Of a stretch of DNA of 47,966 nt, positions 1-47,966 are shown piece by piece. Position 1 is the first letter of the stretch; every line of letters starts with the position of its first letter. The position numbers and the translations under genes were made by a program. The notes under the pieces are model-generated. The model did not search any database. It saw only the letters and a program-made list of their open reading frames with translations, and was not told the origin of the DNA. The DNA lies in assembly GCA_023261505.1 (NCBI GenBank), contig JAHFOV010000010.1:1-47966 (forward strand), in the 5' to 3' direction. This DNA comes from Planctomycetota bacterium. Lineage in GTDB: Bacteria; Planctomycetota; Brocadiia; Brocadiales; Bathyanammoxibiaceae.

Positions 1-939
1 GAGCTTAAGTGGCGCTACGGCAGACAGAGCGGAAATCTGCAGGCTATGAATGACGAGGCCATGGCCTATTCCTTCCCAGGGGACAAATATATTATATCCC
101 CCGCTATAAACAAGGGCCTAGGCATGATAGAAGAGAAAGGTGTCAAGCCTGAGGATATACTCGGTAAGGGGGAAAAATTACAAGACGGACAATGGCAGTT
201 ATCATTAAATGTTATTGACATCCAGGGGGACACCTACGCACAGAGATGGATGTACAATCCAAAGTCCGGTGGTCTCATTCCTCAGCACTTTGACCATTCG
301 GCCATGGACAAGGTCCTCGCCAACTGCTTAACGGCTAAGGGAGTAAACTACACGGTACTAAAAAAGAACCCCAATTTGCAAGAATTCTTCAAAACTGTCT
401 CTTATGTGTATAAAGAGGACCTAGAGGCCCTTCCCAGAGAGGAACAAATTGCCTTCTGGATAGACGTGTATAATGCTACCGTTCTAAAGCGGGTGGGTGA
501 AAAGTATCCCATTAAGGGTGTTAAAGAGATAAAAGGCTTCTTTGACAAGGACAAGATCAAGGTTGCTGGCAAGGCCTTCACCCTTAATGACCTCCAAAAC
601 TACCTCCTTGACGATCTTAAGGAGCCTAAGGCCCTTTTCGCTTTGGTTTCAGGCACAAAAAGCTCACCTCCACTCCGCAAAGAGGCCTATTGTGGCAGAT
701 ACCTGGAGAAGCAACTAAATGATGATACTAAGACCTTCCTTAATAGTCCCGCCAACCTCTACGTCACAGAAGCGGGAATACTCTTATCCCCCATTCTAGA
801 ACCTTTGGCAAAAAGAGGCCTCTTACGTGCATTTCTCAACAGTCTCAGCGACCTCCTTCCATCAGGCGTATCCAAATCTATAATGGATGAGAAAAAAGAG
901 ATTAAGTTTATAGAATATGATTGGGGGCTGAACGAATAG
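1..939 (+). CDS. DUF547 domain protein, 5' truncated by window edge
   Basis: Frame is open from base 1 (ELKWRYGRQSGNLQAM...); C-terminal half has EQIAFWIDVYNATVLKRV and ALFALVSGTKSSPPLR typical of DUF547. Confidence 0.8.
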   Translation, partial: ELKWRYGRQSGNLQAMNDEAMAYSFPGDKYIISPAINKGLGMIEEKGVKPEDILGKGEKLQDGQWQLSLNVIDIQGDTYAQRWMYNPKSGGLIPQHFDHSAMDKVLANCLTAKGVNYTVLKKNPNLQEFFKTVSYVYKEDLEALPREEQIAFWIDVYNATVLKRVGEKYPIKGVKEIKGFFDKDKIKVAGKAFTLNDLQNYLLDDLKEPKALFALVSGTKSSPPLRKEAYCGRYLEKQLNDDTKTFLNSPANLYVTEAGILLSPILEPLAKRGLLRAFLNSLSDLLPSGVSKSIMDEKKEIKFIEYDWGLNE

Positions 940-1057
940 GAATCGAAGAGTCTCCTCTGGAAGTCATCGTAAAGGGCAGGGTACGGCAACCTTCAGGTAT
1001 GCTTTTAAGCAACGCTGAAGGCTTGACTCACTATTTAACGTGTTTTAAATCTACCAC

Positions 1058-1101
1058 CCCTTTCCCCTCCTTACAAAGGAGGGGATTAAGGGGAGGTTAA
1101 A
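1058..1101 (+). repeat. palindromic dispersed repeat (CCCCTCCTTACAAAGGAGGGG type)
   Basis: cccctttcccctccttacaaaggaggggattaaggggaggttaaa; same module at 1203-1243 and, inverted, at 14688-14774. Confidence 0.85.
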
Positions 1102-1158
1102 GCCGAATGTCGAAGCTCAAATTACATGATGAAATGCAAAGCCCAAATCAAAAATTGT

Positions 1159-1243
1159 CCTCCCCTTTTCCCCTCTAAAAAGAGGGGACCAAGGGGTGTG
1201 TACTTTCCCCTCTTACAAAGGAGGGGATTAAGGGGAGGTTAAA
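1159..1243 (+). repeat. double-hairpin dispersed repeat, about 85 bp
   Basis: cctccccttttcccctctaaaaagaggggaccaaggggtgtgtactttcccctcttacaaaggaggggattaaggggaggttaaa; near-identical inverted copy at 14688-14774. Confidence 0.9.
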
Positions 1244-1440
1244 AAATTTGCAGGTGCTCTTTTTGTATTATCAGGTCAAAAACTGCAGGTTCTTGGGGTC
1301 TTAAGTAGGCAGAATCATGCAATATGAAATAGGAGGTTGGCCCATAGTCCGCAAACAATGGCTGTGACTGGTCGCATTTAAGTTGTTCATTTCTACGAGG
1401 CCAAAATTCAATTATAATAAAAAAAGCTGGAGGAGAATTT

Positions 1441-2595
1441 ATGATAGAGTGGGATGAGTTTGGCCCGGAGAAAGTGCTCGAGGTTTATGACCCTGTAATG
1501 GGGATGCATGGGTTTCTGGTCATTGATAATACTGCCCTTGGCCCTGGAAAGGGGGGAATCAGGATGACCTCCAGCGTAACTGTTCAGGAGGTGTTTCGTC
1601 TGGCCAGGACTATGACCTGGAAAAATGCCCTGGCTAAGATACCCTTTGGCGGGGCCAAATCAGGCATAGTTGCTGAACCTCGGGAAATCACCGCTGAAAC
1701 TAGAAAAGCTCTCATTCAATCCTTCGCCAGGGCTATTAAACCCCTCTCGCCTTCTCTTTATATCGCCGGGCCTGACGTAGGTACTGGACAGGAAGATATG
1801 CGCTGGTACGCCGAGGCCAACGGCTCCCTCAAATCCTGCACAGGCAAACCCGCCGAAATGTGCGTCAAGCCAGGCGAAGAATGTGGCATACCCCACGAGT
1901 TCGGTTCAACTGGCTTCGGAGTGGTACATTCTACCGCCGAGACAATTTCCTTTCTCGGACTTAATATAAAGGACATTACAGTGGCCATCGAAGGCTTCGG
2001 TAACGTGGGTTCCTTTGTAGCCAGGCATATTTCAGTACTGGGGGCAAGGGTGGTAGCAGTCTCCGATAGAAAAGGTACTGTTTATAATGAGGCAGGTCTT
2101 GAGATAGAGACTCTGATAAAACGAAAAGAGGCGACGGGGAGCGTCACAAACTATAAACCAGGAACCGTATTACCGACAAAAGAACTTTTTGAATTGAAGG
2201 TAGACATTCTCATCCCTGCTGCCCTTTCCGATGTGATTACTTCTGAGAACGTAAATAAAATAAAAGCAAGATTGATAGTGGAGGGCTCCAATATCCCAAT
2301 GACCCCCAATATGGAAGAAATTCTCCATAAAAAGGGTATACTGGTGGTGCCAGACCTTGTGGCCAATGCAGGTGGGGTAATATCCTCCTATGCTGAGTAC
2401 AGGGGTTATAATCCCAAAAAGATGTTTGAGATGGTTGAAAGAAAAATCAAGAATAATACACGCACAGTGCTGGAACATGCCAGGTCTAAAGGTATAAAAC
2501 CGAGGGACGCCGCCATGGAGATAGCCGTGGAGCGGGTCAGAAAGGCAACCCGCCTCCGGCGGGAAACACTGGAGGTGGCACATGTACGAGGATGA
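1441..2595 (+). CDS. Glu/Leu/Phe/Val dehydrogenase family protein
   Basis: GPGKGGIRM, TWKNALAKIPFGGAKSGI, GFGNVGSF Rossmann motif, VVPDLVANAGGVISSYAEY; RBS ggagga upstream. Confidence 0.92.
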   Translation: MIEWDEFGPEKVLEVYDPVMGMHGFLVIDNTALGPGKGGIRMTSSVTVQEVFRLARTMTWKNALAKIPFGGAKSGIVAEPREITAETRKALIQSFARAIKPLSPSLYIAGPDVGTGQEDMRWYAEANGSLKSCTGKPAEMCVKPGEECGIPHEFGSTGFGVVHSTAETISFLGLNIKDITVAIEGFGNVGSFVARHISVLGARVVAVSDRKGTVYNEAGLEIETLIKRKEATGSVTNYKPGTVLPTKELFELKVDILIPAALSDVITSENVNKIKARLIVEGSNIPMTPNMEEILHKKGILVVPDLVANAGGVISSYAEYRGYNPKKMFEMVERKIKNNTRTVLEHARSKGIKPRDAAMEIAVERVRKATRLRRETLEVAHVRG

Positions 2596-3253
2596 AAAGT
2601 TTGCCCAGGTCTTTTACGATGAATTGGAAGGAGGGGGGTTGGGAACCCTCTCTTTTGTAGGCAGGATGGTCTTTGACATAAGTGGATTTTTCTATGTAGG
2701 AAATCTATTGAGACACTGCAGATTAAGGTCCAGCCATCGAGTTTTAGAGATTGGCTGTGGGGCGGCCAGCATCCTTACCAGGGCCTATTCTGTGAATGGC
2801 TCTAATAAAACATACTTTGGCATAGATATTTCACCTGTCATGTTAGATAGGGCAAGACAAAACATTCAGAAGAAGGGATTAAATGACCGCATATTCCTGG
2901 TAGAATCTCCAGCCTCCACCTTGCCCTTCAAGTCCCAGAGCTTTGACCTCGTGTTCCTGGCCTATGTAATAAAACATTTATCAGATGAGAGTCTGGCCTC
3001 ATGCCTGAGGGAGGCATATAGAGTGCTGATTCCCGGGGGAAACCTGGCCCTTTGGGAATTTTTGCCCTCGCCAATTTCATGGATAAATAGATATATTTAT
3101 GCTATTACAAGGGCCCAAAAGTTAAGGACATTGCCTGAGGTCCTTTCCTTCCTGGGAGACGGTGGTTTTCCTGTGGCAAGGAGTTTTACAGTCATAGCCC
3201 CCTGGCTACCCACAAAGACCCTGGCCCTGGTAGCGGGGGAAAATAGGAGTTAG
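2582..3253 (+). CDS. class I SAM-dependent methyltransferase
   Basis: VLEIGCGAAS motif I, FDLVFLAYVIKHL, REAYRVLIPGGNLALWEF; overlaps preceding gene by 14 nt. Confidence 0.88.
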   Translation: MYEDEKFAQVFYDELEGGGLGTLSFVGRMVFDISGFFYVGNLLRHCRLRSSHRVLEIGCGAASILTRAYSVNGSNKTYFGIDISPVMLDRARQNIQKKGLNDRIFLVESPASTLPFKSQSFDLVFLAYVIKHLSDESLASCLREAYRVLIPGGNLALWEFLPSPISWINRYIYAITRAQKLRTLPEVLSFLGDGGFPVARSFTVIAPWLPTKTLALVAGENRS

Positions 3254-3330
3254 GGGTCAGGGATTAGGGGTTAGTTTCTGCTAGCCCCTGTCCTTTTAGT
3301 CCCTAATTATTGATAAAGGTAGAATAGACA

Positions 3331-4404
3331 ATGAGACCCTTGAAAAAGTGCAGGGCTACCCAATTTTCCTCACCCTTGAGGGGGGAGGGTAGGGTCGGGG
3401 TGAACATCACCCTCCCCCCGCCTAAAAGATGGCGGATTTTCAACCTTCCCCCTCACGTCAAGGGAGGGGGACTATCAAAGTACAAGCTAGTAGCTTTTTT
3501 GGTGGGTTTGCTGATTTTCCTATCTCCCTGCCTCTTAGGAGCCGAAGAGGCTGAGGCGTTTCTACAAAAAGGCCGCTCTTACCTTCAAGAGGGGCGGCTG
3601 GATGAGGCCCTTGCGGAGTTAAAGAGGGCAGTAGAAATTGACCCGAAACTCTCAGAAGCCAGAAAACTCCTGGGCCAGGCATGTAAGGAAAAGGGATTTT
3701 TGGACGAGGCTGTAATCCAGTTCAAGAATGCCATAACCCTTGACCCAAAAGACGCAGAACTTAGGTCCCTGCTCGGCTACACGTATTTAGAGAAGGGGAA
3801 CAGGGAAGAGGCTATTAATGAGTTCAACCAGGCAATAAAACTGAAACCTAAAGAGGGTAAATATCAGATGGCTCTCGGACTGGCCTTCCTCCAGGAGGGG
3901 AATTATGAAGAGGCTATGCACCATCTAAAGAAGGCCATCAAGCTGCAACCCACCCTGGCAGAGGCTCACATGCACTTAGGGGAGATTTACCTGGCCACAA
4001 CGGAATTAGATGAGTCTATAAAAGAGCTGCAAGAGGCCGTAAAGCTAGACCCCTTTCATGCCTCATGGTACACCCTCCTGGGCAGTGCCTATTTTGCCAA
4101 AGGACTTTACAACGAGGCGGTGAAAGAATACATGGAGTCCCTTAGAGCGGACCCAAATCAGGTAGAACCCCATCTCCTCATAGGCCGGGCCTATACTGCT
4201 ATGGGCCTTTTTGATGAGGCTATCGGAGAGTACAAAAAAGCCCTTGGGCTAGACCCCAACTCTCCAGAGGCCCACATGCACCTTGCCTCCATATACCGAA
4301 AATTGGGCAGAAACGCAGAGGCAGACAGGGAGTTCAGGAGGTACCAGGAGATTATGAAGGAGAGAGAGAAAAGCAGAGGCCAAGGGTTAGGAATTGTGAA
4401 GTAA
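3331..4404 (+). CDS. TPR-repeat exported protein
   Basis: Multiple 34-aa TPR units (AEAHMHLGEIYLATTELDESIKELQEAVKLDP); N-terminal about 40 codons are repeat-derived, followed by hydrophobic KYKLVAFLVGLLIFLSPCLLGA. Confidence 0.85.
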   Translation: MRPLKKCRATQFSSPLRGEGRVGVNITLPPPKRWRIFNLPPHVKGGGLSKYKLVAFLVGLLIFLSPCLLGAEEAEAFLQKGRSYLQEGRLDEALAELKRAVEIDPKLSEARKLLGQACKEKGFLDEAVIQFKNAITLDPKDAELRSLLGYTYLEKGNREEAINEFNQAIKLKPKEGKYQMALGLAFLQEGNYEEAMHHLKKAIKLQPTLAEAHMHLGEIYLATTELDESIKELQEAVKLDPFHASWYTLLGSAYFAKGLYNEAVKEYMESLRADPNQVEPHLLIGRAYTAMGLFDEAIGEYKKALGLDPNSPEAHMHLASIYRKLGRNAEADREFRRYQEIMKEREKSRGQGLGIVK

Positions 4405-4465
4405 ATACTTAATAAATTAAATCCCTTTAATGCCTAAATAGGTGGGCTTTTCACAGCGACAACTC

Positions 4466-5068
4466 CTATATGAGCCCTTTGGCATTTTGAACGTTCTTTG
4501 CCATTTCAACGTGGAGTATACCCTTTAAAAGCGCCTCAGTGAAATCAGTATCATAAAGGTCGGCCTCATTTAGGTCGGCCCCTTCAAGGACAGCCTTCCT
4601 CAGGTTGGCCCCGCTTAGGTTGGCCTTCCTAAGGATAGCTCCTCTCATGTTGGCCCCGCTAAGGTCAACCCCGCTCAGAGTAGCCCCGACCAAGCTGGCC
4701 TTGTTTAAGTCACTCCCTCTTAGGTTGGCCTTGCTGAGGTTAGCCCCGGTCAGGTTGGCCCCGCGAAGGTCTGCCTCGCTAAGGTTTGCCCCGCTAAGGT
4801 TGGCCTCGTTCAGATCGGCATCTCTCAGGTCAGCCCCGCTAAGGTTGGCCCCGCTAAGGTTGGCCCCGCGCAGGTCGGCCTCGCTTAGGTCGGCCGCGGT
4901 CAGGTCGGCCTCGCTAAGGTTGGCCTTGACCAGGTAGCACCTGCTCAGGTCTAGCCTATGCAGATGCATCTTGCTTAAGTTTTTATACCCAAAATCTTTA
5001 CTTATTTTACTGATCTGTTTTACTTGTTCCAAGGTCAGTCTATCAGGGTAATCAGGCATAGTTTTCAT
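4466..5068 (-). CDS. pentapeptide repeat protein
   Basis: Tandem A(N/D)LSx pentapeptides throughout (ANLSEADLTAADLSEADLRGANLSGANL). Confidence 0.95.
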   Translation of the reverse strand: MKTMPDYPDRLTLEQVKQISKISKDFGYKNLSKMHLHRLDLSRCYLVKANLSEADLTAADLSEADLRGANLSGANLSGADLRDADLNEANLSGANLSEADLRGANLTGANLSKANLRGSDLNKASLVGATLSGVDLSGANMRGAILRKANLSGANLRKAVLEGADLNEADLYDTDFTEALLKGILHVEMAKNVQNAKGLI

Positions 5069-5153
5069 CTCCTAGAAACTTCAAGTGCTACCTTAGCCTT
5101 AGTGAGACTCGATCTTTACCGGAGCTTAGTTTAGAGCCATTGGCCACTAATTA

Positions 5154-5212
5154 CTAATCTTCCAACGTAGAGAGGTCACCTTCCGGCAGGCCCAGTTCCC
5201 TGGCCTTGAGTA
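5154..5212 (-). pseudogene. orphan 3' tail of an acs-like gene
   Basis: Encodes LLKARELGLPEGDLSTLED*, identical in protein to the acs C terminus at 7603-7662, with 9 synonymous nucleotide differences in 57. Confidence 0.88.
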
Positions 5213-5229
5213 GCCCGAACCTAGTACCT

Positions 5230-7584
5230 CTAATCTGGGCCAAGATAAATAAGAATCCAATCCAACCTCTTCTCCAAAAGGGTACCTTTTCTCAAGATTA
5301 ACAGATTAACTTCTGTTGTTCTCCCGTTTTCTTCAGATACTTTAACAAACTCTTCCAGTGTCTTCACTTTTTGCCCATTTATGACCAGAATGAGATCCTC
5401 TACCTGCAACCCTGCCCTCGCAGAAGGGCATCCAGGTTTAATTTCTATCACCCTTACCCACTGCTCACCCTGGGAAACTACAAGTCCTGTAAAAAGGCTT
5501 AGAGGAGGTGGGCTTTCCGATACTTTTGGAATACTAAGAGTGTATTTCTTCTCAAACCTATCTTTTAGAAGTTGCCTTAATTGAGGAGAGTCTTGGTAGC
5601 CCTCAGAGGTAAGTGCTTTTATCATATCTTCTACATATGATTCTAGTGTTGGCATTGTTCCCTCACTTTGAAGGGAAATAACATATTCGATTGGTACTGC
5701 AAAATTGAGGTTTTGACCCTTCTCGACATACATTGTCGCAATACCTACACACTGCCCTAACATATTTATTACTGGACTACCACTTGACCCAGGAGAAATA
5801 GGCGCACTTATTTGCAAGATTTTAATTCTTTTATCTTCTGAAACTCTAATGGCAGATACAATTCCCTCCGTGACTGTATTTTGTAATCCGAGCAGACTCC
5901 CAATAACTACTATCTTATCCCCAACAGATATTTTACCTGACTCTCCTAAGGGTATTATGGGAAGATTGTCAGCCTTTATCTTTAAAATAGCAATATCATT
6001 GATACTGTCCCTCTTTAAAACACTTGCATAATAATAAGTCTTATTGGGAAAGATTATAAGGGGCGTCTGACCAGGTTTTACGACATGATTATTGGTAACT
6101 ATTACCCCATCAGGGCTGACCACAAACCCGCTTCCTTGTCCCACATTTTGTGAATAAGAGTCATAGGTCGAAATTGAAACTGCTGAGTTCCAATACATGG
6201 AGGCAATATCTTGGGTGGACAATGTGCTAGTTCCAGTTTCTTGACGGGGTAACGACGATCTTTCGGCGTGCTTTGGTGGTTGTGCGACCATGGAAACTTG
6301 TGAAGGAGTAGTTTTTTCAAAATTTTCTTTACGTGCTGCAGACTCCACCCATGCCCAAAAAATCAGTAGTCCTATTGGTAGAACAAATCTAATTCTTGCA
6401 ACTTTTCTTATTTGTAAGACTTGTGTTTTTATAATCACATCTGCAATACTTTGTTTTGAATTTAAAAGAGAAGGTATAGTCGCTAAACCATAAAAAGGTA
6501 TTAAACAGCATAAATACCTTAATACGGCTTTCTTTTTTGTGAGCAGTGCTTCGGAAAGTGGAAAAACTTTAATACCTACAAATCTTTCACCGATGGTCTG
6601 TCTGCCGTGTGATTGCAGAAACATGAAGTAGACAAAATATAGTGGAAAGACTAGAAAATACCCAAGAAATATTACTTGGTTAGGATAAATCGAAAGATAT
6701 ACATACCACAAAAGAGCTTCCATACCACACGCAAGAATTGAAAAATCTATAGTGTAGGCAAAAACCCTTAACCAAATGCCTATTCTAGGTAACTCACCAG
6801 AGGTGGGTGGCTCAGCTTGTTTAGATTTCTCTCCCATACCCTCACGGGACTTATTTTGATACTGAAATTGCTCATCCCAACTCCGTTCTGTTCCACGATG
6901 CTCTTCTTTAGGTGTTTCTTCAATTTTTATCCTTAAATCTTTTCCCAAAGGGCTTTGATAGTACTCATAAACTTTGTCATCTCTGAAAATTATGTATGAA
7001 GAGCCATAATACCACTTTCTACTTACCGAGAAAGATATTGATACCGATAGCGTAGTTTTATCGGGTTGACCAAGCACCTCTAAAACCTCTTCTTTTGAAG
7101 AACCTATAGTAATAAAATCTTTTTTCTTAGAGTGTTCTGTAAAGGGATATACGAAGATTTCATCACAAGAAGGACATCGAACTTGCAAAACCTGTCCCTC
7201 AGGCACTCGGAGTTTCTGCTCGCAGTATGGGCAAGTAATAACTACCCCCTCTCGCTCTTGTTCAGTATCGGGTTCTTCATCTGCACTTGGCGCTTCGTGG
7301 TAATCCTTCGCATGATATTTACTTGCTTTCTCTGTCTCTCTGAGAACCTCTAGGTAGGCATCGTATTGCCTCCGTTTCTCTGGGTCGCTTAAAACACAAT
7401 AGGCCTCATTTATCTCCTTAAACTTCTCCTGTGCCTCATGCTTTAATCGTGACAGATCTAAGGGAACTCTATCAGGGTGGTATTCTTTAGATAGTCGCCG
7501 AAATGCAGTGGAAATTTCTTCCTGGCTTGCTGTTTCATTAACTTCTAAGATTTTATAATAATGAGGATTATCAAACGTACGCAT
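5230..7584 (-). CDS. multidomain J-domain / zinc-ribbon / RDD membrane / trypsin-like protease / PDZ protein
   Basis: N-terminal [31 protein letters not shown] (HPD motif); CPYC...CPSC ribbon; RDD-like R...IDFSIL...[14 protein letters not shown]; protease [39 protein letters not shown]-terminal [24 protein letters not shown]. Confidence 0.92.
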
Positions 7585-7602
7585 TTCACAAAATGTATAA
7601 CC

Positions 7603-9357
7603 TCAATCTTCCAGTGTTGAAAGGTCCCCCTCTGGCAGGCCCAGCTCCCTGGCCTTGAGTAATCGTCGCATTATCTTGCCACTGCGGGTCTTGGGGATGC
7701 CGTCCATGAATTGTATCTCTCTTGGGTAAGCGTGGGCGGAGAGGCGATGCTTGATGAACTCCTTTATATCTTCCTCCAATTCTTTGGAGGGTTTAAACCC
7801 GTGCCTTAGGACGATGAAGGCCTTGATAATCTCCCCTCGCTCTGGGTCTGGTTTACCGATAACTCCGGACTCGGCCACCGCCCTATGCTCCACGAGTGCG
7901 CTCTCTACCTCAAAGGGGCCTACCCTGTGGCCCGCAGTCATTATTACATCATCAGCACGCCCGATAAACCAGAAGTAGCCTTCATTATCCATATAGGCGG
8001 TATCCCCTGTGGTGTACCAGCCAGGAATCGTAAAGTACTCTTTGTATCGTTTCTCATCCCCCCAAAGGGCCCGCATCATAGAGGGCCAGCCGGGCTTCAG
8101 GGCCAGGATACCACGGGTTCCAGGTGGAAGCTTGTTGCCCTTATTATCAATAATGGCCGCCTCTGTTCCAGGGAAGGGTTTCCCCATTGAACCGGGTCTT
8201 ACTGGCATGCTGGGGTAATTGGCTATCATTATAGCTCCGGTCTCCGTCTGCCACCAGGTATCGTGGATGCACAGACCAAAGACCTCCAGCCCCCAGCGAA
8301 TCACCTCAGGGTTAAGGGGTTCTCCCACGCTCAGGATATACCGAAGGCCCTTGAGGTTATACTTCTTCACTACCTCCGGGCCTGCCTTCATGAGCATCCT
8401 GAGGGCTGTCGGTGCAGTGTACCAGACTGTCACGCCGTAGTGCTCAATGATAGAGTACCAGTGTTCCGCATCGAAACGGCCCTCAAAGGTTACCTGAGAA
8501 CAACCATTTAGCCAGGGCCCCCAAATACCATAGACCGTACCTGTTACCCACCCCGGGTCAGCCGTGCACCAGTAGACATCTTCTTCCCTCAAATCCAGCA
8601 CCAATTTAGTGGTAATATAGTGTGAAACCATATCGTGGCAAACATGCACGACCCCCTTTGGCTTCCCTGTGGTGCCAGAGGTGTAAAGGATGTACAGAGG
8701 GTCTTCCAGGTCCATATCCTCCACCTCCAGTTCCCTGGAAGACTTCTCTACCTCCCTTTCAAAACTTACCTCCCCTTTCCATAGTCTGTCCCTATCTCCC
8801 ACCACTACCACATGTTTTAGCTCCGGCAGTTCATCCCACACCTGATGTATTCGTTCTCTGAGAGAGGCATGGGTGATAAGTACCCTGGCACCACTATCCA
8901 GGAGGCGGTCCCTGATGGCCTCTGGCCCGAAGGCCGAGAACATCGGCCCCGCCACTGCCCCTATCTTTGCTATGGCAATAATACTGGTGTAAAGTTCTGG
9001 TATTCTCGGTAGGAAGACAAATACCCTGTCACCCCGCCTTACCCCCAGGTTAAGCAGCATATTGCCTATACGGTTGGATTCGGTACTCAACTCGGCGAAG
9101 GTAAAGTTGCGGCCTGAACGCATGTCTGCCTCTGGCTGATTACTGCCTCGCCCTCTTGCCCCTTCCCAATAGAGGGCTACCTTGTTCTTCCTCCATGACC
9201 CTGTATGCTGGTCAATGGCCTTAATAGCGATGTTAAGTTTTCCAGAGTCGAGGGCTAGCTCCTTCCCTACCGCCTCCCAACGAAAGCCATGGCATGTCTT
9301 TTTGTAGTCGGCAAGGTGGGGTATAAAGCGGTTCTCTTTATGTATCTCTTTTTCCAT
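7603..9357 (-). CDS. acs: acetate--CoA ligase (AMP-forming)
   Basis: YTSGTTGKPKGVVH, ADPGWVTGTVYGIWGPW, DTWWQTETGAIMI, IPKTRSGKIMRR. Confidence 0.93.
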   Translation of the reverse strand: MEKEIHKENRFIPHLADYKKTCHGFRWEAVGKELALDSGKLNIAIKAIDQHTGSWRKNKVALYWEGARGRGSNQPEADMRSGRNFTFAELSTESNRIGNMLLNLGVRRGDRVFVFLPRIPELYTSIIAIAKIGAVAGPMFSAFGPEAIRDRLLDSGARVLITHASLRERIHQVWDELPELKHVVVVGDRDRLWKGEVSFEREVEKSSRELEVEDMDLEDPLYILYTSGTTGKPKGVVHVCHDMVSHYITTKLVLDLREEDVYWCTADPGWVTGTVYGIWGPWLNGCSQVTFEGRFDAEHWYSIIEHYGVTVWYTAPTALRMLMKAGPEVVKKYNLKGLRYILSVGEPLNPEVIRWGLEVFGLCIHDTWWQTETGAIMIANYPSMPVRPGSMGKPFPGTEAAIIDNKGNKLPPGTRGILALKPGWPSMMRALWGDEKRYKEYFTIPGWYTTGDTAYMDNEGYFWFIGRADDVIMTAGHRVGPFEVESALVEHRAVAESGVIGKPDPERGEIIKAFIVLRHGFKPSKELEEDIKEFIKHRLSAHAYPREIQFMDGIPKTRSGKIMRRLLKARELGLPEGDLSTLED

Positions 9358-9372
9358 CGGCTTTCAGTTTCT

Positions 9373-10233
9373 CTAACCCGTTACATACTTCCCTATAATT
9401 AGGTCTAGCTCTTCTTTTCGATTCTGGGGGATGGCCTCTGGCCTGGTGATAATTGCATCCTTTAGGGCAACGGAGCAGGGGCAGTTGCGTACCATAGGTA
9501 GTTGGGGAATGGCCACCTTGATAATCTTTTTGGCGTTTTCTACATTCTTCTTTAGGTTTGCTATAACCATCTCGGCTGTAACTGGTTTCTCTTCCGCATG
9601 CCAGCAGTCGTAATCTGTTGATAACGCCAGGGTAGCGTAGCATATCTCAGCCTCTCTGGCCAGCCTGGCCTCCTGGAGGTTGGTCATACCAATTACTGAT
9701 ACGCCTAGCATACGATAGACAAGGGATTCTGCCCTGGTGGAGAATTGGGGACCCTCAATACAGATGTAAGTACCTCCCTTGTGAACCCTTAAGCTTAACT
9801 CTTTTGCAGCCCTATGAAGACCATCTGCTACCCCAGCGCACACAGGATCGGCCATGCTAACATGGGCCACAATCCCATCCCCAAAGAAGGTATCTACGCG
9901 GGCCTTAGTGCGGTCAAAAAATTGGTCAGGTATGACAATATCCAGGGGCCTTATCTCCTCCTTCATACTTCCTACGGCGCTAACAGCAATAATCTGCACC
10001 ACCCCCAATTTCTTCATCCCATAGATATTAGCCCTGAAAGGTAGCTGAGTGGGAGCGATGGTGTGCCCTGAGCCATGCCTTGGAAGAAAAACCACTTCCC
10101 TTCCTGAGAGTTTCCCCATAGTAAAGACATCCGAAGGCTTTCCATAAGGCGTTCCTACCTCTACCTTCTGAATGTCCTTTATGCCCTCTATATCGTAAAG
10201 CCCACTACCGCCGATAATCCCTACCCTATTCAT
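9373..10233 (-). CDS. mtnP: S-methyl-5'-thioadenosine phosphorylase
   Basis: GIIGGSGLYDIEG, TPYGKPSDVFTMG, VFLPRHGSGH, CIEGPQFSTRAES, GMTNLQEARLAREAEICYA. Confidence 0.93.
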   Translation of the reverse strand: MNRVGIIGGSGLYDIEGIKDIQKVEVGTPYGKPSDVFTMGKLSGREVVFLPRHGSGHTIAPTQLPFRANIYGMKKLGVVQIIAVSAVGSMKEEIRPLDIVIPDQFFDRTKARVDTFFGDGIVAHVSMADPVCAGVADGLHRAAKELSLRVHKGGTYICIEGPQFSTRAESLVYRMLGVSVIGMTNLQEARLAREAEICYATLALSTDYDCWHAEEKPVTAEMVIANLKKNVENAKKIIKVAIPQLPMVRNCPCSVALKDAIITRPEAIPQNRKEELDLIIGKYVTG

Positions 10234-10252
10234 TGGACATTTCTCCCATTAA

Positions 10253-10307
10253 TGTAGGGACAGACCTTTAGGTCTGTCCGATGGACAGGTCTAAAGACCT
10301 GTCCCTA
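10253..10307. repeat. paired-hairpin repeat GTAGGGACAGACC...GGTCTGTCC / GGACAGG...CCTGTCCCTAC
   Basis: gtagggacagacctttaggtctgtccgatggacaggtctaaagacctgtccctac; related single hairpin at about 25722-25750. Confidence 0.85.
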
Positions 10308-10435
10308 CGTGTCTTTTCTTGCAGACTGGCCCGCCCGGGGTGGGCTTTTTTTATATGTCATTTCCCTTCTAAAATCAACGGCAAATGAAAATCCGCAAAT
10401 TTTTAGTATGTAATTTGTAATTTGTAATTATTTTT

Positions 10436-11614
10436 TTAAAGGCCCTTTATCTGCCCCAGGTAACCCGTATAATTCCTTTTCACCTCCTGCAGAGAGTCAC
10501 CCCCAAATTTTTCCAGGAAGGCGGAGGCTAGTTCAAAGGCCACCACTGCCTCCACCACTACGGAGGCGGCGGGGACGGCGCAGACATCGGAACGCTCCGC
10601 AGCCGCTTGCACAGGCGTTTTGCTAGAGAGTTCTACTGAGGAAAGGGGCTTTCTGAGGGTAGGTATGGGCTTCATGGCAGCCCTTAAGACTACAGGTTCT
10701 CCATTTGTTACGCCTCCTTCAAGACCGCCTGCGTTATTGGTCTTTCTGTAGAACCCGCTTGTCAGGCCCTTTAATGCCCCTATATCCCCCTTTTCTAAAG
10801 GGGGACTAAGGGGAATTTTATCATAAAATATCTCATCATGCACCAGGGAGCCTAACCTTTCTGCCACCTCAAAGCCTAGCCCTATCTCTACCCCCTTTAT
10901 GGCCTGGACGGCCATGACAGCCCTTGCCAACCTCCCGTCCAGCCTCTCCGTCCATTGGGCATAACTGCCCAGGCCAGGTGGCACCCCAAAGGCCGCCACC
11001 TCTATTATCCCCCCCACAGTATCCCCTGCCTTTTCAGCCTCCTTTATCCTCCCCATCATACCCCTTTCTGCCTCTTTATCAGGACAGTAGAGGGGGCTTG
11101 AGTCCCTACAGCGTTGTAACTCCTGAGGGTCACCCGGGATGGCGGTAGCCAGAAAACCTCCAATACCCACAACATATCCCAGTACATCGATATTGAATTC
11201 CTTGAGGAGTGTCTTTGTAAGCGCACCCGCGGCCACCCGGGCGGCAGTCTCCCTGGCGCTGGCCCTCTCCAGGACATTACGCATGTCGTGAAACCCATGC
11301 TTCATGGCCCCCGCCAAATCGGCATGGCCAGGCCTTGCCCTGGTAAGCTCTGGGAGGTCCTCTATAGAATAATCCAGATTTCTTATCTTGAGGGAAACAG
11401 GGCTACCGATACTGAGGCCCTTTCTTGTGCCAGAAAGGAGTTCTACCTCATCCTTTTCGATCTTCATCCTCGGTCCACGGCCGTAGCCTCCCTGTCGTCG
11501 GACAAGTTCTGCGTTCATTGTTTCGGTATCTATCTTGAGTCCGGCGGGCAGACCCTCCACCACTGCTATCAGGCACTTGCCGTGGGACTCTCCTGCGGTT
11601 AGGTATCTCAGCAT
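10436..11614 (-). CDS. aroC: chorismate synthase
   Basis: [25 protein letters not shown] start at 11614; [52 protein letters not shown] track start extends into upstream repeat DNA. Confidence 0.95.
10771..10820. repeat. palindromic repeat inside aroC, read as [17 protein letters not shown]
   Basis: atgcccctatatcccccttttctaaagggggactaaggggaatttta; matches intergenic element at 14143-14191 in inverted orientation. Confidence 0.88.
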
Positions 11615-11944
11615 ATAATCCTCCAGTGTAGCGTGCCAGTCATGCCTTAGGTCCACCACAAAGATAGGCGGATTCGCCAATTATTATGGCGAACAGATCC
11701 GCCCTCCAAACTAATTGGCGGGCTTTCAGCCTTTGGCGGACTTGTCTGGCATGTCCTTCTATCGTGCGACACAAGGTCGCACGCTACATTTCAATTAATA
11801 ATAGAACTCTTTAAAATTCTATCAAAATGCATTATATACTCTACAAGTTTTTATCAAAATTCATTATCTATGATAGAAATGTGTGATAAAATAGCTCACA
11901 AATACGAATTCCAAATAACAAATGTTCAAATTACAAATGTTCAA

Positions 11945-13204
11945 ATGTATAAATTTTTCATAGCCTTACGGTATTTAAAGAAGAAAAAGAGCAGCTACAT
12001 AGCAGTTGCTGCCGTAGCCCTTAGTGTAATGACATATATTATTGTTATCTCTGTTATGAGCGGATTTGACAGGGAGCTAAGGACAAGAATACGTGGTACC
12101 CTCGCCCATGTGGTTATCATGAAGATAGGTGGGCTTTATGCCTTTGATAACTATAAAGAGGTTATGGAAGTGGTAAAGGGCGTTGAACATGTAAAGGCCT
12201 GCGCTCCCTTTGTGGAAGGGCCTGCCCTGGCCAGGGTAAGGGGAAACAGGGAGTTTGCTTATTTCAGAGGTATAGACCCCGTACAGGAGGCAAAGGTGGG
12301 GGATTTCGCCTCCTATATAGGCAAGTTTGGTAAGAAGCCGGAAGACCTCCTTAAGGTGCACGGGGAAACCAATGCACCCAGCATCTTCGGAGGTACGGAA
12401 CTCCTGAGGCTAGCACCAGGAGACACTGTGAAAAACCCCGAGAGTTTCATACCTGCGGGGGAGAAAATTACATTAGTGACGGTAAAAGGCTGGGACAAGA
12501 TAAGCGTAAAGGCCTTTGTGATAGAGGGAATGTTCCAATCTGGGATGTACGACTTTGATAAGACCTCTGTATATATCCCGCTGGAGGCCGCCCAGGAACT
12601 GGTGGGCGCTTCTAATGCCGTAACAGGGATAAGTCTGCAATTAGATGATTACCGCCACGGCCCTCAAGTAAGGGAAAACCTACAGAAGCAATTGGGCCCT
12701 GGCTATTTTGTACAGACCTGGGAAGATTTACGCAAGACCTTCCTAAGGGCGGTGACACTGGAAAGGAGGGTCATGGCTGTCATTCTCTTTTTCTTCCTTC
12801 TAGTGGCGGCTTTCTGCATTATGGCTATCCTTCGTATGATAGTCTTTATTGTCGCCAAGGATATAGGCATCCTGAAGGCCCTGGGCGCCACTCAGACAGG
12901 CATCTCAAGCATCTTCCTCTTTAAAGGTTTTTCTATCGGGTTTATCGGTGCCGCTATTGGTGTGGGATTTGGATTATTGATAGTTGCTCAAGTGAACTGG
13001 TTTGAAGGCCAGCTCTATCACATCACAGGTTGGAGGCCCTTTCCACCCGAAGTCTATTACTTTGAAAAAATACCTACTGAAGTAAACCCCTGGAGTATAG
13101 CCATTATAGCCGGAGTGGCTATATTCCTAAGCACCCTTGCCAGCGTTTACCCCGCCGTGAAAGCTGCCAGGTTGGACCCCGTGGAGATACTCCGCTACGA
13201 GTAA
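11945..13204 (+). CDS. LolC/LolE-family lipoprotein-releasing ABC transporter permease
   Basis: MYKFFIALRYLKKKKSSYIAVAAVALSVMTYIIVISVMSGFDRELRTRIRGT; C-terminal FtsX-like domain, YPAVKAARLDPVEILRYE; start placed after repeat-derived EFQITNVQITNVQ. Confidence 0.9.
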   Translation: MYKFFIALRYLKKKKSSYIAVAAVALSVMTYIIVISVMSGFDRELRTRIRGTLAHVVIMKIGGLYAFDNYKEVMEVVKGVEHVKACAPFVEGPALARVRGNREFAYFRGIDPVQEAKVGDFASYIGKFGKKPEDLLKVHGETNAPSIFGGTELLRLAPGDTVKNPESFIPAGEKITLVTVKGWDKISVKAFVIEGMFQSGMYDFDKTSVYIPLEAAQELVGASNAVTGISLQLDDYRHGPQVRENLQKQLGPGYFVQTWEDLRKTFLRAVTLERRVMAVILFFFLLVAAFCIMAILRMIVFIVAKDIGILKALGATQTGISSIFLFKGFSIGFIGAAIGVGFGLLIVAQVNWFEGQLYHITGWRPFPPEVYYFEKIPTEVNPWSIAIIAGVAIFLSTLASVYPAVKAARLDPVEILRYE

Positions 13205-13309
13205 ATTCGACTGAGATCCCCGAGCGGCTATCTATATTGTTTAACAGCCCAAATATATTCGTTGGTAGTCATTGTTTTGAACCATTGTATTATCTTATGT
13301 AGGGCTTAT

Positions 13310-13400
13310 GTAGGGGCGAACCTATGTGTTCGCCCCTTTTGTGTTTAACCGATAACGGCTTGATGCACGAGTCAGGGCAGACACACAGGTCTGCCCCTAC
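13310..13400. repeat. two-hairpin repeat GTAGGGGCGAACC...GGTCTGCCCCTAC
   Basis: gtaggggcgaacctatgtgttcgcccc ... gggcagacacacaggtctgcccctac; inverted copy with a different spacer at 24858-24928. Confidence 0.88.
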
Positions 13401-13567
13401 GATGGCCAAAATTCCGTGAGAATCGTTGGGCATGAGAACGTATTCGTCCGTCTCAACCAAGGGAAATTTATGTGGCACCCCTTCGCGCTTGTAGTTAATT
13501 GAAAGGAAGCGGCGGCAGATAATAACAAGAGGCAAAAAAATACAATCGAGGATGGGCTTAAAGCGGA

Positions 13568-14056
13568 TTACTTGTTTTCCTGGTCTTCCAGGAACATGAG
13601 GAGTTGTTTTTCTACCTCTTCCATGGTAACGTCGGTGTCTTTGCAGTAACCATGGGGGCGGAGGTTCGGGACGGCCATGATGGCCTTGGGCAGGGCGGCC
13701 ATTAGTCCAATGCGCAATTCCTTTTCGCAGGCTACCGCTATTACCCCGCGGATTTCCTCCGACTTCACCTTCTGAAGTGCTAACCTTCCGCCTGTGGCCA
13801 CCGCAATCTGCACCCCATATTTTTCTGAAAGCTCTAAAAGGTTTTTCACCTTGCATTTGCCACAGCGTTTGCATTCGCCAAGGTCAAGGGTAATCTTCTG
13901 AGGACATTTGGAATACTGGATACAATGGGGAAATAGTATGAGAAGGCTGCTAGGGGGGTGCTTGGCCGCCCTCAGCCTATTTACCAGATTGCTCAGCGAT
14001 ACAAATTTCGCATCAATGGTCTCACTTATTGTCATAGTAACCAAGATTTTACCCAC
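13568..14056 (-). CDS. DUF116 domain protein
   Basis: LFPHCIQYSKCPQKITLDLGECKRCGKCKVKNLLELSEKYGVQIAVATGG...GVIAVACEKEL. Confidence 0.85.
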   Translation of the reverse strand: MGKILVTMTISETIDAKFVSLSNLVNRLRAAKHPPSSLLILFPHCIQYSKCPQKITLDLGECKRCGKCKVKNLLELSEKYGVQIAVATGGRLALQKVKSEEIRGVIAVACEKELRIGLMAALPKAIMAVPNLRPHGYCKDTDVTMEEVEKQLLMFLEDQENK

Positions 14057-14142
14057 CCAGATAGGAAAGTCAAGAAAGTTCTGTAGAAATCGATGGTCGT
14101 TGCGAACCGGCTCAGGCGGAGAAGCAATTCACTGAGTTTCCA

Positions 14143-14191
14143 TTAATGCCCCTTAGTCCCCCTTTAGGAAAGGGGGATTTAGGGGGGATTT
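14143..14191. repeat. palindromic repeat CCCCTTAGTCCCCCTTTAGGAAAGGGGGATTTAGGGGG
   Basis: Same element as the one embedded in aroC (10771-10820). Confidence 0.87.
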
Positions 14192-14372
14192 GTTGTGTCT
14201 CAAGCCACTGTTTTCTCACACACGCCGCTCAAGAGATTATCCTCTAGAGACGGAACCGCTAGTTTGTTTATCGGACTTTGGGATTACGCCGACGAAATCG
14301 AAATATTATGAGATAAAGACCCAATGAAGAGCCAATGGACTTTTGCTTAATTTCCTGTAGGCTAATTTGGCG

Positions 14373-14657
14373 TTACCTTAGACCTACCAGATTTAGCTTT
14401 TGGTATATAGAAGACCATGACCTCCTGGCAAACAGGATAGGTATGCTTTTTGATCTTGCGAGGTCTTTTACCCTTTGGGTAAGGTTATGGCTGGCGTAAT
14501 CGTAAAGGACTATTATAAGGTCCATGCTTTCAGGCAGTCCATTCCTGAATCCAGATTGGTCCCTACCGCTTAAGTGGATTAGACGCGTAACTCCCAGCTT
14601 GTTCAGCTCCCTCGGTATAGAACCTAAATGGTCACCTCCAACTATGAGAACAGACAT
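14373..14657 (-). CDS. DUF2325 domain protein
   Basis: MSVLIVGGDHLGSIPRELNKLGVTRLIHLSGRD...MDLIIVLYDYASHNLTQRVKDLARSKSIPILFAR. Confidence 0.8.
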   Translation of the reverse strand: MSVLIVGGDHLGSIPRELNKLGVTRLIHLSGRDQSGFRNGLPESMDLIIVLYDYASHNLTQRVKDLARSKSIPILFARRSWSSIYQKLNLVGLR

Positions 14658-14687
14658 CTTTTAACCTCCTTTCAATTTAAAGTGTTC

Positions 14688-14774
14688 TAACCTCCCCTTT
14701 ATCCCCTCCTTTGTAAGAAGGGGAAAATACACACCCCTTAATCCCCTCTTTCTAGAGGGGAAGAGGAGAGGTAA
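14688..14774 (-). repeat. inverted copy of the 1159-1243 double-hairpin repeat
   Basis: ctaacctcccctttatcccctcctttgtaagaaggggaaaatacacaccccttaatcccctctttctagaggggaagaggagaggtaaa. Confidence 0.9.
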
Positions 14775-14824
14775 ATATAAATGTATTGAAGTTGAGTCTC
14801 AATCGCACCAACTTCTAAAATTTT

Positions 14825-15361
14825 TTACTCCTCGTTTACCATCCCTTTCCACCCCTCCTCTCTAATGCCCCACATCTCGTACATAGGACACGCAATATAC
14901 ACAATTAAGGTGGAAGCCAATACAATGTATGAAAAAAGGAGCAGTAGAGAAAACCCCGGATATACATACCTGACCAACCACGGCCCTATAAGGATGCAGC
15001 CAATACCCACGAAGGAGGCCACGTAAGTGGCCATCTTTACTCCCTCTCTTATCGTCGTCATAGAAAGAATCCTGGATAGTACAAAAAATATCAATGGTAT
15101 TGAAAAGGTGTGCACGTGGGTCACTTCTAGCAGTTCCCTTCTTGTCTTGGGGAAGAGCATGCCTTCTTTGGGAAGTGGCGCATCCTCCGGCTCGCCCTCC
15201 CGAAGGTTGCCCAGATAATAGCTCTCCACCTTTTCTGGGCTGAATTTCGTTCTTTCTATGAAATTCAGAAAGGCAACGCCCATGCTTATTCCCATGAAAA
15301 TGAGAAAGAAGCTGAAGAATACCTTATTACTCAAGGAGGCTGAGGCTAAGCCCCTTCGCAT
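14825..15361 (-). CDS. multi-pass membrane protein of unknown function
   Basis: Four hydrophobic segments; overlaps the 3' end of the FMN-binding/ApbE gene, suggesting translational coupling. Confidence 0.7.
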   Translation of the reverse strand: MRRGLASASLSNKVFFSFFLIFMGISMGVAFLNFIERTKFSPEKVESYYLGNLREGEPEDAPLPKEGMLFPKTRRELLEVTHVHTFSIPLIFFVLSRILSMTTIREGVKMATYVASFVGIGCILIGPWLVRYVYPGFSLLLLFSYIVLASTLIVYIACPMYEMWGIREEGWKGMVNEE

Positions 15362-17069
15362 CCTTTTGGACCCTCTTGCTTTCTTCCTTTAAAATCTTTT
15401 CCATACCTCTTGTAACCTTGAGGTTTATCTCGCCATCCCTTTCACAAACAACGATTGCTGAGGTCCCCTTAAGGCTTTCCAGAAGTTCCCGCCCATTTTC
15501 CTCCCCAAGCACAAAAACACTGGTAGATAGGGCGTCAGCCTCGGTGGCGTCGGGTGCAACCACCGTTACGCTCACCATCCCCTCCACCGGCCACCCTGTC
15601 CTTGGGTCCAAAATATGGCAGTATCTCTTACCGTTTACGTTAAAGAATCTCTCATAATCTCCAGAGGTAGCCACCGCACAATCTTTTAACTCCAGATGGC
15701 CCAGCAGGCGGCCTTTTTCTCGGGGGTGCTGGACTCCTATCTTCCAACAGTCCCTGCCTGGAGGGCTTCCAAGGGCGTAAATATTACCCCCAAGGTTGAC
15801 GCAGGCAGCCTCTATGCCATTATCTTTTAATGCCTCCACTGCCCTATCTACGGCATAACCCTTGCCAATAGCGCCCAGGTCTAGCCTGGTGGAGGGATTA
15901 TTAAAGGAGACGCTCCCTTTCCCGCCCGATGCCGATTCACTGCCAGCTTGCTTTTGAATGATTATATTCTTGTAAGATACAGCAGGGAGCACCGACTTTA
16001 TATCTTCCTGAGAGGGGATACTTACTTTGCCGTCGTAGAAGCCCCATAGATTCACCAAAGGCTCCACGGTTATATCAAAGGCCCCCTGGGTTAGATTACT
16101 GTAATGTAAGGACCTTTCAATAATTGCTAAAAGCTCGCCGTCACAGTCAACTGGCCCCTTTCCAGCCTCTCTATTAATCTTAGATAGTTCGCTTTCAGGC
16201 TTATAATTGCTCATCAGCCTATCCAGCCTCTCCATCTCCCCGAAGGCCGCCTTTATCGCCTCCGACGCCGCTTCCTTATTGGGCGCATAGAGTGAGACCT
16301 CGGCATAGGTGCCCATTATAAGCCTCGCCTCTTTGTAAAGCTCTTGCGAGTTTCCATCATAAGATACAGGTCGTGTCATGTCTTGCCTACGGCAGATTCG
16401 CTGTGGCGAACCTTCGGCAGATTCGCTGTGGCGAACCTTTGGCAGATCCGCTGTGGCGGGCCTAGAATAAGGCAGTGCATGGGATAAATCCCTGCGCCCA
16501 CTGAGATAGAAATTATCTACCAGGGCCAGCACTTTCCTCACTCCTTCACACATGCACACTACTGACATGGTGGCACCGGTGATATTTATAATGTCCTTAT
16601 CTATGCTGAGAGGATTTTTCAATGACTTGCCAATGAACTGGTGGGTGAAACGCTTTCTGGCCACCTCTCCGCCACGGCTCTCCCTGTAAACCAATACGAC
16701 AATATTCTTTATCTTTCCATCTGGTCTCACTGCAACAATAAAGTCAAATGGATGGAACTTACCCACCTCCTGGGTTATCACCGCATAGCCCAGGACTTCG
16801 CCACCCTTCCTGCCGATATAGACCAGAAAGCCCTCCTCAAAGAGTTTTCTTCCAAGTCTGTCTTCCAGTGTCTTCCTATCCTCTGCGGAAAGAAGAAGTC
16901 TATCGGTCAATATCTCCTCCGCCTCCGGGAAGACCCGTTTCAGGGCCTCCTCTTCGGTGAGGAAGACTTGCACTTCATAATTATCCTGAGGCTCGGTCCC
17001 CTGGGAAACTGCATTTGCAGACAGTAAGAAAACTAAGAATACACTAAAGACACCCCAGCCCGGCCTCAT
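15327..17069 (-). CDS. apbE: FMN-binding domain fused to FAD:protein FMN transferase (ApbE)
   Basis: N-terminal FMN-binding segment PLSIDKDIINITGATMSVVCMCEGV; C-terminal ApbE LIMGTYAEVSLY, LDLGAIGKGYAVDRA, HILDPRTGWPVEGMVSVTVVAPDATEADALST. Confidence 0.92.
   Translation of the reverse strand: MRPGWGVFSVFLVFLLSANAVSQGTEPQDNYEVQVFLTEEEALKRVFPEAEEILTDRLLLSAEDRKTLEDRLGRKLFEEGFLVYIGRKGGEVLGYAVITQEVGKFHPFDFIVAVRPDGKIKNIVVLVYRESRGGEVARKRFTHQFIGKSLKNPLSIDKDIINITGATMSVVCMCEGVRKVLALVDNFYLSGRRDLSHALPYSRPATADLPKVRHSESAEGSPQRICRRQDMTRPVSYDGNSQELYKEARLIMGTYAEVSLYAPNKEAASEAIKAAFGEMERLDRLMSNYKPESELSKINREAGKGPVDCDGELLAIIERSLHYSNLTQGAFDITVEPLVNLWGFYDGKVSIPSQEDIKSVLPAVSYKNIIIQKQAGSESASGGKGSVSFNNPSTRLDLGAIGKGYAVDRAVEALKDNGIEAACVNLGGNIYALGSPPGRDCWKIGVQHPREKGRLLGHLELKDCAVATSGDYERFFNVNGKRYCHILDPRTGWPVEGMVSVTVVAPDATEADALSTSVFVLGEENGRELLESLKGTSAIVVCERDGEINLKVTRGMEKILKEESKRVQKDAKGLSLSLLE
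16391..16465. repeat. three tandem 25-bp palindromic units inside the apbE fusion
   Basis: ggcagattcgctgtggcgaaccttc x3 (third copy diverged); each contains ttcgc-tgtg-gcgaa. Confidence 0.93.
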
Positions 17070-17536
17070 TTTTCCTCCTTACTTGCCAACGTCTTTCCTA
17101 TCTCAGTAAGTAAAAATTCTTCTACTTCTCCCGTGGAGGCCTTTCTTGTCCACTTGTAGGCTTGTGTCCCGCCAGGTGCCTTTTCCTCTGCCCTGGAGCG
17201 AATATTTACCACAGTAGTATCTCCTCTCGGCGCCAGGGTCAAAAACACTTCATAACGCTCCTTCCAGTAACCTCTATGTAATATACTCATGGCCTGTTCG
17301 CCTTCTCTGTAAAACCAATTGGTTTCTATCTCCCCTGTATCCTTCTTTGCCTCTTTTATGTCTATGCCGAGTTCTTCAAGTGTCTTCATGGCACCCTGCC
17401 AGGTCTCTTCGAAGCCAGCCTTGTAGCCCCTGGAATATTGAGGCTGAGCAACCTCCAGCCCTTTTGTACTCGCACAGCCCATCAGAAGGAAAATGGAACA
17501 CAAAAGGATATAAACCATTAATTTTAAGTGAACCAA
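17066..17536 (-). CDS. putative lipoprotein
   Basis: Signal peptide with lipobox LLMGCAS; overlaps next gene start by 4 nt. Confidence 0.7.
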   Translation of the reverse strand: MVHLKLMVYILLCSIFLLMGCASTKGLEVAQPQYSRGYKAGFEETWQGAMKTLEELGIDIKEAKKDTGEIETNWFYREGEQAMSILHRGYWKERYEVFLTLAPRGDTTVVNIRSRAEEKAPGGTQAYKWTRKASTGEVEEFLLTEIGKTLASKEEK

Positions 17537-17591
17537 GCCCTCTTTACAATAGATTTAGCTAACCCTTGAAACATATATAAACCATTTAAAG

Positions 17592-18068
17592 CTAATCCAC
17601 CTCAACAGTTAAGGTTATACTAAGCTCAACAGAATCGTCTTTAAATACGCCAGCCTTGGTATAATCCCCTGAAAGGGGGAGATTTGCCCAATGACCTGTT
17701 CCTTCTCGGTAAATAAAGTTACCTTGTGCACTTTCAAGAGTGGCCTTTCCAGCGGACTTCAGGTCGGCCCTACCTGAGAAATTCAAAAGGATGGTATCTC
17801 CATTTCTATCAGTAATGGTTATCGTTCCCTTTTCCACCGCTTCTTCAGGCTCGGGCGCTAATCCATGCTTTTCTTCCCACACGAAAGTACCTGTAATGTA
17901 ACCTTCAGCTTTACCTTCCACATGTATCATTTCTACTTCTTGCTTCTTTACCACCATCCCCTTCCCGTTTAGGGTTACGGTGGTAATCGCATCCTTAGCC
18001 ACTAAGACGACTAAACCATCTATCCAGAAAAAACAAAAAAGACTTAATATGCTCAAAAGCAGTCTCAT
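17592..18068 (-). CDS. hypothetical exported protein
   Basis: N-terminal hydrophobic segment, beta-rich remainder; consistent strand and spacing with neighbours. Confidence 0.6.
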   Translation of the reverse strand: MRLLLSILSLFCFFWIDGLVVLVAKDAITTVTLNGKGMVVKKQEVEMIHVEGKAEGYITGTFVWEEKHGLAPEPEEAVEKGTITITDRNGDTILLNFSGRADLKSAGKATLESAQGNFIYREGTGHWANLPLSGDYTKAGVFKDDSVELSITLTVEVD

Positions 18069-18380
18069 TTTATTTCCTCCTATTCTTAACGCTTACACTG
18101 TAGGTAACCCAGAATGCCGTGCTATATTTTACTTAATTGTTTACAAAATTCACCTACAATAGCCCAACATCCAGTTTATCAACAATGTGCGGAGGGCTAG
18201 CCAGCCTTAGGCGGGTTAAACCCTCCAGAGGTCTTCAGGCCGGTGGCCGTTCAATTTCGCCACAATAATTGGCGAACCGTCTTTGGCGTACCTGAAGCAC
18301 CTGTTTTCCTCAAAGAGGATGCAGGGGTATTAGATTGATTTCTCTTTGGGAAACTCCTATCACAACTTAAAACATTCGGA

Positions 18381-19856
18381 CTAGAAATAAGTTGCCCATC
18401 CAAAGACAAAGACATTGTTGGTCCTATCGTGTCCTGATTGCTCAATGTTCCACTCGTAGTCAACCTTAAAAACGGTGTCCATCGTGTAGCGGTAGTTTAG
18501 CCCGATAGTTGCCCTCTGCCGACGACGGTCTGCCGGCTTGCCTTCTCCAACAGTAAACCCATTGCCCAGGTCAACCTGGTCCCACCTGCCGACCAGGGTA
18601 AAAGTGGAGCGCTCGGTAAAAATCTTTGGGGCAAGCTCACGCAGGAATTTTGGCATAAAGTGGAACCTGGGCTCCACGTAATAGCCAAACATGTTGCTCG
18701 GGGGTACCTCCTCCTCGCTCTTAACAATTTGTCCCCTATCGAGAAGCACAACTGCACCCTCACCCACTAGCTCAAAGGGCCCCTTCTGGTATGCAAAATC
18801 TAGGGCAGGCAGCACGAAGTTACTCTTGCCCTCACCGGTGCTTGAAAACTTATTAAAAAGCACAGACCCGCCGACCTCCAGGCCAAGGAAGGGGCTAAAA
18901 CCTACCCTTGTTACAAGGGCTGGGTTTGAGTTGTTGTCCCTATCAAACCTGAAAAGGCGTGCCTCCATCAAGCCTTGGGATGAGTTTATGTCATTACCAA
19001 AGCCGTTAGTTGCGTATATCTCGTAGTCCAGCTTGGACATCTCCGTTGGATATAACGTACCAAAGAAACCCATGCCGGCCTGCGAAAGGGTGGTGGGGAT
19101 GATGAAGGTGTCTACAAGGGGCCTATCCACCAGTTCCTGCAGGGGGGCGTCATGAACCAGGTTAAATTTGCCTAGAGGCACAAGGATAATGCCAGCCCTC
19201 ATGTTAATCCACTCTTTGATTTGGAAATCTATGGTTGCAAACTCAAGTTTTGCCTCTCCATCGAGTATAGGAACTGATTTCCCATTAACGTCAGTAGCTG
19301 CATCACCACGTACGCCCTCCTTCTCGGCCGCCCCACCGTGTTCAAACTCTATTTCGGAGGCCACCTTTACCCTGTCAGAGACATCGGCATAAATAAAGGG
19401 CACGAACCGTAGGACCTCAAACCTGTCTTTACCGGATTGTTGCATCCTGTAACTAGCATCCATATAGCCACCCAAATAGGTATTTCTCCCTGCCCTGCGG
19501 AGGAAGGGCTTTGTATATATCCCTGAGAACTGAGGGGATAAATCTTTCCCGTAGAATTCTTGGGACTTCTTTGGGAAGTAGAACTCCTCCAGGGTAAACT
19601 TCTTTTCCAGTACCTCGTGGGCCTGGCTTATCTCCTCTATCTTTTTGGTCTGCTGATTGTTCTGCTCCTCAAGTTCAGTAATCAGCGCCTGGTCTTTTGT
19701 GGCCTTTTCCTCCTGTTTGGTCAGAGCGGCCTTTAGAATCTGGAGTTCCTTTTCCATGGTCTCAACCCTGGCCTTCAAATCCTCCTCGGCGGCTAATGAA
19801 GCACCGCCACAAAAAAACGCTAGGACGAAAGGAAACAATAACACCAAAAGGTTCAT
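18381..19856 (-). CDS. outer-membrane porin-like protein with N-terminal coiled coil
   Basis: Signal peptide MNLLVLLFPFVLAFFCGGASLAA; coiled coil KARVETMEKELQILKAALTKQEEK; beta-barrel-like remainder with terminal aromatic (FVFGWATYF). Confidence 0.8.
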   Translation of the reverse strand: MNLLVLLFPFVLAFFCGGASLAAEEDLKARVETMEKELQILKAALTKQEEKATKDQALITELEEQNNQQTKKIEEISQAHEVLEKKFTLEEFYFPKKSQEFYGKDLSPQFSGIYTKPFLRRAGRNTYLGGYMDASYRMQQSGKDRFEVLRFVPFIYADVSDRVKVASEIEFEHGGAAEKEGVRGDAATDVNGKSVPILDGEAKLEFATIDFQIKEWINMRAGIILVPLGKFNLVHDAPLQELVDRPLVDTFIIPTTLSQAGMGFFGTLYPTEMSKLDYEIYATNGFGNDINSSQGLMEARLFRFDRDNNSNPALVTRVGFSPFLGLEVGGSVLFNKFSSTGEGKSNFVLPALDFAYQKGPFELVGEGAVVLLDRGQIVKSEEEVPPSNMFGYYVEPRFHFMPKFLRELAPKIFTERSTFTLVGRWDQVDLGNGFTVGEGKPADRRRQRATIGLNYRYTMDTVFKVDYEWNIEQSGHDRTNNVFVFGWATYF

Positions 19857-20416
19857 ATTACCCCTTCTTTCTGTAATTGAGTCTCTTTCTCTACAACTCC
19901 TCAAAAATTAGCCTTTTTGATATTTCAGGGATTTTAAGCGAAATAAAATATGGTATAAGTTGCAAATGAGTCTCAATATATACATTAAAATATTATTTTG
20001 TCAAGGTCTTTTTACATTTTTTTTCTACCAAATATGGGGCCTACAACTAAGGGGCGGCCTCTGCCCCAGTTCTGACTTTCTTTAAAATTGCTTCTGCGGC
20101 CTCCCAGTTTGCGCCGCGCCATTCATGTAACCCTGAAAATTGTAGCTTGTATGGTCACCTATAGATTAATGGAAGTAGCTTACGTTGCTGAATACGGGCT
20201 GGATATCGATCGATAAGCTTACCCTAAAATATGTAGATGATAAAGGATTGTTATTTAGTGACCCTATACTACGCCTGTACCACAGATATAAACATACTAG
20301 CAGTAACAGGAAATGGGGATATCATCAGGGCATTTAATTCCGCATCAGAAGTGAGAAAATGTTTGTAGAAAGTGTGGAGAGTGTAGATAGGACTTCGGGG
20401 CGAACTTCAAGCGTAT

Positions 20417-20456
20417 AAAAGGGACCCCCCACCTTTTACGGTGGGGATCCCTTTTT
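20417..20456. terminator. hairpin terminator (apparently bidirectional)
   Basis: aaaagggaccccccaccttttacggtggggatccctttttc; GC-rich stem with T tract. Confidence 0.75.
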
Positions 20457-20542
20457 CAGCATAAACTTATGTCGGGCTCATACGCTATAATTAGTCGTCT
20501 TTAAGAAGAAGCTTATTATATAATATGAACGTGCAACATAAA

Positions 20543-20746
20543 CTATTGCTTGACTACTTTGGCGGCCTTACGCCCTTTAGCGTCTTCGACTATATCAAAC
20601 GTCACCTTGTCACCTTCAGATAAGGACCTGAACCCCGTGGTTTCGATGGCACTCTGGTGAACAAATACGTCTTTGTCGCCACTGTCTGGGGCTATAAAAC
20701 CAAAGCCCTTAGCGTCGTTAAACCATTTCACTGTACCTGTAGCCAT
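20543..20746 (-). CDS. cold-shock domain protein
   Basis: [53 protein letters not shown]; start trimmed to ATG at 20746. Confidence 0.95.
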
Positions 20747-21131
20747 ATCTTTATCACCTCCTTTCCTTTTTCCAAAAAGTCTAGAATTCACAAAAAACTC
20801 AAAAGCCACTATACTAGGAAGGCGGTGAAGATTTTCACTTTCAGGCGTCTCGCTATCCCACCTTCAAATTAAAGTTCCAAATTATACCATTTTACGGTTT
20901 ATATTTAAAGGTTAAAATCCTACGTGTATTCTTTACTTGTTGAAAATCACAACGCCTTATCGTAAACTGGGACAGCTTTGTAGTCTATAAAGGAATTCAA
21001 ACGGTAAGAAAGAAGAGGACCACTTTCAGAAATAAGATACGATCCTGGTTTAGCCTGTTAAAAAATCCGATAGGCCAAAATTTTCTTTAAAAAAATTTTT
21101 TCCACCCCCTCAAGGGGAAAAGGAGGAAAAA

Positions 21132-21599
21132 GTGGTAAGCCTATCTACATTCTTTGAAAGAAAGGGCGTACCTGTAAAAAAGCGTCCTTATCCGGCGGGA
21201 AGTAGGATATTCTCTCAAGCAGACCTAGCCAACGAAATCTATTTCCTTGAGTCGGGGCAGGTAAATATAACTAAGAAAGCACTCTTAGGCCAGAAGGAGA
21301 TAAACCTGGCCACTCTGGGACCGGGAGACTTCTTTGGTGTCTTATCCTTTACTTCGGGAAGTACTCGCCTAGCCGATGCTACTGCCTTAACAGACTGTAC
21401 CTTGTGGGAGATAGACAAAAAAGCCTTCGAAGAGGCGCTGGATATCAGTCCAGAATTCTCCATGTTTTTTATAAGTGACCTAGCAAAGAGATTGGAGAGT
21501 CTAAACAAAAGGATGCTTGAGATATCGGATGGTTTAAGAGAGTTCACCAGACGCATTGAAGACCTCTCTACCCTTTGGCAATCCCTGATACCAATGTGA
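21132..21599 (+). CDS. cyclic-nucleotide-binding-domain protein (copy 1)
   Basis: YPAGSRIFSQADLANEIYFLESGQVNITKK...LGPGDFFGVLSFTSGSTRLADATALTDCTLWEI; GTG start; no C-terminal HTH. Confidence 0.85.
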   Translation: MVSLSTFFERKGVPVKKRPYPAGSRIFSQADLANEIYFLESGQVNITKKALLGQKEINLATLGPGDFFGVLSFTSGSTRLADATALTDCTLWEIDKKAFEEALDISPEFSMFFISDLAKRLESLNKRMLEISDGLREFTRRIEDLSTLWQSLIPM

Positions 21600-21702
21600 G
21601 GATTAGGATAAAAAAAGAGATATGCTTTTTTTCACTACAACAAGGTCGTTCATAGCGAAGTCCTAGGGGCGACTCTTTAATGCAGATTTAAGGAGAAAAG
21701 AG

Positions 21703-22170
21703 ATGAACGTAATATCAGAGTGGCTCAAGAAGAATGTGCCAACCAGGAGGAAGAACTACCCCGCAGGCGCTTTAATTTTCTCAACAGGAGATAGCGCTAA
21801 CATAGTATACTTTATTGAGTCTGGGGATGTAAGGATAACACGAAAGATGCCTGATATCGGTAGCGATATAAGTCTTGGCGTTCTAGGGCCAGAGGAATTG
21901 TTTGGAATTATCGCCTTTATGACGGGAAAGCCACGAACAGCCGACGCAAGGGCCGTAACAGATTGTGTCCTCTGGGAGATCGATAAGGAGACCTTTCGTG
22001 AAGCAGTAACTAAAGATCCAAAATTTACCAGGTTTGTTATAAAAGGGATGACAAGGAGGCTTGAAGACCTTCACACCAAATTAAAGAATACCACTGAGTT
22101 GATGACGGACTTCACCCGACGGATGGAAGACCTCTCTGTCGTCTGGCATTCTTTGATCACATGGGGATGA
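21703..22170 (+). CDS. cyclic-nucleotide-binding-domain protein (copy 2)
   Basis: YPAGALIFSTGDSANIVYFIESGDVRITRK...LGPEELFGIIAFMTGKPRTADARAVTDCVLWEI; tandem paralogue of copy 1. Confidence 0.85.
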   Translation: MNVISEWLKKNVPTRRKNYPAGALIFSTGDSANIVYFIESGDVRITRKMPDIGSDISLGVLGPEELFGIIAFMTGKPRTADARAVTDCVLWEIDKETFREAVTKDPKFTRFVIKGMTRRLEDLHTKLKNTTELMTDFTRRMEDLSVVWHSLITWG

Positions 22171-22383
22171 GGGTCTTAAAAGGGTTCCCTTTCTCAGACC
22201 CCTTCAGGTTATCATAACTCCTTAAAAATCAAGGCTTGGGAATAGCCATTGTCTGTTACCTTTTTTAGACTCCCGCTACGGTTGAATAAGGAAGCTCTGG
22301 ATACGAGTACAAAATAGACCTTTTTGATGCATGCTTTTTCACACTTGGATTGTCCCTTAATTGTCAATCTCGCTAAAAACAAA

Positions 22384-22419
22384 AAAGGCTTGCACTTAGG
22401 TCATAAGTACAAGCCTTTG
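22384..22419 (-). terminator. Rho-independent terminator downstream of the tRNA cluster
   Basis: Minus strand: caaaggcttg...caagccttttttg; 9-bp stem followed by T run. Confidence 0.8.
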
Positions 22420-22427
22420 TTTAAGAA

Positions 22428-22502
22428 TGACCCCTATGGGATTTGAACCCATGTTCTCAGATCGAAAATCTGATGTCCTAGACCGGGCTAGACGAAGGGG
22501 CC
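22428..22502 (-). tRNA. tRNA-Glu (TTC)
   Basis: Reverse complement GGCCCCTTCGTCTAG...TCAGATTTTCGATCTGA...GGGTTCAAATCCCATAGGGGTCA; 7-nt anticodon loop TTTTCGA. Confidence 0.93.
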
Positions 22503-22599
22503 ATATCCAGATTTTGATTACCCATATATGGGGTCTTGCTTAAATACCTCTAGCAACTACAACCTTAAACCCTATCCGCCCGAGACGGAAGAAGCCCGA

Positions 22600-22672
22600 T
22601 GAGGGCAGCAGGATTCGAACCTGCGACCTACGGCTTAAAAGGCCGTTGCTCTACCAACTGAGCTATGCCCCC
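22600..22672 (-). tRNA. tRNA-Lys (TTT)
   Basis: Reverse complement GGGGGCATAGCTCAGTTGGTAGAGCAACGGCCTTTTAAGCCGTAGGTCGCAGGTTCGAATCCTGCTGCCCTCA. Confidence 0.96.
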
Positions 22673-22685
22673 CAAGTCTACAAAT

Positions 22686-22997
22686 CTAAAACCTGTATAT
22701 CTCCCTCCGATGCTTTACAAGATGAATAGTGATTACTTTCTCGATAGAATAGGATTTTTTGGAAAAAGGTTCAGAAAGTAATTTTTCTTCACTCCCAATA
22801 GTGTAAAGAACCCTCCAATCCCCTACCCTGAGTTTACAGACCTCGGTGTATTTACCTTTCAAGGGTGTGGGGTGGATGTTATTAACATTCTGGGAGAGCC
22901 ATCTAATTTTCTCTAATATCCTCTGCGCAACTGCCTTATCTAACCTTCCCAAACCCTCTCTACCCTTAGGGGTAAAGTTAACCTTGCAGGCTACCAT
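22686..22997 (-). CDS. RelE/ParE-family toxin-like protein
   Basis: LDKAVAQRILEKIRWLSQN...PLKGKYTEVCKLRVGDWRVLYTI...VITIHLVKHRREIY. Confidence 0.85.
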   Translation of the reverse strand: MVACKVNFTPKGREGLGRLDKAVAQRILEKIRWLSQNVNNIHPTPLKGKYTEVCKLRVGDWRVLYTIGSEEKLLSEPFSKKSYSIEKVITIHLVKHRREIYRF

Positions 22998-23194
22998 TTA
23001 AGCCCTAATTCCTTGGCTACATCCTCAACTGGTATCCTCTCCTTGGAAGCTAAAGACGCCTTTATCTCCTCTAAAATATCTTCCTTTAACTCCAGTTCTT
23101 TATCTGGGTCTTCTAGGAGTCCTTCAATCTCCTCTCTGACCGCCTCCTTAATCAATGCTTTTAATTCTTCCAGAGTTAAATCACTTACCTTCAT
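22991..23194 (-). CDS. cognate antitoxin-like protein
   Basis: Short acidic helical protein directly upstream of and overlapping the toxin; ends ERIPVEDVAKELGLKW. Confidence 0.78.
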   Translation of the reverse strand: MKVSDLTLEELKALIKEAVREEIEGLLEDPDKELELKEDILEEIKASLASKERIPVEDVAKELGLKW

Positions 23195-23278
23195 AATCCC
23201 TACATCTATGTTACAGCGAAAATGATAGGCGGAGCCATGCCAGAAACAATTCCATCTCTGACGGACTTTCCACCAGCC

Positions 23279-23327
23279 CGACCTACGGCTTAAAAGGCCG
23301 TTGCTCTACCAACTGAGCTATGCCCCC
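23279..23327 (-). pseudogene. truncated tRNA-Lys (5' 49 nt only)
   Basis: 49 bp identical to 22624-22672; lacks T arm and 3' acceptor strand. Confidence 0.94.
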
Positions 23328-23753
23328 ATAAGCTCCTTATGATATAAGTTTTTTACCTCTATATCAATATAATTTTCAAGTTAGTTTTCATCTTCCCCAC
23401 ACAGAAAACCTTGCAACCCAATTAATATTTATTCAACGTTGAGAATTATTCATTAACTTATTTTGAAAATTTAAAGACTTGACAACTACAGCTATATTTG
23501 GTATTTTTTTGTATCCCATATATTTTGGATGGGGGTTTATTACATCCAGACTTGGGACAAACTTTGAATCTTACGCCGCCAAGCAAAAGAGGGTCCTTCC
23601 TACCTAATGGGATTCTCTGTTGTGCAACTGCCCCCGTTGCATAGCTCTTGGCGGCTTTTTTCACAACTTCAACGAAACAGTACTTTTAGCAATCTTTTAA
23701 ATAACGATTTCTATAAAGTTCATCAAGGTATTTTTTGTACCCTAAAGAGCTTT

Positions 23754-24107
23754 TTATCTTGTATTCTTAAAGAAACTAACAATCTCTGGCAATATTTCTC
23801 CAGCCTTCCCTAGGAGGGCATAATCGGAAACGGGTGGGGTATTGGTGTTGGCCCAAAGCCCGGTCTGGGCATCTCTGAAGGTCGTTATGCCGCTTTCTTG
23901 TGACACTCCCGAACCTGTAAGAGCCACCACGAAGCTGACCCGGCTCAGGCGGTTGAGGATTTCTTTGGTGCCGGCAACAAGCACAGATAGAGACCTCTGC
24001 AAAATGCAAAATTTTAGAGTCCCCGCCTGCGGCGGATTTTCAACATTGATCCGCCTAAGGCTGACAATGGAATATTTCCCATCCGCCTGAGGCGGACTGG
24101 ACTCCAT
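23754..24107 (-). pseudogene. sirtuin (SIR2/CobB-like) remnant
   Basis: VVALTGSGVSQESGITTFRDAQTGLWAN matches the sirtuin NAD-binding segment; the rest of the catalytic domain is missing, and the N-terminal portion is repeat-derived. Confidence 0.72.
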
Positions 24108-24202
24108 AAAAGGGAGGTTTTCAGAGGTCTAAGATAATACAATATACCAAAAAATCCTTTCTGGCTTGTAATTTTTAGTAGCATTATTTATAATTTTGTG
24201 TC

Positions 24203-24817
24203 ATGGAGACATTAGTACTATCAGCGCTGGGCATTGGTTTGATTCACTCCCTTGCCCCAGATCATTGGGCGCCCTTTGCTTCCCTGGCCAAGGCACAGGG
24301 ATGGTCAAAGAAGAAGCTGCTTTTTATAAGTTTCCTGGCAGGGCTAGGTCACGTGGGTTCCAGTTTTATCCTGGGGGCTATTGGTATTGTCCTCGGTATG
24401 GGGCTAGCCCGCCTTGAAGGCATAGAATCCTTCAGGGGCAATATTGCTGGTTTTCTCCTTATCGGTTTTGGCGTTGCGTATGCGCTCTGGGGGCTCAAGC
24501 ACATAAGGGACCAGCATTTCCATCTCACCAAAGAGCAAATGATTACCTTATGGACACTTATGGCCATTTTTGTCTTCGGTCCCTGCGAACCTCTCATACC
24601 GTTGATGTTCCTCGCTGTCCAGCATGGCTGGACTGGAATATGGCTAACTACAATAGCCTTTTCTGTAACCACCGTATTTATGGTGGTGGCCCAGAGTATG
24701 CTGGCCTTTATGGGGTTTAATCTTTTACCCCAGCATTCGCTTGAGAAATGGTCTCACGTCATGGCGGGTGGGGTTATAGCACTTACCGGGCTTGCAGTTA
24801 TGCTGCTTGGCATATAA
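24203..24817 (+). CDS. HupE/UreJ- or NicO-like multi-pass transporter
   Basis: GLIHSLAPDHWAPFASLAKAQGWSKKKLL...AGLGHVGSS...FGPCEPLIPLMF; paralogous to 36727-37350. Confidence 0.72.
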   Translation: METLVLSALGIGLIHSLAPDHWAPFASLAKAQGWSKKKLLFISFLAGLGHVGSSFILGAIGIVLGMGLARLEGIESFRGNIAGFLLIGFGVAYALWGLKHIRDQHFHLTKEQMITLWTLMAIFVFGPCEPLIPLMFLAVQHGWTGIWLTTIAFSVTTVFMVVAQSMLAFMGFNLLPQHSLEKWSHVMAGGVIALTGLAVMLLGI

Positions 24818-24857
24818 CTCTAATTCCAAATTTCAAAATCCAAATTCAGATGATAAT

Positions 24858-24928
24858 GTAGGGGCAGACCTGTGTGTCTGCCCAAAAATCAAATTATTCG
24901 GGGGACGAACACATAGGTTCGCCCCTAC
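24858..24928. repeat. two-hairpin repeat, inverted copy of the 13310-13400 element
   Basis: gtaggggcagacctgtgtgtctgccc...ggacgaacacataggttcgcccctac. Confidence 0.87.
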
Positions 24929-25668
24929 AAAGAAATTTGTATGGGTTTTTTCGCCGTGAAGGTGGCACCAATTGTGTAGCGTGAGGTACGATAACCTGTC
25001 TTGCCTATCATCTTCACATCTACAAAACCTGTCTTTTCTAATAGCTCCAGGAAGGACCTCCCTGAGATGGTACCGCAGATTCAGTCGGACCACTGGCCCA
25101 ACTTCTCTACCGTTGCCTGGGCTACTCCTTCTTCCAGTATGATGTCGGCTGCATAAATACGTCCCCCAGGCCTCAAGACCCTGTAAATCTCTGCCACCAC
25201 TTGGCCTTTTTGAGGTGAGAGATTTAAAAGCCCGTTGAAAATGACCAAATTCACAGAGTCATTTTCCAGAGGGAGCTTTTCTGCCAATCCTTCACGAAAC
25301 TCTGCGTTGGTAATACCAAGCCTCTGCCGATTGGTCTCCGCCTTCTCTACCATCTCTGGGGTCATATCTACGCCTATGACTTTTCCCCTGGGTCCTACCC
25401 GCCTTGAAGCGAGAAATGCGTCCAGACCGGCACCAGAGCCTATATCGAGAACCGTTTCCCCTTCGCATACAGGGCCTAGGCCTAAGGGATAGCCCACCCC
25501 CGCGAAGGATTCGGTAACAGGGGAGGGCATGGAGTCTATCTCCTGCGGGTCGTAGCCCAAATTTTTGGCGCTTTCAGGGCCTACAGAAAACCTTGTTTCT
25601 GAGGATGGCTCACTGGCAATCCGTCGGAAACGGGCCTGAACTTGTTCCTTTATATCTTTATCTTCCAT
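24925..25668 (-). CDS. SAM-dependent methyltransferase (ArsM-like), predicted selenoprotein with in-frame UGA at 25081-25083
   Basis: VLDIGSGAGLDAFLASRRVGPRGKVIGVDMTPEMVEKA; reading through the UGA gives WSD(U)ICGTISGRSFLELLEKTGFVDVKMIGKTGYRTSRYTIGATFTAKKPIQISL* with family-like C terminus. Confidence 0.82.
25045..25066 (-). promoter_or_regulatory. putative bacterial SECIS hairpin
   Basis: Minus strand CUCAGGGAGGUCCUUCCUGGAG; CAGGGA/UUCCUG stem with GGUCC apical loop, loop 23-27 nt after the UGA. Confidence 0.7.
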
Positions 25669-25769
25669 TAGTACGTTGTAGGGATAGGTCTCTAGTCCGC
25701 CTGAGGCAAATCCCAACTATAAATGGATAGACCTTCAGGTCTGTCCCTACATTTCTTTAGATGACTATA

Positions 25770-27080
25770 CTACTCCTCTTTACCCACCACACTCAGGCCG
25801 CTGAAGTAGAGGGCGGGGACATAGTTAGAACCGTACCACTCGGGCCGGCTTCCTATGGCGGCAAGCTTGTTGAAGACCTCGTAAACGTTCCCTGCAATCA
25901 TGCAGTCCTTTACCCTGCCTACTAGTTCTCCCTTTTCAATGAGGAATCCAAGGTCGAGGTTTACTGAAAACTCCCCGGCCAGTGTGTTACTCTGTCCACC
26001 ACCGAGTACCTGGTCTACCAGAACCCCGTACTTTATGTCTTTTATCATATCCTCCAGTTTCATGTCCCCTGGCTCTATGGTTATATTAGTACAAGCGGGG
26101 GCAGGCTGGGAGGAAAAGCCACGGATTCCATTTCCTGTTGACCTGGCGGACAACATCCCTGCCGTTTGCAGGTCAAAGAGATAGTTTTTTAGCACCCCTC
26201 TTTCCAGAAGGGGTTTGCGCTGGGACTGGACTCCCTCACCGTCCAGGGGGTAGCTCCCCAGGGCAAAGTCTATTGTAGGGTCGTCATAGATGGTCAGCCT
26301 TTCGTCTGCTATCTTTTCGCCAAGCCGGCCTATAAGGGGTGAGGCGCCTTTTTGGATTAGCTTACCGTTGCAACCCATTTCCAGAGGTGCCACTAAGAGT
26401 CCCACTGCCTTTGGAGTAAAGATTACAGGAAGGATACCAGAATTTATTTTGACCTCTTGCTCCGCCAGTCGGAGCTTTTCCAGAACCTTTTCAGTAACCC
26501 TCAGCAGCCCATCTATTTTTCTCCTGGAACTCTCCCCCTCTCCAACCCAAACTAATCCCTTATCCTTTACCAATACAATGTCTATACCCATTCCGTAGAA
26601 GGTGGAGTTCCTGGAGACATCTAATCCTCTGGAGTTCAGAAGACGGCGTGTGCCAAAAGACTTTCCAACTTCCACCGAGCACTGATAATCAGGGCAGACG
26701 CTGAGGGCCTTATCAATGGCTTCTTTACCAAAGCTTATAGCATTTTCGATAGGAAAATCTATTACCTCTTTGTCAAAGATTTTTACCTCAAAAAATTTGC
26801 TCGGTGAAGGGAACTCAAACTTGGCCTCCTGGCCGAACTGTGCAGAAGCGAGGGCCCTTTCTACAAGCTTTTCTGGGATCCTGAGGTCTGTAGTGCTGGA
26901 AAAGCCTATCTTGCCGTTCTTTATAATCCTCAGGCCCACCCCACGAATGGACTTGTTATGGATATATTTTAGTTTGTTGTGATCAAAACTTACCGAGCGG
27001 GATTCCCCTTCTTCGTATATGACCTCCACAGCATCGGCCAGTTTTAAGGCTGTTTCGAGTATCTTTTCTTCAACTTTCAC
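25770..27080 (-). CDS. tldE: TldD/PmbA family metalloprotease subunit
   Basis: GESRSVSFDHNKLKYIHNKSIRGVGLRIIKNGKIGFSST, SQPAPACTNITIEPGD, AGEFSVNLDLGFLIEKGE. Confidence 0.88.
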   Translation of the reverse strand: MKVEEKILETALKLADAVEVIYEEGESRSVSFDHNKLKYIHNKSIRGVGLRIIKNGKIGFSSTTDLRIPEKLVERALASAQFGQEAKFEFPSPSKFFEVKIFDKEVIDFPIENAISFGKEAIDKALSVCPDYQCSVEVGKSFGTRRLLNSRGLDVSRNSTFYGMGIDIVLVKDKGLVWVGEGESSRRKIDGLLRVTEKVLEKLRLAEQEVKINSGILPVIFTPKAVGLLVAPLEMGCNGKLIQKGASPLIGRLGEKIADERLTIYDDPTIDFALGSYPLDGEGVQSQRKPLLERGVLKNYLFDLQTAGMLSARSTGNGIRGFSSQPAPACTNITIEPGDMKLEDMIKDIKYGVLVDQVLGGGQSNTLAGEFSVNLDLGFLIEKGELVGRVKDCMIAGNVYEVFNKLAAIGSRPEWYGSNYVPALYFSGLSVVGKEE

Positions 27081-27113
27081 GTTTGAACCCTTGAACCTTT
27101 TAGCCCTTGAACC

Positions 27114-28475
27114 TTATCTACCGCCTACCACCACGTTCCTTATACGGATGTGCGGGCCTCCATCGCTCACCCTGAGCGGAAATTGTCCACCCTTACCGCA
27201 CCCACCGAGCCCCCCATGCAGTTTTAGGTCGTTCCCTATGGCCTCTATATTCATTAGAGTCTCAAAGACGTTGCCTGTAAGTACTACGTCCCTCAACCTC
27301 TCGGCCAGCTTTCCATTTCTTATGCGAAAGGCCTCGGCTGGGCTGAAGGTGAACATTTCCATATTGGTCTGTCCGCCTAAGGCCCCCTTACAATAGATAC
27401 CCTCGGGGGTATCCTCTAGCATCTTCTCGAAGCTCCAATCTCTTGGTTCCATGTAGGTATTGGACATCCTGATTATTGGCTCGTTAACGTAACCAAGGGC
27501 CCTGGCATTGCCTGTAGGTTTTTCTCCCATCTTTGCGGCAGTTTCTCTTGAATGGAGCCGGCTGGTAAGGATTCCATTCTTTATAAGATAAATTTTCTGA
27601 GTGGGTGTGCCTTCGTTGTCATACTTATTAGTACCCGCCTCTCCTGGGAGTGTCCCATCATCTATAATAGAAAGTTCGTCTCTACCGAAGCGCTTGCCGA
27701 TTTGCATTATCTCCAGGAGCTTCTCGTTCTCGTAGATAAAGTCAGCCTCACTGAGATGGCCGAAGGCCTCGTGAGTGAATACCCCGCAGAGCAGGGGGTC
27801 TGCTATCACAGTATAAATCCCACCTTCCACAGATTCAGCATGTAGCAGGTCAACGGCGCGTTGCGTAATTTCCTCACATTTTGCCTCTAACCCGAGGACG
27901 TTCTGGTAGCCCCTAAGGTCTCCCACTGATTCAAAGGCCCTCTGTACGTTTGCCCCTTCTTTGGCAATGGCCAGCAGGGACATCCCGCAGAAAATTGTTT
28001 CCTGGGCTATATAGCCGCCCTCTGAGTTCGCAAAGTAGGTGAACCCGTAGGAGTCCATGTAACGAACACTGGAGGTCTGGATGAGTTTGGAGGAGAGGAT
28101 GATATTATTATATTTCTGGCAGATGGCGTGTTTTTTAGACAGAGGTATATCCCTGGGGTCTATATTCACACTGGCCTTTACATACTCAGTGGTAATTGGA
28201 ATGGGGGCGAGGGATATGGGGGAATTTCTTAGAATTGAAGCCTGCTCAACGGCAGCCACGACATGGTCGGGCAGGTTTTCGATATCGTTGAATGCCACGA
28301 AACCCCAGCCCCCTTTTACAAGGGCCCGCACACAGCCACCAATACTATCACTCTCGGAGATGGCCTCTAGCTCTTTACCTGTATAGTTTATGTTGGTAAC
28401 AGAGCCTTCGTGGATTCTAATCTCTAGATAATCCGCTTTGGCAGTTTTTAATGCGCGTTTGATGCGTTCTTCCAT
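27114..28475 (-). CDS. tldD: TldD family metalloprotease
   Basis: GVFTHEAFGHLSEADFI (HExxxH), IIDDGTLPGEAGTNKYDNEGTPTQKIYLIKNGIL; start trimmed to ATG at 28475 because the ORF extension lies in a repeat. Confidence 0.93.
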   Translation of the reverse strand: MEERIKRALKTAKADYLEIRIHEGSVTNINYTGKELEAISESDSIGGCVRALVKGGWGFVAFNDIENLPDHVVAAVEQASILRNSPISLAPIPITTEYVKASVNIDPRDIPLSKKHAICQKYNNIILSSKLIQTSSVRYMDSYGFTYFANSEGGYIAQETIFCGMSLLAIAKEGANVQRAFESVGDLRGYQNVLGLEAKCEEITQRAVDLLHAESVEGGIYTVIADPLLCGVFTHEAFGHLSEADFIYENEKLLEIMQIGKRFGRDELSIIDDGTLPGEAGTNKYDNEGTPTQKIYLIKNGILTSRLHSRETAAKMGEKPTGNARALGYVNEPIIRMSNTYMEPRDWSFEKMLEDTPEGIYCKGALGGQTNMEMFTFSPAEAFRIRNGKLAERLRDVVLTGNVFETLMNIEAIGNDLKLHGGLGGCGKGGQFPLRVSDGGPHIRIRNVVVGGR

Positions 28476-28489
28476 GCGTATTTTCCAAT

Positions 28490-28549
28490 GTAGCCGCAAC
28501 CTTTAGGTTGCGTTATTTTATCAGATCGCAGGCTAAAGCCTGCGGCTAC
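28490..28549. repeat. two-hairpin repeat GTAGCCGCAACC...GGTTGCG / CGCAGGC...GCCTGCGGCTAC
   Basis: gtagccgcaacctttaggttgcgttattttatcagatcgcaggctaaagcctgcggctac. Confidence 0.85.
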
Positions 28550-28572
28550 AGTGCAACTGCGTTTACGCTAAT

Positions 28573-28905
28573 TTAAAACCCATGCCTTTTTGCAAAGGCA
28601 GCAGCCCATTCATATTGCCGCATCTTAGTAGCTTGAGCATACATCTCATCGAGCATTTCCTTTTTGAATTTCAAAGACAATGTATTTTCCAGGCTATGCT
28701 CTGCAACCAGGTTATCAACTTTCTTAAGATGCTCCTCAAACAATTCTTTATCTATTTTTTCGAAATCTTCCACCTTGCGAGCGGAGCGTATCTTACTCAA
28801 TAGCTCTCCCCTTAATCTTTCCACGGCTCTTAACGCTGCTTCCTGTGCCTTTGATCTTACGGCTTCCGGCTCCCGTTTCTTAAACACACCCTTAAACTTT
28901 AACAT
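28573..28905 (-). CDS. hypothetical helical protein
   Basis: Charged alpha-helical 110 aa; RBS-like ggaggaaac upstream. Confidence 0.65.
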   Translation of the reverse strand: MLKFKGVFKKREPEAVRSKAQEAALRAVERLRGELLSKIRSARKVEDFEKIDKELFEEHLKKVDNLVAEHSLENTLSLKFKKEMLDEMYAQATKMRQYEWAAAFAKRHGF

Positions 28906-28998
28906 GGTGTTTCCTCCAAAAGCGTTTTAATTCTATGTGGACTCTAAAATCCTGACAATTCCTGTCGTACGGCAAGCTCATACCCTACATATTACGCA

Positions 28999-31062
<2,064 letters not shown>

Positions 31063-31360
31063 TCAGGAAGGTATTAACTCTTCAGGCCAAGTTCAAGTAT
31101 ATCATTTATACTAGACCTGTCAATTAACCGTCCGCGAGGGAAAACAAGCACAGTCATACATTGTTGGTTATCTGAGGGCCTTTTACGATAAAAGAATTTA
31201 TTCGCATAAAGGCGGTCCGTATCTTTCCAAAATTCAGGCCAATAAATGCTTGACAAGAGGGGCGATTTTGGTATAAAAGGAATTTAGGCGTTCTCCAGCC
31301 ATGGGATTCTTATTTTTGCAAAGGTAAGAAGCTAGATAACTTACGCAAAGGGGAAGTAAA

Positions 31361-32122
31361 ATGACTAAGGAAGGTAAGACCTTTTTTGAGGTCTTTAGCC
31401 AGAGTGGTGTTGGGAAGGAGGGAAAGGGTTCGGCTGGAGGGCGGCCTGGAGAAGACCTCCTGGTAGTTTCCGAGGTTAGCAATAGTAACAAGCCCAAGAG
31501 GAGTTGGAGAGGGCCTTACAGGGTCGGATTAGAGACCATAGTGCTAGGGGCAGTTGGCGGCGTACTCCTGGCGGTAGGTTGTTTTTTTCTGGGACATAAG
31601 TTAGGAACATACAAAGCCTTATCCAAAGCTCAAGCCAAGACAGAAAAGATTGCATATAATGAGAAAACCATTCCCAAGCAAGCTTCTTCCAGTCTTAAGC
31701 CAACTTCAGCCAGCTCCAAGCCAGCTTCTCCTGTATCTAAAGCGAATCATGAGAAGCCACAGCAGGTACCTACAGAAACTGCTAAAGCACAGCATGAGAA
31801 GCCACAGCAGGCATCAACAGAGAAGGTATCCCTTACCCCAAAGACTGTTGCCCCTAGTAAAGATATATGGAGTCTAAGGGTGATTTCTTTCAAAGAAGGG
31901 ACTAAGAGTGAGGAGAAGGCTTCTGACCTTGCTAAAGTCCTTAAAGAACGTACAGGACAAAGTGCCTTCGTGGCAAAACAGGGTTCTCAGATAGTGGTAT
32001 GTGTTGGAGAGTTTGATTCAAAGGATAGCGCCCAATTGACGGAACTCCAGAAGCAAATTAAAGAGTTTAAGCATGAAGGTAAAGTGCAATTTGCAGGGTG
32101 CTACCCTGTAAGAGTAAAGTAA
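31361..32122 (+). CDS. SPOR-like domain membrane protein
   Basis: TM segment TIVLGAVGGVLLAVGCFFLGHKLG, low-complexity Ser/Pro/Lys linker, C-terminal WSLRVISFKEGTKSEEKASDLAKVLKERTGQSAFVAKQGSQIVVCVGEF. Confidence 0.8.
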   Translation: MTKEGKTFFEVFSQSGVGKEGKGSAGGRPGEDLLVVSEVSNSNKPKRSWRGPYRVGLETIVLGAVGGVLLAVGCFFLGHKLGTYKALSKAQAKTEKIAYNEKTIPKQASSSLKPTSASSKPASPVSKANHEKPQQVPTETAKAQHEKPQQASTEKVSLTPKTVAPSKDIWSLRVISFKEGTKSEEKASDLAKVLKERTGQSAFVAKQGSQIVVCVGEFDSKDSAQLTELQKQIKEFKHEGKVQFAGCYPVRVK

Positions 32123-32189
32123 CGATCTAACTGTACTTACTATACTGCTTATGGCAGTGTTTATTTGAAGCATAAAGGAGTAGTAACCA

Positions 32190-32357
32190 TTGAGCATAGA
32201 CAAGAGCCTTGTTATTAAAGGTCGATTAGCTGAAAAGAAGAGTGTCCTGAGAAGGGCAGAGAGACTAAAAATACTTAAGCAAGAAGGAAAGTGGAAGGAA
32301 GGGGCATCCATTTTTGGCCTCCCAAAGGTCAAGGTGCTAAAAGCGAGTAAAAAATAA
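32190..32357 (+). CDS. small basic protein (Verrucomicrobia/Planctomycetes-type), TTG start
   Basis: Translation MSIDKSLVIKGRLAEKKSVLRRAERLKILKQEGKWKEGASIFGLPKVKVLKASKK*; preceded by aaaggag; below the ORF-track length cut-off. Confidence 0.85.
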   Translation: MSIDKSLVIKGRLAEKKSVLRRAERLKILKQEGKWKEGASIFGLPKVKVLKASKK

Positions 32358-32385
32358 ATTTTGATAAGCTTCCACTTAAATAGCT

Positions 32386-33177
32386 TTGCAGGCCTTATGG
32401 AGTAAAAGTGCTGTGTCACGACTATGTTCCATAATAACAGCTTCTTTCCTAGTCTTCCTTTTGCCCTCCCGTCAAGTAGAGGCAGCTGATAACGTTCACG
32501 ACTTCCAGGTTCACGTGGATGAGGCCTCAGAGCTTTTAAACAAAGCCAAAAATAGCTACGCCAACCTGCAGGATTATGTCGCAGAGATTCACAAAGAGGT
32601 ATATAAGCACGGAGAACTAGACAAAGACGAGCGGACGATTATAAAGTTTCAGAAACCCTTCAAGCTCTACCTAAAATGGCTTTCAGGAAAAAATGATGGA
32701 GCAGAGTTGTTGTACGTGGATGGGCAAAACGACGGCAAAATGATAGTCCACAAGAAGGTGCTATTCGGCATAAACAAGACCATGAAATTAGACCCGGATG
32801 GCTTCTGGGTCAGAAATTTTAGTAAACATTCTATCACAGATGCAGGCTTTGCTGGAATTATTTCCAAGTCCTGTAAGCAGTTTGAGGATGGCAAAAAGAA
32901 TAACGACATAATAGCAATAAGTTGCACTTTAGAAGAGGTAGATGGACGCCGCGTTCATAAGATAGGCTTTGCAGTATCCCCACAGGGGAGACACAATGGC
33001 TACTACTGTTATTCAGCAGTGGAGTACTTCGACGCTGAGAATTTCCTACCAATTAAGGCCAGCTTCTGGCTGTGGGACGATGACGAGGTAGAGTCTTTCA
33101 CCTTCAGTAACGTGAAATTGAACGTGGGACTTAACGCTAAGGACTTCGACAAGGATAATAAAGAGTACAATTTTTAG
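32386..33177 (+). CDS. DUF1571-like exported protein
   Basis: LLNKAKNSYANLQDYVAEIHKEV...IKFQKPFKLYLKWL...YVDGQNDGKMIVH; N-terminal signal segment. Confidence 0.75.
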   Translation: MQALWSKSAVSRLCSIITASFLVFLLPSRQVEAADNVHDFQVHVDEASELLNKAKNSYANLQDYVAEIHKEVYKHGELDKDERTIIKFQKPFKLYLKWLSGKNDGAELLYVDGQNDGKMIVHKKVLFGINKTMKLDPDGFWVRNFSKHSITDAGFAGIISKSCKQFEDGKKNNDIIAISCTLEEVDGRRVHKIGFAVSPQGRHNGYYCYSAVEYFDAENFLPIKASFWLWDDDEVESFTFSNVKLNVGLNAKDFDKDNKEYNF

Positions 33178-33248
33178 CCCCTCTATTTAGGACCAAAAGA
33201 GCTATAACGAGGCAAATAGATTCACTAGCTCACCACAGTTTTTTGATA

Positions 33249-35168
33249 TTAAGCATTTAAATTGTGCAGAACCCTCTTGTCTCCTTCCCTCCTGGTAAAG
33301 TGTATCTTGTCAAAGTATTCCAGAAGCGGCACGGCATATTTCCTTGAGGTATTAACAATATCCCTAAGGTCTGCTACAGTTATTGAACCCCTTTCCTTTA
33401 CAAAGCTCGCAACAACCCCCTTTAATTCCTCAACTGCCTTTGCATGAAAGTAAAGACCCTCTTCCACCTTTATCAGGGTCTTTTGTTCTAGAAGTAAAGA
33501 GAGTAGGTTTTGGTGTTTCTGCCGTAAGGGAGGTTCTTGAGGTACAAGCGTTTCCAGACCGGGTGGGCTAAATTTATCCCGCAAGAAGGCCTCCTCTATC
33601 TCTTCCATTATCTTTTTTTCCTCCTGGGATAGCCTGACCTGAAAACCCACAGTAGAAATCTTGTGGTCTGTTACAGTGACAAAACCCTCCTTGCTTAACT
33701 CAGAAATGACCAGAGAAAAAAGGGAGGGGGATACCTGCCTAGGAAGTTGTAACCTTAGAAGTGACTCCTCCAGGCCTAACCTCATGGGGTTATCGGTGTG
33801 AAAATCTTCTAATTTCTTCAGTATCTCTATCTTTAAGGACTCCAACCTCTGCTTATGCGCAAACAGCACCTTTGAATCCTCTTTAATTACTGCCAGGGTA
33901 CCTTTTGCTGTTAATTCGTCTATTACCTCCTTTACTCTGGATGGGTAAATATTGAGGGATTTTACTAGCTCCTCCGAAGAGAGAAGGTAATCTTTGCTTT
34001 TGAGAAGGGCTTGCTCAATTACCTCTTTTTCGTCTCCCACGAGGAGTAACTGCAGTTCCTTGATAGCATCCTCCTTAAAGCGCCTGAGCCTGGAGGTACA
34101 GCACCTCAAGACCTTTCCCCCACCGATAGTGCGGCAGGGGGAGTAAGAGCGAATTACGTAGTGGTCGCCCCTTTCAGCCACAACAGGCCCCTCCAGGCGA
34201 AACTGAACGAAACATTCCTCTCCCGCCCTTAAGACCTCCCTATCCAGAAGTACAACCCTACCCATTACCTCAGTAGTGGCAATATGGAACCTCACCCTTT
34301 CTCCATTCTGGATGGGACGGCGAGAACTAGAGAGATGATGAAGATGACAATCTACAAGTTCAGTAGGGTCAAGGTAACCTGGTATTGACAACCCAAAACC
34401 TCGCCTGACTTCAGAGGTTTTTACACCTCCCAGGTTAAGGGCCGCCCTCTGCCCCCTTACGGCGCACTCTACTTTCTCCCCATGAACCTCTATACCCCTT
34501 ACCCTTAATACCTCCTTGACCGGAAGCAGTTCCACCTCCTCCCCCACCTTTACTTGACCGCTAAGCACGGTCCCAGTAATTACACAACCAAAGCCCTGGA
34601 TAGTAAAGGCCCTATCTATAGGAAGCCGAAAGAGGCCTTGGACAGCCTCCTCTTTGGCATTTTCCAGTAACTCTCTTATAACCCCCTTCAGCTCTGCTAT
34701 ACCTTCACCTTTTGGAGAAGCAACTTCTACCAGCGGAGCTCCTTCAAGAAATGTACCCTTTGTTAATTCCTTAATATCCTCTTTAACCAGTCCAAGCCAT
34801 TCCCTTTCCACCAGGTCCTTCTTTGTAACAACCACCACACCCTGCTTTAGCCCCAGGAGTTCAAGTATCTCCAGATGTTCTACAGTCTGGGGCATAACAC
34901 CGTCATCGGCAGCTATTACAAGGAGAGCTATATCAATACCTGTGGCTCCAGCCAGCATGTTCTTTACAAAGCGTTCGTGCCCGGGAACATCTACGATGCC
35001 TACCCTCCAGCCCCCTTCAAGGTCCATGTAGGCGAAACCCAGGTCTATAGTTATCCCACGGGCCTTCTCTTCTGGCAGGCGATCCGTATCTATCCCCGTC
35101 AGGGCCTTCACCAGGGCAGTCTTACCATGGTCTATATGCCCTGCAGTACCAATTACAACCCTCTTCAC
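33249..35168 (-). CDS. selB: selenocysteine-specific elongation factor
   Basis: [57 protein letters not shown]-terminal winged-helix extension. Confidence 0.96.
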
Positions 35169-35239
35169 TTTAACTCTTGAATCTTTGGACTCTTAAAACT
35201 TTGAACCCTTCAACCTTTGAACTCTTAAACCTTAAACAT

Positions 35240-36703
35240 CTAGCCCCTAACACCTGTCCCCTGACCCCTCGTATAGCAACTTACCAGTGCGGAAAGAATT
35301 TCCCATATTTCCTCTTTGTTCCTTACAGTGCGTAGGTCCAGGAGCACTCTGTCCTTTTCTATCCTTCCAAGGATTGAGGGTGCGTTCAATCTCAGCATAT
35401 CGGCTAGTTCTTGGGCGCTGTGCGGCCTGGGGTTTATAGAAAGGAGCCTTGTAGGTATCTCCTCTCCAGGGAGAGAACCCCCGCCAATAGTAGAGAACCC
35501 TTCCTCTATTGAAACCTCCACTGCGGGTGCCCTCCGTGAGAGTTCCTCTACGAACTCCTTGCACTGCCTTTCTGTCTCACCCAGAGGTCGGGCAATCATC
35601 TCCAGGATGGGAAGTGTTTCCTGGAGATTTTCCTTATCCATGTACAGCCTCAGAGTTGCCTCCAGGGCAGCAAGGGAGAGCTTACCTGTCCTCAGGGCCC
35701 TTGCAATCGGATTTTTCTTCATAAGATTAACAAATTCTTTTTTACCAACTATCAGCCCCCCTTGAGGCCCTCCCAGGAGCTTATCTGTGCTAAAGGTTGT
35801 AATACCAACCCCTGCCTCCACGCTCTCCTGGACAGTGGGTTCGTGAGAAAGGCCATATGCGGCGAAGTCAATCAGTGCCCCGCTCCCCAGGTCATACATT
35901 ACAGGGAGGCCGTGCTCTCGCCCCAGGGCTACAAGCTCTTGAGCGCTCACTGTGGCAGTGAAACCCACCATTCTAAAGTTGCTAGGGTGAACCAGGAGGA
36001 GAAGGGCTGTGTTTGGGGTTATCGCCTCTTTATAGTCAGAAAGATAAGTCTTATTCGTTGTACCTACCTCCCTGAGTATAGCCCCGCTTTTTTCCATTAC
36101 CTCAGGCATACGGAAGGAGCCTCCTATCTCTACAAGTTGGGAGCGGGATACTATTACCTCTTTGCCCCTGGCCAGGGTGTCCAGGGCGAGGAGAACCGTG
36201 GCCGCATTATTATTCACCACCATGGCCGCTTCAGCCCCAGTCAAGCTACAAATCAGGGCCTCAAGGTATTCTCCCCTGGGCGCCCTTTTTCCTGTAGAAA
36301 GGTCAATTTCCAGGGAACAGTAACCAGAGGCCAGGTCCCTGACATTTTCCAGAGCCCGCACAGGTAACGGTGAACGCCCCAGGCAGGTGTGAATGATAAC
36401 CCCTGTGGCATTGATTACCCTCTGGAAGGGGAGGCTAGCCTTTTCAATGAGCCTAGCCTTTACTTGAGAAACAATAGCGTCAGGTAGGGGCAATTCATGA
36501 ATTGCCCCTTTCAATTGTTCCCTCAGACCTTCAAGTACTTCCCTCACTGTAGATACTACTAAAGTCCTGGGATAGGTACCGTACAGATGAGTTAGCTCCT
36601 GGCTTTCCAGCAACTCATGAACAGAAGGTATGTTTCTCAGGATTTTAGATTCGCTATGCTCGTCTTCAAACTTTCCTACCTTTTTCATCCTCTTCCCTGT
36701 CAC
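35240..36703 (-). CDS. selA: L-seryl-tRNA(Sec) selenium transferase
   Basis: RVINATGVIIHTCLGRSPLP, TGAEAAMVVNNNAATVLLAL, TFSTDKLLGGPQGGLIVG. Confidence 0.96.
   Translation of the reverse strand: MTGKRMKKVGKFEDEHSESKILRNIPSVHELLESQELTHLYGTYPRTLVVSTVREVLEGLREQLKGAIHELPLPDAIVSQVKARLIEKASLPFQRVINATGVIIHTCLGRSPLPVRALENVRDLASGYCSLEIDLSTGKRAPRGEYLEALICSLTGAEAAMVVNNNAATVLLALDTLARGKEVIVSRSQLVEIGGSFRMPEVMEKSGAILREVGTTNKTYLSDYKEAITPNTALLLLVHPSNFRMVGFTATVSAQELVALGREHGLPVMYDLGSGALIDFAAYGLSHEPTVQESVEAGVGITTFSTDKLLGGPQGGLIVGKKEFVNLMKKNPIARALRTGKLSLAALEATLRLYMDKENLQETLPILEMIARPLGETERQCKEFVEELSRRAPAVEVSIEEGFSTIGGGSLPGEEIPTRLLSINPRPHSAQELADMLRLNAPSILGRIEKDRVLLDLRTVRNKEEIWEILSALVSCYTRGQGTGVRG
36484..36510. repeat. 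palindromic repeat inside selA
   Basis: gtaggggcaattcatgaattgcccct; GGGGCAATTCATGAATTGCCCC is a perfect 22-bp palindrome with the GTAGGGGC signature of the intergenic hairpins. Confidence 0.8.
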
Positions 36704-36726
36704 CTGTTTATTGTTACTTATTCCCC

Positions 36727-37350
36727 TCAGGAATGACGAAATATAATAAGGGCCAAACCTATAAGGATTAATGCTGCGCCGACTATCTGTTTTTCATAAT
36801 CTTCAAGCCATTCTAATTTAAGTACTTTTATTCCATTATAAGCCAGGGCAGTCAAGAAGACCATCCCCAGGATATTGGCCATGGTGAAGGCAAGGGCCAT
36901 GGTCAGCAGGACTGGCCATGTAAAGCTGCTGGCCGCCAGGAATATGGGGAGGAGATCTACGCAAGGAGAGAAAACGGACATTGTAAAAAGAGAAAGGGTT
37001 GCGGTCTTATCTGAAAGAATAGGACCGGTAGCCTCATTATGATGCTCGTGTTTTCTGGCAAAGATAATAAAACCCAAACCCATAAGTATCAGTAAAACAC
37101 TTGTTAGCACTTCCCCGCCTTTCATATATCTGGTAATTTGTAGGCCTAGAAAGACCACACCAAAACCCATTGCCACACTCACAACAGATTTGCCCAGCCC
37201 GCTCACGGCAGTTATGCCCAGGGTCTTTGCCATAGACCACCTCTGCCCCCTGCCCACTAGCGCAAAGGGTATCCAGTGATGTGGCTGTATCGTATGAAAC
37301 AGGGTGATGATAAATATGGCAAAGACAAGACTAAGGGGTTGATAATGCAT
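36727..37350 (-). CDS. HupE/UreJ- or NicO-like multi-pass transporter
   Basis: TLFHTIQPHHWIPFALVGRGQRWSMAKTLG...FSPCVDLLPIFLAA; 24 bp upstream of selA on the same strand. Confidence 0.72.
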   Translation of the reverse strand: MHYQPLSLVFAIFIITLFHTIQPHHWIPFALVGRGQRWSMAKTLGITAVSGLGKSVVSVAMGFGVVFLGLQITRYMKGGEVLTSVLLILMGLGFIIFARKHEHHNEATGPILSDKTATLSLFTMSVFSPCVDLLPIFLAASSFTWPVLLTMALAFTMANILGMVFLTALAYNGIKVLKLEWLEDYEKQIVGAALILIGLALIIFRHS

Positions 37351-37600
37351 ACGTTCCTTTAAATTCAAGATTGGAGATTGGAAATTTAAAATTTCCAATC
37401 TTCATCCTACAATCCTCCGACAGGGGTAGATACTGCATGGGAGGTCTTCTTTAAAGAATTCTAGCAGGTTTTTCTCAGGCTTTCAAATAGTAAGGAGTAA
37501 GGGTACGTTAAGGTTGAAGCGGAAGTTTAAGAGAGGTTGCCTGACCCGAACACAATATTATTAAGTAATTGGAAACTGTGGATATAGGAAACAGGTATCT

Positions 37601-39424
37601 TTACTTTAATCCTTCTAAGTTTGTATAAAAGTAAAACGGCTTATACTGCCAGGTCTCAAATAGGGACTTTTGGTCGTTACTGTGGGGATCGGGAACTCCA
37701 CCTTCTCCAACCGTCCCACTTTCCCCAGGAGGAAGGATATTCACCGCCTGACCTCCCAATTCCACCACCTGCTGATAAGTGCCATGACTGTCTATCTTCT
37801 GCGGTACTGCCTTAAGGTCTTCATAACTCAATTTTCCCTTACCCACAGCTGATAATATCTTCGCCACTCTGTGTTGCCCCGCCCAGGGCACATTGTCGCC
37901 ATTAGGCCAATCCCTTGAGGGTTTGTTATTCCAGTTGACGAGAAGCCCTTCTGGAGGGTTTATCTTATGGGGCAGCCAATCCTGCGGTATAAATCCCCTC
38001 CACTCCTCCAGCCCAGTACCAGAAAGAGGGAGCCGGGGGTCTGCCCCAGGGGGCAATATCCTGTACTTCCCTGTATGCCAGTAACCAATCTCGCCAGTGA
38101 CTGTGGCACAAAACAGATTAAAACTGAAAGGAATGCCCTCCACGGCCTTTTCAAAATCCTCCAGATTCCCTGCCCTGTTAATACTCAAGAAGGCCCCCAG
38201 GGCACTTAACTCATCTCCCCAAAAGGTCTTCTTATGGCTAAACGCCTGCCCTTCCTCCAGGAGAAAGACAGGGCCATGGGCACTCCGGTAAAAGATTTCT
38301 CTGTGAGGTTCCGCGCCCTTCACCTTGAAGACTTCTTCTCTAGGTTCTAACTCTAACCACTCTCTTTGAAAGAGATACCTGGTGGAATCCTTTGGGTTTA
38401 ACTCTTCAACAAATACATCTACATTGTCAGACAGTCCACTGGTTACCGTCCAGGCAACGTCTTTGTTCCTCCCAATAAGCACCATAGGCACCCCCGGGAA
38501 GGTCATACCAGCCACATCAAATCCACCACCATGGAGGTCTATTTCGTAGCCTGGCTGTGGGCCTTCCAGTCCCATCTGTGGACAGCCCAGGAGCATAGCC
38601 CTGCCGCTGGTAGACCTCGCGGGCGATACCAGAACGGCATAACTTCCCAGTTTTTTTGGTAAGCCAACCCAGTCTTCACTGCGTTTAAGCTCCAAATTAC
38701 AAAGCTCAAATGCCAAAATAAATTCTTCTTTTGTCATTTGGGCTTTGGATTTTATTTGACATTTGGGCTTTGGAATTTGAAATTCCAAATTATAAGCCAC
38801 CGTAGTCGGCGCCGATGGGTCATTTAATGGATATTTCCTCTCAAATTCCTCTTTACCCAGTTTCTTTAGCTCCTTCAGGTTCTCCAGTTCCTTTCCGCCG
38901 AACTCACCAAACCTTCTGCCCGCCGCAATCATAGCCGCCAGGCAATCGGTTGCCTTCCATGGTTCAGGTTCTATTCCCCACTGCCTAAACTCCCATGGCA
39001 AATGGCCCCCTTTAATGCACTCCGCCCTCCAGCGATTTATACCCCTTGTGTAAGCCTCTATTAACCCTCCTATTTCTTTCTTTAAAGAGTGGAACTGCCT
39101 TGTGAGTTCCTCTTCAGTATAAGATTCTCTTCGTGCGGCTATATCAGCGTGAAGCATATCAGGCCCAAAGAGTTCAGCTAATTGACCCCTGGCCTCCCTT
39201 CTAGAGAGCTCCAGTTGGGTCAGACGGTCCTGGGCCACTACATAACCAAAGGCCTCAAAAAGGGCAGGGATATTGGGGGACTTGATGTGTGGCAGACCAA
39301 ACTCATCCCTGAAAATTCGTACCTCTTCACCCCCAACCGCTAATCTGGATAGCTCCTGGGACTCACAGGGCGGGCAGGATGATAAAAGGATTACAGAGAT
39401 GAGAAAGAAAGCCGAACCCTTCAT
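37601..39424 (-). CDS. penicillin acylase (Ntn-hydrolase) family protein, short form
   Basis: VRIFRDEFGLPHIKSPNIPALFEAFGYVVAQDRLTQLELSRREARGQLAELFG; LGSYAVLVSPARSTSGRAML; VPMVLIGRNKDVAWTVTSGLSDNVD. Confidence 0.85.
   Translation of the reverse strand: MKGSAFFLISVILLSSCPPCESQELSRLAVGGEEVRIFRDEFGLPHIKSPNIPALFEAFGYVVAQDRLTQLELSRREARGQLAELFGPDMLHADIAARRESYTEEELTRQFHSLKKEIGGLIEAYTRGINRWRAECIKGGHLPWEFRQWGIEPEPWKATDCLAAMIAAGRRFGEFGGKELENLKELKKLGKEEFERKYPLNDPSAPTTVAYNLEFQIPKPKCQIKSKAQMTKEEFILAFELCNLELKRSEDWVGLPKKLGSYAVLVSPARSTSGRAMLLGCPQMGLEGPQPGYEIDLHGGGFDVAGMTFPGVPMVLIGRNKDVAWTVTSGLSDNVDVFVEELNPKDSTRYLFQREWLELEPREEVFKVKGAEPHREIFYRSAHGPVFLLEEGQAFSHKKTFWGDELSALGAFLSINRAGNLEDFEKAVEGIPFSFNLFCATVTGEIGYWHTGKYRILPPGADPRLPLSGTGLEEWRGFIPQDWLPHKINPPEGLLVNWNNKPSRDWPNGDNVPWAGQHRVAKILSAVGKGKLSYEDLKAVPQKIDSHGTYQQVVELGGQAVNILPPGESGTVGEGGVPDPHSNDQKSLFETWQYKPFYFYTNLEGLK
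38686..38795. repeat. AT-rich caaatt/catttgggctttgga repeat block inside the penicillin acylase gene
   Basis: catttgggctttgga occurs twice (38735 and 38760) next to aatttgaaattccaaatt; encodes LEFQIPKPKCQIKSKAQMTKEEFILAFELCNLEL. Confidence 0.78.
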
Positions 39425-39516
39425 AAAGTTTTACGGTTATGCCAGAAAAATTTTAATGTCTTCTACCTTTTCAAAATGTAAATGTTCTCTAGGTGCGTGA
39501 CGTACACATCTTACAT

Positions 39517-40395
39517 TTATGAAGTCTTTTTCTCTTCGGCCTTTTTCTCTTCAGCAGCCTTCTTTGGAGCAAAAAGGGTTTCAAATACTTCTCTGAGCTT
39601 GTCCATGGCCTCTTTAGCGAACATCCCCACAAGTCCACTAACCCCTGCAACGGAAGCCCGCATTATGTCAAGTGGATCACCCTCTTTAGGTATATGCACA
39701 TCTCCTCCAGAAAAGGCAATGAGGCCGCCCCTTATCAGAAAATAGAAGATAAGGGCCAATAAACTCCCGTATAAGGGACGGAAGAGGAGGGCCATATATC
39801 CTGCAGTGGTAAGAGAAGGCTTCTCGACCGTCCCTTCAAACAGAGACTTAAAACAGAAAATAACACTCCCTACACCCCCCATAATGAAGGCAATGATTGC
39901 ACCAATAATAATTTCATTTGGTTTCCCTCCTTGAGACTTCAGAAGAAGCGCTTCTATAGCCTTTTGATAAGAATTATCTTTTGATAGCCCTAATAGTTTA
40001 TTCTCTTCCTCTTCCGTCATAATGCCTTTGAAAATTAGGAGTTTCTTGTCATTGTCGTAATGTATCCTGTCCCCTAGGGAGTTAGTAAATTTCACCTCAG
40101 GCAGATTTTCGAGTTTTACAAAGATTTCATCCGGACCCCTAAGGGAGTAGGGCTCCGCCAACTGGTATGAGAGAAGGTAGAGGAATGGACTTGGCATAAT
40201 AACGTCTTTTTGCCAGAGTATTAATAAGACGTAGAGCATGTGAAAGGTTAAGAAAACTAATACACCCATTGTCAGCCACCATCCGAGACCTTGTCCAAGA
40301 AATTTTATATTTTGTTGAAGCCAGGAGATTAAGTCACTGAGCAGGCTTCCCTCTGGTACTTCAGGTGTCCCCTTTTTTTCTGGTTCGGTATACAT
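39517..40395 (-). CDS. hypothetical membrane protein
   Basis: Three or more hydrophobic segments, charged KKAAEEKKAEEKKTS tail. Confidence 0.65.
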   Translation of the reverse strand: MYTEPEKKGTPEVPEGSLLSDLISWLQQNIKFLGQGLGWWLTMGVLVFLTFHMLYVLLILWQKDVIMPSPFLYLLSYQLAEPYSLRGPDEIFVKLENLPEVKFTNSLGDRIHYDNDKKLLIFKGIMTEEEENKLLGLSKDNSYQKAIEALLLKSQGGKPNEIIIGAIIAFIMGGVGSVIFCFKSLFEGTVEKPSLTTAGYMALLFRPLYGSLLALIFYFLIRGGLIAFSGGDVHIPKEGDPLDIMRASVAGVSGLVGMFAKEAMDKLREVFETLFAPKKAAEEKKAEEKKTS

Positions 40396-40458
40396 CTTGC
40401 ACCTCCTTTAGGATAAAAAAAAGCTTACCTTGAAATTGGGCTAGTAGCACGCAATATT

Positions 40459-40800
40459 TTAATTCAATTCTTCTCTTATTTTTAATATCTTTTTCTTTAA
40501 ATCTGGAAGGTCGCTTACTACAACTTCCCATGCCAGCTCTAAATCTATTCCGCAATATTCGTGGATGAGAATATCTTGCATACCTGCAATCTTCTTCCGG
40601 GGAATTTCCGGATATCTTTCTTTTATTTCCTCTGGAATGTTTTTAACTGCTTCCCCAATAATTTCTATACGCCGTATAACTGCATCTTAAAGTTAGGTAG
40701 AGCTGAAGAATTCTTTTTCTGTTTTGTTTTCCGTATATTTTTCAATCAACTCAATACACTCTAATATATGTTCAATGAATATTCTGGCGTCTTTCTTCAA
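40459..40800 (-). pseudogene. HepT-like HEPN (DUF86) gene with in-frame stops
   Basis: Reads LKKDARIFIEHILECIELIEKYT...[74 protein letters not shown]. Confidence 0.82.
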
Positions 40801-41084
40801 AAAATTACCTCTTGTTCGCTCAATATCATTTCCTTGAGGAGAGGATGGAGAGAACCGTAAGTAAGAACGTCTACCTTCCTTTTCAGCATTTCTTGAAGTT
40901 CTAATTTTAAACCTGCAAGGTCTAATAAACTTCTTTTTCCCTCAAATTCAATTAGCAAGTCAATATCACTTTCTTCGGTAGCCTCTCCCCTTACAAGAGA
41001 GCCGAAAAGCGCCGCCCTTTTTACTTTATACCTTTTCAACACCTCAACAATCATCTTCTTTATCTCATCTATCCGTTCATCCAT
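40797..41084 (-). CDS. MntA-like minimal nucleotidyltransferase
   Basis: ALFGSLVRGEATEESDIDLLIEFEGKRSLLDLAGLKLELQEMLKRKVDVLTYGSL (GSxxRG..xxSDxDL). Confidence 0.92.
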   Translation of the reverse strand: MDERIDEIKKMIVEVLKRYKVKRAALFGSLVRGEATEESDIDLLIEFEGKRSLLDLAGLKLELQEMLKRKVDVLTYGSLHPLLKEMILSEQEVIF

Positions 41085-41095
41085 ACCCTCACCTT

Positions 41096-42427
<1,332 letters not shown>

Positions 42428-42445
42428 TCAGGCACGACTCGCACG

Positions 42446-43732
42446 CTACATAAGGCCATATCTATCGCAACATACCCTGCCCGCCACCATAGTAAAAATA
42501 ACTCTTGCCTCGGGGGATAATAACCTATCATAAACCGTGCCTTCCTTCTCGGCTAGTTCTATCACAGTGAGGTCTGCCTCCATGCCAGGCATCAGCTTGC
42601 CTATTTTTTCCTCCAATCTTAGGGCCTTTGCACCCCTCTCCGTTGCCATAGAAAAAATCTCTACAGGGTCTAATGCAGGATATCTCTCATGCACAAATTT
42701 CATCTCATCCAGGATACTCAAGGATTGGTTGCTTGCGAGGCTATCTGTACCCAGGGCCACGTTTATACCTCGGCTCAGCAAACCTCTGAATGGATGTTCC
42801 TGATGACCGAAGTATTTGCGGCTTCTGGGGCAGTATACCACACTTGCGGCAGTTTCTCCTATGATTTTTATCTCCTTTTCTGTCAAGTAATTGCAATGGA
42901 CCAATAACCAATGACCTTTTAGGGCTCCTATCGCCTTAAGATACTCTACCGGATACATCCCCGGGGCCTTCCAGTTCCCCAGCATGTTAAGGGTCCTTAG
43001 CATCGTTGCGAAACTACCTGTCCCTTCTCTTAAGAACTCCACCTCCTCTTGTGTCTCACAGATATGGGTGCATAAAAGTAAGTCTGCGCCCTGAGCAAAC
43101 AGGGCACAACCCAGGTAAAGTTTAGAACATGCGGTATAAGGGGCATGGGGTGAGAGCCCTGCTGAGCAAAGGTCATCAGATTTGCTTCGCCCGCTACAGG
43201 CTTTTTTAAAATCTGAGAGTTCCCGGATAGCCTCTTCCATCACCGCTGCCACCTTTTCTGGCTCGAAACATATCACCTCTTTGAATACCCTCTTCCGTAT
43301 GGGAAAGTTAGGAAGTATACGCAAAGAATCTCCTGTACTGCTTATATCAGCTATAGTGGTGGTGCCGGACTCCAGGCTAAAGCTCACCCCCTTTTCCACA
43401 GCATAGTCTAATGGCCTGCCAGCCTGCCTTCTTCTAAAAGCAACAATGTGTCCCAGCCATTGGGTAAAACTCTTTGGGGGTGGAATTTTATCTTGCAGGT
43501 CTGAAAGCTCCAGATGAGTATGGGCGTTTATAAGACCCGGAATAATCGCCGCATGCCCAAGGTCTATAACCTTTCCCTGGCCTGCTTCAGGCAGACTCGG
43601 CCCCACCTCTACTATCTTAGAACCACTTATTACTACCTGCCCCTTTTCTATTATTATGTCCCTACGAGGCAGTATATAAGCCGCCCTTAGCGTTGTCGCC
43701 AGCGGTGCTACCGCTTTATCCATTTCCGCCAA
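42446..43732 (-). CDS. amidohydrolase (aminofutalosine / MTA-SAH deaminase-like)
   Basis: IIPGLINAHTHLELSDLQ, GLSPHAPYTACSKLY, GTDSLASNQSLSILDEM, GMEADLTVIEL. Confidence 0.82.
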   Translation of the reverse strand: MAEMDKAVAPLATTLRAAYILPRRDIIIEKGQVVISGSKIVEVGPSLPEAGQGKVIDLGHAAIIPGLINAHTHLELSDLQDKIPPPKSFTQWLGHIVAFRRRQAGRPLDYAVEKGVSFSLESGTTTIADISSTGDSLRILPNFPIRKRVFKEVICFEPEKVAAVMEEAIRELSDFKKACSGRSKSDDLCSAGLSPHAPYTACSKLYLGCALFAQGADLLLCTHICETQEEVEFLREGTGSFATMLRTLNMLGNWKAPGMYPVEYLKAIGALKGHWLLVHCNYLTEKEIKIIGETAASVVYCPRSRKYFGHQEHPFRGLLSRGINVALGTDSLASNQSLSILDEMKFVHERYPALDPVEIFSMATERGAKALRLEEKIGKLMPGMEADLTVIELAEKEGTVYDRLLSPEARVIFTMVAGRVCCDRYGLM

Positions 43733-44838
43733 TCCTCTCCAATCCTCCCTTCCCGTCTATACCTTTCCATAGAAGATTGGCATGGGCATTTTATGGAGTC
43801 CGTTGACTGTGTCAACGGGGTTTTTGAGATGCCTGGCGGTGCTACCGCCCCAGCGACTATGTCGCTGGACTCCATATGCAAACGTCTGGCAATCTCCTGT
43901 ATAATTGCTGGAAATTGGGACACTGCCTGAGCCACGGCCACCTTATCCTCCTGGCTGGAAAGCCCCTCAAAGAGTTCCCCCGCCTTGAAGGGTGGCGGGG
44001 CCACCCCCGACTTCACCACCCCCTCTGCATAGTTTGATACGTAACAAAGGGCCGCATAACACATCTCTAGCTCCCTGGCCAGGAACACCTCCGGCACAAG
44101 GGTCATTCCCACCAGGTCTCCACCATAAGAGGCGAACTTCTTTATCTCAGCAGGGGTCTCAAGCCTCGGCCCCTGGGTACATACATATACACCTTTGTCT
44201 GAGAAGTTCAGTCCCTGTCCCTTTAATACCTCAACCATGAGATTTCTCAGGCTGGGACAGAAAACGGGGTTCTGACGTATGAAACCAAGCCCGCCCTTTT
44301 CAAAGAAAGTGGACTCCCTGTTCCAGGTCTCATCAATCAGGTCATCAACTACCACAAACTGCCCCACCTTATAGCGCGGGTTTATGGCACCCGGCCCCGA
44401 CCAGGCCAGTATTTTATTCACCCCCATATCCTTCAGCGCATAGATATTTGCCCTGTAATTCACGAAAGGTGCCGAGACCTCGTAGCCCCTCTCTCCGTGG
44501 CGGGAGAGGAAAAAAAATTCTACCTTAAAAATCCCCCTCCCCTGGCGGGAGGGGGTAGGTTGAAAACCCGCCATCTTTTGGGTGGGGGGAGGGGGATTCA
44601 CCCCCACCCTGCCCTCCCGCATCCCTTCGGCTTCGCTCAGGGCAGGCAAGGGGGAAGGAATCTTGTATGCACCTTCCGTTTCCTCTTTGGGAATGTCGAC
44701 AGCTAGCAGGTATATCGGCTGGGAAGGGCCGAAGGGGGTCTTCCTCTCCCCTAATCTTTTTCCCTGTATCGCCCCTCTGGAAAGGAGATCGTAGGCCTGA
44801 CTGCCTCCGATGACAGCGAATTTATATAGACCTGACAT
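43708..44838 (-). CDS. MTAP/PNP-family nucleoside phosphorylase paralogue with two repeat-derived insertions
   Basis: FAVIGGSQAYDLL, TPFGPSQPI, VEFFFLSRHGERGYEVSAPFVNYRANIYALKDMGV, CTQGPRLETPAEI, GMTLVPEVFLARELEMCYA; overlaps the amidohydrolase by 25 nt. Confidence 0.85.
   Translation of the reverse strand: MSGLYKFAVIGGSQAYDLLSRGAIQGKRLGERKTPFGPSQPIYLLAVDIPKEETEGAYKIPSPLPALSEAEGMREGRVGVNPPPPTQKMAGFQPTPSRQGRGIFKVEFFFLSRHGERGYEVSAPFVNYRANIYALKDMGVNKILAWSGPGAINPRYKVGQFVVVDDLIDETWNRESTFFEKGGLGFIRQNPVFCPSLRNLMVEVLKGQGLNFSDKGVYVCTQGPRLETPAEIKKFASYGGDLVGMTLVPEVFLARELEMCYAALCYVSNYAEGVVKSGVAPPPFKAGELFEGLSSQEDKVAVAQAVSQFPAIIQEIARRLHMESSDIVAGAVAPPGISKTPLTQSTDSIKCPCQSSMERYRREGRIGEDWRKWIKR
43793..43875. 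repeat. 83-bp MITE-like repeat with 9-bp terminal inverted repeats, inside the MTAP-like gene
   Basis: atggagtcc ... ggactccat termini; internal hairpins cgttgac-tgt-gtcaacg, ggcggt-gct-accgcc, agcgac-tat-gtcgct. Confidence 0.88.
44530..44662. repeat. approximately 130-bp dispersed repeat inside the MTAP-like gene
   Basis: Reverse complement aligns with 3368-3470: GGGAGGGYAGGGTSGGGGTGAA...CCCTCCCCCC...AAAAGATGGCGG.TTTTCAACCT.CCCCCTC. Confidence 0.9.
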
Positions 44839-45031
44839 AAGAGTAAATCAACGGGTAAATGTTCAGTTTTAGACACTTTATCAGCTTGCCAAAGGTGTGT
44901 CAATGTGCAGAGGTTTGGGAGCCATCGTAAGAAAAAATATTAAAAATTAACTAAAACATGTTGAAATTGCCTTTTGTATTTAATTAAAAGAGATAAGCAT
45001 TTGTAATCTTGTTAAGCTAGAGCAAAAACTT

Positions 45032-45831
45032 ATGCCGTTCCAAGACTCGGTTAAAGAAGATGCTTTGGTAAGATCAAGACGTTGCGCTGCGTTTGTCAGG
45101 AATTTGCGGGCCTGTATACAAATGTGCATCACATAATACCAGAGTCTGATCATGGTCAAAACACTTTGGAAAATGCCATCGTTCTTTGTTCGCGATGCCA
45201 CGGCGAAGTTGGACATTACAATGTTCGCCACCCTGTAGGTAATAAATATTCTACAGAGGAGTTGTGCCGACTGCGCGATGAATGGTGGAACTGGTGCGAA
45301 AAGAATCCTGCAACCCCACTCCCGAAGCATCCAATTTCAGTCTCTCCAGGAACCATCAATCTAGGGACAAGAGGATGGAAGGTACGCTCTCTTTTTAAAG
45401 TTCACAATAAATCGAATGAAATATACTACGACATTTGGATTAAGCTAACTATTGATGCGCCGGAGATCTTTCCTCACGACATAATTATTGATACTAAAAA
45501 TGTTAAGAACCAACTTACAGCGGAAGCCGGTTCTGTCAGAGTGTGTTGGGACATCGTAAGAATCGATGGTACAGACTCAGATAATAAAAAAGTAATCTTT
45601 CTTTTATTAAAGAGTTTAGAGCCGGGAGAGGTCTTAACTTTCATGTTAAGGAACAATTCAAGACGTGCAACTTCTACGCTAACTCAGCCAAAAGTTTTAA
45701 TCGGTGTTTCTGTATTTAGCACTGAGCCTAACAAAACGGTTGAAAAACCGGGGCAGATTGCGCTAATATTTGCTCCTCCAGAAAATATGACGATAAAAAG
45801 CTTAGGCTTTATGATAAAAAGAAGTGACTAA
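45032..45831 (+). pseudogene. HNH endonuclease-like gene, apparently frameshifted near the N terminus
   Basis: VHHIIPESDHGQNTLENAIVLCSRCHGEVGHYNVRHPVGNKYSTEEL; N-terminal MPFQDSVKEDALVRSRRC lies in another frame. Confidence 0.7.
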
Positions 45832-45859
45832 ATTGCGCCGAGTCTCCGCCACCTTGAAT

Positions 45860-47053
45860 TTAGATGGGCAAACATTCCTTTAAATCCTCAGGACTGAAAG
45901 GGCCAGCTTCTGCGATTAGCTTACGGGCCTCGTCCACCTGCTCCCATACATTCCACAAAAGTACCCCTCTTATCCTACCATTTCGCAAATAATAGATAAC
46001 ACCCTCTCGATAAGGCTCTTTCCAGTAGGCAACCGTCTCTAGCTGGGAGTTGAGGTCACCAACAGCTTCGTACCCCAACTCAAACAGGTCAGAATAAAAG
46101 TATGGGAGGTGATGATAAGGGACAGGTTCGCCAGCCATTGACTGGCCTGCGAAACGGCCCATAGTGTTAGCATTGTCCTCGTGTTCCACTCTAATACGTT
46201 CCCCGAGGGCAGGATTATAAAAGTTTGCTACATCACCTGCAGAGTAGATGTCCGGATGGTTCGTACGCAGAAAGTCATCCACCCGTATGCCATTCCCTAC
46301 CTCTAGCCCCGCTGCCTGGGCCAGTTCTATGTTTGGCTCGATACCAAGCCCTGCCACTACACCATCAACCAAAATCTCTTTTTCTTGTAAGGTTTTAATG
46401 TTTCGGGTTTTTAAGGCAAGCTGGTCTCCCCGCTTTTCTACATCTATGGGTGATTCCCCTGCCAATACTTCTACTCGCTTCTCTCGGTAGAAGTCATTCA
46501 GAAACAGTGAAAGGTCGTGAGGGAACACATGATATCCAATTCTCTCATTCCGAAGAATCAGCACCACTTTTTTCTCGTTCATTGCCAGGGCGGCTGCGAT
46601 TTCAGAACCGATAAAGCCACCACCGATGACGGCGAAACGCTGCCCCTTTTCGGTAAGTGCGCGGAGACGCCGATAATCCTCCAGGGTGCGAAAATAAATT
46701 ATTTGACCAGTGTCAAATGGGAAGCGCCGGGGTGCGCCACCTGTTGCCAGGAGCAGTTTTTCGAAGGTATATACAGTTTCTTGTTCATCCATTACGCTTT
46801 TGTTCTGCGGGTCAATGGCCTTGACACAGCGTCCCAGATAAAGTTCTACCCCACGGGTTTCTGTCTTACGCCAGATTTTTTCAATCGGTTTCCCTTTCCA
46901 AAGGTCTTTGGTGAGAGGTGGGCGGTTATACGGAGGGTCGAGCTCAGCACTAATCAAACCTACAGAGCCCCCAGGGTCTACCTTACGGATGCCACGCACA
47001 GCGGCATCGGCTGTCATCCCCCCACCAATAATAAGGTATTTGCAGTGTGGCAA
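45860..47053 (-). CDS. FAD-dependent NAD(P)/ferredoxin reductase-type oxidoreductase
   Basis: YLIIGGGMTADAAVRGIRKVDPGGSVGLISAELDPPYNRPPLTKDLW; VIGGGFIGSEIAAALA; IYSAGDVANF. Confidence 0.92.
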   Translation of the reverse strand: MPHCKYLIIGGGMTADAAVRGIRKVDPGGSVGLISAELDPPYNRPPLTKDLWKGKPIEKIWRKTETRGVELYLGRCVKAIDPQNKSVMDEQETVYTFEKLLLATGGAPRRFPFDTGQIIYFRTLEDYRRLRALTEKGQRFAVIGGGFIGSEIAAALAMNEKKVVLILRNERIGYHVFPHDLSLFLNDFYREKRVEVLAGESPIDVEKRGDQLALKTRNIKTLQEKEILVDGVVAGLGIEPNIELAQAAGLEVGNGIRVDDFLRTNHPDIYSAGDVANFYNPALGERIRVEHEDNANTMGRFAGQSMAGEPVPYHHLPYFYSDLFELGYEAVGDLNSQLETVAYWKEPYREGVIYYLRNGRIRGVLLWNVWEQVDEARKLIAEAGPFSPEDLKECLPI

Positions 47054-47629
47054 CTTTATATCCTATTGTGTCTTAAACATAAATCACCTTAAGTATAGAT
47101 ACAGCTTCTATGTTCCTCAAAGCGTGTCCCAGTATTTTGATTATGGAATTGGGTGCCATTTTGAGAACGGCCTGGTTACTATAATATATAGTAAGTATTT
47201 GATTTTACTCGGGAGGTAGACAGCGGAAATCTTCACCTGATTTCAGTTTACTTAAAAAAGGCAGAGCTAGATGAGAGACAGGGTAGAAGAGTTAAAGAGG
47301 GCACTTAAAAGAAAAACACCCTCTAAGATGCAGATATAACTGTGAACGCCCTAAAAGTTGCATTCATTCCTTCACTCCTCACACTCGTAAAAATGTTTTA
47401 ATTTGTTGGTCTAAAGCATTTTTTTCAATGTTATGTTTCATTGTATACATTGTCAAGAGGTTTTTAATGACCTTTGGAAATGGGTTCGTACAGCGCTTTT
47501 TTCGTCCAGTCGCTCTTTATTTAGTCTAAAAGTGACTAAAAATCACTCAAATGCATATCCACTGTTCCTCCTTTATGAGCCATCTTTACCAAATTTACAA
47601 CATTTTATGCACTAAGTAACGTTTTTATG

Positions 47630-47657
47630 TTGACAGGTGGGATTTGTGTGGTATACT
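47630..47657 (+). promoter_or_regulatory. sigma70-like promoter
   Basis: TTGACA (47630-47635), 16-bp spacer, TATACT (47652-47657). Confidence 0.72.
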
Positions 47658-47775
47658 TTTTTTGTTTGATTGGCCGAGTTTTCGAAAGGAGGTGTGTGGA
47701 AACAAAACAATTCAAACAGGGGTTTGTGGAAGAGCCTTAGGTTAAAGGTTCTAAAATAAGGAGGGAGAGCAAGTT

Positions 47776-47966
47776 ATGTCTAGAAGTTTGGTTTATTTAT
47801 TAGCAACTGCAGTAATATTGGCTGGTTTGACTGGTATGAGTGCTTATAGCCTCATGGCAGGTGAGCCTCAGGTAGTAGCGACCATACAGACGGGGCCGGA
47901 GTGGGAGCCGCTTGGGAGGGGAGAACCCCTCACGGTACCTGAGGTGCATTACAGGGTAAAGCACAG
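47776..47966 (+). CDS. exported protein, truncated by window edge
   Basis: ATG after ggaggg RBS; MSRSLVYLLATAVILAGLTGMSAYSLMAGEPQVVATIQTGPEWEPLG...; signal-peptide-like N terminus. Confidence 0.72.
   Translation, partial: MSRSLVYLLATAVILAGLTGMSAYSLMAGEPQVVATIQTGPEWEPLGRGEPLTVPEVHYRVKH

Follow-up and report, generated by a model that had tools for sequence, protein, structure and literature searches.

The chorismate synthase gene of this Planctomycetota bacterium carries, in frame, a copy of a 45-bp palindromic repeat that is dispersed through the genome, is absent from the aroC genes of relatives, and falls in a loop of the modeled protein. We consider it very probable that the repeat is a small selfish hairpin element, spread by a transposase and retained within genes only at places that tolerate 15 additional codons; the encoded peptide itself is most likely functionless. 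The aroC copy is one of 16 in-frame copies, in 15 genes, that we judged sound in the 2.5-Mb, 147-contig planctomycete MAG carrying the window, by which we mean the whole stretch of 47,966 nucleotides analyzed here.

The aroC gene and its insert

The repeats of the window and the gene that holds one of them are as follows.

10436 to 11680, minus strand: aroC, chorismate synthase (Pfam PF01264, E=2e-113; NCBIfam PRK05382, above cut-off; PDB 1q1l, E=1e-112)
10773 to 10817, minus strand: 45-bp palindromic element within aroC (repeat matching; clean 45-bp insertion relative to G001)
14145 to 14189, plus strand: intergenic copy of the 45-bp element (repeat matching; hairpin of -28 kcal/mol)
10255 to 10280, plus strand: copy of a second, GTAG-tagged REP family (GTAGGGACAGACCTNNAGGTCTGTCC), downstream of aroC
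25726 to 25745, plus strand: further member of the GTAG REP family

A sequence-only reading of this DNA had quoted the aroC stretch correctly on the minus strand and had placed the repeat at 10771-10820, with a second palindrome outside genes at 14143-14191; the repeat proper occupies 10773-10817, and the second copy indeed lies between genes, at 14145-14189. In the frame of the gene the imperfect palindrome reads as 15 residues with a lysine flanking each side, and it differs from the 45-bp consensus, AATCCCCCTTAGTCCCCCTTTAGTAAAGGGGGATTTAGGGGGATT, at only 4 positions. The aroC gene, which likely starts at the ATG at 11614, is full-length and intact despite the insert, as had been claimed, with full-length family scores and intact conserved motifs.

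Comparison with relatives identifies the 45 bp as an insertion. The best named AroC relatives come from Candidatus Scalindua and another Planctomycetota MAG, best hits that suggest a place for the genome in or near the order of the anammox planctomycetes. None of the same-order AroC proteins compared contains the element. Against the nearest relative, that of genome G001, which is 84% identical and lacks the element, the insertion is clean: exact removal of the 45 bp from the window gene keeps the frame and yields DKKGLTSG, compared with DKSKKGLTGG in G001 (the G001 counterpart at the junction is DKSKKGLTGGFYRK). No target-site duplication is visible in this comparison.

The position of the insert is one at which AroC proteins differ. 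The earlier statement that typical AroC proteins have only a few residues here was overstated, as the stretch from HDE to GGxEGG spans 23 to 48 residues across AroC loci from many phyla and 43 in the window, and because loop length varies in this way across bacteria, the insertion site can be regarded as tolerant. An AlphaFold2 model (mean pLDDT, 87.9) has strands 262-265 and 287-290 on either side of the insert, and residues 268 to 285, which correspond to it, form the sole segment with a pLDDT below 50. In this model the repeat is thus probably a disordered loop between two strands.

Dispersed copies in and between genes

About 47 distinct places in the genome match the consensus with at most 16 mismatches in 45, while shuffled windows always show at least 20 and reversed control patterns gave no match; a search of the genome with the element returned 47 hits (E<=0.001), in which both strands of one copy are sometimes counted. 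The copies fold as hairpins of -25 to -33 kcal/mol (z of -2.7 to -4.3). Their ends are AATCCCCC and GGGGGATT, and the flanks of 24 copies have mostly T before and mostly A after the element, with no GTAG or CGTC tag at its end. Matches to a 3-bp target-site duplication in the flanks numbered 3, at most weakly above the 0.9 expected from shuffling. Searching the same genome with half-elements recovered, for the most part, the two arms of copies already identified, and no transposase was recognized between element arms in the one cluster read. At five loci (L045, L060, L061, L063, and L067), copies sit inside a larger repeat, GCGAAGAA...AGAGATTCTTC; when these element-bearing repeats were used to seek an empty site, the flanks were shared and no clean empty copy was found.

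The consensus is open in only two of its six frames, one per strand, reading IPLSPPLVKGDLGGL or NPPKSPFTKGGLRGI. Since 45 bp is exactly 15 codons and each strand has one stop-free frame of three, about one-third of insertions into genes would be expected to stay open. Seventeen of the roughly 47 copies lie within open reading frames (ORFs) of at least 200 amino acids. With sound in-frame inserts in 15 genes, the aroC event is not a single one, and both the dispersal of the palindrome and its absence from relatives agree with the sequence-only reading. A peptidase M48 at L067 was excluded as a host, the element there lying within a doubtful 5' extension. The hosts, and the placement of the inserts where it was assigned, are listed below.

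Hosts of in-frame elements: AroC, squalene-hopene cyclase, MurF, UshA-like cytochrome protein (two copies), AroA, CobQ, CobD
Hosts, continued: radical SAM protein, AnmK, Ddl, MurD, nucleoside phosphorylase-family protein
Hosts, continued: RNase HII-like protein, CCG-domain Fe-S protein, S41 peptidase
N-terminal inserts: AroA, Ddl, squalene-hopene cyclase, first UshA copy
C-terminal inserts: MurF, CobD, nucleoside phosphorylase-family protein
Interior inserts, between domains or in loops: AroC, CobQ, AnmK, MurD, second UshA copy, radical SAM protein

Relatives were compared for 11 of the 15 hosts, AroC and ten others; one search, with fragments of ten hosts joined into a chimeric query, served to find relatives of all hosts at once. 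Comparison with nine related genomes shows the corresponding site to be free of this element in MurD, CobQ, AnmK, UshA (both sites), squalene-hopene cyclase, Ddl, AroA, CobD, the radical SAM protein, and MurF. Alignments to PDB entries put the MurD insert after the middle domain and the AnmK insert in a loop; in Ddl, MurF, and squalene-hopene cyclase the insert falls outside the core that aligns. The net change in length relative to relatives is well below 15 residues in several hosts (CobQ, MurF, and Ddl), and therefore either loop residues were deleted or exchanged for others, or the loop was altered after insertion. For AroA and Ddl, both with N-terminal inserts, translation might start downstream of the element.

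Other repeat-like sequences were encountered in and around these genes. The AnmK insert (L057 1230-2600, residues about 310-345) is composite, a SAIRNPK-type repeat immediately preceding the palindrome, and a DRASALS stretch near residue 76 of AnmK is likewise missing from relatives. An internal stretch of the phosphorylase-family protein (L065 1543-2538), RIRNAEGGMRNSASATPHSAY, looks like a further in-frame repeat family, and RHSESAEGSPQRICRRQDM, between domains of an ApbE-like protein at 15327-17069 of the window, resembles one more in-frame repeat. Other C/G-rich short inverted repeats, of the CCCCTCTTTCTAGAGGGG type, lie between genes at 14690-14762.

The GTAG-tagged family GTAGGGACAGACCTNNAGGTCTGTCC is unrelated to the 45-bp element and has 28 copies at no more than 2 mismatches. 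It too occurs in frame, in IspD, a V-ATPase C/AC39-type subunit, and two hosts of the 45-bp element, the UshA-like protein and the radical SAM protein, so that the genome tolerates more than one kind of in-frame palindrome. The sole Y1 transposase (Y1_Tnp, RAYT-like) gene found, at locus L042 (G000 C118:6500-9105), 1332-2389, sits among at least nine GTAGGGGCGGACC-type GTAG REPs, close variants of GTAGGGACAGACCTNNAGGTCTGTCC, and no copy of the 45-bp element is near it. The RAYT-like ORF contains REP-derived peptides, as an N-terminal array and an internal stretch, and because its own ORF includes such peptides the transposase may be degraded.

Beyond this genome, a strict pattern detects at least one copy of the element in 15 of the 59 genomes searched from the order, in 13 of 392 from the phylum, and in 6 of 50 named ones drawn from mixed phyla. 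High copy counts are rare: the genome of the window and G044 have them, and G030 and the Nitrospirota MAG nzgw271 (G063) less markedly so. In G044, only 1 of about 32 copies read lies within an ORF of at least 150 amino acids, compared with 16 of 47 in the genome of the window (Fisher P = 0.0007), a contrast that is only indicative because patterns and ORF limits differed between the two sets. In nzgw271, in-frame copies of the same element class occur in several ORFs, among them a GlnE-type adenylyltransferase and a histidine kinase, so the habit is not confined to the genome of the window; ORFs of other genomes that had no Pfam match (L278, L272, L281, and L290) were excluded from gene counts. 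In G009, from another family of the order, CobQ (L195, L239, C123) contains a related but different in-frame palindrome, NPPVPPFAKGGQGEI, in the same linker as in the genome of the window. Palindromes at one CobQ linker in two families point to repeated insertion at tolerant sites.

Proposed spread and retention of the element

In the explanation that we favor, a noncoding, hairpin-forming 45-bp repeat, AATCCCCC...GGGGGATT, would spread through the genome by means of a putative transposase. Most insertions into genes would be lost, and those in a permitted phase and position would persist, with the survivors at termini, interdomain linkers, or variable loops passing selection, as in aroC. Dispersal, absence from relatives, preservation of the frame, and the loop position in the model are observed; from there we infer that the element is mobile by transposition, that the surviving inserts are neutral, and that the peptide is translated.

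The insert might instead be functional, the aroC peptide or an mRNA hairpin being kept to regulate the gene or the enzyme. A strong hairpin is retained in coding RNA, and the palindrome of the same class in the CobQ linker of G009 could mark a favored site. The inserts, however, occupy 15 unrelated genes, in either orientation and as two different peptides, which makes a shared function unlikely, and the AroC loop is generally variable in length and predicted to be disordered; we regard this possibility as improbable. Still less credible is an artifact of assembly or binning, or a degraded and disused aroC. The genome is a MAG in many contigs, but both halves of the gene flank the repeat in order and retain their motifs and family scores, and the same picture recurs in fifteen genes on many contigs and, with in-frame copies, in other MAGs. 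Least credible of all, with a negligible chance, is that the AroC loop grew independently and came to resemble the repeat by accident. Other bacteria do reach 48 residues in this stretch without any such repeat, but the few mismatches of the aroC copy lie far below the minimum seen in shuffled sequence, and its match to dispersed copies refutes a chance resemblance.

A different question is what moves the element. A RAYT-like transposase of the genome could act on it in trans, making it a REP by mechanism and not by sequence, a proposal that is compatible with a selfish repeat tolerated in genes but that we think unlikely. One Y1_Tnp gene is present, and a small palindrome without a clear target-site duplication fits HUH single-strand transposition. 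Against this, the RAYT-like gene lies in its own array of GTAG REPs, away from any copy of the 45-bp element, and the element has no GTAG tag; with L042 being a GTAG REP array, mobilization of the element by this gene is unsupported.

Relation to known palindromic repeats

Like MITEs, the 45-bp element is a short, non-autonomous inverted repeat present in many copies; matches to a target-site duplication are at most weakly in excess of expectation, and the half-element search and the one cluster read gave no parent insertion sequence. A literature search gave no description of an untagged 45-bp family, and a text search of papers for the repeat or peptide gave no match, a result of little weight because such sequences are seldom spelled out. 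It is possible, at somewhat less than even chance, that the copies represent an undescribed, untagged 15-codon palindromic mobile family of at least two phyla, whose length and open frames make in-frame insertion common, so that loops and linkers in housekeeping enzymes are remodeled time and again, with one CobQ linker hit in two families. Peptides such as NPPKSPFxKGG should be taken in annotation as marks of repeats, not domains, and the core enzymes AroC, MurD, CobQ, and AnmK offer a set for testing how well an insert of constant length, 15 residues, is tolerated.

Rickettsia supplies the best-known examples of palindromes read in frame within proteins, and the relaxed selection on an intracellular parasite readily explains them there. 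Their occurrence in anammox-related MAGs and a Nitrospirota MAG suggests greater generality.

The sequence-only proposal that a mobile or REP-like element has become peptide is supported, the repeat being dispersed, inserted in an intact aroC, and absent from the aroC genes of relatives; the repeat is not a classical REP. Intragenic GTAG/CGTC REPs, described in Opitutus, Thauera, Rickettsia, and others, with neutrality proposed for those in linkers or loops (PMC3733652), are likewise short palindromes in coding regions, but the 45-bp element has neither an end tag nor a linked RAYT, and a true GTAG family coexists with it. By the tags tested, it belongs to neither REP superfamily. The closest parallel in habit is with Rickettsia palindromic elements (RPEs), which PMC10969869 (citing Ogata 2000 and 2002) describes as dispersed palindromes in frame in many unrelated genes, with a conserved peptide and at tolerated positions, much as the 16 copies here are spread over 15 genes. 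RPEs are described as about 150 bp long (PMC10969869) and some, RPE-4 and RPE-6, bear a CGTC tag (PMC3733652), whereas the element described here is 45 bp, untagged, and found in Planctomycetota and Nitrospirota MAGs, and so is set apart from RPEs by its length and the phylum of its hosts.
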